Made by a program: the position numbers and the translations under genes. From Parvibaculaceae bacterium PLY_AMNH_Bact1 (GTDB taxonomy: Bacteria; Pseudomonadota; Alphaproteobacteria; Parvibaculales; Parvibaculaceae): a stretch of 64,000 bases of DNA. Positions 1-64,000 of this stretch are shown here, one piece after another (position 1 is the stretch's first letter; each line of letters starts with the position of its first letter). Below the pieces are notes generated by a model. It was given only the letters and a program-made list of their open reading frames with translations, was not told the origin of the DNA and did no database searches. Location: positions 1,426,001 to 1,490,000 of the forward strand of contig CP126168.1 of the NCBI GenBank assembly GCA_032881465.1. The letters run 5' to 3'.

Positions 1-11
1 GGTTCCCACTA

Positions 12-1550
12 ATGTTTGGAATTCCAGTTCTATCCATCATTACTTTCCTGCCGCTTGTTGGTGCTCTGGTCATTCTCATGATCCGGGCGGACGAAGAGGT
101 TGAGGCACGCAACGCCAGATGGACGGCGTTTTGGGTGACGATGATTACCTTCATCGGCTCTCTGTCGATCTGGTTCGGTTTCGATAAGACGACAGCTGAG
201 TTCCAGTTTGTTGAGCAGGGCGAGTGGCTCGGTGGCGCGATCAATTACCATATGGGTGTTGATGGCATTTCCATGCTGTTTGTGATCTTGACCACGTTCC
301 TGATGCCGTTCTGCATTCTAGCGAGCTGGGAGGCGATCCAGACCCGCGTGAAGGAATACATGATCGCGTTCTTGATCCTGGAAACGCTGATGATCGGCGT
401 GTTCTGTTCCCTGGATCTGGTACTCTTCTACCTCTTCTTTGAAGCTGGCCTCATTCCGATGTTCCTGATCATCGGTGTCTGGGGGGGCGCGCGGCGCGTC
501 TATGCGAGCTTCAAATTCTTCCTCTACACTCTGGCAGGCTCCGTTCTCATGCTGCTGGCCATTATGGCTATGTACTGGCAGGTCGGCACGACGGATATCC
601 CAACGCTGCTGGCATATGACTTCCCTGCAGGCATGCAGACCTGGCTATGGCTTGCTTTCTTTGCTTCCTTCGCGGTGAAGATGCCCATGTGGCCCGTACA
701 CACCTGGCTGCCGGACGCTCACGTGGAAGCGCCGACAGCGGGCTCAGTGATCCTGGCGGGCATCCTGCTGAAGATGGGCGGCTACGGTTTCTTACGGTTC
801 TCTCTGCCTATGTTCCCCATTGCGTCTGACCTTTTCGCGCCGATGGTCTTTGGATTGTCAGTGGTCGCGATCATCTACACGTCGCTGGTGGCCTTGGTGC
901 AGGAGGATATGAAGAAGCTGATTGCATACTCCTCCGTCGCTCATATGGGCTTCGTGACCATGGGGATCTTTGCGGCGACGACCCAGGGCGTGCAGGGTGG
1001 CATTTTTCAGATGCTCTCCCACGGATGGGTCTCAGGCGCGCTCTTCCTTTGTGTCGGCGTGGTCTATGACCGCATGCACACGCGTGAGATTGCTGCCTAT
1101 GGCGGTCTTGTCAGCCGCATGCCGATCTATGCGTTTGCCTTCATGATCTTCACCATGGCGAATGTCGGCCTGCCGGGCACAAGTGGGTTCGTCGGCGAGT
1201 TCCTCACCATTGTTGGGGTGTTTCAGGTGAACTCCTGGGTCGCTCTTTTGGCAGCAACTGGGGTGATCCTGTCGGCCTGCTACGCGCTTTACCTCTACCG
1301 CCGGGTTGTTTTCGGTGAGCTGGAAAAAGACACGTTGAAGAACATCAAAGACGTGAGCCCGCGGGAGCTCGCAACATTGGCGCCACTTATCGTTGCGACA
1401 CTTTTCTTTGGTGTGTATCCGCTGCCAATTCTGGATGTGACCGCCGTGTCCGTCGACAATCTGGTAGCCAACTACCAAGCCGCTGTGGAGGCCCATGAAG
1501 TGGCCGGTGGTGGAACATTTGACTTTGCTTGGGCTGGCTTAGGCCGCTAA
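12..1550 (+). CDS. nuoM: NADH-quinone oxidoreductase subunit M
   Basis: This is the proton-pumping, antiporter-like membrane subunit M (ND4 homologue) of respiratory complex I. The 512-residue protein has the usual family length and consists almost entirely of hydrophobic helices. The two residues central to the pump channel are visible: Glu144 in the FFEAGLIPM stretch and a Lys near 223 in [17 protein letters not shown], which is the family signature. The start is the ATG near the window edge. nuoN follows 29 nt after the stop once its start is corrected. nuoL and the rest of the nuo operon presumably lie just upstream, outside the window (inference). Identification is secure. Confidence 0.97.
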
Positions 1551-1579
1551 CGCGCAAGACGTCTGGAGATACAAAGACT

Positions 1580-3076
1580 ATGGAAACCGCCCTCGCCATG
1601 CCGGACTTAGGTCCCGCCCTTGCGGAAATCATCCTCGCTGCCGGTGCAATGGCGCTGCTCATGTTGGGTGTGTTCAGAGGTGATGGATCAAGCCGTGCGG
1701 TGAGCATTGGGTCCATTGCGCTGCTTATTGTGGCGGGCTTCGCAGTGGTCAGCCAGCCGGACGAGCGGGTCCTGACCTTTGGTGGCGCCTTTGTGATGGA
1801 TGGCTTTGCCATTGTCATGAAGTGTCTCGTGCTCGCAGGCTCAGCAGTCGCCATCGTTATGGCGCAAGGCTTTATGGCGCGCGAAAATATTGACCGGTTT
1901 GAGTTTCCTGTTCTGATCCTCCTTGCCACACTTGGCATGTTGATGATGGTCTCTGCGAACGGGTTGATCGCGCTCTATATGGGGCTGGAGCTGCAGAGCC
2001 TGGCGCTCTACGTCGTTGCTTCTTTCCATCGTGACAACACGCGCTCTACAGAAGCAGGCCTCAAATACTTCGTCCTTGGCGCGCTTGCCTCAGGCATGCT
2101 GCTTTACGGGTCATCGTTGATTTACGGCTTCTCTGGCACCACAAACTTTGATGTGCTCGCTGGCGTTATTGCGCTGAACGGCATGTCGACTGGCCTCATT
2201 TTTGGCCTGGTCTTCCTGCTTGCAGGTCTTGCCTTCAAAATCTCTGCCGTGCCGTTCCATATGTGGACACCGGATGTGTATGAGGGGGCGCCGACGCCTG
2301 TAACGGCCTTCTTCGCTGCAGCACCTAAGATCGCAGCCATGGCGCTCTTCCTGCGTGTCATGTATGGCGGTTTCGCAGATGCTGTCTTCCAATGGCAGCA
2401 GGTGGTCGTTTTCATCTCAATCGCTTCAATGGTGCTGGGTGCCTTCGCGGCGATCGGTCAAACCAACATCAAACGACTGATGGCCTACTCGTCCATCGGG
2501 CATATGGGCTTCGCGCTTGTGGGCCTCGCGGCTGGCACACCCGAAGGCGTGAAGGGCGTGGTGATCTATCTCACCATCTATCTGATCATGAATGCAGGCG
2601 TCTTCTGCTGCATCCTCGCTATGCGCCACAAGGAAGGCCCGGTTGAAGAGATATCAGACCTGGCTGGTCTGTCGCAGAACCAGCCCATGCTGGCTGCTGT
2701 CTTCGCTATGCTCATGTTCTCGCTTGCAGGTATTCCGCCGCTTGCTGGGTTCTTTGCAAAATTCTATGTCTTCCTCGCTGCGATCAATGCCGGGCTGTAT
2801 GCTCTTGCGATCATTGGTGTTTTGGCGAGTGTCGTTGGAGCCTTCTACTATCTCCGCGTTGTGAAGATCATCTATTTCGACGATCCAGCCCCAGCATTTG
2901 CCGGGCCCATGGGGTCGGAAATCAGAGCTGTTCTGGCGGTATCGGCCTTGTTCACGCTCTTGTTTATTCTTTATCCAACGCCTGTTTTGAAGATGGCGGA
3001 AGGCGCTGCAAACTCTTTGGTGCCGACTGTGGAAGCAGCTGAAGCGCCAGCGGCATCCACCGAGACTGCACACTAG
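1580..3076 (+). CDS. nuoN: NADH-quinone oxidoreductase subunit N
   Basis: This is complex I antiporter-like membrane subunit N (ND2 homologue), the last nuo gene. An in-frame GTG/ATG extension reaches back to 1529 and overlaps nuoM. The ATG at 1580 is chosen because it has a GGAGA ribosome site about 10 nt upstream and gives the family length (498 residues, [10 protein letters not shown] start). Visible marks are the acidic helix residue in [13 protein letters not shown] and the channel Lys in [21 protein letters not shown]. The gene is followed after only 3 nt by birA, so it is almost certainly co-transcribed with it. Confidence 0.96.
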
Positions 3077-3079
3077 AGA

Positions 3080-3862
3080 ATGCCAGACGCTCTCGCGGTT
3101 CCTGCAGGCTACAAGCTGAACCGGCACGGCGAGATTGACTCCACCAATGAAGAAGCCAAACGCCTCGCAGCCAGCGGTGTGTCGGGGCCTGTCTGGATTG
3201 TCGCCGATACTCAGACTGCAGGCCGGGGCAGGCGAGGTCGCGCTTGGACATCTCCCATTGGCAATCTCATGTGCACGCTCCTGCTGCGCCCGGGGTGTGG
3301 CCCTGCAGAAGCTGGCGAACTTTCCTTTGTGGCGGGCTTGGCACTCCACGATGCGGCGTCACAACTCTTGTCTGACGAGGTCTCCTCCAAAGTGAGCCTC
3401 AAATGGCCGAACGACCTCCTGATAGATGGCAAGAAGGCTAGTGGTATTCTTCTGGAGTCAGAAAGTGCGGGCGGTTTGGAAGTAAGCTGGCTGGCCATTG
3501 GCATTGGTTTGAACCTGGTTCATTTCCCCAACGACACGCCATACCCTGCGACAAGCCTTCAGGCAGAAAGCGGCGTCGTTTATAGCGTCGGATATGCATT
3601 AACCGCGCTCGCGGCCGCATTTGATAAATGGTACGCGACCTGGCAGCAGCCAGGTGGGTTTAACGCTATCAGGGAAGCCTGGTTGAAGAGCGCGCGGGGT
3701 GTCGGGCAAAAGATCACTGTGCGCCTTGCTGATGAAACGCTTGTCGGGACGTTTGAAGGTCTGTCGGAAGATGGAGCATTGCAATTGCGGTTGCCCTCGG
3801 GGGCACGTCAGCAAATAGCTGCGGGCGACGTCTTTTTTGGCGCCGGCGGCGGTAGCCGGTAA
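3080..3862 (+). CDS. birA: Biotin--[acetyl-CoA-carboxylase] ligase (monofunctional)
   Basis: Biotin protein ligase makes biotinyl-AMP and transfers biotin to the BCCP subunit of acetyl-CoA carboxylase. The biotinyl-AMP loop GRGRRGRAW sits at residues 48-56 and the catalytic KWPNDL at 108-113. The protein (260 residues) begins directly at the ligase domain, so it lacks the N-terminal helix-turn-helix of the E. coli repressor form and should not be a transcriptional regulator. It starts 3 nt after nuoN and ends 8 nt before rnj. In many alphaproteobacteria a type III pantothenate kinase (coaX) lies between birA and rnj. It is absent here. Confidence 0.95.
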   Translation: MPDALAVPAGYKLNRHGEIDSTNEEAKRLAASGVSGPVWIVADTQTAGRGRRGRAWTSPIGNLMCTLLLRPGCGPAEAGELSFVAGLALHDAASQLLSDEVSSKVSLKWPNDLLIDGKKASGILLESESAGGLEVSWLAIGIGLNLVHFPNDTPYPATSLQAESGVVYSVGYALTALAAAFDKWYATWQQPGGFNAIREAWLKSARGVGQKITVRLADETLVGTFEGLSEDGALQLRLPSGARQQIAAGDVFFGAGGGSR

Positions 3863-3870
3863 GGTAAGCC

Positions 3871-5550
3871 ATGGATCGCAATTCACCTGATAATGCTGAG
3901 CTGGTGTTCGTGCCTCTAGGGGGCACGGGGGAAATCGGCATGAACCTGAATCTCTACGGGTTCGGGACGGAAGAGGACCGCAAGTGGATCATGGTGGATC
4001 TCGGCGTCACCTTCTCTGATGGCCGAACGCCGGGCGTAGACGTGATTATGCCGGACCCCACCTTTATTGAAGAGCATCGGCAGGATCTGATTGCCATTGT
4101 CCTGACCCACGCCCATGAAGATCATATCGGGGCTGTCGCACATCTCTGGCCAAAGCTCAGGTGCCCGGTCTACGCAACTCCGTTCACCGCGGAGCTTGTG
4201 AAAGGCAAGCTGATAGAGGCCGGGATTGAGCAGGAGGTCCCTTTGAATATTGTGGACCTCGGTGCGCAGTTTGACCTTGGGCCCTTTGATATCGAATTCG
4301 TCACGCTAACCCACTCAATCCCCGAGCCCAATGCATTGGCCATCCGCACACCGCTTGGCACCGTCATGCATACTGGCGATTGGAAAATCGACCCGGGCCC
4401 GGTAATCGGGGAGACGCTAGACAGCAAGCGTCTGGCCGAAATTGGGGAAGAAGGCGTGCGCGCAATTGTCTGCGACAGCACCAATGTGTTTACCCCGGGC
4501 GAGGCGGGCTCTGAAGCAGACGTGGCGACCAGCCTTACAGACCTTATCGGCGGGCTCGATGGCCGTGTGGTGGTAACGACTTTCGCCTCAAACGTTGCTC
4601 GGCTGGAAAGTATCATTCGCGCGGCAGAGGCGAACGGTCGGCACGTTGTCCTGGCAGGCCGGTCTATGTTCCGTGTGATCGCCGCCGCGCGTGATACGGG
4701 GCATCTTAAGAACTTGCCCCCCTTTGTTGAGGCGGCGGACGCAGGCTACTTGCCTAAAGACAAAGTGCTGTTCCTTTGTACGGGCTCTCAAGGTGAACCG
4801 CGAGCCGCGCTTGCGCGCATCGCAGCGGACGCGCATCGCGACATTGTCCTGGAAGAGGGCGACACGGTGATCTTCTCTTCGCGGATTATCCCGGGGAATG
4901 ATGTTGCCATCTTTGAGATGCAAAACGACCTTGCGCGGGCCGGTGTTAGAGTGATTACGGAGAAAGATCATTTTGTTCATGTCTCCGGTCACCCCTGTCG
5001 CGATGAACTGACGGCCATGTATCAATGGATCAAACCTGAACTCGCAATCCCGGTTCATGGCGAAGCCCGGCATCTCCTGGAGCACGCAGCTCTTGCCAAA
5101 GAGTTGCAGGTGCCAGAGACGCTGGTTATCCAGAATGGGGATATGGTCCGCCTCGCACCTGGCGCTGCCGAAGTGGTGGATGAGGTGCCGTCTGGCCGGG
5201 TTGTCATGGACGGGGATGTCCTTGTCCCGTCCTGGGATGCGGGTATTCAGGAACGTCGGCGTTTGGGCTTTGCCGGTGCCGTCTTCGTTTCCGTTGCAAT
5301 CAACGAAAAAGGTGCTGTGCAAGGGGATCCAGAGATCCGCTTAATTGGACTGCCCGAACGGGACAATTACGGTGTGCGTTTTGATGAACGCGCCTACGAC
5401 GCCTTAGATAGCGCTCTTGATCAATTGCCGCAGCGGAAACGGAAAGATGAGGCGCAGGTAGGCGAGTATCTGCGCCGGGCTGTTCGTGGTGCTATCCGCA
5501 AGGAATGGGGCAAAAAGGCCGCTGTCGAAGTGGTCGTCACAAGGGTCTAG
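3871..5550 (+). CDS. rnj: Ribonuclease J
   Basis: This is a beta-CASP metallo-beta-lactamase ribonuclease with 5'-exo and endonuclease activity in mRNA decay and rRNA maturation. The zinc-binding HAHEDH motif is at residues 80-85, with further metal ligands in the HTGDWK and HVSGHP stretches. At 559 residues it has the standard length for the alphaproteobacterial enzyme, including the C-terminal domain. The ATG at 3871 is preceded by a TAAGG-type ribosome site. It lies in the nuo-birA transcription unit. A 122-nt gap without a clear gene follows before mce. Confidence 0.95.
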   Translation: MDRNSPDNAELVFVPLGGTGEIGMNLNLYGFGTEEDRKWIMVDLGVTFSDGRTPGVDVIMPDPTFIEEHRQDLIAIVLTHAHEDHIGAVAHLWPKLRCPVYATPFTAELVKGKLIEAGIEQEVPLNIVDLGAQFDLGPFDIEFVTLTHSIPEPNALAIRTPLGTVMHTGDWKIDPGPVIGETLDSKRLAEIGEEGVRAIVCDSTNVFTPGEAGSEADVATSLTDLIGGLDGRVVVTTFASNVARLESIIRAAEANGRHVVLAGRSMFRVIAAARDTGHLKNLPPFVEAADAGYLPKDKVLFLCTGSQGEPRAALARIAADAHRDIVLEEGDTVIFSSRIIPGNDVAIFEMQNDLARAGVRVITEKDHFVHVSGHPCRDELTAMYQWIKPELAIPVHGEARHLLEHAALAKELQVPETLVIQNGDMVRLAPGAAEVVDEVPSGRVVMDGDVLVPSWDAGIQERRRLGFAGAVFVSVAINEKGAVQGDPEIRLIGLPERDNYGVRFDERAYDALDSALDQLPQRKRKDEAQVGEYLRRAVRGAIRKEWGKKAAVEVVVTRV

Positions 5551-5672
5551 TCGTTCATTTTGTCGCATTTCCGGACGGTGAACCGGGGCCACTTCACCTG
5601 GAAATGCTCAGGCGCTTGCCGCCACACCCGCATCGGCCTAAATAGAAGCTTGGGATTTACGAGGAGTTACAA

Positions 5673-6077
5673 ATGCTGGGTCAACTAAACCATGTTGCCA
5701 TTGCCGTGCCAAACATCGCCGAGGCGGCAGAAATGTATAAGGTAAAGTTCGGTGCCAAAGTATCCGGACAAGTGCCCCAACCGGACCATGGCGTGACAAC
5801 CGTGTTTGTTGATCTGGGCAACACAAAACTCGAACTGCTTGAACCCTTGGGGGAGGATTCACCTATCGCGGGCTTCCTCGCGAAAAACCCCAAAGGAGGC
5901 ATCCATCATATCTGTGTCGAGGTGGATGACATTGATGCGGCCTGCGAGCAGGTCACCGACCATGGCGTGACCATCACCGGCACAGGCAAGCCAAGGATCG
6001 GCGCGCATGGGAAACCGGTTGTCTTCCTGCACCCGAAAGACCTGTTTGGGACGTTGGTTGAACTGGAACAGGCATAA
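5673..6077 (+). CDS. mce: Methylmalonyl-CoA epimerase
   Basis: This enzyme interconverts the (R) and (S) epimers of methylmalonyl-CoA in propionyl-CoA catabolism. It belongs to the vicinal oxygen chelate (glyoxalase) fold. The 134-residue protein has the family start MLGQLNHVAIAV with the metal-ligand His7, the internal GIHHICVEVDD strand with a second His, and the terminal ELVEL-type strand (GTLVELEQA) with the metal-ligand Glu. A clear GAGGAG-type ribosome site precedes the ATG. The following DUF1467 gene is 6 nt away. Confidence 0.94.
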   Translation: MLGQLNHVAIAVPNIAEAAEMYKVKFGAKVSGQVPQPDHGVTTVFVDLGNTKLELLEPLGEDSPIAGFLAKNPKGGIHHICVEVDDIDAACEQVTDHGVTITGTGKPRIGAHGKPVVFLHPKDLFGTLVELEQA

Positions 6078-6083
6078 CCGCCC

Positions 6084-6359
6084 ATGACCCTTGTTAGCGG
6101 ATTTGCGACCTACGCCATTATCTGGTGGTTGACGCTCTTCGTCGTCTTGCCGTTTGGCATTGTCACCCAGGAAGAAGTGGGAGACGTGGAGGAGGGGTCC
6201 GCGCCGAGCGCCCCTGTCCGACCTCAGATTATCCGAAAAGTCCTCATCACAACGGTGGTCTCCGCGATTGTCTTTGCAGGCGTTTACTGGTTTCTGGAAC
6301 ATAGCGGTGTCGGTCTGGACGACATGCCGTTCGCGCCCACATTTGATGAGAAGTACTAA
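6084..6359 (+). CDS. DUF1467 family small membrane protein
   Basis: This is a 91-residue protein with two predicted membrane helices (about residues 8-27 and 54-73) separated by an acidic and proline-containing loop. The pattern, with WWLTLFVVLPFGI in helix 1 and a terminal Asp/Phe-rich tail, is that of the DUF1467 family. This family is habitually found between mce and proS in alphaproteobacteria. Its function is unknown. The stop codon overlaps the stop of the convergent gene on the other strand by 4 nt, so no terminator fits between them. Confidence 0.88.
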   Translation: MTLVSGFATYAIIWWLTLFVVLPFGIVTQEEVGDVEEGSAPSAPVRPQIIRKVLITTVVSAIVFAGVYWFLEHSGVGLDDMPFAPTFDEKY

Positions 6360-7000
6360 TCTCGGGGCTGATAGCCCAGATATCGGTCGGGAAGCTTGCA
6401 GATCCGCTTCATCCGCGTGTCCCCGTCGATGACGGGATAGGTCCACACAAGCGTGTCACCCTCCATGCGGCGTGTGACGATGGTGAAGGGCAGGCCGAAG
6501 GGGCTGAATTCCATCACACCCTCATCATTGAATTCAATAGACGCTAACGTGTTCATGCAGCTGGGGGGCTCCACGTCCCGCGATCCATTTGAGAGCGTCC
6601 CATCGGTATGAAAATCGTGGATAATGCCCGATGAGGTGACAACGGTCCGATCACCACATTGTTCAATGCGTTCCACATGGCCCACGGCCCCTGTTTCAGC
6701 GAGCCACAGGCCACGCATGTCAACGACACCCTCAGCAAGCGGCTCTGTGCAGGTCGCTAGTATGGGCTTCGGGAAGCTCTCCCACCCACAACTGGGTGTA
6801 TAGGCCTTGGGGACCTGAGACGCGGTGAGGCCGGATCCATCGAGCGCTGGCAGATCGCAATAGTCGATGAGTGACGCATCGCCGTCGAAGATGCTGACAT
6901 CCGTCGTATCCGCAGGGCGGGGTGCCAGAAAAAGGAAACTACCAAAGCCTCCAACGGCCAACACCAGAAACAGCGCTATGAAGCCGATCAATTTTTTCAC
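6356..7000 (-). CDS. Hypothetical membrane-anchored periplasmic protein
   Basis: I do not recognise this 214-residue protein. It starts at a GTG with an AGAAGGA ribosome site (7008-7014) 7 nt upstream. Residues 4-26 form a hydrophobic signal anchor (LIGFIALFLVLAVGG), after which the chain is soluble and presumably periplasmic. It contains several Cys (in YCDLP, SCGWE, ATCTE, QCGD, SCMN and RICKLP), enough for disulfides. The C-terminal half looks beta-rich. It is monocistronic, converges on DUF1467, and has a good promoter with a palindrome in the spacer. Confidence 0.75.
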   Translation of the reverse strand: MKKLIGFIALFLVLAVGGFGSFLFLAPRPADTTDVSIFDGDASLIDYCDLPALDGSGLTASQVPKAYTPSCGWESFPKPILATCTEPLAEGVVDMRGLWLAETGAVGHVERIEQCGDRTVVTSSGIIHDFHTDGTLSNGSRDVEPPSCMNTLASIEFNDEGVMEFSPFGLPFTIVTRRMEGDTLVWTYPVIDGDTRMKRICKLPDRYLGYQPRD

Positions 7001-7028
7001 TGCAAGTCCTTCTTATAAGTGAGGCACT

Positions 7029-7056
7029 ATCGTACTATTGGCATATATAGTGTCAA
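7029..7056 (-). promoter_or_regulatory. Promoter with palindrome for the hypothetical gene ending at 6356
   Basis: Read on the minus strand, a perfect -35 TTGACA (7051-7056) and a -10 TACGAT (7029-7034) are separated by 16 nt, about 29 nt before the GTG at 7000. The spacer carries an inverted repeat ACTAT-N8-ATAGT (7034-7051), nested in a wider CACTAT...ATAGTG pair (7025-7052). An operator inside the spacer suggests repressor control. No regulator gene is adjacent. Function is inferred from position. Confidence 0.6.
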
Positions 7057-7464
7057 TATATTTAGCGTATGGCGGAAATGCAGGCAAAAAAAAGCAAGGC
7101 GCGTTTCCACGACCTTGCTGCAGTCATCCCATCTGGCGCTTCGATCAGGTTTTTCCCGGAAGCCGAGCGTGATGTGGTCCGCTCTTGGCCAGATGTGTCC
7201 TCCCTAGACTTGGGTTTAATGCCCAGCCCCTTTTTATGGTGAGGGAATATATCGACCGTTTTCCTGTGAGTCACGCAATTTTGGAACCTTTTTGTGCGGT
7301 TCTCGGAACGATTCTAATTCAATCCAAAACCGGAGAACCGGGTCGGTGAGCCTCGGCCCATCTCCCTGATCACCCGCAATCTGACAGGCTGCAGAAATCG
7401 CGGATTGAAGGGCTTTGAAGTTTGCTACGGTCACACAAAACGAAGATCTACTGGGAGAGGGTAC
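7057..7464. other. Intergenic region, no convincing gene
   Basis: About 400 nt separate the minus-strand hypothetical gene from the SDR gene. Two small open frames almost tile it: a plus-strand 57-codon frame from ATG 7069 to TGA 7242 and a minus-strand 66-codon frame 7434-7234 (GTG start). They converge with a 9-nt overlap. Neither has a Shine-Dalgarno sequence or a recognisable relative, so I do not call either. The region could be remnant coding sequence or plain promoter DNA for the SDR gene. Confidence 0.4.
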
Positions 7465-8229
7465 ATGGAAAAGGTCTGTTTGGTTTTGGGGGCGGGCGCC
7501 GGTATTGGCGGGAGTGTTGGCCGCAGGTTTGCGGGCGATGGATATTATTCAGTCCTCTGTCGACGGAGCGACCAGAGCGGATTGGATAAGATGGTTGAGC
7601 AAATCGGGACCGAGGGAGGCAAGGCAAAGGGACATCTTCTGGACGCGACGGAGCCCGACGTGATCGAGGATCTGATTGTTCAGACAGAACAGGATACAGG
7701 TCCCATCGATACGGTGGTTTTCAACCTAGGCGCCCAGATCGGCAATCGGTCTATCACGGACACCAGCTACAAAGCTTTTGAAAGATGTTGGCGTATCGCG
7801 ACCTTTTCCCTGTTTCGGCTCGCTCACACAATTGCGCCGATCATGGCGGAGCGGGGCAACGGCAATATTCTCGTCACGTCGGCGACTGCTGCTGTCCGTG
7901 GAAACGCGGGTCAGCATGCGCACGCGGCGGCTGTGGGCGGTCGGCGCATGCTGTGCCAGTCTCTCAATGCTGAACTGGCGCCTCAGGGCATCCACGTGGC
8001 GCATGTCCTGGTTGATGGGGCTGTTGATGCACCAGACACACTGGGCAAACTACTCGGACCAGAGGCATTCCAGAAACTCCGCGAGGAGCGGGGCTTGGAA
8101 CATGATGGCTTATTACTGCCTGAGAAAATAGCCGAAACCTACCTCCATCTCGCCCAGCAACACCGCAGCGCTTGGACCCACGAGATAGATCTGCGATCAT
8201 TCTCAGATCAGCCTTGGTGGAACACCTGA
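7465..8229 (+). CDS. SDR-family protein lacking the catalytic Tyr/Lys
   Basis: The fold is that of a short-chain dehydrogenase/reductase (254 residues). It has a glycine-rich dinucleotide loop GAGAGIG at residues 9-15, NLGA (87-90) in place of NNAG, and a conserved GIHVAHVLVDG strand. The ATG at 7465 is chosen over the longer frame from 7405 because GGGAGAGG precedes it by about 4 nt and the SDR fold begins there. The Ser (139, in VTSAT) is present. The position of the catalytic Tyr holds His153 and that of the Lys holds Val157 (HAAAV instead of YxxxK). It is therefore unlikely to be a standard oxidoreductase. It could bind NAD(P) without turnover or use different chemistry. It stands alone. 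Confidence 0.85.
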   Translation: MEKVCLVLGAGAGIGGSVGRRFAGDGYYSVLCRRSDQSGLDKMVEQIGTEGGKAKGHLLDATEPDVIEDLIVQTEQDTGPIDTVVFNLGAQIGNRSITDTSYKAFERCWRIATFSLFRLAHTIAPIMAERGNGNILVTSATAAVRGNAGQHAHAAAVGGRRMLCQSLNAELAPQGIHVAHVLVDGAVDAPDTLGKLLGPEAFQKLREERGLEHDGLLLPEKIAETYLHLAQQHRSAWTHEIDLRSFSDQPWWNT

Positions 8230-8534
8230 CAGGTAATCGCGGTCAGCCCAGAAATGGCGAATTGAATTGATGGGCTGATTGTCAGTACACCATGTTTTTA
8301 TGTCGCAGGTGGTTGTCGAGCGCCTCCTGTTGTTCTGCCTACGGAATAGGTGCTAAGACTGATCTTCAGCGTGTTATCCACAATTCATCTGAGCCATTGA
8401 AGCCGCCGGTTTTGTTGAAAAGGCCCGATTTTCAATAGGTTTTTGTAATTGGAGATGATATCTCGCCAAATTTATTGAAAGACGGTTAACCCCAAGACAG
8501 GACTCCTTAAAGGGTTGGACGTTAGGATGCTCTC
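8230..8534. other. Intergenic region with a DnaA box and an AT-rich hairpin
   Basis: These 305 nt contain no gene I can support. They hold a consensus DnaA box TTATCCACA at 8374-8382 and an inverted repeat TTGAAAA-N7-TTTTCAA at 8415-8435. The downstream part is A/T-rich up to the weak AGGA ribosome site of the next gene. The rest shows nothing I recognise. Confidence 0.5.
8374..8382 (+). promoter_or_regulatory. DnaA-box consensus sequence
   Basis: TTATCCACA is an exact match to the consensus DnaA box, between the SDR gene and the 153-residue hypothetical gene. A single box does not make an origin. It may act in DnaA titration or transcriptional control. A 9-mer of this kind is expected by chance about once per two windows of this size. 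Confidence 0.4.
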
Positions 8535-8996
8535 ATGAACGATCAAGCACAAATGGCAGCTGTTCTCCTCGCGGGATTTTTCGCGACGGGTGATCCCGTG
8601 CCACAGGAGGCAGGCCTTGCCGGGGCAGATATCCTGACATCACGGGCAAAACCGGAGATCGTTGAGATCAGCTCAGGAAGCTGTGCAATTGTGACCGCTC
8701 ACCAGCCGCGCGAAGACGTGGCCTTTAAATCAGGTGTCACAATCAATGGCGCCAAGACTGTTCCTGCCAATATTGCACACACTGATGTCTACGCGCTGCG
8801 CCCCATCTATGAGTTCGATGTGCGTATTAACCCGCTCCCAAATAGCTCCATAGCGGTTACACCTCGCATGGATGTCGCGACAGTGACTTATGAGCCAGAG
8901 AATGGCCGGATCATGCTGGATGGCCAGGAACTGGTCTGGATGCACGAAAATGCCCTCCGTGCTGCCTGTGAGAGCCACACCAGCGTGACCCCTTAA
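8535..8996 (+). CDS. Hypothetical protein
   Basis: This 153-residue protein is unrecognised. AGGA lies 7 nt before the ATG. The N-terminus has a short hydrophobic stretch (MAAVLLAGFFATG, about residues 7-19) that is too weak for a confident signal peptide. The rest alternates short polar and hydrophobic segments, suggesting a mostly beta fold. There are two Cys (GSCAI and RAACES). It lies 131 nt upstream of the secreted NlpC/P60-like gene, in the same direction. A functional link is only positional. Confidence 0.65.
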   Translation: MNDQAQMAAVLLAGFFATGDPVPQEAGLAGADILTSRAKPEIVEISSGSCAIVTAHQPREDVAFKSGVTINGAKTVPANIAHTDVYALRPIYEFDVRINPLPNSSIAVTPRMDVATVTYEPENGRIMLDGQELVWMHENALRAACESHTSVTP

Positions 8997-9127
8997 CCGG
9001 GTTCTCTCGGTCACAATCCCTCGATTTCCCGCGACTTTTCCCGAGTTTTCTTGACTCTTGCCCGTCTGTTTTGGAGGCTGGCCCAGCAATCGCGTCATAG
9101 GTGGGGTACGGAAAAGGGGCAATGGGG

Positions 9128-10852
9128 ATGATCTCCAAGGTAGGTGAGTTTTTTGGCCCATCCGTAAGGAAAGTGGTCGTTGGTGTCGGCATCGCCGTGA
9201 GCATGGTTTGCGTCAGCCTGAGTACAGCGAGTGCGGCTCCTGCGCAGTCTTGGCGGATCACCCAGGAAACCTGGACTGAAACAGACGAGCGTGGGTACTC
9301 GGAGTTTGTCGCCGCCATAGGGGCAGCAGACTGCTGGAACGTCGATGATTGCCTGGAGAGTCCGGCAAACCCCTATCGGCATCGCCATGGGTATATGAGC
9401 TTTCGAGCCGACTGCGCTGATTTCCCCTACCTGTTTCGAGCTTATTACGCATGGATGAATGGGCTACCCTTCGCTTACCAGAATGGTGTCCTCCCACAGT
9501 CTGGTTGGACCCGGGACATTCGCTATACCCGTGGGGGCAATCGGGTCGTTTCTCGCAAGTCTGTTCCGGCAACAGCAAATGGGATCAACGCCAACTCCAT
9601 TCTGGTGGATCTAAGAAGCGCCATCTCTACTGGCAGCTATCGGCACCATGCCGCAGCAAATGATCAGACCTATTTCACCGACATGTACTCGCCCGTCATT
9701 GACCGTGGCTCAATCCGACCGGGCACCATTGTCTATGATGTGAACGGGCATGTTGTGCTGGTTTGGCGCGTGGAGGATGATGGGCGGGTGCTGACATTGT
9801 CGGCGCACCCCGATAATTCTGTGTCCCGCTCTTTTTATGGACGGAACTTCCTTCGAACTCATCCCCGGCTGGGAACTGGGTTTAAAGAATGGCGCCCCGT
9901 TCGTCTCGTGGGAGCAACACGGCTTGCCGATGGTACTTTGGTTGGTGGACACATAGAGGCCACACCGAACCAGGCCCTTCCTAACTACTCCCTTATGCAA
10001 TACGTGGGAACCGACACGACAGACGCGTCAAAGCGAGCGCTGGATCAGTGGCGGCAGGCATCGTTTGCCAGAAATGGAGAGACGCTCGACTATTATCATT
10101 ATGTCCGAGCAGTCATGGCGCGCGGCAATCTGGTGATGGAGCCAGTCCGAGAAATTCGTTCGTCCATGCGCTCCCTCTGCAATGACGTTCGTGCAAGGAA
10201 ACAGGCGGTTGACGCGGCCATTATGAACGGCATCGATAAGGTGAACGCACCGGGCCGCCTGCCTCAGAACATCTACGGCACATTCGGCTATTGGGAGTTC
10301 TACTCAACACCGTCCCGTGATGCCCGCTTGAAAACCGCCCTTAAGGAGCAGCGGGACCACGTGGAAGCGCTGATTGAGATGCACCGTCAGGGCGCCTCGA
10401 CGGTGACCTATGAGGGCAGCGACCTGATCGGTGACCTGATCAACGCCTATGACGAAGAAAGCGCTAATTGCGTAACCGCCTATGCTCGGTCCAATGGAGC
10501 ACCAGTGCGCCTCTCGCTCGATGATGTAATCGGGCGTGTCTACGATCTTTCCTTTGATCCTTACCAGTGCATCGAGCGTCGGTGGGGGGCGACAGATCCG
10601 TCTGAGCTGGCCTCTTGTGCTGACGGTGCGGCAAAAGACCGTTGGTACCGAGCGCAGCGTTTCTTACGAAATCAGATTGATCGGACCTATGACGTGGATA
10701 TGGGCTACACGCCGGCGCAGCTTGAAGCAGGTCCCCATGATCTGTTTTCCGGCCGTGGCGTCGCTGAAGGACCCGATGTGGATGTAAGAGGCTTTCTTAC
10801 TTCTCTCAAAGATCGACGCCAAGCCTCAATCGGAGATCCTGCCGTTCGTTAA
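9128..10852 (+). CDS. Secreted NlpC/P60-like (papain-fold) protein
   Basis: This is a 574-residue exported protein from the ATG at 9128, chosen because AAGGGG (9114-9119) is 8 nt upstream. In-frame starts at 9101 and 9122 are less well placed. A signal peptide covers roughly residues 1-36, with a likely cut after ASA. A papain-like NlpC/P60/CHAP arrangement follows: Cys96 in ADCADF at a helix start, His208 in NGHVVLVW, and His227/Asp229 in SAHPDN as third polar residues. Such enzymes usually cleave peptidoglycan stem peptides. The C-terminal ~330 residues are helical, Arg-rich and unrecognised. Family placement is my reading of the motif pattern and would need a profile search. Confidence 0.72.
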   Translation: MISKVGEFFGPSVRKVVVGVGIAVSMVCVSLSTASAAPAQSWRITQETWTETDERGYSEFVAAIGAADCWNVDDCLESPANPYRHRHGYMSFRADCADFPYLFRAYYAWMNGLPFAYQNGVLPQSGWTRDIRYTRGGNRVVSRKSVPATANGINANSILVDLRSAISTGSYRHHAAANDQTYFTDMYSPVIDRGSIRPGTIVYDVNGHVVLVWRVEDDGRVLTLSAHPDNSVSRSFYGRNFLRTHPRLGTGFKEWRPVRLVGATRLADGTLVGGHIEATPNQALPNYSLMQYVGTDTTDASKRALDQWRQASFARNGETLDYYHYVRAVMARGNLVMEPVREIRSSMRSLCNDVRARKQAVDAAIMNGIDKVNAPGRLPQNIYGTFGYWEFYSTPSRDARLKTALKEQRDHVEALIEMHRQGASTVTYEGSDLIGDLINAYDEESANCVTAYARSNGAPVRLSLDDVIGRVYDLSFDPYQCIERRWGATDPSELASCADGAAKDRWYRAQRFLRNQIDRTYDVDMGYTPAQLEAGPHDLFSGRGVAEGPDVDVRGFLTSLKDRRQASIGDPAVR

Positions 10853-10869
10853 ACGTCTTGCCTTGGACG

Positions 10870-10898
10870 TTGCCAACAGGCAGCTAAGTCCCTAATAC
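10870..10898 (+). promoter_or_regulatory. Possible promoter of proS
   Basis: A -35-like TTGCCA (10870-10875) and a -10-like TAATAC (10893-10898) are 17 nt apart in the 128-nt gap upstream of proS. Matches are only fair, so this is tentative. Confidence 0.3.
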
Positions 10899-10980
10899 TG
10901 ACGCATAATTTCGAAGCGGCGGCGTTCTTGGTGGAGCGGTGGTGCTCGTGTTCCCGCTGTTACCAGAGACGTCAATTCAC

Positions 10981-12303
10981 ATGCGCCTATCCCAGTTCCT
11001 GCTCCCTACATTGAAAGAAGACCCCGCCGAAGCACAGATCGTGTCTCATCGGCTCATGTTGCGCGCGGGGCTGATCCGACAGACTGCTGCTGGAATCTAC
11101 GCCTGGTTGCCGCTGGGCATTCGGGTGCTGAAAAACATTGAAAAGATCGTGCGCGAAGAGATGGATCGGGCAGGGGCTGTCGAGCTCCTGATGCCAACGC
11201 TCCAATCGGCGGAACTCTGGCAGCGCTCCGGTCGGTATGACGGGTATGGCAAAGAAATGCTGCGGATCACCGACCGTCACGACCGGGAAATGCTCTACGG
11301 ACCCACCAATGAAGAGATGGTGACAGAGCTCTTTGCAAACGGGGTGCGGAGCTACAAAGACCTGCCCATGAACCTCTATCATATTCAGTGGAAATTCCGT
11401 GATGAGATCCGGCCCCGTTTTGGGGTCATGCGCGGGCGCGAGTTTTTGATGAAAGATGCCTACTCCTTCGACCTGGATGAGGAAAAAGGACGCGAAGCCT
11501 ACTACCGCATGTTTGTGGCCTATCTGCGCACATTTGGCCGCATGGGCCTGAAAGCAGTGCCGATGGCTGCGGACACAGGGCCCATCGGTGGAGACCTCAG
11601 TCATGAATTCATCATCCTGGCGGAGACCGGCGAGTCTGAAGTTTTCTGCCATAAAGATCTGATTGAGATGGAAATCCCCGGCGAGGATGTTGACTACACC
11701 GCCGATTTGTCTTCCATCGTTGATGAGCGTCGCTCTCTTTATGCCGCGACGGATGAGATTCATGACCAGGAAAAATTTGAAGCCGAAGTGCCCGAAGCAG
11801 ACCGTCTGTCAGCTCGCGGCATCGAGGTGGGACACATCTTCTTCTTTGGGACGAAATACTCAGAGCCCCTGAACGCTGTCGTTACAGGGCCTGATGGCAA
11901 AGGCGTGCCTGTGCAGATGGGGTCCTATGGAATTGGTGTCTCTCGTCTGATGGGCGGCATTATTGAGGCAAGCCATGATGAGAACGGCATAATTTGGCCA
12001 GAATCTGTAGCTCCTTATAAGGCCGGACTTATCAACCTCAAATCAGGGGATGCCGAAACCGACCGAGTGTGCGAGGAGCTTTACGCGAAATTGACTGCTG
12101 CCGGTGTAGACGTCCTCTATGACGACACCGATGCACGCGGCGGCACGAAGTTCTCGAACATGGATTTGATCGGTCTGCCTTGGCAGATTGTTGTTGGCCC
12201 TCGTGGGCTGAAATCCGGTGTGGTTGAAATGAAGAACAGAGCGACCGGTGACCGCGAAGAAATGACACCGGAAGCTGCACTGAAGGTGTTGACTGGAGCG
12301 TAA
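10981..12303 (+). CDS. proS: Prolyl-tRNA synthetase, short alphaproteobacterial form
   Basis: This class II synthetase charges tRNA-Pro. The ATG at 10981 gives the family start [15 protein letters not shown], and the longer GTG frame from 10939 is not needed. At 440 residues it lacks the ~180-residue INS editing insertion of the E. coli enzyme. This is the usual form in alphaproteobacteria, where Ala-tRNA-Pro must be cleared in trans. Class II motifs are visible in [35 protein letters not shown] (motif 2) and [12 protein letters not shown] (motif 3). It is followed by lolC-lolD in the same direction. Confidence 0.96.
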
Positions 12304-12348
12304 GACCGCACTGGATTTGGCCGTAATGGCGTTGGAGTGACAGGACGT

Positions 12349-13653
12349 ATGACAGATACGGTGATCGGCTCAACTGATATCGAGGCCACACAAAAATCTG
12401 CGACCGGACCGTTCTCGCGGTTTGAATGGATGGTCTCGCTGCGATATTTACGCGCCCGCCGCCGTGAAGGTTTCATCTCAGTGATCGCTGGCTTCTCCTT
12501 CGCAGGGATCATGCTGGGGGTAGCAACCCTCATCATTGTTATGGCGGTCATGAACGGTTTTCGGACTGAACTGCTCGACAAGATCCTGGGCCTTAATGGC
12601 CACATGATGGTGCGGGCACTGGGCACGAATGTGAGCGAATTCGATGCGGTCGCCGACGCCATGCGAAAAGTCGATGGTGTTGTTCGCGTCGCCCCCCTGG
12701 TTGAGGGGCAGGTGATGGCATCAAGCAGCAGCAATGCCGCCGGGGCTTTTGTGCGCGGTATGCGTGCCTCCGATATTGCGGGTCTTGGGTCTGTGTCCCA
12801 GAACCTGATTGCAGGCACATTGGCTGATTTTGATACGAGCGGCGGTGTAGCGCTTGGCAGTCGCTTGGCATCTGCGCTCAGAGTGAATATTGGCGATCAG
12901 GTGACCTTGCTCTCACCCAGAGGGGCAGTGACACCGTTTGGGACCGCACCGCGTGTTCGCGCTTACACAGTCCAGGCGGTCTTTGAGATCGGCATGTCGG
13001 AATATGACAGCTCGGTCATGTTCATGGGGCTTGAAGAGGCGCAGCAATACTTCCGCACTGGCAATGGTGTCACAGCTCTTGAAGTCATGGTGGAGGAACC
13101 GGATCAGGTGAACGACTTTGTCGTTCCTGTGGCGCAAGCAGCCGGACCTTTGCTGCGTGTGTGGACCTGGCAGCAAACCAACCAGAGTTTCTTTAGCGCA
13201 CTCCAGGTTGAGCGGAATGTCATGTTTCTCATCCTGACACTGATCCTGCTTGTGGCTGCCCTAAACATCATTTCAGGCCTGATCATGTTGGTGAAGGACA
13301 AGGGACGCGATATCGCTGTGCTGCGCACCATGGGGGCATCCCGTGGGGCGGTCATGCGGATCTTCCTGATTGCGGGTGCGAGCATCGGTGTTTTGGGAAC
13401 GCTTGCGGGGTTTGCGCTCGGCACGGCCTTCTGCGCCAATATTGAAACCCTGCGCCAGGGCCTGTCGGCACTGGTTGGAACAGAGCTGTTCTCTCCAGAG
13501 GTATATTTCCTCTCACGCATGCCCGCTGAGATGGACCCATCTGAGGTCGCCTCGGTTGTCATCATGGCGTTGGTCCTGTCATTCGGGGCCACGCTTTATC
13601 CTGCCTGGCGCGCAGCGTCTCTCGATCCTGTGGAGGCGCTTCGATATGAGTAA
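12349..13653 (+). CDS. lolC: Lipoprotein-releasing system transmembrane protein LolC/LolE
   Basis: This is the membrane subunit of the LolCDE ABC transporter that extracts lipoproteins from the inner membrane and passes them to LolA. The typical FtsX/MacB-type layout is present. There is one N-terminal helix (GFSFAGIMLGVATLIIVMAVMNGF), a large periplasmic domain and three C-terminal helices starting at VMFLILTLILLVAALNIISG. Alphaproteobacteria usually have one protein in place of LolC and LolE. The ATG at 12349 is preferred to the GTG at 12337, because the only strong GGAG abuts the GTG. The end overlaps lolD by 8 nt, which implies translational coupling. Confidence 0.94.
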   Translation: MTDTVIGSTDIEATQKSATGPFSRFEWMVSLRYLRARRREGFISVIAGFSFAGIMLGVATLIIVMAVMNGFRTELLDKILGLNGHMMVRALGTNVSEFDAVADAMRKVDGVVRVAPLVEGQVMASSSSNAAGAFVRGMRASDIAGLGSVSQNLIAGTLADFDTSGGVALGSRLASALRVNIGDQVTLLSPRGAVTPFGTAPRVRAYTVQAVFEIGMSEYDSSVMFMGLEEAQQYFRTGNGVTALEVMVEEPDQVNDFVVPVAQAAGPLLRVWTWQQTNQSFFSALQVERNVMFLILTLILLVAALNIISGLIMLVKDKGRDIAVLRTMGASRGAVMRIFLIAGASIGVLGTLAGFALGTAFCANIETLRQGLSALVGTELFSPEVYFLSRMPAEMDPSEVASVVIMALVLSFGATLYPAWRAASLDPVEALRYE

Positions 13654-14359
13654 TGATCCAGCGCTCATCCTGGATGAAGTGACGCGAACCTATCACCAGG
13701 GCGAGAGCGAGCTACATATCTTCGACGAGCTCTCGCTTACCCTTATGCCTGGTGAGATCGTGGCTCTTGTCGGTCCCTCTGGTGCCGGCAAGTCCTCGCT
13801 GCTCCATATTGCGGGGTTTCTGGAAGAGCCCAATAGCGGCCGTGTCGTCATCAATGGCGTAGATGGCAGCGCACTAGATGACGCGGGCAGGACAGCAATC
13901 CGGCGGGAAGAAATTGGCTTTGTTTACCAGGCGCACAATCTGCTCGCCGAATTTACAGCGCTGGAGAATGTGGTCCTGCCGCAAATGATTGCCGGGACGG
14001 CGAAGAAAAATGCTGAGGATGAAGCGGCAAGGCTGCTTTCAAGCTTTGGCCTGGGGGACCGTCTGAACCACCGACCGGCTGAGCTCTCCGGCGGCGAACA
14101 ACAGCGGGTTGCAATTGCCAGGTCACTTGCAAATGAGCCGAAGCTCTTGCTTGCTGATGAGCCAACAGGAAACTTGGACCCCAAAACATCAAAAGCCGTC
14201 TTCAGTGAGCTGGTGGATGTTACCAGAGGGGAAGGGGCCGCTGCCCTGATAGCCACCCATAATCTGGACCTAGCTGCGAAGATGGACCGGGTCGTCCTCC
14301 TGCATGACGGGAAGCTGCTGGAAGGCGCGTCTCTGGCGGAACAATACGGCTCACTCTGA
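13646..14359 (+). CDS. lolD: Lipoprotein-releasing system ATP-binding protein LolD
   Basis: This is the ATPase subunit of LolCDE. The protein (237 residues) has Walker A GPSGAGKSS, the ABC signature LSGGEQQRVAIARSL and Walker B LLLADEPTGNLD, all characteristic of the LolD/MacB subfamily. The start ATG (13646) lies inside the end of lolC, with GGAGG at 13632-13636 as its ribosome site. The much longer upstream extension of this frame is an antiframe of lolC and is not coding. It converges on the DUF2867 gene. Confidence 0.96.
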   Translation: MSNDPALILDEVTRTYHQGESELHIFDELSLTLMPGEIVALVGPSGAGKSSLLHIAGFLEEPNSGRVVINGVDGSALDDAGRTAIRREEIGFVYQAHNLLAEFTALENVVLPQMIAGTAKKNAEDEAARLLSSFGLGDRLNHRPAELSGGEQQRVAIARSLANEPKLLLADEPTGNLDPKTSKAVFSELVDVTRGEGAAALIATHNLDLAAKMDRVVLLHDGKLLEGASLAEQYGSL

Positions 14360-14385
14360 ACAAGGCCTCGGTTATTTGCGGTTGA

Positions 14386-14940
14386 TCAGGTTGCGGCGAC
14401 CGGTGCATCTCCTGCAGCGGAAAGTTTCTTGGCGACCCCGTCCAGCATGCCTTTCACGATCATCTTGTGAAAAGGCAAAATAGCCGCCAGATAGAGATGC
14501 CCGAACAGGTTATGGCGCTGGCAACAGGTGGCGAGATAAAGCCTGGATGGCACCTCTTGGGCACGGAAGATAGATACCCGAAAATCCTGATGTGTATCGT
14601 CCTCGCCCAGGATGACCTCGTTCTCACTGATGCTATAGATCTTGAAAAAACCAATTCTGTCCCCGACCTGCGGCTCTGGCTTTTGGTTGGCGTCATCTTG
14701 GTCATCGAAATCGTCTGCCGTCTTAAGACCCATAGGGCTCACGATCAGATCGCGGAGCCGCATGAGCGGCTGTGCGCCGGGGACCTCCACGGCGGTGGCG
14801 AGTGCGGCAATCTCTGGCATGGTTGCCTGGGTTTTCGCCCACTCATTGCTGAAGGCGACGCTGAAGCAATCCATGAAATCTTGTGATCGCGCATAGGCGT
14901 GGAGTTGGCTCTGAGCAGGCAGGGTATCTGATCGGGACAT
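14386..14940 (-). CDS. DUF2867 family protein
   Basis: This 184-residue soluble protein of unknown function matches the DUF2867 pattern. It has a central DRIGFFKIYSISENEVILGEDD strand pair followed by FRVSIF, then a Cys-Cys-x-x-His motif leading into a C-terminal helix (HNLFGHLYLAAILPFHKMIV). An AAAGG ribosome site precedes the ATG. A perfect 18-bp palindrome lies 32 nt upstream of the start, which suggests control by a dimeric repressor not encoded here. It is divergent from the small SOS-box gene. Confidence 0.85.
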   Translation of the reverse strand: MSRSDTLPAQSQLHAYARSQDFMDCFSVAFSNEWAKTQATMPEIAALATAVEVPGAQPLMRLRDLIVSPMGLKTADDFDDQDDANQKPEPQVGDRIGFFKIYSISENEVILGEDDTHQDFRVSIFRAQEVPSRLYLATCCQRHNLFGHLYLAAILPFHKMIVKGMLDGVAKKLSAAGDAPVAAT

Positions 14941-14971
14941 GCAGGCCTTTCAGGGTGATGGAGATACGATG

Positions 14972-14989
14972 CCATACGGACCCGTATGG
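14972..14989. promoter_or_regulatory. Perfect 18-bp palindromic operator candidate
   Basis: The inverted repeat CCATACGG-AC-CCGTATGG has two 8-bp arms and a 2-bp centre. It sits between the divergent DUF2867 gene and the LexA-box gene. Size and symmetry resemble TetR-family operators. No TetR-type gene is present in the window. Confidence 0.6.
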
Positions 14990-15098
14990 TTAGCTGAAGA
15001 TAGGACATCCCGACAGATCGGTCGAGGGACAGAGCGTCGCGGTCCGCATGCCGTCCTGATGCGACAGAAATGTGAGGTTTAGAGCTATTTGTTTGGGG

Positions 15099-15124
15099 TT
15101 GACAGAAAAGAACAAAACATGAAC
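15099..15124 (+). promoter_or_regulatory. Promoter with SOS (LexA) box upstream of the 47-codon gene
   Basis: A perfect -35 TTGACA (15099-15104) is followed by GAAC-AAAACAT-GAAC at 15110-15124. This is the alphaproteobacterial LexA box GAAC-N7-GAAC with an A/T-rich spacer, as in the lexA promoter of this same window (40341-40355). The box fills the -35/-10 spacer. The -10 is weak (AACACT, 15122-15127, 17-nt spacing). About two exact matches to the 8 fixed bases are expected by chance per window on both strands. Placement between a TTGACA and a perfect ribosome site is what makes this one credible. Confidence 0.65.
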
Positions 15125-15153
15125 ACTTGGGGTTCAACAGGAGGATCAAGATC

Positions 15154-15297
15154 GTGACCAAGCTGATCAAAAAGGTTGAAGCAGAAGGTGGCGTCTCACG
15201 CTGGTTTCAGGATATCGCGGCATTGGCGAGTGTCGCCGCTATGGGGTGGACCGTCCTCCTCTGGAGCGAGATAGCTAAGGCCGCTGTCGCGGGATAA
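15154..15297 (+). CDS. Small single-span membrane protein, probably SOS-induced
   Basis: This 47-codon gene starts at GTG, with AGGAGGA (15139-15145) exactly 8 nt upstream, the best ribosome site in the area. The product has a short basic amphipathic N-terminus (TKLIKKVEAEGG), then SRWFQDIAALASVAAMGW leading into one membrane span (about residues 20-41), and a short Ala-rich tail. A LexA box overlaps the promoter. I know no named family. By analogy with Caulobacter SidA, a very short SOS-induced membrane protein that blocks division, a division-inhibitor role is an inference only. dnaE starts 124 nt downstream in the same direction and may be co-transcribed. Confidence 0.7.
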   Translation: MTKLIKKVEAEGGVSRWFQDIAALASVAAMGWTVLLWSEIAKAAVAG

Positions 15298-15326
15298 TTC
15301 GTCTTTTCCACAACTTTCCTTAATTG

Positions 15327-15355
15327 GGACGGGTGACACGGCGGGGGCCGCGTCC
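15327..15355 (+). other. Hairpin between the small SOS-box gene and dnaE
   Basis: A stem GGACG/CGTCC (15327-15331 with 15351-15355) encloses CGGC-GGGG-GCCG (15339-15350). No T-run follows, so it is a poor intrinsic terminator. It may be an attenuating or mRNA-stabilising structure in the dnaE leader. Confidence 0.35.
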
Positions 15356-15421
15356 GACAATGGGCATCTGAAGGAATATGCTGGCGCATCATTTGATGGG
15401 TCGCCCCTTCAACAGTCGTGA

Positions 15422-18400
15422 ATGAGAGCCCCCATGTCTAAAAACATATCTGGCAAAAAATCCCGCGCCTTGCATGCGAGCCTGCAAGGGAGTCCAGAAG
15501 GCAACCAAGAAGCAGATCTGCAGTTCATCCATCTTCGGCTCCATTCAGCCTATTCGCTTCTTGAGGGCGCGATCCGCCTCAAAGATCTACCAGGTCTTGT
15601 TCGCGATGGCGGCATGCCCGCTGTGGGCATCACCGATACGGGCAATCTGTTTGGCGCACTGGAGGCGTCGGAGACCCTCTCAAAGGCGGGTATTCAGCCC
15701 ATAACAGGGTGCACCTTGGCGCTGGACTTAGGGCTTGATGACGACGGGCCTGGCCTTGGTCGCAATGAGCGGAAAGACCCGGACGGGTCCATTGCTCTCC
15801 TCGTACAGAACGAACAGGGGTACGCCAATCTGATGCGGCTTACCTCCAAAGCCTATTTGGAGACCGAGGGCACTGATGATCCCCATATCTCCTTTGATGA
15901 GTTGGCGACGCTGAGCGAGGGGCTTATTTGCCTGACGGGCGGTCCCGCTGGACCCGTCAACCGGCTTTTGGTGGAGGGACAGCAGGATAAGGCAAAAGAG
16001 GTCCTGGCACGCTTTCAGACCATGTTCCCTGATCGTCTTTATGTGGAGTTACAGCGTCACGGGATGGCGGAAGAGGGGCAGGCAGAAGGACCGCTGATCG
16101 ACTTTGCCTATGAAATGGATTTGCCTCTGGTCGCCACCAATGAGTGCTTCTTTACGAAGAAGGACGAGTTTGAGGCTCATGATGCACTGATCTGTATCTC
16201 TGCAGGTGCCTATGTCATTGAGACTGAGCGACGGCGCCTGACCCCAGAGCATTATTTCAAGAGCCAGGCAGAGATGGTGGAGTTGTTTAACGACCTTCCA
16301 GAAGCCATTGAAAATACGATAGAAATAGCCCGCAGGTGTGCCTATCGGCCTCACACGCGGGACCCGATCCTGCCAAGTTTTGGGTCCGGTGATGGCGAGG
16401 TGAGTGAAGCTGATGAGTTGCGGCGCCAAGCCCATGACGGGCTAACCCAACGGCTGGCTGAGACGGAAACAGTCGCCGATGAGAAGGAATATCGGGACCG
16501 CCTGGATTTTGAACTTGATGTCATCATCAATATGGATTTTCCGGGCTACTTCCTGATCGTGGCGGACTTCATCAAATGGGCCAAAGATCACGATATTCCT
16601 GTGGGGCCGGGTCGTGGGTCCGGTGCCGGGTCGGTGGTCGCCTGGGTCCTGACCATCACAGATCTGGACCCCCTGAGGTTTAACCTCCTGTTTGAGCGGT
16701 TTTTGAACCCTGAACGTGTGTCGATGCCGGACTTTGACATCGATTTTTGTCAGGACCGGCGCGATGAGGTGATCCGCTATGTGCAGGATCGCTACGGCCA
16801 CGATCAGGTGGCCCAGATCATCACCTTCGGAAAGCTTCAGGCACGCGCTGTGCTGCGGGACGTGGGACGCGTGCTGCAAATGCCTTTTGGTCAGGTCGAC
16901 CGTCTTTGCAAGATGATCCCGAACAACCCGGCGAACCCGGTAACGCTTGCGGAAGCCATTGAAGGCGAGCCCCGGCTTCGTGAAGAGCGGGACAGCGAGG
17001 AAGCTGTCGCCAAGCTCCTGGAGATGGGGCTCCGTCTTGAGGGGCTCTATAGGCACGCCTCGACCCATGCCGCCGGTGTGGTGATTGGGGACCGCCCGCT
17101 GGATCAGTTGGTACCTCTCTACCGCGACCCGCGCTCCGACATGCCTGTCACTCAGTTCAATATGAAATGGGTGGAGCCAGCAGGGCTCGTAAAGTTTGAC
17201 TTTCTGGGCCTTAAAACCCTGACAGTGCTGCAAAAGGCCGTCGAGCTCATTGAACGTCGCGGCATCAAGCTGGACCTGTCCAACCTGCCCCTGGATGACG
17301 AGAAATCCTACCAGATGCTTCAGCGCGGAGAGACCGTCGGGGTCTTCCAGCTGGAAAGTGGCGGCATGCGGGACCTGATCCGTCAGGCGGTTCCCACCAC
17401 GATTGAAGACATTATCGCTCTTGTGGCGCTCTACCGCCCGGGACCAATGGAGAACATCCCTAAATACCTGGCCTGTAAGCATGGTCGGGAGGAACCTGAA
17501 GTCCTCCATGAGACCATCGAGCCGGTGGTCGCCGACACTTATGGCGTGATCATCTACCAGGAACAGGTGATGCAGGTGGCCCAGGTCTTTGCGGGGTACT
17601 CGCTGGGTGACGCTGACCTGCTGCGCCGCGCCATGGGTAAAAAGATCAAATCCGAGATGGATGCCCAGCGCGCCCGCTTCGTGGAAGGAGCGGCGGCAAA
17701 GGGCGTGCCTGAGAAGCAAGCAAACTACGTTTTCGACATTGTCGATAAGTTCGCAGGCTACGGCTTCAACAAATCCCACTCCGCCTGCTACGCCCTGGTC
17801 GCCTATCAGACTGCCTATCTGAAGGCGAACTACCCGGTTGAGTTCCTGGCAGCCTCCATGAGCCTGGACTTGAACAACACGGAAAAACTCCATGTTTTCA
17901 AGCAGGAAGCAGATCAACTTAAGATAAAAGTTTGTCCACCAAGCGTTCAGGATTCCAAAGCCGTCTTTGATGTGAAGGATGGACAGATCCTCTACGCGTT
18001 GGGCGCCATCAAAAATGTTGGTCGTCAGGCGATGGAGCAATTGGCAGAAGAGCGGGAGGAAAACGGGCCCTTCAAAGACCTGTTTGATTTTGCCCGCAGG
18101 CTCAATCCCAAAGGCATCAACAAGCGCCAACTGGAAAACCTCGTGCGCGCAGGTGCCCTTGATTGCTTGAACCCCAACAGGGCTCAATTGCTGGCCTCCG
18201 TGGATCTGATCATGAGCCTTGCCAACCAGGCGGCAAGTGAGCGTGAAAGCAATCAGGTGAGCCTATTCGGCGATGCCATGGAAAACGATATGGACAATCC
18301 GGTGCTGCCCCAGGTTGAACCCTGGCTGCCCATGGACCGTCTAAATGAGGAGTTCAACGCGGTCGGTTTCTACATTTCGGGCCATCCGTTGGACGATTAT

Positions 18401-18937
18401 GCCAAGGCCATGAAGCAGACCGGTGTCGTGACCTATGCGGAGCTGCTGCAGAAGACATCAAGCGCCGAGCGGGTTGCGGGCACCGTGGCCGCCCGGCAAG
18501 ACCGACGTTCAAAACAGGGCAATCCTTTCGCTTTTGTGACCCTGTCCGACCCGACGGGCCGGTTTGAGGTGGTGGTCTTCTCAGAAGCCCTCAATTCCTT
18601 CCGGGATCTGCTGGAACCAGGCCGTTCCGTGGTGATCGGCGTGGAAATTGACCGGGATGGGGACGAAGTGCGCCTACGTGCGCAGTCTGTTCGGCCAGTG
18701 GATGAGGTCGCTGCCACAGCCGCAGATGGCCTTAAAATCTTCCTGGATACGCCCGAACCGCTCTCATCCGTCAAATCCCGTCTGCCAGATCAGGGCAGAG
18801 GAGTGGTGTCGCTGGTTTTGCTGGCCGGCCAGGGGCGCGAAGTGGAGGTAGAGTTGAAGGAGCGCTTCCACATCACCCCGCCAGTGAGAGCTGCCATTCA
18901 GGCTGTGCCCGGTGTCGTGGATGTCCAGGACATCTGA
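15422..18937 (+). CDS. dnaE: DNA polymerase III subunit alpha
   Basis: This is the replicative C-family polymerase (1171 residues, normal length for DnaE1). An N-terminal PHP domain begins at HLRLHSAYSLLEGA (residues 37-50). The polymerase metal-binding aspartates are in PDFDIDF (D437, D439), preceded by GPGRGSGAGSVVAW. A C-terminal OB fold follows (around residues 1010-1100). Two in-frame ATGs, at 15422 and 15434, compete and neither has a strong ribosome site, though GAGAG lies just before the second. A leader with a hairpin separates it from the small LexA-box gene. If they share a transcript, dnaE would be partly SOS-controlled (inference). A 581-codon antisense frame inside it is not a gene. 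Confidence 0.97.
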   Translation: MRAPMSKNISGKKSRALHASLQGSPEGNQEADLQFIHLRLHSAYSLLEGAIRLKDLPGLVRDGGMPAVGITDTGNLFGALEASETLSKAGIQPITGCTLALDLGLDDDGPGLGRNERKDPDGSIALLVQNEQGYANLMRLTSKAYLETEGTDDPHISFDELATLSEGLICLTGGPAGPVNRLLVEGQQDKAKEVLARFQTMFPDRLYVELQRHGMAEEGQAEGPLIDFAYEMDLPLVATNECFFTKKDEFEAHDALICISAGAYVIETERRRLTPEHYFKSQAEMVELFNDLPEAIENTIEIARRCAYRPHTRDPILPSFGSGDGEVSEADELRRQAHDGLTQRLAETETVADEKEYRDRLDFELDVIINMDFPGYFLIVADFIKWAKDHDIPVGPGRGSGAGSVVAWVLTITDLDPLRFNLLFERFLNPERVSMPDFDIDFCQDRRDEVIRYVQDRYGHDQVAQIITFGKLQARAVLRDVGRVLQMPFGQVDRLCKMIPNNPANPVTLAEAIEGEPRLREERDSEEAVAKLLEMGLRLEGLYRHASTHAAGVVIGDRPLDQLVPLYRDPRSDMPVTQFNMKWVEPAGLVKFDFLGLKTLTVLQKAVELIERRGIKLDLSNLPLDDEKSYQMLQRGETVGVFQLESGGMRDLIRQAVPTTIEDIIALVALYRPGPMENIPKYLACKHGREEPEVLHETIEPVVADTYGVIIYQEQVMQVAQVFAGYSLGDADLLRRAMGKKIKSEMDAQRARFVEGAAAKGVPEKQANYVFDIVDKFAGYGFNKSHSACYALVAYQTAYLKANYPVEFLAASMSLDLNNTEKLHVFKQEADQLKIKVCPPSVQDSKAVFDVKDGQILYALGAIKNVGRQAMEQLAEEREENGPFKDLFDFARRLNPKGINKRQLENLVRAGALDCLNPNRAQLLASVDLIMSLANQAASERESNQVSLFGDAMENDMDNPVLPQVEPWLPMDRLNEEFNAVGFYISGHPLDDYAKAMKQTGVVTYAELLQKTSSAERVAGTVAARQDRRSKQGNPFAFVTLSDPTGRFEVVVFSEALNSFRDLLEPGRSVVIGVEIDRDGDEVRLRAQSVRPVDEVAATAADGLKIFLDTPEPLSSVKSRLPDQGRGVVSLVLLAGQGREVEVELKERFHITPPVRAAIQAVPGVVDVQDI

Positions 18938-18983
18938 CCAGGCACCTAAATCGAGCTGATTTTGCCCTAACCCCAATTGGCAC

Positions 18984-19012
18984 TTGCGTTTTTTTGGGGG
19001 TCCGCCTATACG
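18984..19012 (+). promoter_or_regulatory. Promoter of rpsB-tsf
   Basis: -35 TTGCGT (18984-18989) and -10 TATACG (19007-19012) are 17 nt apart. They are located 167 nt before the rpsB start, so the mRNA would have a long 5' leader. Confidence 0.5.
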
Positions 19013-19100
19013 TTCGCCCATTCCACATGCGGGGATACGGGCTTTTTCATGGGGCACGCGGTCATTGGCCAAATGCCCCCTCATAGAAAGAACTCGATCC

Positions 19101-19129
19101 GGTCCGTGGGCCGTCCCGAAAGGGAGACC
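19101..19129 (+). promoter_or_regulatory. Structured rpsB leader, candidate S2 autoregulatory site
   Basis: In the leader, GGTC (19101-19104) can pair with GACC (19126-19129), directly stacked on the hairpin TCCC-GAAA-GGGA (19114-19125) with a GNRA-type GAAA loop. The CGTGGGCCG stretch stays as a bulge. Ribosomal protein S2 is known in several bacteria to control its own mRNA through leader structures. That this is such a site is inference. Confidence 0.4.
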
Positions 19130-19178
19130 ATGGTTCCCCCCGCAGAGGTTCAACCGGAAAAGAAGGAGAAAGGGCGTC

Positions 19179-19997
19179 ATGGCACTCCCTGAATATTCTA
19201 TGCGTCAACTGCTGGAGGCCGGTGTTCACTTCGGTCACCAGACTCACCGTTGGAACCCGAAGATGGAGAGCTATCTCTTCGGCGACCGCAACGGCATCCA
19301 TATTGTCGACCTGACACAAACTGTACCGCTTCTGCACCAGGCCCTCGTCGCTGTTCGTGATGTGGTTGCTGCAGGCGGTCGTGTTCTGTTCGTCGGCACC
19401 AAGCGCCAGGCATCTGAACCAATCGCTCAGGCAGCCAAGCAGTGCGCTCAGTACTACATCAATCACCGTTGGCTCGGTGGTACACTCACAAACTGGAAAA
19501 CCATTTCCAACTCCATCCGCCGTCTACGCGAGCTGGAAGAAGTGCTCGGTGGTGAAGGCAAAGGTCTCACAAAGAAAGAGCTCCTGAACCTGACACGTGA
19601 GCGCGACAAACTTGAGCTGTCCATCGGCGGCATCAAGGACATGGGCGGTGTTCCTGACATCATGTTTGTGATCGACACAAACAAGGAAGAGATCGCCATC
19701 AAGGAAGCCCGCAAGCTCGGCATTCCCGTCATTGCGATCCTCGACTCAAACTGCAACCCGGACAACATCACGCACCCGATCCCAGGGAACGATGATGCAG
19801 CACGGGCCATTGCGCTCTACACGGACCTGATCTCCCGCGCTGCCATTGATGGCATCTCAGCGAGCCAGGCAGATTCCGGTATTGATATCGGTGAGCAGGT
19901 TGAGCCAATCGCAGAAGTTCTGCCTGAGGAAACCTCAGCTGCGGAACCAGCGGCTGACGAAGCGGCACCTGCCGAAGCACCAGCAGACGCGTCCTAA
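19179..19997 (+). CDS. rpsB: 30S ribosomal protein S2
   Basis: Small-subunit protein S2, 272 residues. The ATG at 19179 follows an AAGGAG ribosome site and gives the conserved start [22 protein letters not shown]. The frame upstream to 18984 is untranslated leader. S2 signatures such as [26 protein letters not shown] and the [10 protein letters not shown] segment are present. The tail is Ala/Glu/Pro-rich, as often seen in alphaproteobacteria. It is followed by tsf after a gap containing two hairpins. Confidence 0.98.
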
Positions 19998-20010
19998 TAA
20001 CGCGACTGTC

Positions 20011-20061
20011 ACTTAACTGCGTTACTTAAGTAGGGTCCTGTTCGCATTGCGAACCGGACCC
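20011..20061 (+). terminator. Tandem hairpins between rpsB and tsf (attenuator-like)
   Basis: The first stem is ACTTAA/TTAAGT (20011-20031). The second is a strong stem, GGGTCC plus GTTCGC pairing with GCGAAC plus GGACCC (20033-20061), with loop ATT and one internal mismatch. No U-run follows. The second stem could be a partial terminator or a stability element that sets the S2:EF-Ts ratio. Confidence 0.5.
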
Positions 20062-20084
20062 CCTATTTCAAATGAGGATTACCA

Positions 20085-21011
20085 ATGGCTGAAATCACAG
20101 CAAGCCTGGTGAAAGAACTGCGTGAGAAATCCGGCGCAGGCATGATGGACTGCAAGGCAGCCCTGAAGGAAACTGACGGCGACATGGAAGCTGCCATCGA
20201 CTGGCTGCGCACCAAGGGTCTCGCCAAAGCGGCCAAAAAGGCTGGTCGCGTTGCCGCAGAAGGACTTGTGGGCATCGCTGCTGAAGGCACGTCCGGCGCT
20301 GTCGTTGAAGTGAATTCTGAAACGGACTTTGTTGCTCGTAACGAGAATTTCCAGGCAATGGTCACTGGCATTGCAGGTGTTGCCAACACAACGGGTGGCG
20401 ATCTTGCAAAGCTTCTGGCGGCCAAATTCCCAGGTTCAGACAAGTCGATTGAAGACTATGTTACTGAAGCTGTTGGAACCATCGGCGAAAACATGAACGT
20501 ACGTCGGACAGAAGCTCTGTCCGTGAACGCAGGTGTCGTTGTGCCTTACGTGCATAATCAGGCAGCACCTGGCCTTGGCAAGATTGGCGTTCTTGTGGCG
20601 CTTGAGTCCGAAGGTGACGCGGAAAAGCTTGCCGCATTGGGCAAACAGATCGCCATGCACGTAGCAGCTACCAGCCCCCTCTCAACAAGCGTTGACGAAC
20701 TTGACCCAGCAGTTGTTGAGCGAGAGAGAAATGTTCTGGCGGCTGAAGCACGCGAATCCGGAAAGCCTGAAAACATCATCGACAAGATGATTGAGGGTCG
20801 GATCCGCAAGTTCTACGAAGAAGTCGTCCTTCTCTCCCAGACCTTCGTCATTGACGGCGAGAACACAGTCGAAAAGGCCGTGAAAAACGCTGAAGGTGAC
20901 GTTGGAGCACCGATCAAGGTGGCAGGCTTTATTCGTCTGGCGCTTGGTGAAGGCATCGAGAAAGAAGAAGCGGATTTCGCAGCAGAAGTTGCTGCAGCTG
21001 CAAAAGGCTAA
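20085..21011 (+). CDS. tsf: Elongation factor Ts
   Basis: This is the guanine nucleotide exchange factor for EF-Tu (308 residues). The N-terminal UBA-like module ([21 protein letters not shown]) and the conserved EF-Tu contact [12 protein letters not shown] are visible. The ATG at 20085 has a GAGGA ribosome site about 8 nt upstream. It is paired with rpsB as in nearly all bacteria. A 192-nt gap separates it from pyrH. Confidence 0.98.
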
Positions 21012-21203
21012 AAAACCGCCCGAACTCTGGTGTTGCAGGTGATCTGAAGGTCGCCATGCCTGATCCAGAACGTTATTGTTAAGGCGTGTGAGATAAGGAT
21101 TCGCGGTATAAGCAGTCCTGCCTCGCGCGCCTTAATTATGTGTGGTTCTTTTGCTACTCAGGGCAGCGAAGGGACCAAGACGACGGGGATAAGCAGACAC
21201 TCA

Positions 21204-21929
21204 ATGGCAAGCGATCCAAAGTACAGACGGGTTCTTCTGAAAGTCTCTGGCGAAGCGCTTATGGGCGACCAGGCTTACGGAATTGATGTGGGTACGGTTG
21301 ACCGTATTGCCGATGAGGTGAAGCAGGCAGTCGACATTGGGGTGCAGGTTTGTCTGGTCATTGGCGGCGGAAACATTTTCCGTGGCTTGTCCGGCGCCGC
21401 CGAAGGCATGGAGCGGGCAAGCGCTGACTATATGGGCATGCTCGCAACCGTGATGAATGCAATTGCCATGCAGAATGGCCTTGAGCGTATGGGGGTCCCC
21501 ACACGCGTGCAGTCCGCTATTCCCATGATGAGTGTGTGCGAACCCTATGTGCGTCGAAAAGCCGAACGCCATATGGAAAAAGGACGTGTCGTCATTTTTG
21601 CTGCGGGAACCGGCAACCCATTTTTTACAACTGACACAGCAGCAGCTCTGCGAGCTTCCGAGATGGGATGTAACGCCCTTCTCAAAGGAACGCAGGTCGA
21701 CGGTGTCTACACAGCTGACCCAAAAACCGATCCGAAGGCGGAACGGTTTAACCGGCTGTCTTACACAGACGTGTTGGCAAAAGACTTGAAGGTGATGGAT
21801 GCATCAGCAGTGTCGCTGGCGCGCGAAAACCACATACCCATTTTGGTTTTTTCAATCCACAATCCAGGTGGCTTCGTTGAAGTGCTAAGGGGCGATGGAT
21901 TGTATACAAAGGTAGACGGCGGGGCTTGA
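21204..21929 (+). CDS. pyrH: Uridylate kinase
   Basis: UMP kinase of the amino acid kinase fold (UMP + ATP to UDP + ADP), 241 residues. The ATG at 21204 ([19 protein letters not shown]) matches the usual family start. The frame open to 21138 adds 22 unsupported residues. Marks are [20 protein letters not shown], the [28 protein letters not shown] stretch and DGVYTADP. It heads the pyrH-frr-uppS-cdsA-dxr run, though tsf read-through is possible. Confidence 0.96.
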
Positions 21930-21958
21930 GGCTCGAACCGGCCCTCCGGGCCTGAGCC
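21930..21958 (+). other. Hairpin between pyrH and frr
   Basis: GGCTC (21930-21934) pairs with GAGCC (21954-21958), enclosing GGCCC-TCC-GGGCC (21940-21952). It begins right after the pyrH stop codon and has no T-run. It is a likely mRNA structural element in the operon rather than a terminator. Confidence 0.4.
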
Positions 21959-21997
21959 ACGAGATATCCTGAGCCGGTAGACAAAAGGAACAAGACC

Positions 21998-22561
21998 ATG
22001 GCTGAACAGGAACTGGACTTTGAAGATCTGGACCGGCGAATGACCGGGGCGGTCGCGGCCCTGAAGAGTGAGTTTTCAGGTCTGCGCACGGGACGCGCAT
22101 CCGCAAGCCTGTTGGAGCCTGTGCAGGTCGAAGCCTATGGATCCATGATGCCGATCGATCAAGTGGGCACAGTCTCCGTGCCCGAGAGCCGAATGATCAC
22201 GGTTCAGGTCTGGGATAATGGGCTGGTGGGGCCAACTGAAAAGGCGATTAGAACCGCCGGCCTTGGTCTTAATCCGGCAGTGGATGGTCAGCTGCTTCGC
22301 ATTCCAATTCCAGAACTGAATGAAGAACGCCGTCAGGAATTGACCAAGATCGCTGCAAAATACGCCGAAGAAGCACGTATCGCTGTGCGTAATGTGCGCC
22401 GGGACGGCATGGATGAGCTCAAGCGCCTGGAGAAAGATGGTGATATGAGCAAAGATGAACAAAAGGCCTCTGGCGACAAGGTTCAGCAGGCAACAGATAA
22501 GTTCATCGCGGAAATCGATAAGACGCTTGAGACAAAACAAGCTGAGATCATGCAAGTTTAG
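21998..22561 (+). CDS. frr: Ribosome recycling factor
   Basis: RRF splits post-termination ribosomes together with EF-G. The 187-residue protein has the family length. Conserved segments include the [21 protein letters not shown] hinge region and, in the C-terminal helix bundle, [26 protein letters not shown]. An AAAGGAA ribosome site precedes the ATG. It lies between pyrH and uppS, as in most bacteria. Confidence 0.98.
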
Positions 22562-22600
22562 ATAACGGTCTTTGCGGATTTAGCGGAACGGAACCGAGTT

Positions 22601-23332
22601 GTGACGCCGATCGAAAAAAAACAAACGCAGGAGGCTAAAGCGCCGCGACATGTTGCGATTGTTATGGACGGCAATCGGCGCTGGGCGGCGAAGCGACATC
22701 TTCCCAAGAAACTGGGTCACAAAGCAGGTGTGGATGCCGTCAGGAAGATCGTTCGCGCAGCAGGCGATTTAGGCGTCGAATATCTCACCCTCTTTGGGTT
22801 TTCATCTGAAAACTGGAATAGGGGCCCGGAAGAAGTTTCGGATCTCATGGGCCTGCTGCGGATGTTTATTCGTGGGGACCTGGCGGAACTTCATCAAAAT
22901 GGCGTGCAGATCAAGATAATCGGTGAACGGACGCATCTTGATCCCGATATCATCTCGCTGATTGAAGAGGCTGAAAACCTGACCGCAGACAACTGCAGTT
23001 TGCACCTTGTTATTGCGTTCAATTATGGCGGTCACTTGGAAATCGCCGCTGCCGTACGACGCATTGCAAACAAAGTTGCCAGTGGTGAGATCGACCCTGA
23101 TCAAATCACGCCGGATACGATTGAAGCTCATTTGGATACTGTCGGTGTTCCGCATCCGGACCTTGTCATTCGCACCAGTGGCGAAAAGCGGCTCTCCAAC
23201 TTTCTTCTTTGGCAAAGTGCCTATTCCGAGTTTGTCTTTACCGATGTGCTGTGGCCGGATTTCACCAAGGATACATTGGAAGACGCTGTGTCGGAATTCC
23301 GCTCCCGAGATCGCAGGTTCGGCGAGGGGTAA
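22601..23332 (+). CDS. uppS: Isoprenyl transferase (undecaprenyl diphosphate synthase)
   Basis: This cis-prenyltransferase makes the C55 carrier lipid precursor for peptidoglycan and other glycans. The 243-residue protein shows the catalytic MDGNRRWA with the Mg-binding Asp near residue 24, [11 protein letters not shown], and the C-terminal pyrophosphate-binding [20 protein letters not shown]. The start is GTG with a weak ribosome site. It precedes cdsA by 6 nt. Confidence 0.96.
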
Positions 23333-23338
23333 AGGACA

Positions 23339-24193
23339 GTGAGCACCAAAACACCCGCTGAACCTAATTCGTCATCTCTTGGCGTCCGTGTAACCTCGGC
23401 TCTTGTTCTGGCCCCAGTTGTTTTAGGAGCTGTTTGGGTTGGCGGCACAGCTTTTCTCGCTCTGTTGTTGATAGTCGGTCCATTGATGGCGCTTGAATGG
23501 GCACGGCTGGCATCACCTGAGGGGTCAGGCGCAACTGAGCAGATCTCGCTGACCATAGGGCTGGTTGTTTATCTTCTAACGATGGGTGCGGGCGATGCCG
23601 GATTGGCGTTCGCGCTTTTGCTCACAATTCTCGGCCTGACATTGGCATGGTGTCTTTGGGCCGATATGCCCCCCACGCGTGTGCTGATCGGTTTCGCCTA
23701 TGTTGGTGGGGCGGTGGCTTCATTCGCGTGGTTGCGGGGTGACAGCGAAATGGGACGCCTGACAATCATCTGGCTTCTCGGCGTTGTTTGGGCGACGGAC
23801 ACTGGCGCCTATTTCGTAGGACGTACGTTTGGCGGGCCCAAAATGGCGCCCCGACTTTCGCCTAACAAAACGTGGTCTGGCCTGATTGGCGGTATGGTCT
23901 CTGCTGCAATTGTGAGCGTTGCGGTTTTTATTTGGGCTGACGTTCAGAGCATCACATTGACCACCGGCCTGTTAGTTGGTCTTGCCGTTTTTGCAGCCGT
24001 GGTCGCACTGCTGTCGCAAGCTGGAGACATCTACGAGTCTTCAATGAAACGAAGCGCCGGTGTCAAAGACTCTGGAACAATTATCCCCGGCCATGGGGGT
24101 ATTCTTGATCGCGTCGACGGACTCATGTTTGCAGCGACATTCGTGGCACTGGTGGTCATTAGTGTGCACTATTTGGTGGGATGGATGTCATGA
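23339..24193 (+). CDS. cdsA: Phosphatidate cytidylyltransferase
   Basis: CDP-diacylglycerol synthase is an integral membrane enzyme at the branch point of phospholipid synthesis. The 284-residue protein is hydrophobic throughout and ends with the family signature SSMKRSAGVKDSG followed by PGHGGILDRVDG, which holds the metal-binding Asp residues. It has a GTG start with AAAGGA upstream. The stop overlaps the dxr start in a 4-nt ATGA. Confidence 0.95.
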   Translation: MSTKTPAEPNSSSLGVRVTSALVLAPVVLGAVWVGGTAFLALLLIVGPLMALEWARLASPEGSGATEQISLTIGLVVYLLTMGAGDAGLAFALLLTILGLTLAWCLWADMPPTRVLIGFAYVGGAVASFAWLRGDSEMGRLTIIWLLGVVWATDTGAYFVGRTFGGPKMAPRLSPNKTWSGLIGGMVSAAIVSVAVFIWADVQSITLTTGLLVGLAVFAAVVALLSQAGDIYESSMKRSAGVKDSGTIIPGHGGILDRVDGLMFAATFVALVVISVHYLVGWMS

Positions 24194-25395
24194 GTGTAAA
24201 CCCTGTGCCAACTCTCGCGCCTGTCCCGCGGCGCGTGTCCATCCTAGGGTCAACCGGGTCGATTGGGTGCAGCACTCTCGATCTCATTGGCCGTCATCGT
24301 GAGGCTTATGATGTCGTCGCGCTGACAGCACAATCAAATGTCAAAGCGCTGGCGGACCAGGCCAAAGAATTTGATGCCGAGCTCGCCGTGATTGGCGATG
24401 AAACTCGGCTGGATGATCTGCGAGATGCGCTTGCCGGAACAGGCATCGAAAGCGCCGCAGGGCGGACTGCTTTGAATGAAGCGGGAGCCAGACCCACAGA
24501 TTGGGTCATGGCTGCGATTGTTGGGACTGCGGGTCTTTCTCCGACGCTCGAAGCCGTTAGGCAGGGTGCCTATGTTGCATTGGCGAACAAGGAGTGCCTT
24601 GTGTCTGCCGGCAACATCTTTCTGGCTGAGGTTTCAGCATCCGGAGCAACTCTGCTTCCCGCTGATTCTGAACACAATGCCATCTTTCAGGTGCTGGACC
24701 CCACCAAACTTGAAAGCGTCGATAAGATCATCCTGACGGCGTCCGGTGGCCCATTTCTGGAGACCTCAATCGAGGACATGCGGAACGCGACCCCGGCACA
24801 GGCTGTGGCGCATCCTCAATGGTCTATGGGGGCAAAAATTTCCGTTGATTCGGCTACTTTGATGAATAAAGGCCTGGAATTGATCGAAGCCCACTATTTA
24901 TTCCCCGTTGGGCGCGAAAAACTCGATGTCGTGATTCATCCCCAATCGATCATTCACTCCATGGTCGCCTACAAGGATGGTTCAGTGCTTGCGCAGCTTG
25001 GATCGCCCGATATGCGGACACCAATCAGTTATACACTGGCTTGGCCGGAGCGGATGGAGACACCCGCCGATCGCTTGAACCTGGCCGAGATTGGGCAGTT
25101 AACCTTCAAAAACCCAGATTTAGAGCGGTTTCCAGCGCTCGCCCTAGCTGCTGAGGCTTTAAGGTTGGACAATGGTTCCGCGACTGTGATGAACGCAGCG
25201 AATGAAATCGCGGTCGCGGCATTTCTCGCCGAAAAGATAGGATTTCTGGATATTTCGGCACTCGCGGCAGATGTTATGGAGGGTTTTGCCGCGAGCGGAG
25301 GCGGAAGGGCATTTACCACTCTCGACGATGTGTTGCATTTAGACGATTTGGGGCGGCAAAAAGCTCAGGAATGGGTGCAAAACCGAGCCAGCTGA
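24190..25395 (+). CDS. dxr: 1-deoxy-D-xylulose-5-phosphate reductoisomerase
   Basis: This is the second step of the MEP isoprenoid pathway, converting DXP to MEP with NADPH. It has an N-terminal NADPH loop GSTGSIG, NKECLVSAG, the metal and substrate segment PADSEHNAIFQ, and the flexible loop with PQWSMGAKISVDSATLMNKGLE. The ATG at 24190 (ATGA overlap with cdsA, GGTGGGA 7 nt upstream) is preferred to that at 24181. The length is 401 residues. It supplies precursor for uppS in the same operon. Confidence 0.96.
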   Translation: MSVNPVPTLAPVPRRVSILGSTGSIGCSTLDLIGRHREAYDVVALTAQSNVKALADQAKEFDAELAVIGDETRLDDLRDALAGTGIESAAGRTALNEAGARPTDWVMAAIVGTAGLSPTLEAVRQGAYVALANKECLVSAGNIFLAEVSASGATLLPADSEHNAIFQVLDPTKLESVDKIILTASGGPFLETSIEDMRNATPAQAVAHPQWSMGAKISVDSATLMNKGLELIEAHYLFPVGREKLDVVIHPQSIIHSMVAYKDGSVLAQLGSPDMRTPISYTLAWPERMETPADRLNLAEIGQLTFKNPDLERFPALALAAEALRLDNGSATVMNAANEIAVAAFLAEKIGFLDISALAADVMEGFAASGGGRAFTTLDDVLHLDDLGRQKAQEWVQNRAS

Positions 25396-25441
25396 ATTAG
25401 GGTATGCCTTCGCTTCGAGGGATAGTTCCATTTGAGGCGAC

Positions 25442-25484
25442 GGGACGTGCTGCGTCCCCGGGGGAAACAAAGGGCGACGCCCTT
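25442..25484 (+). other. Two tandem hairpins in the rseP leader
   Basis: In the 112-nt dxr-rseP gap, GGGACG-TGCTG-CGTCCC (25442-25458) is followed by the near-perfect AAGGGC-GAC-GCCCTT (25470-25484). There is no T-run. They could tune expression of the downstream rseP-bamA block relative to dxr. Confidence 0.45.
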
Positions 25485-25507
25485 AAACGAGAGTTGCTGT
25501 CGGCAAT

Positions 25508-26677
25508 ATGGAATTCATCACCGGAATTGGGGGGGTAAGCGGATCTCTGATCAGCTACGTGATTCCCTTCTTGTTCGTTCTCACAATCGTCGTGTTTTTT
25601 CACGAGTTGGGCCACTTTCTTGTGGCTCGGTGGGCAGGGGTTACGGTTGAGACTTTCTCAATCGGCTTCGGTCGTGAAATCTATGGATGGAATGACAGAC
25701 ACGGCACTCGCTGGAAGATCAGCTGGATCCCGCTTGGTGGGTATGTGAAGTTTCTCGGCGACGAAAATGCAGCAAGCACACCGGCAAAGGATGCTCTCAA
25801 AGACCTGACGCCAGAACAAGCTGCAGGTAACTTCCACGCAAAACCGCTGGCAAGTCGCGCGGCTGTTGTGGCCGCAGGCCCAATTGCAAATTTCATTCTC
25901 GCGATTGTTATCTTTGCCGGCCTAATCCTTGCCTTTGGGGAACGGATTGTCGCGCCGCTCGTCGCTGACGTTCGGGTTGATAGCGCGGCTGAGGCGGCAG
26001 GTTTTGAAGTAGGGGATCGGGTCCTGGAGATATCTGGAACCAAGATCGACAGTTTCCGCGAAATGCAGATGATCGTGTCTTTCAGTGCAGACGAGCGCCT
26101 GGAAATTCTTGTGGATCGAAACGGCGAGAATGTCCTGCTGGAAGCAACACCAACCGTTCACGAGATGACGGATCGCTTTGGCAATGTACAGCGGATCGGC
26201 TTACTCGGTATTGGAGCGGACCCAGATCCTGCGAATTCTTTACATGTGCGTCATGGTCCGTTCACAGCCATTTGGATGGGTGTAGAACAAACCTGGTTCA
26301 TCGTTTCACGCACCTTCCAGTTTCTCGGCGACATGATCGTGGGACGTGAAGACACGAGCCAGCTAAGAGGCCCGCTGGGAATCGCTCAGACATCTGGTCA
26401 AGTGGCGACATTGGGGCTGGCGGCTCTCATCAACCTGGCCGCCGTTCTGTCCGTGAGTATCGGATTGATCAACTTGTTTCCGATCCCCATGCTCGACGGC
26501 GGGCACTTGCTCTATTATGGCGTTGAAGCTGTGCGCGGAAGACCCATGGGTGACGAAGCACAGGAATATGGTTTTCGCATTGGCCTTGCATTAGTGATGA
26601 TGCTGATGGTCTTTGCTACATGGAATGATTTAACTCACCTACGGGTGTTTGAGTTTCTTTCGAACCTCCTGAGTTAA
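25508..26677 (+). CDS. rseP: RIP metalloprotease RseP (site-2 protease)
   Basis: This intramembrane zinc metalloprotease of the M50 family cleaves anti-sigma factors and remnant signal peptides. The 389-residue protein has HELGH in the first helix (near residue 33), a PDZ domain in the middle (around VADVRVDSAAEAAGFEVGDRV) and the second active-site motif NLFPIPMLDGGH in the third helix. The ribosome site is weak. A gap with two hairpins precedes the gene, and bamA follows after 15 nt. Confidence 0.96.
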   Translation: MEFITGIGGVSGSLISYVIPFLFVLTIVVFFHELGHFLVARWAGVTVETFSIGFGREIYGWNDRHGTRWKISWIPLGGYVKFLGDENAASTPAKDALKDLTPEQAAGNFHAKPLASRAAVVAAGPIANFILAIVIFAGLILAFGERIVAPLVADVRVDSAAEAAGFEVGDRVLEISGTKIDSFREMQMIVSFSADERLEILVDRNGENVLLEATPTVHEMTDRFGNVQRIGLLGIGADPDPANSLHVRHGPFTAIWMGVEQTWFIVSRTFQFLGDMIVGREDTSQLRGPLGIAQTSGQVATLGLAALINLAAVLSVSIGLINLFPIPMLDGGHLLYYGVEAVRGRPMGDEAQEYGFRIGLALVMMLMVFATWNDLTHLRVFEFLSNLLS

Positions 26678-26692
26678 TGTGAGGACGAACGT

Positions 26693-29068
26693 ATGAGGCG
26701 TATGACGCGAATGACGGATATGAGATATAGTCTCCTGACGACAACGATGCTGCCACTTGTATGTGCCTGTTCGCTGATTGGTGCTGCTTTAGTGACGCCT
26801 GGAGCTCATGCTGCGGAACCCACAATTGGCTCATTTCAATTGGCGGCCAATGACGTCATTTCCAGCATTGTCGTTGAAGGAAACCAGCGGATCGAAGCTG
26901 AGACCGTTCGTTCGTATATGGCCTTTAAGCAGGGTGATGTGTACGACGACGAGAAAGTTGACCAATCGCTGAAAACGCTTTTCGGGACCAGCCTATTTGC
27001 GGACGTGACGATCCGCCGGGAAGGCGATCGACTAATCGTTGCGGTTGCTGAGAACCCCGTCATCAACCGTGTTGCGTTTGAGGGCAACAGCGCGGTGAAC
27101 GATGATGCGCTTGATACCGAGGTACAGCTCAAGCCGCGTACGATCTACACGAGAGCGAAAGTTCAAAGCGATGTTCAGCGCATAGTGGACGTCATGCGCC
27201 GGTCTGGTCGCTTCTCTGCGACAGTTGAACCAAAAGTAATCCAGCTTCCTCAGAACCGCGTTGACTTGGTTTTTGAGATTGATGAGGGACCTGTTACCAA
27301 AATTGGTGGCATCAACTTCATAGGCAACAGGGAATTTTCCGACGGTCGATTGCGCGAAGTTATTGCGACCTCGCAGTCCGCTTGGTGGAAATTTCTATCA
27401 AGCTCAGACAATTACGACCCTGACCGACTTGCATTTGACCGAGAGCTTTTGAGGCGCCACTACCTTTCAGAAGGGTTTGCTGATTTTCAGGTCGTCTCAG
27501 CGGTCGCTGACTTAAGCCGCGACGGAGAAGAGTTTTTCATTACCTTCACAGTGGAGGAGGGAGAGCAATATACGTTCGGACCTTCCCAGGTGACGACGGA
27601 GCTGGATAAGCTCAATGTTGAAAAGCTGAACTCTCTGATCCTGACAATTGAGGGCGACACTTATAACGCGGGCTTGATCGATAAAACGGTCGACGCATTG
27701 ACATTTGAGGCGGGCACTAAAGGGTATGCGTTCTCAGAAGTCCGCCCGCGCGTTAGCCGTGACAAGGAAACTCTCAGTGCGGCGGTTACCTATCGCATCA
27801 CTGAGGGACCCCGCGCGTATGTCGAGCGCATCAATATTGATGGAAATCTGCGAACTCTCGACCGGGTTATTCGCCGCGAAATGAGAATGGCCGAAGGAGA
27901 CGCGTTTAACCGTGTCTTGTTGGAAAGATCAGAGAAGTCTATTCGGGCGCTTGGTTTCTTTTCCGCAGTTGAAGTGACCGAGGAACCAGGCTCCGCACCA
28001 GACCAGACAATTATCAATGTTGCTGTTCAGGAACAATCTACCGGTGAGTTGTCACTCGGCTTTGGGTTTTCCTCTACTGACAGTGCACTTGCAGACATCA
28101 GTCTCACCGAGCGGAACTTTATGGGTAAGGGACAGCTTCTGAGGTTGAGACTTGCTCTATCAGGGACAAGCCAACAGATTGACCTGAGATTCACGGAACC
28201 CTATTTCCTTGGGCGAGACTTGGTTGCGGGTGTTGACGTTTTCGGTGTTGAAAATGATTTCCAGGATGAGTCTGGTTTTGACGAACGCGTGACTGGTATT
28301 GGCTTCCGATTTGGTTTCCCGTTGTCGGAGAATGGGCGCATTTTGACCAGATACGCTCTAAGACAGGAAGAAATTCTGAATATTCGGCGCTCTGGATCGA
28401 ACAGTGCTGGTGGCCTTGTAAATGATCGGAAATCGCTGCGATCATCTGTTGGATACACTTACTATCTTGATCGGAGAAATGATCCAGTCGAACCAACAGG
28501 TGGTTGGGATTTTGAGATTGACCAGGAGTTCGCTGGTGTAGGCGGTGATATTCGATACATCCGCGCGGAGGTTACCGGCCGAGTGTATTATGAAATCACA
28601 GAAGAGTTCCTCGCGAGCTTGCGCGTGAAGACAGGTGGCATTGAGGGTATCGGTCAGGATGTGATTATTTCAGACCGCATCTTCATTGGGGGATCAGATT
28701 TCCGGGGGTTTGAACGCTCTGGTATTGGCCCTCGTGATTTGGTATCTGGTAACTCACTTGGATCGCAGCTCTTTGCGATCGGTAGTGTGGAAGTGACCTT
28801 TCCAAATTTCCTACCTGAGGCATTGGATATTACAACCAGCCTCTTCACAGACTTTGGTGTGGTGGGCAATGCCGACCAACAGGATGGTATTTTCAATGGC
28901 TTCCCTGTGGACGCCGAGGATGATTTGGCACCTAGGGTTACTGCCGGTCTCAGCATCTATTGGCAATCTCCATTTGGTCCGGTCAGGGTCGATTTGAGCC
29001 AAGCGATCCGGAAAGAAGACTACGATAAGACAGAGTCCTTTAGGTTCTCAGCGGGTACGCGTTTCTAA
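26693..29068 (+). CDS. bamA: Outer membrane protein assembly factor BamA
   Basis: BamA is the central Omp85 protein that inserts beta-barrels into the outer membrane. The 791-residue precursor has a signal peptide (cleavage near AHA-AEP, about residue 42), five POTRA repeats, then a 16-strand barrel. The loop-6 motif is present as GSDFRGFERSG, and the last residue is Phe. Several Met codons occur near the start. The first, at 26693, has GAGGA 8 nt upstream. Skp follows after 16 nt. Confidence 0.96.
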   Translation: MRRMTRMTDMRYSLLTTTMLPLVCACSLIGAALVTPGAHAAEPTIGSFQLAANDVISSIVVEGNQRIEAETVRSYMAFKQGDVYDDEKVDQSLKTLFGTSLFADVTIRREGDRLIVAVAENPVINRVAFEGNSAVNDDALDTEVQLKPRTIYTRAKVQSDVQRIVDVMRRSGRFSATVEPKVIQLPQNRVDLVFEIDEGPVTKIGGINFIGNREFSDGRLREVIATSQSAWWKFLSSSDNYDPDRLAFDRELLRRHYLSEGFADFQVVSAVADLSRDGEEFFITFTVEEGEQYTFGPSQVTTELDKLNVEKLNSLILTIEGDTYNAGLIDKTVDALTFEAGTKGYAFSEVRPRVSRDKETLSAAVTYRITEGPRAYVERINIDGNLRTLDRVIRREMRMAEGDAFNRVLLERSEKSIRALGFFSAVEVTEEPGSAPDQTIINVAVQEQSTGELSLGFGFSSTDSALADISLTERNFMGKGQLLRLRLALSGTSQQIDLRFTEPYFLGRDLVAGVDVFGVENDFQDESGFDERVTGIGFRFGFPLSENGRILTRYALRQEEILNIRRSGSNSAGGLVNDRKSLRSSVGYTYYLDRRNDPVEPTGGWDFEIDQEFAGVGGDIRYIRAEVTGRVYYEITEEFLASLRVKTGGIEGIGQDVIISDRIFIGGSDFRGFERSGIGPRDLVSGNSLGSQLFAIGSVEVTFPNFLPEALDITTSLFTDFGVVGNADQQDGIFNGFPVDAEDDLAPRVTAGLSIYWQSPFGPVRVDLSQAIRKEDYDKTESFRFSAGTRF

Positions 29069-29084
29069 TTCAACGGAAAAAAGT

Positions 29085-29681
29085 ATGATGTATTTCTTTA
29101 AGGCAGCAAAACAGTTTGCCGCGATCTTCACTGTGATGTCCGCTGTTGCGATCATGCAGGTGAGTACCAGCACTCCCGCCCATGCGGAGAAAGTTCCAAC
29201 GATCATTTTGATCGTAGACATGGCTGGATTGTTTACTGATTCAGAGGTAGGGCAAGATGTTTCGCGCCAGGTGCAGGAGTTGGCGTCTACGCTGCAACAG
29301 GAAGATCTGACGACAAGACAGGCACTCGCCGCAGAAGCGGAAAGCATTGGCCAGCAACGGGCAAATTTTTCCCCTGAGGAACTGCAGGCAAAAGTGAACG
29401 ATATCCAGCTGCGACAGCAAACACACGTTCAAAAGATCGCAGTACGGCAGCAAGCAATTCAGCGTGGGCGGGCTCAAGCAAACAGTCAGATCGCTGAAGT
29501 GATTAAGCCGATTTTCAGCGAGCTTCTACAAAAGCACAATGCTGGCCTTTTGATCGACCAGGCAAATGTTCTAGCCGGTGGCCTGGACCTGAACATCACA
29601 TCTGAAGCCATGGCCCTCTTAAACCAACGCCTTACGAAGGTGACGGTTACGCCGGTAAGTGGCGAAACGAACGGCCAATAG
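29085..29681 (+). CDS. skp: OmpH/Skp family periplasmic chaperone
   Basis: This is a periplasmic holdase for outer-membrane proteins on their way to BamA. The 198-residue precursor has a signal peptide ending at AHA (about residue 33). A long Gln-rich coiled coil (residues ~60-145), as in the Skp tentacles, sits between the short beta strands that form the trimer core (IILIVDMAGLF and the AGLLIDQANVL segment). Two consecutive ATGs exist and the first is used. Its place between bamA and lpxD is the standard context. Confidence 0.9.
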   Translation: MMYFFKAAKQFAAIFTVMSAVAIMQVSTSTPAHAEKVPTIILIVDMAGLFTDSEVGQDVSRQVQELASTLQQEDLTTRQALAAEAESIGQQRANFSPEELQAKVNDIQLRQQTHVQKIAVRQQAIQRGRAQANSQIAEVIKPIFSELLQKHNAGLLIDQANVLAGGLDLNITSEAMALLNQRLTKVTVTPVSGETNGQ

Positions 29682-29714
29682 CCTCACTCTGAAAGACGGG
29701 GACCTGAAGGAACT

Positions 29715-30767
29715 ATGGCTGATCCACGCTTCTTTGAAAGAGAAGGCCCGTTTTCATTGGGCGAATTGGCGTCGCGGATAGAAGCATCCGTGCATGAGAA
29801 GTCTGACGAAACTATCTCGATCGTTGATGTGGCGCCACTCGACAAAGCCGGGCAGGACGAGATTGCGTTTCTCGACAATCCGAAATATGTCGCGGCCTTC
29901 GAAGCAACTAAGGCTAGTGCATGTATCGTCGGCAGCAAGTTTGTTGATAAGGCCCCTGACGGCATCGCACTGTTGGTAAGCGATCAACCGTATAGGTCTT
30001 ACGCACTTGCTGCACAGTGCTTCTATCCAACAAGTTGTCGCCCATCAGATACCTTTGGGGATGCGTCGGTGGTGAGTGCCGCGGCGCACGTGCACCCTTC
30101 CGCCAAGGTGGGGGAAGGAGTGACGATTGAGCCGGGCGCTGTTGTCAGCGCAGATTGCGAAGTTGGGGCCGGGGCTGTGATTGCCTCCGGTGCCATCGTG
30201 ACCAAGGGCTGCACCGTTGGGCGAGATAGCTACATCGGAGCGGGCGTCACCATATCCCATGCTCACATCGGGGATCGTGTCATTGTTCACCCTGGTGTTC
30301 GTATCGGACAGGACGGTTTTGGGTTTGCAATGGGGTTGCCTACCCATGAAAAAATCCCACAACTCGGGCGGGTAATTGTACAGGATGATGTAGAGATCGG
30401 TGCGAACACCACGATAGATCGAGGTGCTGGGCCTGACACAATCGTTGGTGCTGGAACAAAGATCGATAACTTGGTTCAGATTGGCCACAATGTCGTCATA
30501 GGCCAGGGGTGTATTATCGTCGCTCAATGTGGCCTGTCGGGGAGCGGTGAGTTTGGCGACTATGTCGCGCTTGGAGCGCGCGTCGGCACGATTGGTCACA
30601 TCAAGATTGGCGATGGCGTTCAGATTGCGGCGCGGTCAAGTGTCATTCATGACATTCCTACGGGCGAGCGTTGGGGCGGCACACCCGCAAAGCCTGTAAG
30701 GGAATGGCAGCGCGAGCTGATAGCGTTGCAGCGGATGGCGAAAGAGTATGGGAAAAAGAAGGGCTAG
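29715..30767 (+). CDS. lpxD: UDP-3-O-(3-hydroxyacyl)glucosamine N-acyltransferase
   Basis: This is the third step of lipid A synthesis, N-acylation of UDP-3-O-acylglucosamine. It has an N-terminal uridine-binding domain followed by a left-handed beta helix of hexapeptide repeats (from about residue 115). The catalytic-site region is recognisable in NLVQIGHNVVIGQG, and GFGFAMGLPTHEKIPQLG is typical of LpxD. It is 350 residues long with a GAAGGAA ribosome site. It is followed by fabZ after 57 nt. Confidence 0.95.
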   Translation: MADPRFFEREGPFSLGELASRIEASVHEKSDETISIVDVAPLDKAGQDEIAFLDNPKYVAAFEATKASACIVGSKFVDKAPDGIALLVSDQPYRSYALAAQCFYPTSCRPSDTFGDASVVSAAAHVHPSAKVGEGVTIEPGAVVSADCEVGAGAVIASGAIVTKGCTVGRDSYIGAGVTISHAHIGDRVIVHPGVRIGQDGFGFAMGLPTHEKIPQLGRVIVQDDVEIGANTTIDRGAGPDTIVGAGTKIDNLVQIGHNVVIGQGCIIVAQCGLSGSGEFGDYVALGARVGTIGHIKIGDGVQIAARSSVIHDIPTGERWGGTPAKPVREWQRELIALQRMAKEYGKKKG

Positions 30768-30824
30768 GGTGTTAAGCACTAGCCTATCGTTCGAAGAGGA
30801 CGGTTTAGGTTTGGAAACAGGGAT

Positions 30825-31322
30825 ATGACTGAGACGGCAAACGAAGTGGAAGGCAGTGGTGGGGTCAGTTTGGATTCTGCCGATGTAAACCGAGTGATGG
30901 AACTGCTTCCCCATCGCTATCCGATGCTATTAATCGATAAGATCCGCGACATGAACGGGTGTGAATCGGCGGTCGGAGTCAAGAATGTCACGATCAACGA
31001 TCCCTATTTTCAAGGACACTTTCCAGGCCACCCGGTCTTTCCCGGCGTACTTATTGTTGAAGCCATGGCTCAGACGGCTGGCGCACTTGTGATCCATGGG
31101 ACAGAAGGCGACGCCGGGAAGAAAATCGTTTACTTCATGGCGATTGATAAAGCGAAGTTCCGCAAACCCGTTGTGCCCGGTGATCAGTTGGAGCTGCATG
31201 TATCAAAATTGCAGAACCGCGGGCCGGTTTGGAAGTTCCGTGGAATTGCGAAAGTGGATGGGGTCGTTGTTGCTGAAGCTGATTATGCGGCCATGATCCG
31301 CGACGCGGAAGAGGGCGAATGA
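30825..31322 (+). CDS. fabZ: 3-hydroxyacyl-ACP dehydratase FabZ
   Basis: This is a hot-dog fold dehydratase of type II fatty acid synthesis. It competes with LpxA/LpxD for 3-hydroxyacyl-ACP. The 165-residue protein has the N-terminal [13 protein letters not shown] and the active site [25 protein letters not shown], with the catalytic His and Glu. The stop overlaps the lpxA start by 4 nt, so the two are translationally coupled. Confidence 0.96.
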
Positions 31323-32119
31323 CCCAAGTACACGAAACAGCAATCGTTGATGCATCCGCCGAGCTGGCATCTGATGTTGTTGTCGGGCCATACTCAATCA
31401 TCGGCCCCCGTGTCCGCCTGGCAGAGAGTGTCAAACTCCACTCTCATGTTGTGGTGGATGGAAAAACCAGTGTTGGTGCCCGTACCGAGATTTTCCCCTT
31501 TGCCTCAATCGGGCAGCCACCTCAAGACCTCAAATATGAGGGGGAGGAGAGCGAGCTTATCGTCGGATCAGACAATATGATCCGAGAGCATGTGACAATG
31601 AACTCAGGGACCGAGGGTGGCGGACTGGTAACTGAGGTGGGGAATAACTGTGCTTTTCTGACAGGCGCGCATGTGGGACACGATACAAAGGTTGGAAATG
31701 GTGTAGTTCTTTCCAACAATGTCATGCTTGCAGGTCATTGCATCATTGATGATTTCGTCATCGTGAGCGGCGGCGCTGGTGTGCATCAGTTTACGCGTAT
31801 CGGGAAACATTCTTTCATTGGCGGCATGAGTGGCGTCGAAAACGATGTCATTCCGTATGGCATGGTCCTGGGAAACCGGGCGCGCCTCGCAGGTTTGAAC
31901 GTGATTGGCATGAAACGGCGCGGCTTTGAGCGGGAACAGATACATGCGTTGCGGGCTGCCTATCGAATGCTCTTCGCGGAAGAGGGGACGCTTCGCGAGC
32001 GCGTCGAGGATGTTGCAGCTCTCTTCAACGAACAGCAAGATGTGATGGATATCATTGACTTCATCAAAGATGAGACAAGCAGGTCCATCTGCATGCCACG
32101 CGCTTCGACAGATGACTAA
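31319..32119 (+). CDS. lpxA: UDP-N-acetylglucosamine acyltransferase
   Basis: This is the first committed acylation of lipid A synthesis. The 266-residue protein is almost entirely hexapeptide repeats forming a left-handed helix. The catalytic His is in [14 protein letters not shown]. The C-terminal helical part [20 protein letters not shown] is diagnostic. The start ATG overlaps the fabZ stop. Confidence 0.96.
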
Positions 32120-32142
32120 GGCGTAGAAAGCGCAGATCAGAA

Positions 32143-33000
32143 ATGAGCGCTGCACTTCCTGAGAAACCGACCCTCGGAATTATCGCGGGCGGGGGCCCAT
32201 TGCCGAGCATCGTTGCAGAAGCAGCTGTAACGAAGGGACGACCTGTATTCATAGTCGGCATCAAGGGATGGAGTGATCCAGCGATTGCGGAGTTTCCCCA
32301 CGCCTGGGTTCGCTATGGGGCGTTGGGCAAGACAATTGAGCTGCTTAAACAAGCGCGTTGCCGAGATCTGGTCATGATCGGGCCATTGGACCGACCGACC
32401 TTTTTCAACTTCCGACCAGATATGACGATTTTGAAATCTATCGTGCGGGTGATTGGTTTGTTGCGACGCGGCGATGACGGTCTTCTCAGCGGTACAGTTA
32501 GGTATTTCGAGGAAACCCACGGGTTTCACATTCGTCCTGCTGAAGAGGTTGCTGCTGAACTTGTTGCGCCTGCGGGGTCATTGACGACGACGACTCCGTC
32601 TTTGGCGGATGAAACGGACATTCAAATGGCTGTTGAAATCGTTCGAGAACGAGGCGCAAAAGACTTGGGTCAGGGTGCGGTCGTGGCGAATGGACAGGTC
32701 CTCGCCGTCGAAGATAATGCAGGTACGGATGAAATGCTTGGGCGCGTTTCTAGGCTGCCCAGTAGGCCCGGAAGATCCGGCGTCCTGGTAAAACTCCCGA
32801 AACCGGGGCAGGAAAGGCGAGTTGACCTCCCTACTTTGGGGCTCACAACGGTCGAGAATGCGGCGGAGGCAGGGCTGGCAGGAATTGTCTATGAAGCTTC
32901 TGGCGCGCTGATAGCAAATGTTGATGGTGTTGGAAAACGCGCCGATGAATTGGGTTTATTTGTTGTCGGCCTTCCTGCTGGCGTTGGAGAGGGCGAGTGA
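32143..33000 (+). CDS. lpxI: UDP-2,3-diacylglucosamine pyrophosphatase LpxI
   Basis: This enzyme hydrolyses UDP-2,3-diacylglucosamine to lipid X. It is the alphaproteobacterial replacement for LpxH. The 285-residue protein starts with LGIIAGGGPLPSIVAEAA and has the C-terminal DUF1009 segment with GTDEMLGR and PKPGQERRVDLPTLGLTTVENA. The 4-nt GTGA overlap with lpxB shows coupling to the next step of the pathway. Confidence 0.94.
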   Translation: MSAALPEKPTLGIIAGGGPLPSIVAEAAVTKGRPVFIVGIKGWSDPAIAEFPHAWVRYGALGKTIELLKQARCRDLVMIGPLDRPTFFNFRPDMTILKSIVRVIGLLRRGDDGLLSGTVRYFEETHGFHIRPAEEVAAELVAPAGSLTTTTPSLADETDIQMAVEIVRERGAKDLGQGAVVANGQVLAVEDNAGTDEMLGRVSRLPSRPGRSGVLVKLPKPGQERRVDLPTLGLTTVENAAEAGLAGIVYEASGALIANVDGVGKRADELGLFVVGLPAGVGEGE

Positions 33001-34172
33001 CAGATCCTCATCACATTATGCTAGTCGTTGGTGAGACGTCAGGGGACACTTTGGGTGCCGCATTGATGACCTCGGTGCGCAATGTCCTTGGCGATAGAGT
33101 GCGCTTCTCAGGTGTAGGTGGGCCACGCATGGAGGCGGAGGGATTATCATCGATCTTCCCCATGACCGATATCGCCGTTATGGGGCCAAGGGAAGTGATA
33201 CCGCGCCTACCGCTGATTTTGCGGCGTATGTCAGAAACCACGCGTCATGCCGTGGAGACACGACCTGACTTGGTCGTCATTATTGACAGTCCGGACTTTA
33301 CCCATACGGTCGCAAAGCGGATCCACAGGAAAGCGCCTGAGATTCCCATCGCAAACTATGTATCGCCGAGTGTGTGGGCCTGGCGCCGCGGTCGTGCGAA
33401 AGCGATGGCGACCTACTTACGTAAAGTGCTTGCACTACTCCCCTTTGAGCCAGCCTTCTTTCGTGCCGAGGCCGGACTGGATTGTGAGTATGTGGGACAC
33501 CCTGCAATTGAGAAGATAGCATCGTCTGAAGAGGGCAGAGCTTTTCGCGAGCAAAAGGGAATCGCGGCAGACGCTCCGGTATTGCTTGCGCTGCCGGGCA
33601 GCCGCACGAATGAAGTAAAGCGCCTTATTGGACTTATGGGAGAGACCGTGGCGCAGGTGGCAGCACATCACGAAGGCCTGAGCGTTGTTATCCCCGTTGT
33701 ACCCCATGTCGAGGATCTCGTTGTCGAAGCTGTGAAAGACTGGCCGGTGGAGCCTGTTTTGGCTTTCGGTGACGAAGAGAAACGCGGTGCGTTTGCAGCG
33801 GCGACCGCCGCAATCGCGGCATCGGGCACCGTGTCTCTGGAGTTGGGGCTTGCCGGAATTCCTATGGTGGTGGCCTACAAAATCGACCCCGTTGCCGCCT
33901 GGAGTGTTTCAAGGTTTCTCAAGGTGCCGACGGTTGTTCTGGTCAATTTGATATTGGACCGACCGGCCGTGAAGGAGTTTTTGCAAGACCACTGCAAATC
34001 TGAGGACTTAAGCGCAGCCCTTATTCCACTCATCGGCGATACCGAAGAACGCAGGCAAGCACTCGTCGATCTTGCGGAGATGCGTGATCTCATGGGCGTT
34101 GGCGGCCCGAGCCCTAGCACGCGCGCTGCAAATGTTGTGTTGGAAATGCTGGGCGAAAAGCCTGCCGCATAA
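32997..34172 (+). CDS. lpxB: Lipid-A-disaccharide synthase
   Basis: GT19 glycosyltransferase that joins lipid X to UDP-2,3-diacylglucosamine. The 391-residue protein has the N-terminal VVGETSGDTLGA, the YVSPSVWAWRRGRAKAM motif and the ASGTVSLELGL motif of the family. The start is a GTG overlapping the lpxI stop. It is the last gene of the outer-membrane/lipid A block. A strong terminator begins 2 nt after its stop codon. Confidence 0.96.
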   Translation: MTDPHHIMLVVGETSGDTLGAALMTSVRNVLGDRVRFSGVGGPRMEAEGLSSIFPMTDIAVMGPREVIPRLPLILRRMSETTRHAVETRPDLVVIIDSPDFTHTVAKRIHRKAPEIPIANYVSPSVWAWRRGRAKAMATYLRKVLALLPFEPAFFRAEAGLDCEYVGHPAIEKIASSEEGRAFREQKGIAADAPVLLALPGSRTNEVKRLIGLMGETVAQVAAHHEGLSVVIPVVPHVEDLVVEAVKDWPVEPVLAFGDEEKRGAFAAATAAIAASGTVSLELGLAGIPMVVAYKIDPVAAWSVSRFLKVPTVVLVNLILDRPAVKEFLQDHCKSEDLSAALIPLIGDTEERRQALVDLAEMRDLMGVGGPSPSTRAANVVLEMLGEKPAA

Positions 34173-34173
34173 A

Positions 34174-34207
34174 AAAGGCGCTTGCCCGATTGGGAAGCGC
34201 CTTTCTT
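34174..34207 (+). terminator. Intrinsic terminator after lpxB, bidirectional with gltA
   Basis: The stem AAAGGCGCTT/AAGCGCCTTT (34174-34183 with 34195-34204) has an inner CCC-GATT-GGG, flanked by A-rich and T-rich sequence. This gives U-runs in both directions. It separates the convergent lpxB and gltA genes. Confidence 0.85.
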
Positions 34208-34226
34208 AGATCTATGTCAGTGCCGT

Positions 34227-35540
34227 TTATCGCTTGGCAACGTCGACATAGTCCCGGCTTGGGGCGCCATTGTAGAGCTGGCGTGGGCGGCCAATCCGCT
34301 GCTCAGGATCGCGGACCATTTCATTCCATTGCGCAACCCAGCCTGTTGTCCGTGCAAGCGCGAACAGGACTGTAAACATGGTTGTTGGGAAGCCGAGGGC
34401 TTTCAGCGTAATACCGGAATAGAAGTCGATATTTGGATAGAGCTTCTTCTCGATGAAGTATTCATCGCTCAGCGCAATCTTTTCAAGCTCCATCGCAACG
34501 TCCAGAAGTGGATCGTCTTTGATGCCCAGCTCCTTCAGGACCTCATGACACGCCTGCTGCATGACGGTTGCCCGTGGGTCATAGTTTTTGTAGACCCGGT
34601 GACCAAAGCCCATCAGACGGAAAGGATCGTCCTTGTCCTTGGCTTTCGCCACATATTCTGGAATGCGGTCAACAGACCCAATTTCCTCCAACATATTTAG
34701 TGCAGCTTCATTGGCACCACCATGCGCAGGGCCCCAGAGGCAGGCAATGCCCGCTGCGATGCAGGCGAAAGGATTAGCCCCAGAGGAGCCAGCAAGACGT
34801 ACAGTTGATGTGGACGCGTTTTGCTCGTGATCAGCATGGAGAATGAAGATCTTATCCATTGCCTTCGCGATCACCGGGTTGACCTGATATTCCTCCGCAG
34901 GCACCGCAAAGCACATATGCATGAAGTTTTCAGCATAGCCGAGGTCATTGCGTGGGTAGACGACCGGTTGGCCGATTGAATATTTGTAAGCCATGGCAGC
35001 GATTGTTGGGATTTTCGCAATCATGCGACGGCTAGCGACCATCCGCTGGTGCGGATCATTGATGTCCGTAGAGTCGTGGTAGAACGCAGAAAGTGCGCCG
35101 ACCATGCCGACCATAATGGACATTGGGTGGGCATCACGGCGGAAACCACGAACGAAATTCTGCATCTGCTCGTGGACCATCGTGTGATTGGTAATGGCCT
35201 TTTCGAACTCTGAGAATTCCTGCCCAGTCGGCAATTCGCCGTTCAGCAACAGATAGGCTGTTTCTAGGAAGTTCCCGCTATTAGCAAGTCCCTCAATTGG
35301 ATATCCCCGATAGAGAAGCTCGCCTTTGTCACCGTCAATATAGGTAATGTCGCTGTCACAGCTGGCAGTAGACGTAAACCCTGGGTCGAATGTGAAATAG
35401 CCTGACTGGCCATAGAGCTTACTGACGTCGATGGCGCGAGGTCCGACAACGCCTTGAAAGATGGGCAGGTCGTAGGATTCGCCGCCAACTTCGAGCTTGG
35501 CAGTTTCATTTGTTTGTCGTGCACTTCTATCTATCGTCAT
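34227..35540 (-). CDS. gltA: Citrate synthase (type II, hexameric form)
   Basis: Condenses acetyl-CoA and oxaloacetate in the TCA cycle. The 437-residue length and N-terminal beta domain are those of the NADH-sensitive type. Catalytic histidines are in [12 protein letters not shown] and [14 protein letters not shown], and the second segment also leads to the catalytic Asp. The ATG at 35540 is used. A GTG at 35561 with GGAGG 4 nt upstream would add seven residues and cannot be excluded. It is monocistronic and faces the terminator at 34174. Confidence 0.95.
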
Positions 35541-35660
35541 GGCGTTGACCTGTTCCTTCACTTGTCCTCCCGCCCCGGAAGGTATTGGCTCCGTTGGGCG
35601 AGAATGGTTGCGGCATTATAGATACCTGATGCAGTTCCGGCCACCGCCGGACGCATAGGC

Positions 35661-37085
35661 TTAAACTTGGTCTCGTATCCTCTCGATGGCTTCATCTCGG
35701 CCAAGTGATGCGAGTACGTCGTAAATTCCGGGTGAGACACTTCCGCCAGTCAGAGCAGCACGCAGCGGCTGCGCTACCTTACCCAGCTTGATGTCTTCGG
35801 CAGCAAGAAATTCTGTGATGGCGTTTTCCAGCCCCTCTGATGTCCATCCTGCCTCCGCAGGTAGCGCATCGGCGAGACGTCCCAAAACAATCCGGGCATC
35901 ATCTTTGAGAGCCTTCTTTGCTTTTCCGGTGAGTTCAAGCGGCCGGGACCGACGCAGATAATCGGCGCCCTCGGCAAGCTCGACCAGCGTCTTCGCGCGT
36001 TCCTTGAGGCCTGGCATTGCAGTTCGGAGGCGCTTTCGAAAAGTGCTGTCCTCTGTTGGCCAGTCTTCCAGCGTCTTCATTGTCGCAAGCGTCAAATCGG
36101 TCAGCCGATCATCATCAGCGAGCCGGATGTAATGTGCATTGAGGTTTTCGAGCTTCGCGAAATCAAACCGCGCCGGTGACTTGCCAATACTGTCCAGGTT
36201 GAACCATTCAATCGCCTGGTCAGTCGAGAAGATCTCGTCATCCCCGTGGCTCCAGCCAAGGCGGACCAGATAGTTCCGCATCGCTTCTGGCAGATAGCCC
36301 ATGTCCCGATAGGCTTCTGCGCCAAGGGCACCATGTCGTTTGGACAGTTTGGCACCATCAGAACCATGAATGAGTGGAACGTGAGAGAATATTGGTGGCG
36401 TCCACCCCAGCGCGTCATAAATCTGAGCCTGCCGCGCCGCATTGGTCAAATGGTCGTCGCCCCGAATGATGTGCGTAACTCCCATGTCGTGATCGTCGAC
36501 AACGACAGACAGCATATAGGTGGGGGTTCCGTCAGACCGGAGCAGGATGAGATCATCCAGTTGATCATTGTCAAAGGAGACATCACCCATGACCTGATCT
36601 TTGACCAGCGTTTTGCCTTCTTTCGGGGCTTTGAACCGCACGACATGCGCGACCCCATCAGGGGCGTCTGCAGCATCCTTCTCCCGCCAAGTGCCGTCAT
36701 AGCGCATCGGCCGGCCCTCTGAACGCGCTTTCTCCCGCATTTCTGTCAGCTCTTCGGGGGAGCAGTAACAATGATAGGCATCCCCCGACGCCAGCAGCTG
36801 CTGAACAATTTCAACATGCCTGGCCTGTTGGGCAAACTGATAAACCGGCTCATCATCCCACTCAAGGCCAAGCCAGGTCAGACCTGCAAAGATGGCATCA
36901 ATCGCCTCATCCGTTGAGCGCTCTCGATCCGTATCTTCAATCCGCATCAGGAATTTGCCGCCGTGATGACGCGCAAATAGCCAATTGAACAGCGCCGTTC
37001 GCGCTCCACCAATATGCAGGAAACCTGTTGGAGAGGGGGCAAAACGCGTTACGACTGTGTCAGATCCGCTCAAAGGTTCAATCAA
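35661..37085 (-). CDS. gltX: Glutamyl-tRNA synthetase
   Basis: Class I synthetase of 474 residues. The HIGH-type motif is [16 protein letters not shown] and the KMSKS-type motif is KLSKRHG. The only starts in frame are TTG codons (37085, or 37073), which is unusual for an essential gene. A 7-bp hairpin CGCGAGA-CATT-TCTCGCG lies just upstream. Alphaproteobacteria often carry two GltX paralogues and make Gln-tRNA through GatCAB, so this copy could be discriminating or non-discriminating. The sequence does not tell me which. Confidence 0.95.
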
Positions 37086-37098
37086 GCTCCGCTAACAT

Positions 37099-37116
37099 CG
37101 CGAGACATTTCTCGCG
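37099..37116 (-). other. Hairpin upstream of the gltX TTG start
   Basis: The perfect stem CGCGAGA/TCTCGCG has a 4-nt loop and lies 14-31 nt upstream of the TTG at 37085. On the minus strand it is followed at once by an ATG that opens a six-codon frame (37098-37078), overlapping the gltX start in another frame. It is a possible translational control element. Confidence 0.4.
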
Positions 37117-37324
37117 GTGGGGTGTGGTTCACAATATGGGCAAGCCGGGTCGGAAGACCGCTGGAAGGTGCGCCGGAAATGGAGACCCACAGGCTAAGTC
37201 GCCGCGAGGGAAATAGGACCCTTCGGCTGGGGTTCTTTAGCACATCACAGGCTCTGACCAAAGACCTGTTGATCATGACTTTTTCGCACAACCCTGCGAT
37301 TTTTCAGCCATACTCAATGGCGAA

Positions 37325-39499
37325 ATGAGTATTTTTCGAAAAATTCTGCCTCATCTTGGGCCCAAATGGTCTTTTGAGGACGCAAAAGGTCTCATTGAGA
37401 GCGACGCTCGACGCTTGCGACAGCGTTGGCGGGACCTCTGTGCCGGTGAACAGGCCAATCTGAGCCTTTGGGTGCCCATCGGCATTGCTGGGGGAATCGC
37501 TGTCTATTTTTCTCTACCTACTGAACCTTATGTCGGATGGTCAATTGTCTGCTTTCTCTGTGCTGCCCTTGCCGTCTATCTAATGCGCAACAGGGGCTGG
37601 CTGGCGATCGCTGCTGCGCTGGTCCTTTGTGCAGCACTTGGGTTCCTGGCAGCTCAACTGCGCACTCTCAGCGTGGCAGCGCCGGTGCTACACGCGGAAA
37701 TGCGAGGGGCCCCGATAGAAGGTCGGGTCATGCAGGCGAGCCTGAACCAGGAAGGAGGCACAACCCTTCTCCTAAAGCCGACCTTTATCGGCGGATTGCC
37801 GGACGAGGGGCTTCCGGCACGTGTCCGGCTCCGAGTGCGTCAGGAACATGCGCCGATCTGGCCAGGTGATGAAATTAAGACCCGGGCCATGCTGTGGCCT
37901 CCAGCAGAACCGGTTGCCCCAGGCGCGTTCGACTTTGCACGGCAGGCCTGGTTTCGAGGGTTGGGTGGGACAGGTGTCACCCTTGTGGCTCCTGACATAT
38001 TGAGCACCGGGCAATTAGCGGGGTGGCAGATAACCATCGCATCGGTGCGGGAGACAGTCGCCCGTCATGTAATTGAGTCCATGTCCAAAGAGGAAGGACC
38101 TGTCGCAGCTGCACTCATGACGGGCTTGAGGCACGCCATCGACGATGATGTTGAACAAGACCTTCGCGATGCAGGGCTCGCTCACATTCTGGCGATTTCA
38201 GGGCTTCACATGGCCCTTTTTGCAGGCACGTTGTTTTGGTTGGTTCGGGCAGCGTTGGCACTTTTCCCACCACTGGCACATCGGTATCCCATTAAGAAGT
38301 GGGCAGCATCGATCGCGCTGGTGGGCGCTCTTGCATATCTCTTTCTCTCAGGTGGATCGGTCGCGACCCAAAGAGCGTTCATTATGGCTGCCCTCATGTT
38401 CATCGCAGTGCTAATCGATCGACCCGCATTCTCCCTGCGCAACGTCGCCCTGGCAGCCGTCATCGTTCTGCTGATGAGGCCGGAAAGTCTGTTGGAGCCT
38501 GGATTTCAGATGTCATTTGCTGCGGTGACCGCTCTGGTAGCCGTTTATCAAAAACAGGAGTTGCAACTTCTGCGCTTCAAGGAAAACGCGACGGGCCTGT
38601 CTGGTGCCATGCGCTTGGGCACCGTCTATATGATCACTTTGTGCATCACGAGCCTGGTTGCGGGAGCGGCGACAGCGCCCTTTGCGGCCTTCCATTTCAA
38701 TCGGATGGCAGCTTTTGGGCTTGTAGGCAACATGGCTGCGATGCCGTTGGTAGGTACACTGATCATGCCCTCGGCACTTATCGCCTACATCCTCATGCCA
38801 TTAGGGTTGGAGGCCCCCGCACTTTGGGTGATGGAGGTGGGACTTGCTGGTGTCATCTGGGTTGCCGACGAAGTCAGCAATTGGGCTGGCGCGGTTGTGA
38901 CCATCGGGTCGTTCTCAACTTTCGCTCTTGCTTTGATCTCGCTGGGCGGCGCCTGGATAGCACTCTGGCAGACCAGCCTCCGTCGTGCAGGTGTGATCCC
39001 GCTTCTCCTTGGCTTTTATCTGGCATCACATCCAAATACGCCTGACATTCTGGTGAACCGGGATGCGAAGCTTGCGGCAGTGAAAGAAGAAGGTGGGCGT
39101 TACCTTTGGTCGGGCCGAACCCCCCGATATGCACGTGAAAGCTGGTTGCGACGAAATGGCGAGGCTCCGGATACGAACATCTCCGAGCGCCGGTTGCCTT
39201 GTGATGATATTGGATGCGTGGCTGAAGGAACACCAATCGTAGCACTTCCAACATCGTCTGCAGCGCTCGACGATGACTGTCGGGAAGCAAATATCGTGAT
39301 CGCGTCAGTTCCCGTTCGCCGAATGGCGCGTGAGTCCTGCAACGCCATTCTGATCATTGATCGCTTTGATGTTGCGCGCGAAGGTGCCCATGCAATCTAT
39401 CTTGACGAAGATGGCAATATCGAGCGTGTGGAAACGGTGCGCGACTGGCGCGGTGCCAGACCCTGGTCAGGCCCCTCGTCGGGATGGGACCCTCAGTAG
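37325..39499 (+). CDS. comEC: ComEC/Rec2 family DNA uptake channel protein
   Basis: This is the inner-membrane channel for DNA uptake in natural transformation. The 724-residue protein has an N-terminal membrane and OB-like region (DUF4131) and the ComEC signature [20 protein letters not shown] near residue 285, followed by many helices. The C-terminal ~150 residues contain no HxHxDH, so the metallo-beta-lactamase-like nuclease domain of the Bacillus type is absent or degenerate. No other competence gene is nearby. The end overlaps the convergent lexA by 7 nt. Confidence 0.9.
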
Positions 39500-40191
39500 C
39501 GACGAAGCAATCCGACAAGCCGACCCTGAACTTTCACACGGTCAGGCCCAAAAATCCGGGTCTCATAGGCAGGATTGGCGGCTTCCAAAGCCACGGAGTT
39601 CCCTTTACGACGCAGGCGCTTCAGGGTCGCTTCCTGATCATCAACAAGCGCCACAACAATCTCGCCATTGTTGGCCGTATCACAGCGCTCAATTACCACT
39701 GTGTCTCCGTCGAGAATTCCCGCATCAATCATCGAGTCGCCTTTGACCTCAAGGGCGTAATGCTCACCTCGCGCCAGCATATCGACAGGAACAGATACCT
39801 GATGGCTTTCTTCCTGCAGGGCTTCAATCGGGGTACCAGCGGCAATCCGGCCCATGACTGATATAGGCATGGCGTCTTCATTAGCGGGCAGCGTGGAAGG
39901 CATCTGCGTCTTCCCAAGACTGCCTTCAATGACGGAGGGCGAGAAACCGCTGTTCCGTCCAAAACTTGGAGACGCGGACTCAGGCAGCTTTAGAATCTCA
40001 AGTGCACGGGCACGATGGGGTAACCGTCGCAGAAATCCACGCTCTTCCAAAGCAGTGATCAGCCGGTGAATACCGGATTTGGATCGAAGATCCAGCGCAT
40101 CCTTCATCTCATCGAAGGAAGGAGACACACCAGTCTCTTTGATCCGTTCGTTGATGAACATAAGCAATTCGTGTTGTTTGCGCGTCAGCAT
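39493..40191 (-). CDS. lexA: LexA repressor
   Basis: Master repressor of the SOS response (232 residues). It has an N-terminal winged helix-turn-helix (residues ~1-65) and a C-terminal S24 self-cleavage domain. The cleavage site is Ala118-Gly119 in RIAAGT, the nucleophile is Ser153 in GDSM, and the general base is Lys191 in ATLKRL. GGAGA lies 7 nt before the ATG. The promoter carries a perfect GTTC-N7-GTTC box, so the gene is autoregulated. It probably also controls the small gene at 15154. Confidence 0.97.
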
Positions 40192-40292
40192 CAGCAGTCT
40201 CCGAGATGCCTGTACTTCAAGAACCCCAGTTGAGTGCCCTAAAGTCCAGTAACGAAATCATCCTACAATCAATAACAGTGCAGTCTGAGATC

Positions 40293-40301
40293 TGTGGACA
40301 A
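40293..40301 (-). promoter_or_regulatory. DnaA-box-like motif in the lexA leader
   Basis: TTGTCCACA on the minus strand has one mismatch to the DnaA box. It lies in the ~140-nt untranslated leader of lexA. A perfect TTATCCACA is 85 nt away (40378-40386) inside the last codons of moeA. Confidence 0.3.
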
Positions 40302-40340
40302 CTCATCAGAGTCGAGAACAAATCAAAAACATCTGATTCT

Positions 40341-40369
40341 GTTCTAGTTTGGTTCTCGTGAACCGTCAA
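40341..40369 (-). promoter_or_regulatory. lexA promoter with LexA (SOS) box
   Basis: On the minus strand, -35 TTGACG (40364-40369), a 17-nt spacer and -10 TAGAAC (40341-40346) form a good promoter. The SOS box GAAC-N7-GAAC (40341-40355) covers the -10 and half the spacer, so LexA would block polymerase. A degenerate second box (GAAC-N7-AAAC on the plus strand) starts near 40316. Confidence 0.85.
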
Positions 40370-40371
40370 CC

Positions 40372-41601
40372 CTAATCTGTGGATAAGTCCGGGGCGCGGA
40401 GCAAAACAGCAGGACAGGTGTAGCCAGTTTTAGCCGCTGGAGCATGCGGTGCGCGTACCAGAAGGCAGTGGCTTCGTGATAGAGCGCTCAACATGGAGCT
40501 GTCCTGCCGATTGAGCGGTGTCGCTATCCAGCCGCCATCGACAACGTCAATTGTCGCGCGCAGATAGTCCTGCCGCTTGTCATTTTCGCGAAGATCCGTC
40601 GCCAATGTTACCGGCACAAGCGCAGGGTGTGCCGCACATGCACCCAGTCTCGCGGCAATCGCAGCCCTCAGAAACAGGTGCCCGCAAACCAGTGCAGACA
40701 CAGGGTTGCCAGGCAGGCCGACGAACGGTGTCCCATTGAAATCGCCAAACATGAGCGGCTTGCCCGGACGCATTGCGATACGCCAGAAGTCAACGCGGAG
40801 ACCCAGCGAGGTCAGAACCGGCTGGACAAGGTCGTGGTCGCCAACGGATGCACCACCAACGGTGACGAGAATATCAGCCTGACTTGCGCGCTCGGCGCAC
40901 TCGCGGATGCTTGCCTCATTGTCCCGTGCAATACCCAAATCGACGGGAATGCCGCCAAGCTCGGTGATGAGGGCTGCAAGCCCTGGACTGTTCGAACTAA
41001 CAATCTGATTAGGTCCAGGTATTTCACCAGGTAAGACGAGCTCATCACCCGTCGCAAAGAAAGCGACGCGAGGTTTCCGCACAACCGCGACATCCGGAAT
41101 GTTCATCGCAGCGGCAAGCGCGACATCACTCGCAGAAAGAATGCGACCTTCCGTAAAGAAGCTGTCTCCCTCGGTGAAATCAATGCCTGCGCGACGAATG
41201 TGCTGACCGGATTTCGGTGCCTCATTGATAATGACTGTGTCGCCATCACGTTCAGTGTCCTCTTGGATGACGATGGTGTCGGCACCTGCGGGAAGCGGCG
41301 CACCGGTAAAAATGCGAACCGCCTCGTTTTCACTGAGTGTTTGATCAAAAGAACCGCCAGCAGCGCTTTCCCCAACAACAGTAAGTTGCGCGGGGATGTT
41401 GGTCGTGTCGTTGTGGCGAACCGCATAGCCATCCATCGCTGAACCATCGAAAGGCGGATGTGTCCTTCTTGCGGTGAGTGGCTCGGCGAGGACACGTCCG
41501 CCCGCGTCAAAGACAGGTACCTGTTCTGTGGCGAGCGGCGAGATTGCAGACCCAATGCGCGCGATAGCATCATCAACGGGAAGGAGAGGGGCAGCGCTCA
41601 T
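40372..41601 (-). CDS. moeA: Molybdopterin molybdotransferase MoeA
   Basis: Inserts molybdate into adenylylated molybdopterin. The 409-residue protein has the family's N-terminal [14 protein letters not shown], the GxxIRRAGxD-type segment [10 protein letters not shown], and the nucleotide-site [13 protein letters not shown] and [11 protein letters not shown] motifs. It overlaps moaC by 4 nt and closes the trpG-to-moeA operon. lexA follows from its own promoter 180 nt on. Confidence 0.95.
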
Positions 41602-42080
41602 GATGCGTTGTAGGTCCCGGATTTGCCGCCTGACTTGTGGGTGAGGCGCACCTCTCCAATGGTCATGCTGCGATCAACAGCTTTCGCCATGTCATAGATG
41701 GTGAGACAGGCGACGCTCACCGCCGTCAGCGCTTCCATCTCCACACCGGTCTTGCCAGAGACGCGTACGGTAGCCTCAACAGTCAGCGAACTTGTGGCTT
41801 CGTCAGCTTCAATGTCGATGGCGACTTTGTTGATAAGAAGCGGATGGCAGAGAGGGATCAATTCGTGCGTGCGTTTGGCACCCATAATGCCCGCGAGACG
41901 CGCTGCCTCAATCACATTGCCTTTGGCGATGCGGTTTTCGAGGATGAGATCAAGTGTTGCAGGTTCCATTGTGACGCGGCCACAGGCAGTTGCCACACGG
42001 TCTGTCACATCCTTCTCTGTGACATCAACCATCGCAATACGCCCATCCACATCAACATGACTGAGCTTCTTATCGCTCAT
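41598..42080 (-). CDS. moaC: Cyclic pyranopterin monophosphate synthase MoaC
   Basis: This is the second step of molybdenum cofactor synthesis, forming cPMP from the MoaA product. The 160-residue protein has [22 protein letters not shown] and [12 protein letters not shown]-type segments (here [22 protein letters not shown]) and the catalytic Lys/Asp region DMAKAVDR. Four-nt overlaps with the GNAT gene upstream and moeA downstream indicate translational coupling. Confidence 0.96.
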
Positions 42081-42589
42081 GCAAGTTCCTTCCTCATGAA
42101 AACCCGCCGACTAATGTCGAGCCCGGCGTCCTCTTCCCGGCCTCTTAACACGTGAAAGGCAGGACTCCATTCCGACTCCGGGAGCACCCCAAACCCAAGT
42201 GTTGCGTAGAATGGCGCATTCCAGGGCACGTCACTAAAGGTTGAGAGTGTGAGTGCTGCGTATTCATGCGAAACAGCCCAGTCACAAGCGGACAGAACCA
42301 GTTTGCGCCCAATGCCTTGACCTTGAAACTCCCGTCCAACCGAAACTTCATAAAGGTGTGCGTGTTTGTCATAAGCAGCGACCAGGGCGAAGCCTGCAAC
42401 GGCGCCATCCACATCGGCAACAAGAGCGCCACCGAAACGAGTGAAGGACAGAATGAAGGTGGCGGGCATTTGGCCGCCATCAGCGACATCGTCCATGCCC
42501 TGGTCTCGAAACAACTCACCTGCCGATTTTTCAATTGGACCCAGCAAGGGAATTTCGTCTGGTTCAACTGGTCGGATATAGACCGTCAT
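42077..42589 (-). CDS. GNAT family N-acetyltransferase
   Basis: A 170-residue acetyltransferase of the Gcn5-related family. Motif A, with the acetyl-CoA pyrophosphate loop, is visible as [11 protein letters not shown], and the preceding strand is [10 protein letters not shown]. The substrate is unknown. It is wedged between trpC and moaC with 4-nt overlaps on both sides, so it is co-translated with the Trp and Mo-cofactor genes. This is not part of the usual trpGDC-moaC-moeA arrangement. Confidence 0.88.
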
Positions 42590-43386
42590 GCAACTTCCCT
42601 CTGAAGCAGGGTGCGGGTGGCCTGAGCCACGTCGTTTTGGCGCATCAAGCTTTCGCCAATGAGGAACGTATTGACGCCTGCGCGCGACAGCGTGGCGAGA
42701 TCTTCTGGCGTCGATAAGGCACTTTCCCCAACAATCATTCGATCCGTGGGCACGCGCGGCGCGAGGTCCAGCGTCGTTTGAAGGCTGGTTTCAAAGGTCC
42801 GCAGGTTTCGGTTGTTGATGCCAATCAACGGGCTTTTGAGGTTGAGTGCCCGGTCCAGCTCATCTCCGTCATGAACTTCGATGAGCACATCCATCCCCCA
42901 GTCAAAGGCGGTCTGTTCGAGTTCCGCTGCTTGGGCATCGCCGACACTTGCCATGATGATCAGGATACAGTCGGCGTCCCAGGCCCGCGCCTGCACAACC
43001 TGGTACGGGTCGTAGAGAAAATCCTTGCGCAGAGCCGGCAGAGAAACCGCAGCTCGGGCAGCCGTCAGAAATTCTGGCGCGCCCTGAAAGGACGGACCAT
43101 CGGTCAGAACGGAAAGACAGGTGGCGCCACCTGCTTCATAGGCTCTTGCAAGTTCCGGCGGATCAAAGTCAGCTCGGATCAGTCCCTTGGACGGGCTCGC
43201 TTTTTTGATTTCTGCGATGAGCGCATATCGGCCCGCTTGCACGGACGCGCGAAGTGACTTGGCAAAACCGCGGGGGGACGAGGCTGCTTTCGCTTTTTCT
43301 TCAAGCGCTGTCAGGGGCAGCGCAGCCTTCGCGGTCGCTATCTCCTCCAGCTTATAGGCACCGATCTTGTCTAAGATGTCTGCCAT
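42586..43386 (-). CDS. trpC: Indole-3-glycerol phosphate synthase
   Basis: TIM-barrel enzyme that closes the indole ring in tryptophan synthesis. The 266-residue protein shows [19 protein letters not shown] with the catalytic Lys, [24 protein letters not shown] and [12 protein letters not shown]. It is monofunctional, with no PRAI domain. It starts 3 nt after trpD and overlaps the GNAT gene by 4 nt. Confidence 0.97.
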
Positions 43387-43389
43387 GGA

Positions 43390-44406
43390 TCAGGCCTCGT
43401 TTGAAACAGCGACAAGCCTGTCGAGCGCTGCTTTTGCAGCGCCGGATGTAATTGCATCACCAGCTATTTGTACACCGTCTTTAAGTGTGGATGCCTTGCC
43501 CGCAACAACAAGAGAGGCGGCGGCATTGAGTGCAACAATGTCGCGATAGGGCCCAGTCTCTCCGTCAAGCAGCCGTCGGAGTGCAGCGGTGTTTTCGTCT
43601 GGATCGCCGCCTTTGAGATCCGCAGCGGAGGCCCGTGGCAGGCCAACCTCATCTGGTGTGACTTCAAAGGTCGAGACGCTCCCGTCCTTGAGTTCTGCAA
43701 CCCAGCTCGGTCCAGTGGTGGTGAGTTCATCCAGTCCATCACTGCCATGCATGACCCAAACCCTTGTGGAGCCGAGGTTCTTTAAAACATGGGCGAGTGG
43801 TTCAACCCACTTGTGATCAAAAACACCGACGACTTGAAATTTGGCGCCCGCGGGGTTGGACAAGGGACCCAGAAGATTGAAGATCGTCCGTGTGCCCAGT
43901 TCCGCCCGTGTCGGGCCCACATGCCTCATGGCTGAATGATGGGCAGGCGCGAACATGAAACCGATACCGGCTTCATCAATGCATCTGCGGATCTGTTCGG
44001 GACCGATGTCGAGCTTAACGCCAAGTTTCTCCAGGACCTCGGCGGAACCTGATTTTGACGAGAGCGCCTTATTGCCGTGCTTCGCCACAGGAACACCGCA
44101 AGCAGCCACAGCAAACGATGCCGCAGTCGAGATGTTGTAGGTGCCGGACGCATCGCCGCCAGTCCCGCACGTGTCGATCGCATTTGCAGGGGCAGGGACG
44201 TGCACTGCCTTTGACCGCATGATCTTGGCGCCCGCCGTGATCTCATCGATGGTTTCACCACGCACACGCAGTGCCATTAGGAAGGCACCAATCTGACCCG
44301 ATGTTGCGTCGCCGGACATCATGGCGTTAAAGGCGGCCTCCGCGTCCCCACTGGAGAGGGCATGTCCATCGGCTACTTTTGCAATCAGGCTTTTAAAGTC
44401 GGTCAT
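43390..44406 (-). CDS. trpD: Anthranilate phosphoribosyltransferase
   Basis: Transfers phosphoribose from PRPP to anthranilate. The 338-residue protein has the PRPP-binding [18 protein letters not shown] and the [20 protein letters not shown] segment. The ATG at 44406 is preferred to the TTG at 44415. It lies 48 nt downstream of trpG (44455-45048) in the operon. Confidence 0.96.
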
Positions 44407-44454
44407 ACTACTCAATCTGTTCAGCTGGCTATTCAGGCAGGCAATTCAAGTTGG

Positions 44455-45048
44455 TCAAGCTGGGAGCGTGCGTTTGACGCCTGCAAGGTCCAGGAAGTTA
44501 GCAAGAATGTCGCGTCCATGTTCCGACGCAATGCTTTCGGGGTGAAATTGAACACCATGAATGGGGAGTGTTCGATGTTGGACCCCCATGATGACGCCAT
44601 CATCGCTGCGGGCGGTCACCTCAAGGCAGTCGGGAAGACTTTCCGGGGCGATCGTGAGCGAATGATATCTGGTTGCCTCAAAAGGGTTCGGCAGTCCAGC
44701 AAACACACCTTTGCCTTCATGGGAGATTGGGCTCATTTTGCCGTGCATCATTTCCGGTGCCCGTACAATGGTTGCGCCAAATGCCTGCCCAATGGACTGA
44801 TGACCAAGGCACACGCCAAACAGTGGCAGTTCTACTTCCGCAGCTGCTGTAACCAGATCAAGGCAGATGCCTGCGCGGTCCGGATCGCAAGGGCCTGGTG
44901 AAATCACGATGGCGTCTGGCCTCAGCGCCATTGCATCGCCGACGCTGATCTTATCATTGCGGTGGACCACACAGTCAGCACCCACATCGCCCAGGAAATG
45001 AACCAGGTTGTAGGTGAAGCTGTCATAATTATCGATCAATAGCAGCAT
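44455..45048 (-). CDS. trpG: Anthranilate synthase glutaminase subunit
   Basis: Class I glutamine amidotransferase that supplies ammonia to TrpE. The 197-residue protein has the nucleophile Cys in FGVCLGHQSIGQ and the His-Glu pair in GVQFHPESI. Folate synthase PabA is closely related, but the trpDC neighbours favour TrpG. It may serve both pathways. It is the first gene of the operon and has a promoter about 85 nt upstream. Its partner trpE is on the same strand, 1.4 kb away, beyond an intervening gene. Confidence 0.94.
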   Translation of the reverse strand: MLLLIDNYDSFTYNLVHFLGDVGADCVVHRNDKISVGDAMALRPDAIVISPGPCDPDRAGICLDLVTAAAEVELPLFGVCLGHQSIGQAFGATIVRAPEMMHGKMSPISHEGKGVFAGLPNPFEATRYHSLTIAPESLPDCLEVTARSDDGVIMGVQHRTLPIHGVQFHPESIASEHGRDILANFLDLAGVKRTLPA

Positions 45049-45133
45049 CGCTGCGAACTCCGTACGAGTGGGGATGGTGGCGCCCTGCGCCTGCCAATGC
45101 CTCAGTTAAGTAGCTGCAATATATAGGGACTTC

Positions 45134-45162
45134 CTTATAGGCACGCCGATCTTCCGCAACAA
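45134..45162 (-). promoter_or_regulatory. Promoter of the trpG-trpD-trpC-GNAT-moaC-moeA operon
   Basis: On the minus strand, -35 TTGTTG (45157-45162) and -10 TATAAG (45134-45139) with a 17-nt spacer lie 85 nt before trpG. I see no Trp-rich leader peptide in the untranslated region. Confidence 0.55.
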
Positions 45163-45187
45163 GAGGGGCAAATCTCTGGCTAAAACC

Positions 45188-45196
45188 TGTGGATAA
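45188..45196 (-). promoter_or_regulatory. DnaA-box consensus in the trpG/yibQ intergenic region
   Basis: TTATCCACA on the minus strand is an exact DnaA box, 26 nt upstream of the trp promoter -35. A one-mismatch copy TTGTCCACA follows at 45280-45288. The spacing (92 nt) is close to that of the similar pair near lexA (85 nt). Confidence 0.4.
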
Positions 45197-45311
45197 GCCA
45201 ATTCCCTCCATTGCGAACCATGCACTACATATGGTGAAATAGGGGTGGAAATCTACTGTATATTGGGGCCGTCCGCACTTGTGGACAAATGTGCAGTGAG
45301 GGAAACACAGC

Positions 45312-46475
45312 GTGCGACAAGACCAGCAAAACGACGTCAAGACGTCTGACCCTGTCGGGTCGGGTGGCTATGCGCTTGCGATATGCGCAGCGCTGGCCTT
45401 GGGCGCGTTGGTTGGCCTGTCTGCTGGGTACGCGCTTCCCGACAGAACCGCTGACCTGATTGCTGTTGTTGACACTGTTGAGGCGCCCGTACCAGGTGGC
45501 CTCGAAGCGCCTTTGACGTCCAACAGACCTATGCCCCGGGTCCTTGGTCCTGCCAGCGCTCAACCAGTCATGGTTGCAGGCAGTTTATCTGAAATGATCG
45601 CCGCAGAAGCTGAAGTGCCCCACATTGTGGCAGAAGAGAACACGGTTTTGGCTAAGCCTGAAACCAATTTCCTCGATCTGCCTGCCGATTTCGCTGCAGC
45701 GGACGTCGCCGTTGCTCTTCAAGTCACCCAGCCGATCATCGAACCTGCAGGCTTGTCCCTGGCCGAACCGCAGCGTCCGCAGATTGCGGTGGTCATGGAT
45801 GATCTAGGGTTGGACCCAAAGTCGACCCGACGGGCTATTGAACTCCCTGCAGAGGTGACACTTTCCTTCCTGCCATATGGCCGGGCGTCGCAGGGCCTTG
45901 CAGAGGAGGCATTGGCGCGCGGTCATGAGGTGATGGTTCACATCCCCATGGAGCCAGAGGGTGACGCTGACCCAGGCCCCAATGCGCTGCTGATTGATCA
46001 GACAAGCGACCAAATCGCTTCTCTTTTGGCACGGCAGCTTGATCAGTTTCCAGGTGCCATCGGCTTTAACAACCATATGGGAAGCCGGTTTACGGCAGAT
46101 GTTCGCGCTCTGCTGCCGGTCATGCGTGAGGCCCGCGCGCGAGGCATGCTCTTTCTCGACAGCCGGACATCGGCAAACACTCTGGCGGCAAAGATCGGCG
46201 AGGCTGCCGGAGCGACAACGGTTAGCCGAGACGTGTTTCTAGATCATGCAGCGGGTGCTGACGGTTTGCTTGCGCAGCTCGATGAACTTGAAAATACCGC
46301 ACGGGCCACCGGCAGGGCGATTGCGATCGCTCATCCCCATGAGATGACACTTGATGTGCTTGAAGTTTGGGCCCGAGGTCTTGCGAGCAAGGGGCTGGAG
46401 CTTGCGCCAATTAGCGAAATGGCTGACCCGGACGGGTCAAGCGATGCCGGATTACTGGCCGCGTCCAGCCTCTGA
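45312..46475 (+). CDS. Divergent polysaccharide deacetylase family protein (YibQ-like)
   Basis: A 387-residue protein with a GTG start, an N-terminal membrane span (about residues 16-40, GYALAICAALALGALVGLSAGYAL) and a long Ala/Pro/Glu-rich linker. A NodB-like barrel follows from residue ~158 (QIAVVMDDLGLD). The divergent deacetylase marks are the DDLG motif, EVMVHIPMEPEG, INNHMGS-type segment GFNNHMGSRFTAD, and IAIAHPHEMT. In this family the metal-dependent activity is unproven. It is probably periplasmic and acts on cell envelope glycans (inference). It overlaps the convergent trpE by 24 nt. Confidence 0.88.
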   Translation: MRQDQQNDVKTSDPVGSGGYALAICAALALGALVGLSAGYALPDRTADLIAVVDTVEAPVPGGLEAPLTSNRPMPRVLGPASAQPVMVAGSLSEMIAAEAEVPHIVAEENTVLAKPETNFLDLPADFAAADVAVALQVTQPIIEPAGLSLAEPQRPQIAVVMDDLGLDPKSTRRAIELPAEVTLSFLPYGRASQGLAEEALARGHEVMVHIPMEPEGDADPGPNALLIDQTSDQIASLLARQLDQFPGAIGFNNHMGSRFTADVRALLPVMREARARGMLFLDSRTSANTLAAKIGEAAGATTVSRDVFLDHAAGADGLLAQLDELENTARATGRAIAIAHPHEMTLDVLEVWARGLASKGLELAPISEMADPDGSSDAGLLAASSL

Positions 46476-47963
46476 CGCGAAACGGACAGCCTCTTCAGCG
46501 GCGCGGAAGAGCGCTTTTGCCTTGTTCACAGACTCTGCATACTCATATTCAGGCGTTGAATCAGCAACGACGCCGCCTCCAGCCTGAACATACATTTTGC
46601 CGTCTTTGACGACGGCGGTTCGCAGAACGATGCAGGTATCCATGTCGCCACCGGCGGAGAAATAGCCAACGAGGCCTGCATAGGCACCACGTTTTTCAAG
46701 CTCCAGCTCGTCAATGATCTCCATGGCACGCACTTTGGGCGCACCAGAAACAGTCCCCGCCGGGTGCCCGGCAATCAGTGCGGCAATGGCATCAAAACGG
46801 GGATCGAGATCACCTTCCACATTCGACACGATATGAATGAGATGGGATGTGTATTGCAGCGCGAACTGGTCTGTCACCTCGACGGAGCCGAGTTTCGAGA
46901 CACGCCCAACATCATTTCGTCCCAGATCTAAAAGCATCAGGTGCTCTGCGCGTTCCTTTGGATCGCTGAGCAGGTCTTCTGCAATTGCCTCGTCTTCTGC
47001 GCGGTTTGCACCTCTGTGACGCGTGCCTGCGATAGGGCGAATGGTGACCTTCCCGTCCCGCACGCGCACGAGAATTTCCGGACTTGAACCAACCAACGAG
47101 AAGCCTTCAAAATTCAGAAAGAAGAGATAGGGCGATGGATTGATCCGGCGCAGCGCCCGGTAGAGCGCAAAGGGGGGAAGTTCAAAATCTGTCTCAAAGC
47201 GTTGGCTGAGGACCGCCTGAAAAATGTCCCCTGCAGCGATGTACTCTTTTGCGCGGGCGACCATATCGAAATAGGTCTCCTTTGGGGTATTGGAGGTCGG
47301 TGCAGGCAAGGCTGCGACATCCACCTCAGGTTCAGCATGAGGCAGGGTCTGATCAAAACGAGAGATTGTTCGCTCAAGCCGGTCGAGCGCTTTCTCATAA
47401 GCCATTTTGGCTGTGGTGCCTTCGTTAGGTCGCACGGGCGTAACGAGGATGACCTCGTCTTTAACTGAGTCAAAAACGGCGATCATTGTCGGGCGCAGAA
47501 AAAGCCCGTCGGGCAGACCCAATGCATCCGGGTTTTCGTTCGGCAGGTTTTCCATCAACCGGACGCCGTCATAACCCATATATCCGAAAACGCCCGCTGA
47601 CATGGGCGGCAGGTCCTCAGGCAGATCAACATGAGCACTTTCTATGAAATCTCGAAGAGCATCCAGGGTGCCTTTGCCACAAGCCTCAAATGCAGAAGGG
47701 TTATGTTCTGCGTTCAGGTTGAGGGACGGATTGTCGCCTTGTGCCTTCCAGATTGCGTCTGGGTTCAAGCCGATGATGGAATACCGGCCACGCGTATCGC
47801 CACCTTCAACGGATTCCAAGAGGAAGCTGTTGGGCTGTTCTGCAGCAATCTTGAGGTAAACAGAGACCGGTGTTTCCAAGTCAGCAACCAGCCGCGTCCA
47901 GACAACCTGAGCCACCCCATTGGAGTAGACAGACTCAAAATCGTCAAACGCTGGATGAAACAT
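46452..47963 (-). CDS. trpE: Anthranilate synthase component I
   Basis: Chorismate to anthranilate, the first step of tryptophan synthesis. The ATG at 47963 gives 503 residues and the family-like start. The frame runs back to a TTG at 48017 but would overlap a hairpin. The N-terminal feedback site is ESVEGGDTRGRYSIIG (LLES-type). Catalytic segments include PIAGTRHRGANRAEDEAI, MLLDLGRNDVGRVSK, and TVSGAPKVRAMEIIDELE. It is separate from trpGDC. I see no Trp-codon leader, only a hairpin upstream. Its 3' end overlaps the yibQ-like gene. Confidence 0.95.
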   Translation of the reverse strand: MFHPAFDDFESVYSNGVAQVVWTRLVADLETPVSVYLKIAAEQPNSFLLESVEGGDTRGRYSIIGLNPDAIWKAQGDNPSLNLNAEHNPSAFEACGKGTLDALRDFIESAHVDLPEDLPPMSAGVFGYMGYDGVRLMENLPNENPDALGLPDGLFLRPTMIAVFDSVKDEVILVTPVRPNEGTTAKMAYEKALDRLERTISRFDQTLPHAEPEVDVAALPAPTSNTPKETYFDMVARAKEYIAAGDIFQAVLSQRFETDFELPPFALYRALRRINPSPYLFFLNFEGFSLVGSSPEILVRVRDGKVTIRPIAGTRHRGANRAEDEAIAEDLLSDPKERAEHLMLLDLGRNDVGRVSKLGSVEVTDQFALQYTSHLIHIVSNVEGDLDPRFDAIAALIAGHPAGTVSGAPKVRAMEIIDELELEKRGAYAGLVGYFSAGGDMDTCIVLRTAVVKDGKMYVQAGGGVVADSTPEYEYAESVNKAKALFRAAEEAVRFASEAGRGQ

Positions 47964-48008
47964 GAAACTTACTAACCCAAGCTGTGCCGGGGCAGTCTCC
48001 TTAAAGAG

Positions 48009-48048
48009 CGTTTTCAAAAAAGTTGCAGACTTTTATGGTTCGAAAACG
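48009..48048 (-). other. Nested hairpin upstream of trpE
   Basis: On the minus strand, CGTTTTC pairs with GAAAACG as outer arms, and AAAAGT pairs with ACTTTT inside with a CTGCA loop. It lies 46-85 nt before the trpE ATG and after the ppiD stop. It may be a weak terminator of ppiD or a leader element of trpE. Confidence 0.4.
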
Positions 48049-48133
48049 CGACAAATAAACAATGCGAGCGTCTCTCGTGATTCCGTTTATGTGGGAAACA
48101 CTTGAGCCAAATAGGTTGCGTTATGCGGCTGGG

Positions 48134-50032
48134 TCAGCCGCCGGTCCCTGGCGAAAACATCTGATCCAGAAGCCCATAGTTCACCTCAACCTCATACTTC
48201 TCTTGCAACGCCACGACAAGAGCAGCGATGAGATCATCGGAAGCTGTAGTTTTGAGTCCATCCTCGATCTCTGAAAGCTCATCTGTGCCATCGCCTGGTT
48301 CGGGTGTTTGGATTGAAGCGACCTGCATCAACACCATACTGTCTCCAAATCCGGCAAGGGCATGGGTGAACTTGTCGATGGGTGTTGCAAACACATTTGT
48401 GACGCCAATGCGAGAGAAGGTTTCGTTGTTGAACTGACGGACCATGAGCGGAGAGGTGAGGGGCGCACGGCCAAACTCTTCTGCGATTTTGTCTATGCTC
48501 TCACCAAGATTACCGCGCTCGACGAGCGATTGCGCCAGCTTTTCGAGAAGCACTTTGCGTTGTTCGCGTTTCCAGAGAGCGATGACATCCTCGCGAACTT
48601 CTTCAAGTGGATTCAACTCAGCAGGCGTAACATCGATTACCTCAACCCAGAAATACCCTTCATCGTCCAGGTCTCCGGCTGGGATCTCAATCCCGATGTC
48701 ATTTTCGAACACCAAAGGCATCAAGCCTTGAATGCGCGGCATATTCTCTGGTGGTGGCCCGGCGACGGTTAGCCCTTGTTCCGTGACACCTTCGATCACG
48801 ACAAGATCCAATGACTGGCTTCGGGCAATTTCAGCGAGCAGGGCGCCACCGGCGCGCTCGTCTTCAATGATATTGTAAATGTCGAACACAGCGTCGGATG
48901 CCTGTTCAGCCACCAGCTCTTTCTGCAGCTCATCACGTACATTTTCAAAGACGGCTGGAACAGCTGGTTTGATGCCGGTAACGATCAAAACGACAGGGCC
49001 AAGTGGGCCATCGATAGGGTCACTGACTTCTCCGTCTTCCAGTGCGAAGGCGGCGGTCCCAATGTCGGCACTAAGGAAGCCTGCAATTGTCGCATCGCTG
49101 AGGGTGACATCATCGATATTGAGATCAATGTCTGTCAGCACTGTTTCAATCGCCGTACCGGCGCGCAGTTTCTCGCTAATCTCGAGCGCTTTAGTCGAGT
49201 CGGGAGCTGGGATTTGGACAACAGATCTTGTTTCCTGCTGGTCATATGAACCACGACGGTCTTCGAATTCTGAGCGCAATACGTCTTCATCGACCGCAAG
49301 AGTGGGGGCAATGTCGCTTGGTTGGATTGTGACAACGCTGAAGGATCGGGTTTCCGGACGGGTAAACCGGATGGCGGCTTGGCTGTGATAGGCCTCAAGC
49401 ACGTCTTCTGCGGGGTCTTCGATATTATCAACAAGGTCCGGCGGCAACGTGACGTAACGAACATTGCGGCGTTCATAGCGATATTCGTAGAGAGCTTCGG
49501 CGAGACCAGCAGCAGGAGTTGCGCCAGCCGTGACAGTTGAAAGCAGCTGATCGCGTGTCAGAAACTCACGACGGTCGGTAACGAATACCTGTTCTGAGAT
49601 TTGATTTTGAACAAGTGCAAACTCGAAGGTCTGGCGGTCAAACCGTCCGAACGCGCCGAAAAAAGTCTCATCTGTACGAATGTCATTCGCGACCATCTCA
49701 TCTGATGCAGTCAGACCAAGAGAACGGGCCTCTTCAGACAAAACCGCAGAACCAGCCAACTGCGACAGAACACGTCGGTCAATTCCGTAGCGCCGACCAT
49801 CCTGCGGTGACACATATTGACCGATTTGGTCGCTGAAGTCGTCGAGGCGTTGCGCATACTCAGCATTGAACCGTTGCGCACTAATTTCGGTTTCGCCCGC
49901 GGTGAGAACCGTGTCGCTCCCAAACCCCGTGAGGATGTCACCAATACCCCAAACTGCGAAGGCAGCCACCAGCGGGATGATGATGAGGTAAGCGACCCAG
50001 CCGCTTGCTGTTTTTCTCAGTTGGTGGAGCAT
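48134..50032 (-). CDS. ppiD: PpiD-like peptidylprolyl isomerase / periplasmic chaperone
   Basis: A membrane-anchored periplasmic folding factor of 632 residues. It has an N-terminal single span (about residues 13-34, VAYLIIIPLVAAFAVWGIGDIL), a SurA_N-like helical region (residues ~40-190), and a parvulin-type rotamase domain around residues 265-365. A long C-terminal chaperone part follows. In this clade rotamase activity is often lost, and the chaperone role toward proteins emerging from Sec is the known one. It is divergent from tpiA and has a good promoter upstream. Confidence 0.9.
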   Translation of the reverse strand: MLHQLRKTASGWVAYLIIIPLVAAFAVWGIGDILTGFGSDTVLTAGETEISAQRFNAEYAQRLDDFSDQIGQYVSPQDGRRYGIDRRVLSQLAGSAVLSEEARSLGLTASDEMVANDIRTDETFFGAFGRFDRQTFEFALVQNQISEQVFVTDRREFLTRDQLLSTVTAGATPAAGLAEALYEYRYERRNVRYVTLPPDLVDNIEDPAEDVLEAYHSQAAIRFTRPETRSFSVVTIQPSDIAPTLAVDEDVLRSEFEDRRGSYDQQETRSVVQIPAPDSTKALEISEKLRAGTAIETVLTDIDLNIDDVTLSDATIAGFLSADIGTAAFALEDGEVSDPIDGPLGPVVLIVTGIKPAVPAVFENVRDELQKELVAEQASDAVFDIYNIIEDERAGGALLAEIARSQSLDLVVIEGVTEQGLTVAGPPPENMPRIQGLMPLVFENDIGIEIPAGDLDDEGYFWVEVIDVTPAELNPLEEVREDVIALWKREQRKVLLEKLAQSLVERGNLGESIDKIAEEFGRAPLTSPLMVRQFNNETFSRIGVTNVFATPIDKFTHALAGFGDSMVLMQVASIQTPEPGDGTDELSEIEDGLKTTASDDLIAALVVALQEKYEVEVNYGLLDQMFSPGTGG

Positions 50033-50105
50033 GTGCGTATTGTCTTTCGCCGCCTGGCAGTAAGTGTAAAAAGAGACGCCAAATCAGCGCCTCCAGACGG
50101 GGCGC

Positions 50106-50135
50106 ATGATACGGGCGTGGTCTAGTTAAGGGCAA
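50106..50135 (-). promoter_or_regulatory. Promoter of the ppiD-like gene
   Basis: On the minus strand, -35 TTGCCC (50130-50135) and -10 TATCAT (50106-50111) with 18 nt between them lie about 75 nt before the ATG. On the plus strand, a weaker TTGGCG (50175-50180) with TAAACG (50198-50203) could serve tpiA. Confidence 0.45.
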
Positions 50136-50245
50136 GTGGCATAAAAGAAAATTGGCATGGGCAACGGCTCTTTCTTGGCGCATGCTGACAGTTCTGGTAA
50201 ACGCAGACACAAAGTGCACTAGAGAGCTTTCAGGGAGACGAGAAA

Positions 50246-51007
50246 ATGGCTGCTAGAAAACCCAAACCGTTGGTTGCCGGCAATTGGAAGATGAACGGCC
50301 TGAAAGCCTCGGTGAAAGAGGTAAACGCTCTAAACACAAAGCTTAAGAAGGCCGGGCGAGTGCCGTGTGAAGTGCTGATTTGCCCGCCTATGCCTTCCGT
50401 CCAGGCCTTCGCCGCCAAGACAAAAGGCAGCAAGGTGGCCATCGGCGCGCAGGATTGCCATGCCAATCAGAGCGGAGCTCATACCGGGGACGTGAGCGCT
50501 GAAATGCTCAAAGATGTCGGCGCCAAATTCGTCATCGTCGGCCACTCAGAGCGTCGTGCCGATCATGGGGAAACCAATGCTGAGGTGAAGGCGAAAGCGC
50601 TGGCAGCACATCGGGCAGGCATTACCGCAATTGTCTGTGTTGGAGAGACAGAAAAAGAGCGAAATGCGGGCGACACCCTCAAAATCATCACCAGCCAGCT
50701 CAAGGGCTCTTTGGACGACGGTTTCACCTCCAAAAATACGGTCATTGCCTATGAGCCTGTTTGGGCCATCGGAACCGGTCGCACGCCAACGCCTGAAGAT
50801 GTCGCCAAGGTCCATGCCCATATTCGCAAGCGCCTGACCGCGCGATTTGCAAGCGGCGGTGACGCTTTCCGGATCCTCTATGGTGGGTCGGTCAAACCAT
50901 CAAACGCAGAAGAACTTATGAGTGTACCGAACGTGAATGGGGCTCTGGTCGGTGGCGCTAGCCTGAAAGCTGCAGACTTCTTCGGGATCATCTCCGCCTA
51001 TCTTTGA
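50246..51007 (+). CDS. tpiA: Triosephosphate isomerase
   Basis: Glycolytic TIM barrel interconverting DHAP and GAP. The 253-residue protein has GNWKMNG with the catalytic Lys, the electrophilic His in VGHSERR, the catalytic Glu in [11 protein letters not shown] and the phosphate loop [17 protein letters not shown] precedes the ATG. It appears to be monocistronic. The convergent DUF4386 gene ends 50 nt downstream. Confidence 0.97.
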
Positions 51008-51057
51008 GACTTCTCGGAAATTGAATCTGAAAAGCGCTCCAAGTGTTTGAAATTAGG

Positions 51058-51864
51058 CTAACTTAATAGGGTCGGGGCCACCATTGCGCCGTATAGAATG
51101 AGCGCCGTGACCCCAAAGCCCACACCCAGATTAGGGGCGGCGTCGAGGTCTCTGCGCTGAATCAGCTGCCAGGCGAGCCCAAAATGCAGGATCGCGAGTA
51201 GGGGCAGGCCGAAATTGGTAATCAGCGCCAGCGCACTTTCGGCGTACCCCATTTGCTCGGCCGCCAGGATGAACAGGATAGGGCTGAAGGCCATCGCCAT
51301 CGTGCCGAGGCGCGGATCGAGGACACGGGATCTTCGGATACCTAATCCCGCAAAAAACAGCCAGAAGCCCATGGCAATATTAGACAAATGCTCGCCAACC
51401 AGCATGCCTGCGTACCGATTGAAACTTCCTTCAATGAGCCCGATCATCTCTTTGGCTGACGCGCTGATCGTTGGGTCTGCCATCTGTTCTGCGAGATAGG
51501 GTATCAAAATGGCCCACCGCCCAAATCCCATTGCCTGACCGAGGCCCGTAATGGTGCCGAAAATGAGGGCCAGGGTGACGAGGCCGCCTCGATACGGCCT
51601 CAACGCGAGAGCCAGAAAAACGGCCGCAAAGATCTGGGTAAATCCAGACATTGTGAGCGCCCAATAGGTAGCCACAATGATGGGCTGGTTTTCCCGAAAC
51701 AGCGCCAGGCGCTCCTGCGTCGGGAGCCGGAGTACATCGGGAAACTGAAATTCGACAGCAAGAGCCGTAAAACCGCCAAAAAGAATGACGATATGCAAAA
51801 CAAGAAAACCAGCAGCGGCAAAGTAAATCGAACGCGTTGCCTGTTGAGGCCGTGAATTGGACAT
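51058..51864 (-). CDS. DUF4386-like integral membrane protein
   Basis: A 268-residue protein with about seven hydrophobic segments. The pattern is that of the DUF4386 family, whose function is unknown. It starts at the ATG at 51864, which has AGGAGA about 8 nt upstream. The frame continues to 51918 without support. It is divergent from the AraC-type regulator with a 97-nt shared promoter region, so the regulator probably controls it (inference). Confidence 0.75.
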   Translation of the reverse strand: MSNSRPQQATRSIYFAAAGFLVLHIVILFGGFTALAVEFQFPDVLRLPTQERLALFRENQPIIVATYWALTMSGFTQIFAAVFLALALRPYRGGLVTLALIFGTITGLGQAMGFGRWAILIPYLAEQMADPTISASAKEMIGLIEGSFNRYAGMLVGEHLSNIAMGFWLFFAGLGIRRSRVLDPRLGTMAMAFSPILFILAAEQMGYAESALALITNFGLPLLAILHFGLAWQLIQRRDLDAAPNLGVGFGVTALILYGAMVAPTLLS

Positions 51865-51961
51865 GAATTCGGTCTCCTGAGAAGATCTATCCTGACTTCG
51901 AGGTATCTCTTCTGGCAATCAAAGACTTGAATATCTCCGCCACAGACCAAAGATTCTGATA

Positions 51962-52972
51962 ATGGCTATCGTGACCCACAGGGCGCCCAGCACCAAGAAC
52001 AGACCGGAAACCGCGGATGGTTGGACCAGTTCCGGCCTGACAGCCTTGGTGATCCGTGGCCTTGAAGCCCGCCGACCCGACCTGCTGCCACCCTCGCTCG
52101 TTATGCCGGAATGCACCCATACCGCCCGCGCGCCCGCAGGCTTCAAGCGGGATATGTTGGCCAAAGCCTATGCGGCGGGCGGGGCCGCCTTGATCCTGGA
52201 TTTACGTGAGGATTTAAAGCGTGTGGGCTTTGATCCAATTCTGCACGTCCTTCGCCGCTCGCGAACGCCGGGAGTACTGGCCGAAAAATGGCAGCGGTTT
52301 GAACGCTACACCCACTCCACAAACCGGCTCGACCTAACCCCTGATGGGCCAAACGCTTTTGAAACACTGCGCTACAAAAACACCGGGGGAGTAACCCATC
52401 CGGCGGAAGATTTGCTCATGTTAGGCGTGGTTGCCACGATTCTGGAGCAGATAGGCGCTGTGGGCGTGTCAGTCAAATTGACCCCTGAGACGGACGATCC
52501 GCTCACGCTCATTAAAGCAGGGCGGATTGAAACAGGTGATGAAGTGCTGCCCGTCAGTTCTGCGATGGGACGGATCGAATGGCTGGATTTTGTCCCTGTG
52601 GCCCCAACAAACAGCGATACAGACAGGCTGATCGTCTATGGCGGCAACGAAGACCAGCCAGTAACAGGAGCTATAACACGGCTGATTTCCTCCGATGTAG
52701 CGCGGGTTTGGGCGTGGCCGGTGATTTCCCGTGAACTCGGTCAGCCGGTTCGCAGCCTGCAAAGATCGCTCTCAAATGAAGAAACGAGCCTTTCAGAGCT
52801 TGTCCGCGCGGTGAGGGTCCGCGAGGCCTGTAACTTGTTGGAAGCAGATGAGCTTTCCCTAACCCAGATAGGCTTTTGGTGCGGTTTTTCTGACAGTGCC
52901 CATTTCAGTCGAGACTTCAAAAAGTCCTTGGGCATGCCACCCAGCGTCTACCGGGCCTCAAGTCTGGGATAG
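51962..52972 (+). CDS. AraC family transcriptional regulator
   Basis: A 336-residue regulator with the N-terminal effector domain of the arabinose-binding AraC type (residues ~15-195). The double helix-turn-helix lies at the C-terminus (residues ~240-335), with RELGQPVRSLQRSLSNE in the first and the diagnostic second-HTH segment LTQIGFWCGFSDSAHFSRDFKKSLGMPPSVYR. The effector is unknown. It is divergent from the DUF4386-like gene, its most likely target. The ribosome site is weak. Confidence 0.9.
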   Translation: MAIVTHRAPSTKNRPETADGWTSSGLTALVIRGLEARRPDLLPPSLVMPECTHTARAPAGFKRDMLAKAYAAGGAALILDLREDLKRVGFDPILHVLRRSRTPGVLAEKWQRFERYTHSTNRLDLTPDGPNAFETLRYKNTGGVTHPAEDLLMLGVVATILEQIGAVGVSVKLTPETDDPLTLIKAGRIETGDEVLPVSSAMGRIEWLDFVPVAPTNSDTDRLIVYGGNEDQPVTGAITRLISSDVARVWAWPVISRELGQPVRSLQRSLSNEETSLSELVRAVRVREACNLLEADELSLTQIGFWCGFSDSAHFSRDFKKSLGMPPSVYRASSLG

Positions 52973-53015
52973 TCAGAGATATTTAGCGGTTCTGGGCTGG
53001 CAAAACGGACATTTG

Positions 53016-53073
53016 TGGGCTAGAAAACGCCCGGCCTGAGTTCAGGCCGTGAATTCATCGTTTGGGCTAGAAA
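53016..53073 (+). other. Direct repeats flanking a palindrome in the secG leader
   Basis: The 11-mer TGGGCTAGAAA occurs at 53016-53026 and again at 53063-53073. Between them is the perfect palindrome GGCCTGA-GT-TCAGGCC (53033-53048). The second repeat can form TGGG-CTAGAAA-CCCA. It may combine a terminator for the araC-type gene with a secG leader element. Confidence 0.45.
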
Positions 53074-53095
53074 CCCAGCCACTGAGGAGCCACCT

Positions 53096-53479
53096 ATGGC
53101 CACCATTCTGCTTGTGATCCATCTGTTGATCGCAATTGCACTTGTTGCCACGATTTTACTGCAACGCTCAGAGGGCGGCGCATTGGGTATCGGTGGCGGC
53201 GGTGGCGGCGGACTGGTGTCCAATCGCGGCGCGGGTAACCTGCTGAGCCGGGCTTCGGCTATTTTGGCCGGTCTCTTCTTCTTGACCAGCATCAGCCTGA
53301 CGCTTCTCTACAAGCAGGAAGGTGGAAATGCCTCGATCCTGGACACAGTTCCGGTGGATCAGTCAGCGCCATCAGTGCCCAACACGGATGGTGATGCGGC
53401 TCCTGCAATACCAGCCCCGACTCCATTGGGGGCTGAAGAGCCAGCATCGCAAGGTCCACTTGTTCCACGCGCCGAGTAA
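53096..53479 (+). CDS. secG: Preprotein translocase subunit SecG
   Basis: Small non-essential subunit of the SecYEG channel. The 127-residue protein has two spans (residues ~3-22 and ~57-76). Between them is the SecG loop LLQRSEGGALGIGGGGGGGLVSNRGAGNLLSR. The C-terminal tail is Pro/Ala-rich and periplasmic or cytoplasmic, as often in alphaproteobacteria. GAGGAG precedes the ATG. The position upstream of pyrG is conserved in this class. Confidence 0.93.
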   Translation: MATILLVIHLLIAIALVATILLQRSEGGALGIGGGGGGGLVSNRGAGNLLSRASAILAGLFFLTSISLTLLYKQEGGNASILDTVPVDQSAPSVPNTDGDAAPAIPAPTPLGAEEPASQGPLVPRAE

Positions 53480-53576
53480 TGCTCCCGGAAACCGGGGCAT
53501 CTTAGCCACTGTCTTAAAGAAATTCTCTGCAGCGCGTTTATCCGCTTCGAATCGCTGTGCGTTCCATATAGTTTGA

Positions 53577-55214
<1,638 letters not shown>

Positions 55215-55235
55215 CGCCGCGATGTTGCTTGGTGA

Positions 55236-56690
55236 CTAAGAACGCCAGTCCTGTGCAAAAGAAGTAGCACTTGGCATCTCATAAGCGCGGCAGGATTGTG
55301 GCAGCCAAACCCGGGCTGTCGTTCCGGCACCTTTTTCGCTTTTAAGTTCGAACGAGCCACCCAATAGCTCAACCAGTTGTGTGGTGATCGCGAGCCCCAA
55401 GCCTGATCCTTCCACATCACCGACGGTCACGTCAGGGCCGGCGCGCCAGAAGGGAGCTGTAGCTTTTTGAAGCTCCTCGACGCTCATACCGACGCCATTA
55501 TCGATGACTTCAAACAAAAGCCGTCCATCCTCGCAGATGGTGGCCCTGAACAGAACGCTACCACGCTCAGGCGTATATTTTAGTGCGTTGGTGAGCAGGT
55601 TTACGAATATCTGGCGAAACCGCTGTTTGTCTGATGACAGGAATGCAAGCGCCGGATCGCACTCTGACTGGACGAAAATGTCTTTGCTATCCGCGCGATG
55701 CGCGACCAAGGACAAACAGCTGTCTAGAACCTGCGGAACATCGAACGTCGCGAGCGTCACTTTAAGCTGGCCTTTTTCAACAAGGACCAGGTCATGGAGG
55801 TCTTCTAGGATTGAGGTTAGATGATTGCCCGCGTCGGTAATGTCCTGGACATATTCAAGATATTTGGGATTCCCGATAGGACCCATGGTCTCCAATTTCA
55901 TCGCTTGAGAGAAACCAACGACGGCGTTCAATGGTGTCCGCAATTCGTGGCTGAGATGAGCAATAAATGTGTCTTTTGCATCATTCCGCTCCTCAGCAAC
56001 GTCCGCCTCAAAACCTCTCGCCATCGCTTGTCGCAGAGATTCCTGAACCTGCAAATCATGTTTGTGGTAGGCAATAACGCGATTGTAGGTCTTGTATCGT
56101 GCAATGAACGTGGCAGCGCTTATGCCAGCAGCGCTCAGAAACATGAAGGTATAGTGGCTAAGGATTTGGGCGTCGTAGGTCACAACCTGTTGCAGGATCA
56201 GCCACGCGATTGCGGTACAACAGAAAAACATGATGAACCACGGGAGTGACAGTACAAAAAGCCCCCATCCGATGAGGATGAGGGCAAGGTTTGTCGCCTG
56301 CATCAGATCATCGGTCAGATAGATATGCATCGACGCATTTAAAAGCACGACAAGCGCAGCGCCGAAGAGGACGGGATTGGCGGCAGTCACAGGAACTTTG
56401 GATCGGTAACTCAGCAGGGAGACGATACCGAAGAAAAGCGAGGTCACAGTTGCTGCTGCAGCAAGCAGAATATTGTGGGGAGCTGGAACAAAAAAGATGT
56501 GCGAAATTCCCAGAAAAAGATAAATCGCCCCGACTATCGCTGCTGTTACCCCCAGCGAGTCACGTGTGATTTCGTCTCGGTCTGCTTGCGTGGCATCTGT
56601 GCATGCGTCTGGCGCAATTGTCTCCTGCGGAGAACTATCTGCGTCTTCAGATTTAGCTGGTCCGTTCACGTCTGCGAGTCCGATCCTCAT
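55236..56690 (-). CDS. Orphan sensor histidine kinase, PleC/DivJ/PdhS-like
   Basis: A 484-residue membrane kinase. After an acidic N-terminal tail come about five or six membrane helices (residues ~46-195) and a short coiled segment. The H-box FIAHLSHELRTPLN follows, with the phospho-acceptor His248 and the extension MGPIGNPKYLEYVQDI that marks the PleC/DivJ/PdhS group. The ATPase domain has N-box NLLTNALKYTPE, G1 DNGVGM and G2 GSGLGLAI. No response regulator is adjacent. Kinases of this group often act on DivK, which is an inference here. Confidence 0.88.
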   Translation of the reverse strand: MRIGLADVNGPAKSEDADSSPQETIAPDACTDATQADRDEITRDSLGVTAAIVGAIYLFLGISHIFFVPAPHNILLAAAATVTSLFFGIVSLLSYRSKVPVTAANPVLFGAALVVLLNASMHIYLTDDLMQATNLALILIGWGLFVLSLPWFIMFFCCTAIAWLILQQVVTYDAQILSHYTFMFLSAAGISAATFIARYKTYNRVIAYHKHDLQVQESLRQAMARGFEADVAEERNDAKDTFIAHLSHELRTPLNAVVGFSQAMKLETMGPIGNPKYLEYVQDITDAGNHLTSILEDLHDLVLVEKGQLKVTLATFDVPQVLDSCLSLVAHRADSKDIFVQSECDPALAFLSSDKQRFRQIFVNLLTNALKYTPERGSVLFRATICEDGRLLFEVIDNGVGMSVEELQKATAPFWRAGPDVTVGDVEGSGLGLAITTQLVELLGGSFELKSEKGAGTTARVWLPQSCRAYEMPSATSFAQDWRS

Positions 56691-56798
56691 CGGGCCGCCT
56701 CATGGCAGCCAGGAACGGACAATTTTGTCAGACAGGGTTTTCTAAAATGCCAACAATCTACGTTAACGGGCGATCTTTATCTGTCTCAATAAGACACA

Positions 56799-57260
56799 TC
56801 ATCCACGTCCTCGATAAGGAGGAACACCCTGATCAGGCAACCAGACTTCTTCAGGCGGGCGACCTGTTTGCCAGAAAACGTCAATAGGAATGCCGCCTCG
56901 CGGGTACCAGTATCCACCGATACGCAGCCATTTTGGCGTCAGCTCTTCGGCAAGTCTGAGCCCAATGCCGACTGTGCAGTCTTCATGAAATGCACCATGA
57001 TTGCGGAAGGACTGCAGGTAGAGTTTAAGTGATTTGGATTCGACCAGGAAATCGCCGGGTACATAGTCGATCACAAGATGCGCAAAATCTGGCTGACCTG
57101 TTACCGGGCAGAGGGAGGTAAATTCCGGGCAGACGAACCTTGCGACATAGTCGGTCCCGGCCTTTGGATTAGGAACACGCTCCAGTGTCGCGAGGTCCGG
57201 GGAGGCTGGAGCCTCGGTCGAACCACCAAGCTGTGTCAGGTTTTCAGTATAGTCCGCCAT
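56799..57260 (-). CDS. queF: NADPH-dependent 7-cyano-7-deazaguanine reductase (unimodular)
   Basis: Reduces preQ0 to preQ1 in queuosine synthesis. The protein (153 residues) is the short T-fold form. The catalytic Cys is in [14 protein letters not shown], with the following Asp, and the substrate-binding Glu is in the [20 protein letters not shown] segment. The ATG at 57260 is used, with AAGGGA inside the queD end as its ribosome site. It is the last gene of the que operon. Confidence 0.95.
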
Positions 57261-57266
57261 CCGCAA

Positions 57267-57644
57267 TCATCCCTTCGATGCATCGCCAGGGCCATCATAC
57301 ACACACCCCTCGCGGCAGCTATCGCGGTGGATCTCAACCCGTGACAAGCGGCGGAGTTTTGGTGAAAGACGACCCCAGATCCAAACACAGATGTTTTCTA
57401 GCGTGGGAACAGAGAGGCCTTCAATCTCATTGAGGCAGCGGTGATCAAGGTCGGCTTTTACTTCGTTCAGAACATCCAGCAGACTGCCGAACTCGCGAAT
57501 GAGCCCGGTTTCTGGGTCAGGCTCACCTTCCATCCAGACAACAGCGCGGAAGGAGTGTCCATGCAAACGGCTATTCGGGTGCCCGGCCGGAGCCGAAGGT
57601 AGAAAATGCGCAGCCTCAAAACCGAATTCTTTGTAGATACGCAT
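57267..57644 (-). CDS. queD: 6-carboxy-5,6,7,8-tetrahydropterin synthase
   Basis: Converts dihydroneopterin triphosphate to 6-carboxytetrahydropterin. The 125-residue T-fold protein has the zinc ligands His in FEAAHFLP and RLHGHSF, and the catalytic region GLIREFGSLLDVLNEVKADLDHRCLNE with Asp/His. The ATG at 57644 overlaps the queE stop by 1 nt (TGATG). The TTG one codon upstream is less likely. Confidence 0.94.
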   Translation of the reverse strand: MRIYKEFGFEAAHFLPSAPAGHPNSRLHGHSFRAVVWMEGEPDPETGLIREFGSLLDVLNEVKADLDHRCLNEIEGLSVPTLENICVWIWGRLSPKLRRLSRVEIHRDSCREGCVYDGPGDASKG

Positions 57645-58291
57645 CAATCAATCCCAAGATATTTGTGTGTTTGCAGCGATAGCTGCCAGCGAGGGTGAGT
57701 CAAACAATAGTCTACGCTCGCGCGAACGTTCGTTTGATAGTCGTCACCATCAAGGGGTTGTATCAGGAAATTGTCAAAGGCGAGCCCCTCAAATTGAGAG
57801 GGTTGGTTAAGATCCTGAGGGAAAACCAGCTTCAGTTCTGATCCGCTTGTTTGTACCAAGGGTGCGTCTGCTTTTGGGCTCACACAGATCCAGTCAATGC
57901 CTTCTGGCGCAACAAGGGTGCCGTTGGTTTCCACAGCGATCTCGAACCCCTGATCGTGAAACGCCTGGATGAGATGTCTGTCCAGCTGCAACAGCGGTTC
58001 GCCGCCGGTGCAGACCACATACTTCTTCATTTCTGCATGGGGCGATGCAGCATCGGTTGGCCAATGGGAGGCTACTTCCGCGGCAAGTGCTTCGGCGGTG
58101 GAAAACTTGCCGCCACCCTGTCCATCGGTGCCAACAAAATCCGTGTCGCAGAAAGTACAGGTGGCGCTTGCACGGTCTTGCTCACGTCCGGTCCATAGGT
58201 TACATCCGGAAAAACGGCAAAAGACAGCAGGGCGCCCGGCTTGTTTGCCTTCGCCCTGAAGTGTGAAAAATATCTCTTTAACTGAGTACAT
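57644..58291 (-). CDS. queE: 7-carboxy-7-deazaguanine synthase
   Basis: Radical SAM enzyme that contracts carboxytetrahydropterin to CDG. The 215-residue protein has the unusual cluster motif C-x14-C-x2-C (Cys in SGCNLW, then CTFC), typical of QueE, and the N-terminal EIFFTLQGEGKQAGRPAVF. The SAM-binding GG motif is in VCTGGEPLLQ. It lies 5 nt downstream of queC. Confidence 0.95.
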   Translation of the reverse strand: MYSVKEIFFTLQGEGKQAGRPAVFCRFSGCNLWTGREQDRASATCTFCDTDFVGTDGQGGGKFSTAEALAAEVASHWPTDAASPHAEMKKYVVCTGGEPLLQLDRHLIQAFHDQGFEIAVETNGTLVAPEGIDWICVSPKADAPLVQTSGSELKLVFPQDLNQPSQFEGLAFDNFLIQPLDGDDYQTNVRASVDYCLTHPRWQLSLQTHKYLGID

Positions 58292-58296
58292 GTCGC

Positions 58297-59016
58297 TTAG
58301 CCCGCTCTACCAGATGCACTTTCAGTCCACTTGTCAAAGCCCGTCGCCCGCAACTCGCAAGCAGGACAGTCATCGCATCCATAGCCCCAAGCGTGGCGGT
58401 GAGCCCGATCACCTTTATAGCAGGTGTGGGTATCTTCGATGACCAGGTCGACCAGGGCCTGTCCGCCAAGTTCCTCGGCCATCGCCCAGGTTTCCTGCTT
58501 GTCGATCCACATAAGCGGCGTATGTAGCGTGAAAGGGCGATCCATCCCCAGACTGATGGCGTGAGTGAGCGCTTTCAAAGTCTCGTCGCGACAATCGGGG
58601 TATCCAGAAAAGTCGGTCTCGCACATGCCGCCAACCAGCTGCGACGCTCCACGGCGATATCCCACAGCTGCTGCGTAGGTCAAAAAGAGCAGGTTCCGTC
58701 CTGGCACGAAGCTCGTGGGGAGGCCGTTTTCGCCCATGACGATCTCCTGATCGCGGGTGAGCGCCGTCTCGCTGATTTCGCCTAAGGCGTTGAGATGAAG
58801 AAGATGATCGGGACCAAGCCGGTCTTTCCATTGTGGGAAGGCATCTGCGAGTTTTGCGCGAACTGTCTCCCGGCAGTCGAGTTCGACTTTATGTGATTGT
58901 CCATAATCAAAGCCAATAGTCTCAACCGAACCAAATCGGTCAAGCGCCCAGGCAAGGCAAACTGTCGAGTCTTGCCCACCAGAAAATAAGACCATCGCTG
59001 TATCTGTGCTCTTCAT
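58297..59016 (-). CDS. queC: 7-cyano-7-deazaguanine synthase
   Basis: ATP-dependent conversion of CDG to preQ0. The 239-residue protein starts with the PP-loop [15 protein letters not shown]. The C-terminal zinc site is [11 protein letters not shown] with three Cys, plus the upstream Cys in THTCYKG. It is the first gene of queC-queE-queD-queF. With folate-pathway GTP cyclohydrolase these give preQ1 for tRNA queuosine. I see no preQ1 riboswitch upstream. Confidence 0.96.
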
Positions 59017-59280
59017 GGGCGTGTTGAAACCCGTCGAGCGGGGAAGGTCAATAGGTGGCGGCTAAAAAAGACCTAAAGTCCTGAAAACTGCCTAATTCGG
59101 ACGGAAATCAAGGGCCCGGTCAATGAGCGTTCGCAGCTGGCCAGTGTCATCACACAGACGTGTAGGGCCCGTGTTTGCGCGCCATAAAGGATCATTGGTA
59201 TCCCTCGGGCAACAGATGCCAACTCGAGCTTGCGGGAACCTCTGGCCCTATTGAAGACCAACAAGAAGAAAGAACAGACC

Positions 59281-59706
59281 ATGCTGAAGCCACTCTCTCT
59301 GCTCATGCTCCGAACTGGAACGGGACTGCTCCTGTCCATTTGGGGGCTGGTAAAGATCGCCGCGCCTGACGCCTCCATTGGCGTATCTGAGAAGTATTAT
59401 GGAGGGGCGTTGAGCCTTGATGCGCTGCAAACTCCGCTCGGTGTGCTTCAGGTGTTGCTTGGCCTGACCATTGTCTTGGGTGTGTTTCGCAAATTTGTCT
59501 ATCCGATCCAATCGATTGTACTCGGACTTGGATTGCTTGCGATCTGGAAATACATAGCTGATCCGCTTGGCCTCTATCTGTTGACTGAGGAAACGCGCAA
59601 TCTGCTCTTCTTCCCGTCTTTCACAGTCTTTGCCGCCACGCTGGTGCTTCTGGCGTTCCGTGATGAGGACCGCTGGAGCCTGGACACTAAATTCGGCCGG
59701 TCCTAG
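59281..59706 (+). CDS. Small four-helix membrane protein (DoxX-like)
   Basis: A 141-residue protein with about four hydrophobic segments (residues ~8-25, 48-66, 70-90 and 104-123). Layout and length resemble DoxX/DoxD-type membrane proteins, but I cannot place it firmly. The ATG at 59281 starts the hydrophobic region. The in-frame extension to 59230 is Lys-rich and looks non-coding. It is monocistronic, ends 7 nt before a strong terminator, and has unknown function. Confidence 0.7.
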   Translation: MLKPLSLLMLRTGTGLLLSIWGLVKIAAPDASIGVSEKYYGGALSLDALQTPLGVLQVLLGLTIVLGVFRKFVYPIQSIVLGLGLLAIWKYIADPLGLYLLTEETRNLLFFPSFTVFAATLVLLAFRDEDRWSLDTKFGRS

Positions 59707-59713
59707 AAGCAAA

Positions 59714-59745
59714 GAGGGGCCCAGCGGTTGACCGCTGGACCCCTC
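59714..59745. terminator. Bidirectional intrinsic terminator
   Basis: The stem GAGGGG-C-CCAGCGG pairs with CCGCTGG-A-CCCCTC around a TTGA loop. It has 13 bp and one C/A mismatch. It separates the convergent DoxX-like and DUF1302 genes. The minus-strand side is followed by TTTGCTT. Confidence 0.85.
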
Positions 59746-59764
59746 TCAAGTCACAGAATGCTTG

Positions 59765-61654
59765 TTAGAACGAGTAGCTCAAACTCGCAGAGATGAAGTC
59801 CTTATCAGCTGTACCGTTGTGAACGCCACCACCGAAGCCGTTTGTGTAGCTCACACTCCCATTCCAGGCGTTGAGGTAACTTACACCCAGTGCCAAGCTT
59901 ACCTGTTTCACCCCTTTGACGAAACCAGGACCAATTGGGCCAGGAGCAAATCCCGTCGTATCGTGACGGAAGCTAATGCTTGGCGTAACGGTGACGGGTA
60001 GGTCCCACGGATTGTTGTACGTGTTGATTGCAGACACACGATATCCAGTCGAAAAGCTCGTCGCATATTGCGTGTTCGTGACACCATTACTCAAGATGGC
60101 CGCAGCGGTTGCACTGTTGATACCGATTTCTGAACCGCCATGGTTGAGATAGAGGTCACCGGCATCAGGCACATACATAAATCCACCGTTAAACAGAAGA
60201 ACGACCAGGTCAGCTCCAATCGTTTCGACGAACTGGTTGCTTTGCGTATAGGTGCTGATTGTGTTGAATTGGCCTTGTAGAGTGTCTGACTCAGTAATAG
60301 CCGTCGTAGACTGACCTGCCAAAATGGCAGCGAGATCGCTTGTCGTTGGCTCAAGGCTACCAGAAAATAAAGCCGAGAACCCCCCAGCGTCCAGCATCTG
60401 AGCCAGTTGCTGATTGCTTTCTGTTTGCAGCGGCATATCAGGTGTGAAGCTTGCTTCCATTGCAAAGGCAATATCACCAATCGTCGTGGAAGCACTGGCA
60501 CCAATCGTATTGATGCTGTCTGGATAAACCCACTCAATTTTACTGGCGTCAGATGCATTGAGCAGTGCCAACTGACTGGTGGTGGCATCGATACACCCAC
60601 CTATCGCCGCACAGGCGGTGGCGGCATCTATGGTTCCAGCCTGATAACCTAAAAATGGCAGGCGGGAGGTGTAGTGGCTGTAATAGAGGCCAAACTCAGT
60701 GCCACCATTTATTCCTTCGGCATAGTGGCGAAGCGCGGCTCCAAATTCGGCTGAGTCTTCGTCGACCGTATCGCCTTCCACCTGAAGATACGCGATGCCA
60801 TCGAATTGATTGTTGCCAAGCGTAAGGTCATCCGGGCTGCCCAAAATTCCGGGGTTCGGGCCTCGGCCGGAAATGTCGAGCCCTGCGAAAAAGGAGCCGG
60901 ACGGATCAATTTCCGTCTTTTCCCAATCCCATTGCCAAAAAGCTTCAACCGATGTGTCTCCATATGTCGCGGAGCTGTACACCATTGGCATAGGCGTAAG
61001 TGCTTCTTTTAGCTCTGCACCAGGCGTTCTAAGTGCAGTCACGTCGACAGCCTGAAAGGCATTGATCCCGCCCTGCAAGAAGAGGCTTTCACCCCAATTC
61101 ACCACTTGATTGCCGACACGCACCGTGACAGGCACAGTGTCTGCGACAATAAAATCGCCATAGACAAACGCATCAAGGATATCGACGCCGTAGTCGAGCT
61201 GCTCTTTTGCATCACCCAGCAGGTCGCGGAATTTCATGTCATTTTCAGCGTACACATAATCGTAAAAATATTTGACCCGCCCGAACGCGCCAAAGTTTGC
61301 ATATTTCGCTGAGATGTCATGGGTCGCCTTAACAGTCGCGGAAGTAAGGTCCCACTGATCGAAGTTAAGGTTGTCATTGTCGCTGTTAATACTGGCGACT
61401 GTTCCATATCCGGTAACGCAACCGCCATTATTGACGTTGACATTTTCGCAGTCGCGCTCAGACGCACGAACGGAAACACCCATCGAGATGGTTGTGTCTA
61501 TGGCGACGTCAACTGGGCCGATTTTTGTGTCATACGCGATTGCAGGTCCACCGAGCGCAATGAGAACGCTAGACCCCGAAATTAGGCAACGTGCCTGTTT
61601 GGCGGTTTGACGCCGCCAGGTCCCGCCAATGGCAGGAGTGAGTGAGAAATGCAT
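59765..61654 (-). CDS. DUF1302 family outer membrane beta-barrel protein
   Basis: A 629-residue exported protein with a signal peptide (about residues 1-43, cut after AIA). It is rich in alternating aromatic and polar strands and ends with SASLSYSF, the C-terminal Phe of BamA substrates. Start at ATG 61654 with GGAGGAAG upstream. The frame to 61795 lacks support. DUF1302 proteins are outer-membrane proteins of unsettled function, usually next to a DUF1329 gene, which is missing here. An N-terminal Cys pair may form a disulfide. Confidence 0.85.
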   Translation of the reverse strand: MHFSLTPAIGGTWRRQTAKQARCLISGSSVLIALGGPAIAYDTKIGPVDVAIDTTISMGVSVRASERDCENVNVNNGGCVTGYGTVASINSDNDNLNFDQWDLTSATVKATHDISAKYANFGAFGRVKYFYDYVYAENDMKFRDLLGDAKEQLDYGVDILDAFVYGDFIVADTVPVTVRVGNQVVNWGESLFLQGGINAFQAVDVTALRTPGAELKEALTPMPMVYSSATYGDTSVEAFWQWDWEKTEIDPSGSFFAGLDISGRGPNPGILGSPDDLTLGNNQFDGIAYLQVEGDTVDEDSAEFGAALRHYAEGINGGTEFGLYYSHYTSRLPFLGYQAGTIDAATACAAIGGCIDATTSQLALLNASDASKIEWVYPDSINTIGASASTTIGDIAFAMEASFTPDMPLQTESNQQLAQMLDAGGFSALFSGSLEPTTSDLAAILAGQSTTAITESDTLQGQFNTISTYTQSNQFVETIGADLVVLLFNGGFMYVPDAGDLYLNHGGSEIGINSATAAAILSNGVTNTQYATSFSTGYRVSAINTYNNPWDLPVTVTPSISFRHDTTGFAPGPIGPGFVKGVKQVSLALGVSYLNAWNGSVSYTNGFGGGVHNGTADKDFISASLSYSF

Positions 61655-63352
<1,698 letters not shown>

Positions 63353-63355
63353 TCC

Positions 63356-64000
63356 ATGTCTAGCGATGCGCAATACCAGCGGGACATTAATCTCGCGACG
63401 CGCATCGCGTTTCATGAGGACTACACAGAACCCTATGTGGATTTTTCGTATTGGGTTCTGGACAAACTGCCACTACCTGACGGCGCAAGGGTGCTTGAGC
63501 TTGGCTGTGGCAACGGAGAGTTTTGGGCCAGAAATGTAACCCGGATTCCTAAAGGTCTGGACCTCGTTCTGACCGACAGTTCCGCTGGCATGGTGGAGGC
63601 GGCAGAACAAAAGCTCTCCGCCGCTGGTATCGCTGCTACCTATCAAGTTGCATCTGCAGAAGATGTTCCGGCAGACGAGGAAGGCTTCGATCTCATCCTC
63701 GCCAAACACATGCTTTACCATGTGGCTGATCGACCCAAGGCCCTGTCAGTGGCGAACAGCCTGCTTAAACCCAGCGGCTATTTTTGTGCGACGACCAACA
63801 GCAGTTCCTACATGCAACAGCTGCAGGCCCTAATGACAGACCAAGGACTTGAGTGGTTCTCGAGTTTCACTGATGAGTTCACACTCGAAAATGGTGCCGA
63901 ACAACTAGCTCAGCATTTCGGAAGCGTTGAACTTGAAGTGCTTGATGGCCAACTTATTGTTCCAAATGCCAAAGCTATCGTTGAATATATCAAGTCAACT
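63356..64000 (+). CDS. Class I SAM-dependent methyltransferase (partial)
   Basis: The frame is open from ATG 63356 to the window edge, giving 215 residues so far. Motif I is RVLELGCGNGEFW (from about residue 46). Motif II/post I includes LVLTDSSAGMVEAAEQKL, and FDLILAKHMLYHV is the motif IV region with the usual His. Methyltransf_11/25-type fold. The substrate is unknown. It begins 3 nt after eno, so it is probably co-transcribed. The C-terminus lies outside the window. Confidence 0.88.
   Translation, partial: MSSDAQYQRDINLATRIAFHEDYTEPYVDFSYWVLDKLPLPDGARVLELGCGNGEFWARNVTRIPKGLDLVLTDSSAGMVEAAEQKLSAAGIAATYQVASAEDVPADEEGFDLILAKHMLYHVADRPKALSVANSLLKPSGYFCATTNSSSYMQQLQALMTDQGLEWFSSFTDEFTLENGAEQLAQHFGSVELEVLDGQLIVPNAKAIVEYIKST

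Follow-up and report, generated by a model that had tools for sequence, protein, structure and literature searches.

The 47-codon frame that stands directly 5' of dnaE in the window (i.e., the whole 64,000-nucleotide stretch of DNA analyzed here) very probably encodes a homolog of the Caulobacter cell division inhibitor SidA, at a conserved sidA-dnaE place. This reading is based on the match between two sequence profiles (A1 and A2; see below), the LexA box, and the position before dnaE. We consider it quite likely that the product is a LexA-repressed, damage-induced membrane peptide that blocks FtsW/FtsI/FtsN and cell division. The frame, the selection on its protein, the conservation of its box, and its homology to SidA are supported by direct sequence comparison and taken as shown; LexA binding, induction, topology, the FtsW target, and division arrest are features that we infer.

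Organization of the locus

The elements that an earlier note on this DNA had described (i.e., TTGACA, an exact GAAC-N7-GAAC box, AGGAGGA 8 nt before a GTG, a frame of 47 codons, and one membrane span) were all confirmed in the sequence (Table 1). The product of the sidA-like gene in the window is VTKLIKKVEAEGGVSRWFQDIAALASVAAMGWTVLLWSEIAKAAVAG (47 aa), and 124 nt separate its stop codon from the dnaE start. A good -10 hexamer was absent at the right spacing after TTGACA (AACACT at 15122 to 15127 matches 3 of 6 positions, by eye), and a consensus promoter scan of the window called no promoter at the TTGACA/box site. The lexA gene lies in the same window, 24 kb from the sidA-like gene; its identity and the exact box at its promoter bear out the earlier statement that both promoters carry the same box form. 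Extra half-sites (single GAAC and GTTC words) occur near the lexA box (40314 to 40362), so LexA may occupy more than one site at this promoter.

Table 1 Features of the sidA-like locus, dnaE, and lexA in the window
Feature	Position	Strand	Remarks
-35-like hexamer TTGACA	15099-15104	+	Read in sequence
LexA box GAACAAAACATGAAC, exact GAAC-N7-GAAC	15110-15124	+	5 nt 3' of -35-like hexamer
Ribosome-binding site AGGAGGA	15139-15145	+	8 nt 5' of start codon
sidA-like gene, 47 aa	15154-15297	+	GTG start at 15154, TAA at 15295-15297; previously unannotated
Likely membrane span (approximately residues 21-37), holding the SidA-like core	15214-15264	+	Aligned core; modeled helix 13-46; limits by eye
Weak promoter-like site GTGACA-17-GACAAT, possibly dnaE's own	15333-15361	+	9/12 match; 0.4 expected
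dnaE, DNA polymerase III alpha subunit	15422-18937	+	Pfam PF07733, PF17657, PF02811, PF14579
lexA	39493-40191	-	TIGR00498, 180 bits
LexA box GAACCAAACTAGAAC, exact, 5' of lexA	40341-40355	-	Pattern scan

The genes 5' of the locus are proS-like, lolC-like, and lolD-like, and those 3' of dnaE are rpsB, tsf, and a pyrH-like amino acid kinase gene; the names proS, lolC, and pyrH are interpretations of Pfam matches, and the NCBIfam match of LolD is below its cutoff. A DUF2867 gene (14386 to 14940, minus strand) lies between the lolD-like and sidA-like genes on the opposite strand. A 583-aa open frame (9101 to 10852, plus strand), for which no Pfam or NCBIfam match was found at an E value of ≤0.001, lies 5' of the proS-like gene and contains the third exact GAAC-N7-GAAC of the window (9844 to 9858), probably by chance.

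Protein-level selection on the frame

In the three nearest congeners (L002 to L004), the start is ATG at the codon that is GTG in the window, and the ribosome-binding site has an identical position. Among four congeners, dS ranged from 0.26 to 3.2 and dN from 0 to 0.08. Ten further pairs, some with common members, gave a pooled pS of 0.207 and a pooled pN of 0.042; one of them (L010/L011) was an exception in that silent change was not in excess. Judged from these alignments, the 47 codons make up a genuine gene under selection at the protein level.

Homology to Caulobacter SidA

SidA has been described as a 29-residue inner-membrane protein that is controlled by LexA and acts on FtsW/FtsI/FtsN (PMC4211646). 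In Caulobacter, sidA is CCNA_02004 (PMC11034885), its start codon is among those corrected via ribosome profiling (PMC4117421), dnaE is CC1926 (PMC1839093), and the LexA box is given as GTTC-N7-GTTC, i.e., the same motif on the opposite strand (PMC12700426).

Among the genome families searched, f57 was identified as Caulobacteraceae on the basis of CtrA (89 to 94% identity to the query sequence). This assignment agrees with a search of named genomes in which the DnaE N terminus of one f57 member served as the query: the loci kept are from Caulobacter, Brevundimonas, Phenylobacterium, Peiella, and relatives that are unclassified or loosely named. Family f63, to which genome G198 belongs, had been a candidate for Caulobacteraceae and was rejected on account of its many genera, a decision later borne out by the CtrA comparison; within f63, the G198 frame was strongly matched in 1 of 39 other genomes searched.

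We kept 80 Caulobacteraceae loci from 264 relatives, with at least one genome present twice. An exact box and a membrane frame precede dnaE in 62 of these loci, and a core-motif rule detected a SidA-like frame in 68 and none in the other 12. Since the rule favors ATG and a length near 29, its count of 45 frames of exactly 29 aa is biased toward that length. A contig titled Bordetella sp. (MAG; L212) carries a Caulobacteraceae-type sidA-dnaE locus, which probably reflects a misnamed or mixed record. In C. vibrioides DSM 9893 (L218), where sidA stands directly 5' of dnaE like the gene in the window, the 29-aa frame behind the LexA box matches the NCBIfam model NF033228 (“cell division inhibitor SidA”) along all 29 positions (1 to 29), scoring 72.4 bits (cutoff, 35); an in-frame ATG would also give 40 aa, and the 29-aa start rests on this full-length match. 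When 387 alphaproteobacterial genomes were searched with the same model, a single one, from f57, scored above the cutoff, and the model gave no match to the window protein at an E value of ≤1 and zero matches in the window organism's own genome at ≤0.1.

The two groups of proteins were compared as profiles. Profile A1 has 32 rows (31 from the window's family and 1 from f4) drawn from 34 loci, of which L003 duplicates L002 and L033 is truncated at the end of its contig; profile A2 comprises 31 of 47 distinct Caulobacteraceae SidA proteins of 29 to 31 aa. The hhalign comparison of A1 with A2 gave a probability of 95.3% (E value, 2.2e-8) over 23 columns with no gap and 26% identity. The common residues (i.e., D/E, A/S-L, S, V/I/C, and W within the span) belong to a SidA-like core of roughly [KRQ]-[DE]-x-x-[AS]-L-x-S-[VIC]-x4-W. 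Used on its own, A1 picked up SidA frames in three Caulobacteraceae genomes with E values of 3e-4, 0.0035, and 0.0185, a range in which unrelated places also score.

The window protein thus shares with Caulobacter SidA the LexA box, one membrane span, the place before dnaE, and the core residues, and it differs in its length, with approximately 14 extra N-terminal residues, and in escaping the curated model. Lengths are 39 to 51 aa in the window's family and 26 to 45 aa in ten surveyed families (see below), with starts chosen by the analyst. The frame had earlier been proposed as a further, unnamed member of the SidA/DidA class. A SidA-type short membrane protein with a conserved LexA box is indeed what we found; rather than a further, unnamed member, however, it is in all probability a SidA homolog at the sidA place.

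A SidA-descended, LexA-controlled membrane peptide could have taken on another job, such as disturbing the membrane potential, as the E. coli SOS peptides TisB and DinQ do. The shortness of the core match and the N-terminal extension, which has no counterpart in Caulobacter SidA, leave room for this reading. We nevertheless consider it improbable, given that the core D/E, L, and S and a W are held in common with SidA, that the gene occupies sidA's place, and that a search of the own genome with A1 gives a single match at an E value of ≤1.

Relationship to dnaE

The next gene is dnaE in 30 of the 34 loci L001 to L034. Projected from the window's DnaE start, the gap is 3 to 175 nt in 28 of these 30 (an estimated 3 to 34 nt in 11), and a slight overlap occurs in L024 and L034. 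Of the four remaining loci, L025 and L033 are cut by contig ends, while L015 and L030 keep the box and the frame and are without dnaE in the following 1.5 kb, where other reading frames stand in its place; sidA and dnaE are therefore separable. Two genomes of family f113 (L045 and L046) have a 31-aa SidA-like frame (e.g., MQIWLKDTLALVSLFALTWMGMAWIAVLDLT) with TTGAC and a one-mismatch box 5' of it; the frame follows a lolD-like end (by eye), and dnaE was not found in the locus.

SOS control of dnaE via read-through is possible. The earlier suggestion that dnaE is partly SOS inducible is compatible with its position as the next gene in most loci and with a scan of the window, which found no terminator-like site between the two genes; in L015 and L030, however, the box and the frame are kept and other genes come before any dnaE. 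In the main text of a Caulobacter SOS study, dnaE has 0 occurrences (PMC12700426).

The close spacing to dnaE and the lack of a terminator-like site would also suit an upstream frame or leader peptide that regulates dnaE through its translation and whose product is unimportant. This explanation was rejected as highly improbable on the grounds of amino acid-level selection on the frame and the displacement of dnaE in L015 and L030. The peptide is more than a dnaE leader, because these two loci and the two f113 loci keep the frame without dnaE. Furthermore, the predicted folding of the 124-nt intergenic RNA does not exceed that of shuffled sequences (z = -0.02), and Rfam revealed no RNA element in the window at gathering scores.

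Conservation of the LexA box

The box by itself is no evidence of function. The window contains 3 exact GAAC-N7-GAAC sites against 2.29 expected, which agrees with the earlier estimate of about two by chance. The genome as a whole shows no enrichment of the exact box (96 sites versus 128 for the reversed pattern), and a genome-wide SOS-box count was therefore rejected as a test of the regulon.

Among relatives, all 33 loci of the window's family from the first search and its follow-up (61 genomes searched) have an exact box 5' of the frame. Two further members with box and frame were found by profile A1 (L042 in G014) and by a dnaE search (L268 in G007, for which one in-frame TGA was reported within the dnaE frame). 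In the remaining 2 family genomes, G011 (68% complete) and G026 (approximately 400 contigs), dnaE was likewise undetected at the threshold used. The co-conservation check among relatives that had been proposed in the earlier note thus recovered both elements, box and frame, from 35 of the 37 genomes of the family, along with the constant ribosome-binding site in L002 to L004. The composite of box and frame is beyond chance, because the two are conserved, the positions of the ribosome-binding site and start are kept in L002 to L004, and the frame evolves as a protein. A chance box before an incidental open frame, for which the two or so exact sites expected per window could be adduced, deserves practically no credence, as it is already contradicted by this conservation within the family and by the occurrence of box and frame in 14 other families.

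The promoter layout varies between genera. An exact box lies 5' of the frame in all 34 loci L001 to L034, each with TTGAC[AG] at most 60 nt 5' of the last box. In the window's genus, a single box is located 3 to 6 nt 3' of TTGAC[AG]. The sister genus g5 (L012 to L033; n = 22) has tandem LexA sites: the first, after TTGAC[AG], is exact in 8 of 22 loci, and the second is exact. The first site, with at most one mismatch, lies exactly 26 nt 5' of the second exact box in 20 of the 22, and 25 nt 5' of it in L018 and L022 (by eye). Both the single and the tandem placement would be compatible with LexA repression.

Distribution across Alphaproteobacteria

A search of 387 alphaproteobacterial genomes with profile A1 led to four other families (f4, f57, f108, and f152) in which a short frame lies between a box and dnaE. 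Twenty-nine loci from this search were inspected, of which 15 adjoin dnaE and 14 do not; the latter include L045 and L046, the two f113 loci with a SidA-like frame and a one-mismatch box. Context, not score, decides for A1 matches, because other matches with similar E values are plainly unrelated.

We also surveyed the region upstream of dnaE in 80 further families, taking one genome per family from the 172 genomes (of 192) that had a dnaE match; f1, f4, f57, and f108, as families already seen, were left out, as were second genomes of a family, a number of fragments and small genomes, and unlisted places. An exact box (i.e., GAAC-N7-GAAC in dnaE orientation within approximately 750 nt 5' of the dnaE match) was present in 10 of the 80 families and absent in 70. 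The control patterns CAAG-N7-CAAG and CTTG-N7-CTTG occurred in 0 and 1 of the 80, respectively, and GTTC-N7-GTTC, the other orientation, in 7; frames behind a box were sought in dnaE orientation. In all 10 box-positive families, the box is followed by a frame of 26 to 45 aa with a hydrophobic span, while 572 of 7,000 trials (8%) gave a comparable frame when random points were taken in the 70 loci that lack the box. A sidA gene with a degenerate box would escape this survey, as frames were sought solely behind exact boxes.

The combination of box, short membrane frame, and dnaE was thus found in 15 families, the window's own included. Its occurrence is patchy. In another order, that of G047, an exact box precedes dnaE in 0 of 30 loci, which cover the 8 families of the order except f12 and f161. 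For divergent families (e.g., f104, f110, and f81), homology would be read mainly from position, box, and length.

Proposed function and comparison with known inhibitors

In undamaged cells, LexA bound to the box just 3' of the -35 hexamer would keep the gene off. DNA damage would activate RecA and lead to cleavage of LexA, upon which the peptide would be translated from its strong ribosome site. It would insert with its charged N terminus inside and one membrane span; K3, K6, K7, and R16 in the N-terminal part make this topology likely. The SidA-like core would then hold the FtsW/FtsI/FtsN complex inactive, so that septal wall synthesis and division would stop until LexA is rebuilt. An AlphaFold2 model of the peptide alone, computed without an alignment, has helices at residues 3 to 11 and 13 to 46 (mean pLDDT, 79.8; pTM, 0.37), which is the pattern that a short helix leading into a span should give. 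SidA itself has been predicted, with low confidence, to lie against TM7 of FtsW in a 2026 paper (PMC13396833).

Other division inhibitors resemble the candidate in part. DidA of Caulobacter is described as a small membrane protein that stops division via FtsW/I/N, but its induction is by DriD and SOS independent (PMC4211646); by this description it is set apart from the window frame with its LexA box. YneA, SosA, and ChiZ are small, SOS- or damage-induced membrane inhibitors with a proposed action on FtsW, and YneA and ChiZ are reported to carry a LysM domain (PMC13396833), whereas a Pfam search of the 47-aa protein gave no match and hence no LysM domain. SulA, which acts on FtsZ (PMC4211646), would have only the role of SOS division inhibitor in common with it. 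The SulA model PF03846 gave 0 matches in the own genome at an E value of ≤1, and SulA identity was rejected; the earlier statement that E. coli-type SulA is lacking is thereby borne out for this genome. In a control, PF03846 matched 5 of 14 genomes, including E. coli, and exceeded its cutoff in 1.

Implications

The accessible literature that we surveyed discusses SidA for Caulobacter only, and the curated model reaches its cutoff in a single alphaproteobacterial genome, as noted above. We encountered there no account of SidA homologs outside Caulobacter or of a class-wide sidA-dnaE linkage, which is not proof that none exists. Tentatively, and with the odds rather against it, sidA-dnaE could be an SOS unit of long standing in Alphaproteobacteria. 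On this view, SidA proteins would form a fast-evolving superfamily that annotation has overlooked outside Caulobacter; the superfamily would date back to an early ancestor that much of the class has in common, with retention in at least 15 families and loss in many. By read-through, LexA would link the arrest of division to an increased supply of the replicative polymerase, and the added N-terminal helix in the window's family would retune the target.

The findings suggest a wider distribution of SidA-type arrest at the FtsW/I/N step as an SOS checkpoint in Alphaproteobacteria, hidden from annotation because of the shortness of the gene. The dozens of natural variants may serve as an alignment for mapping the surface that stops FtsW.
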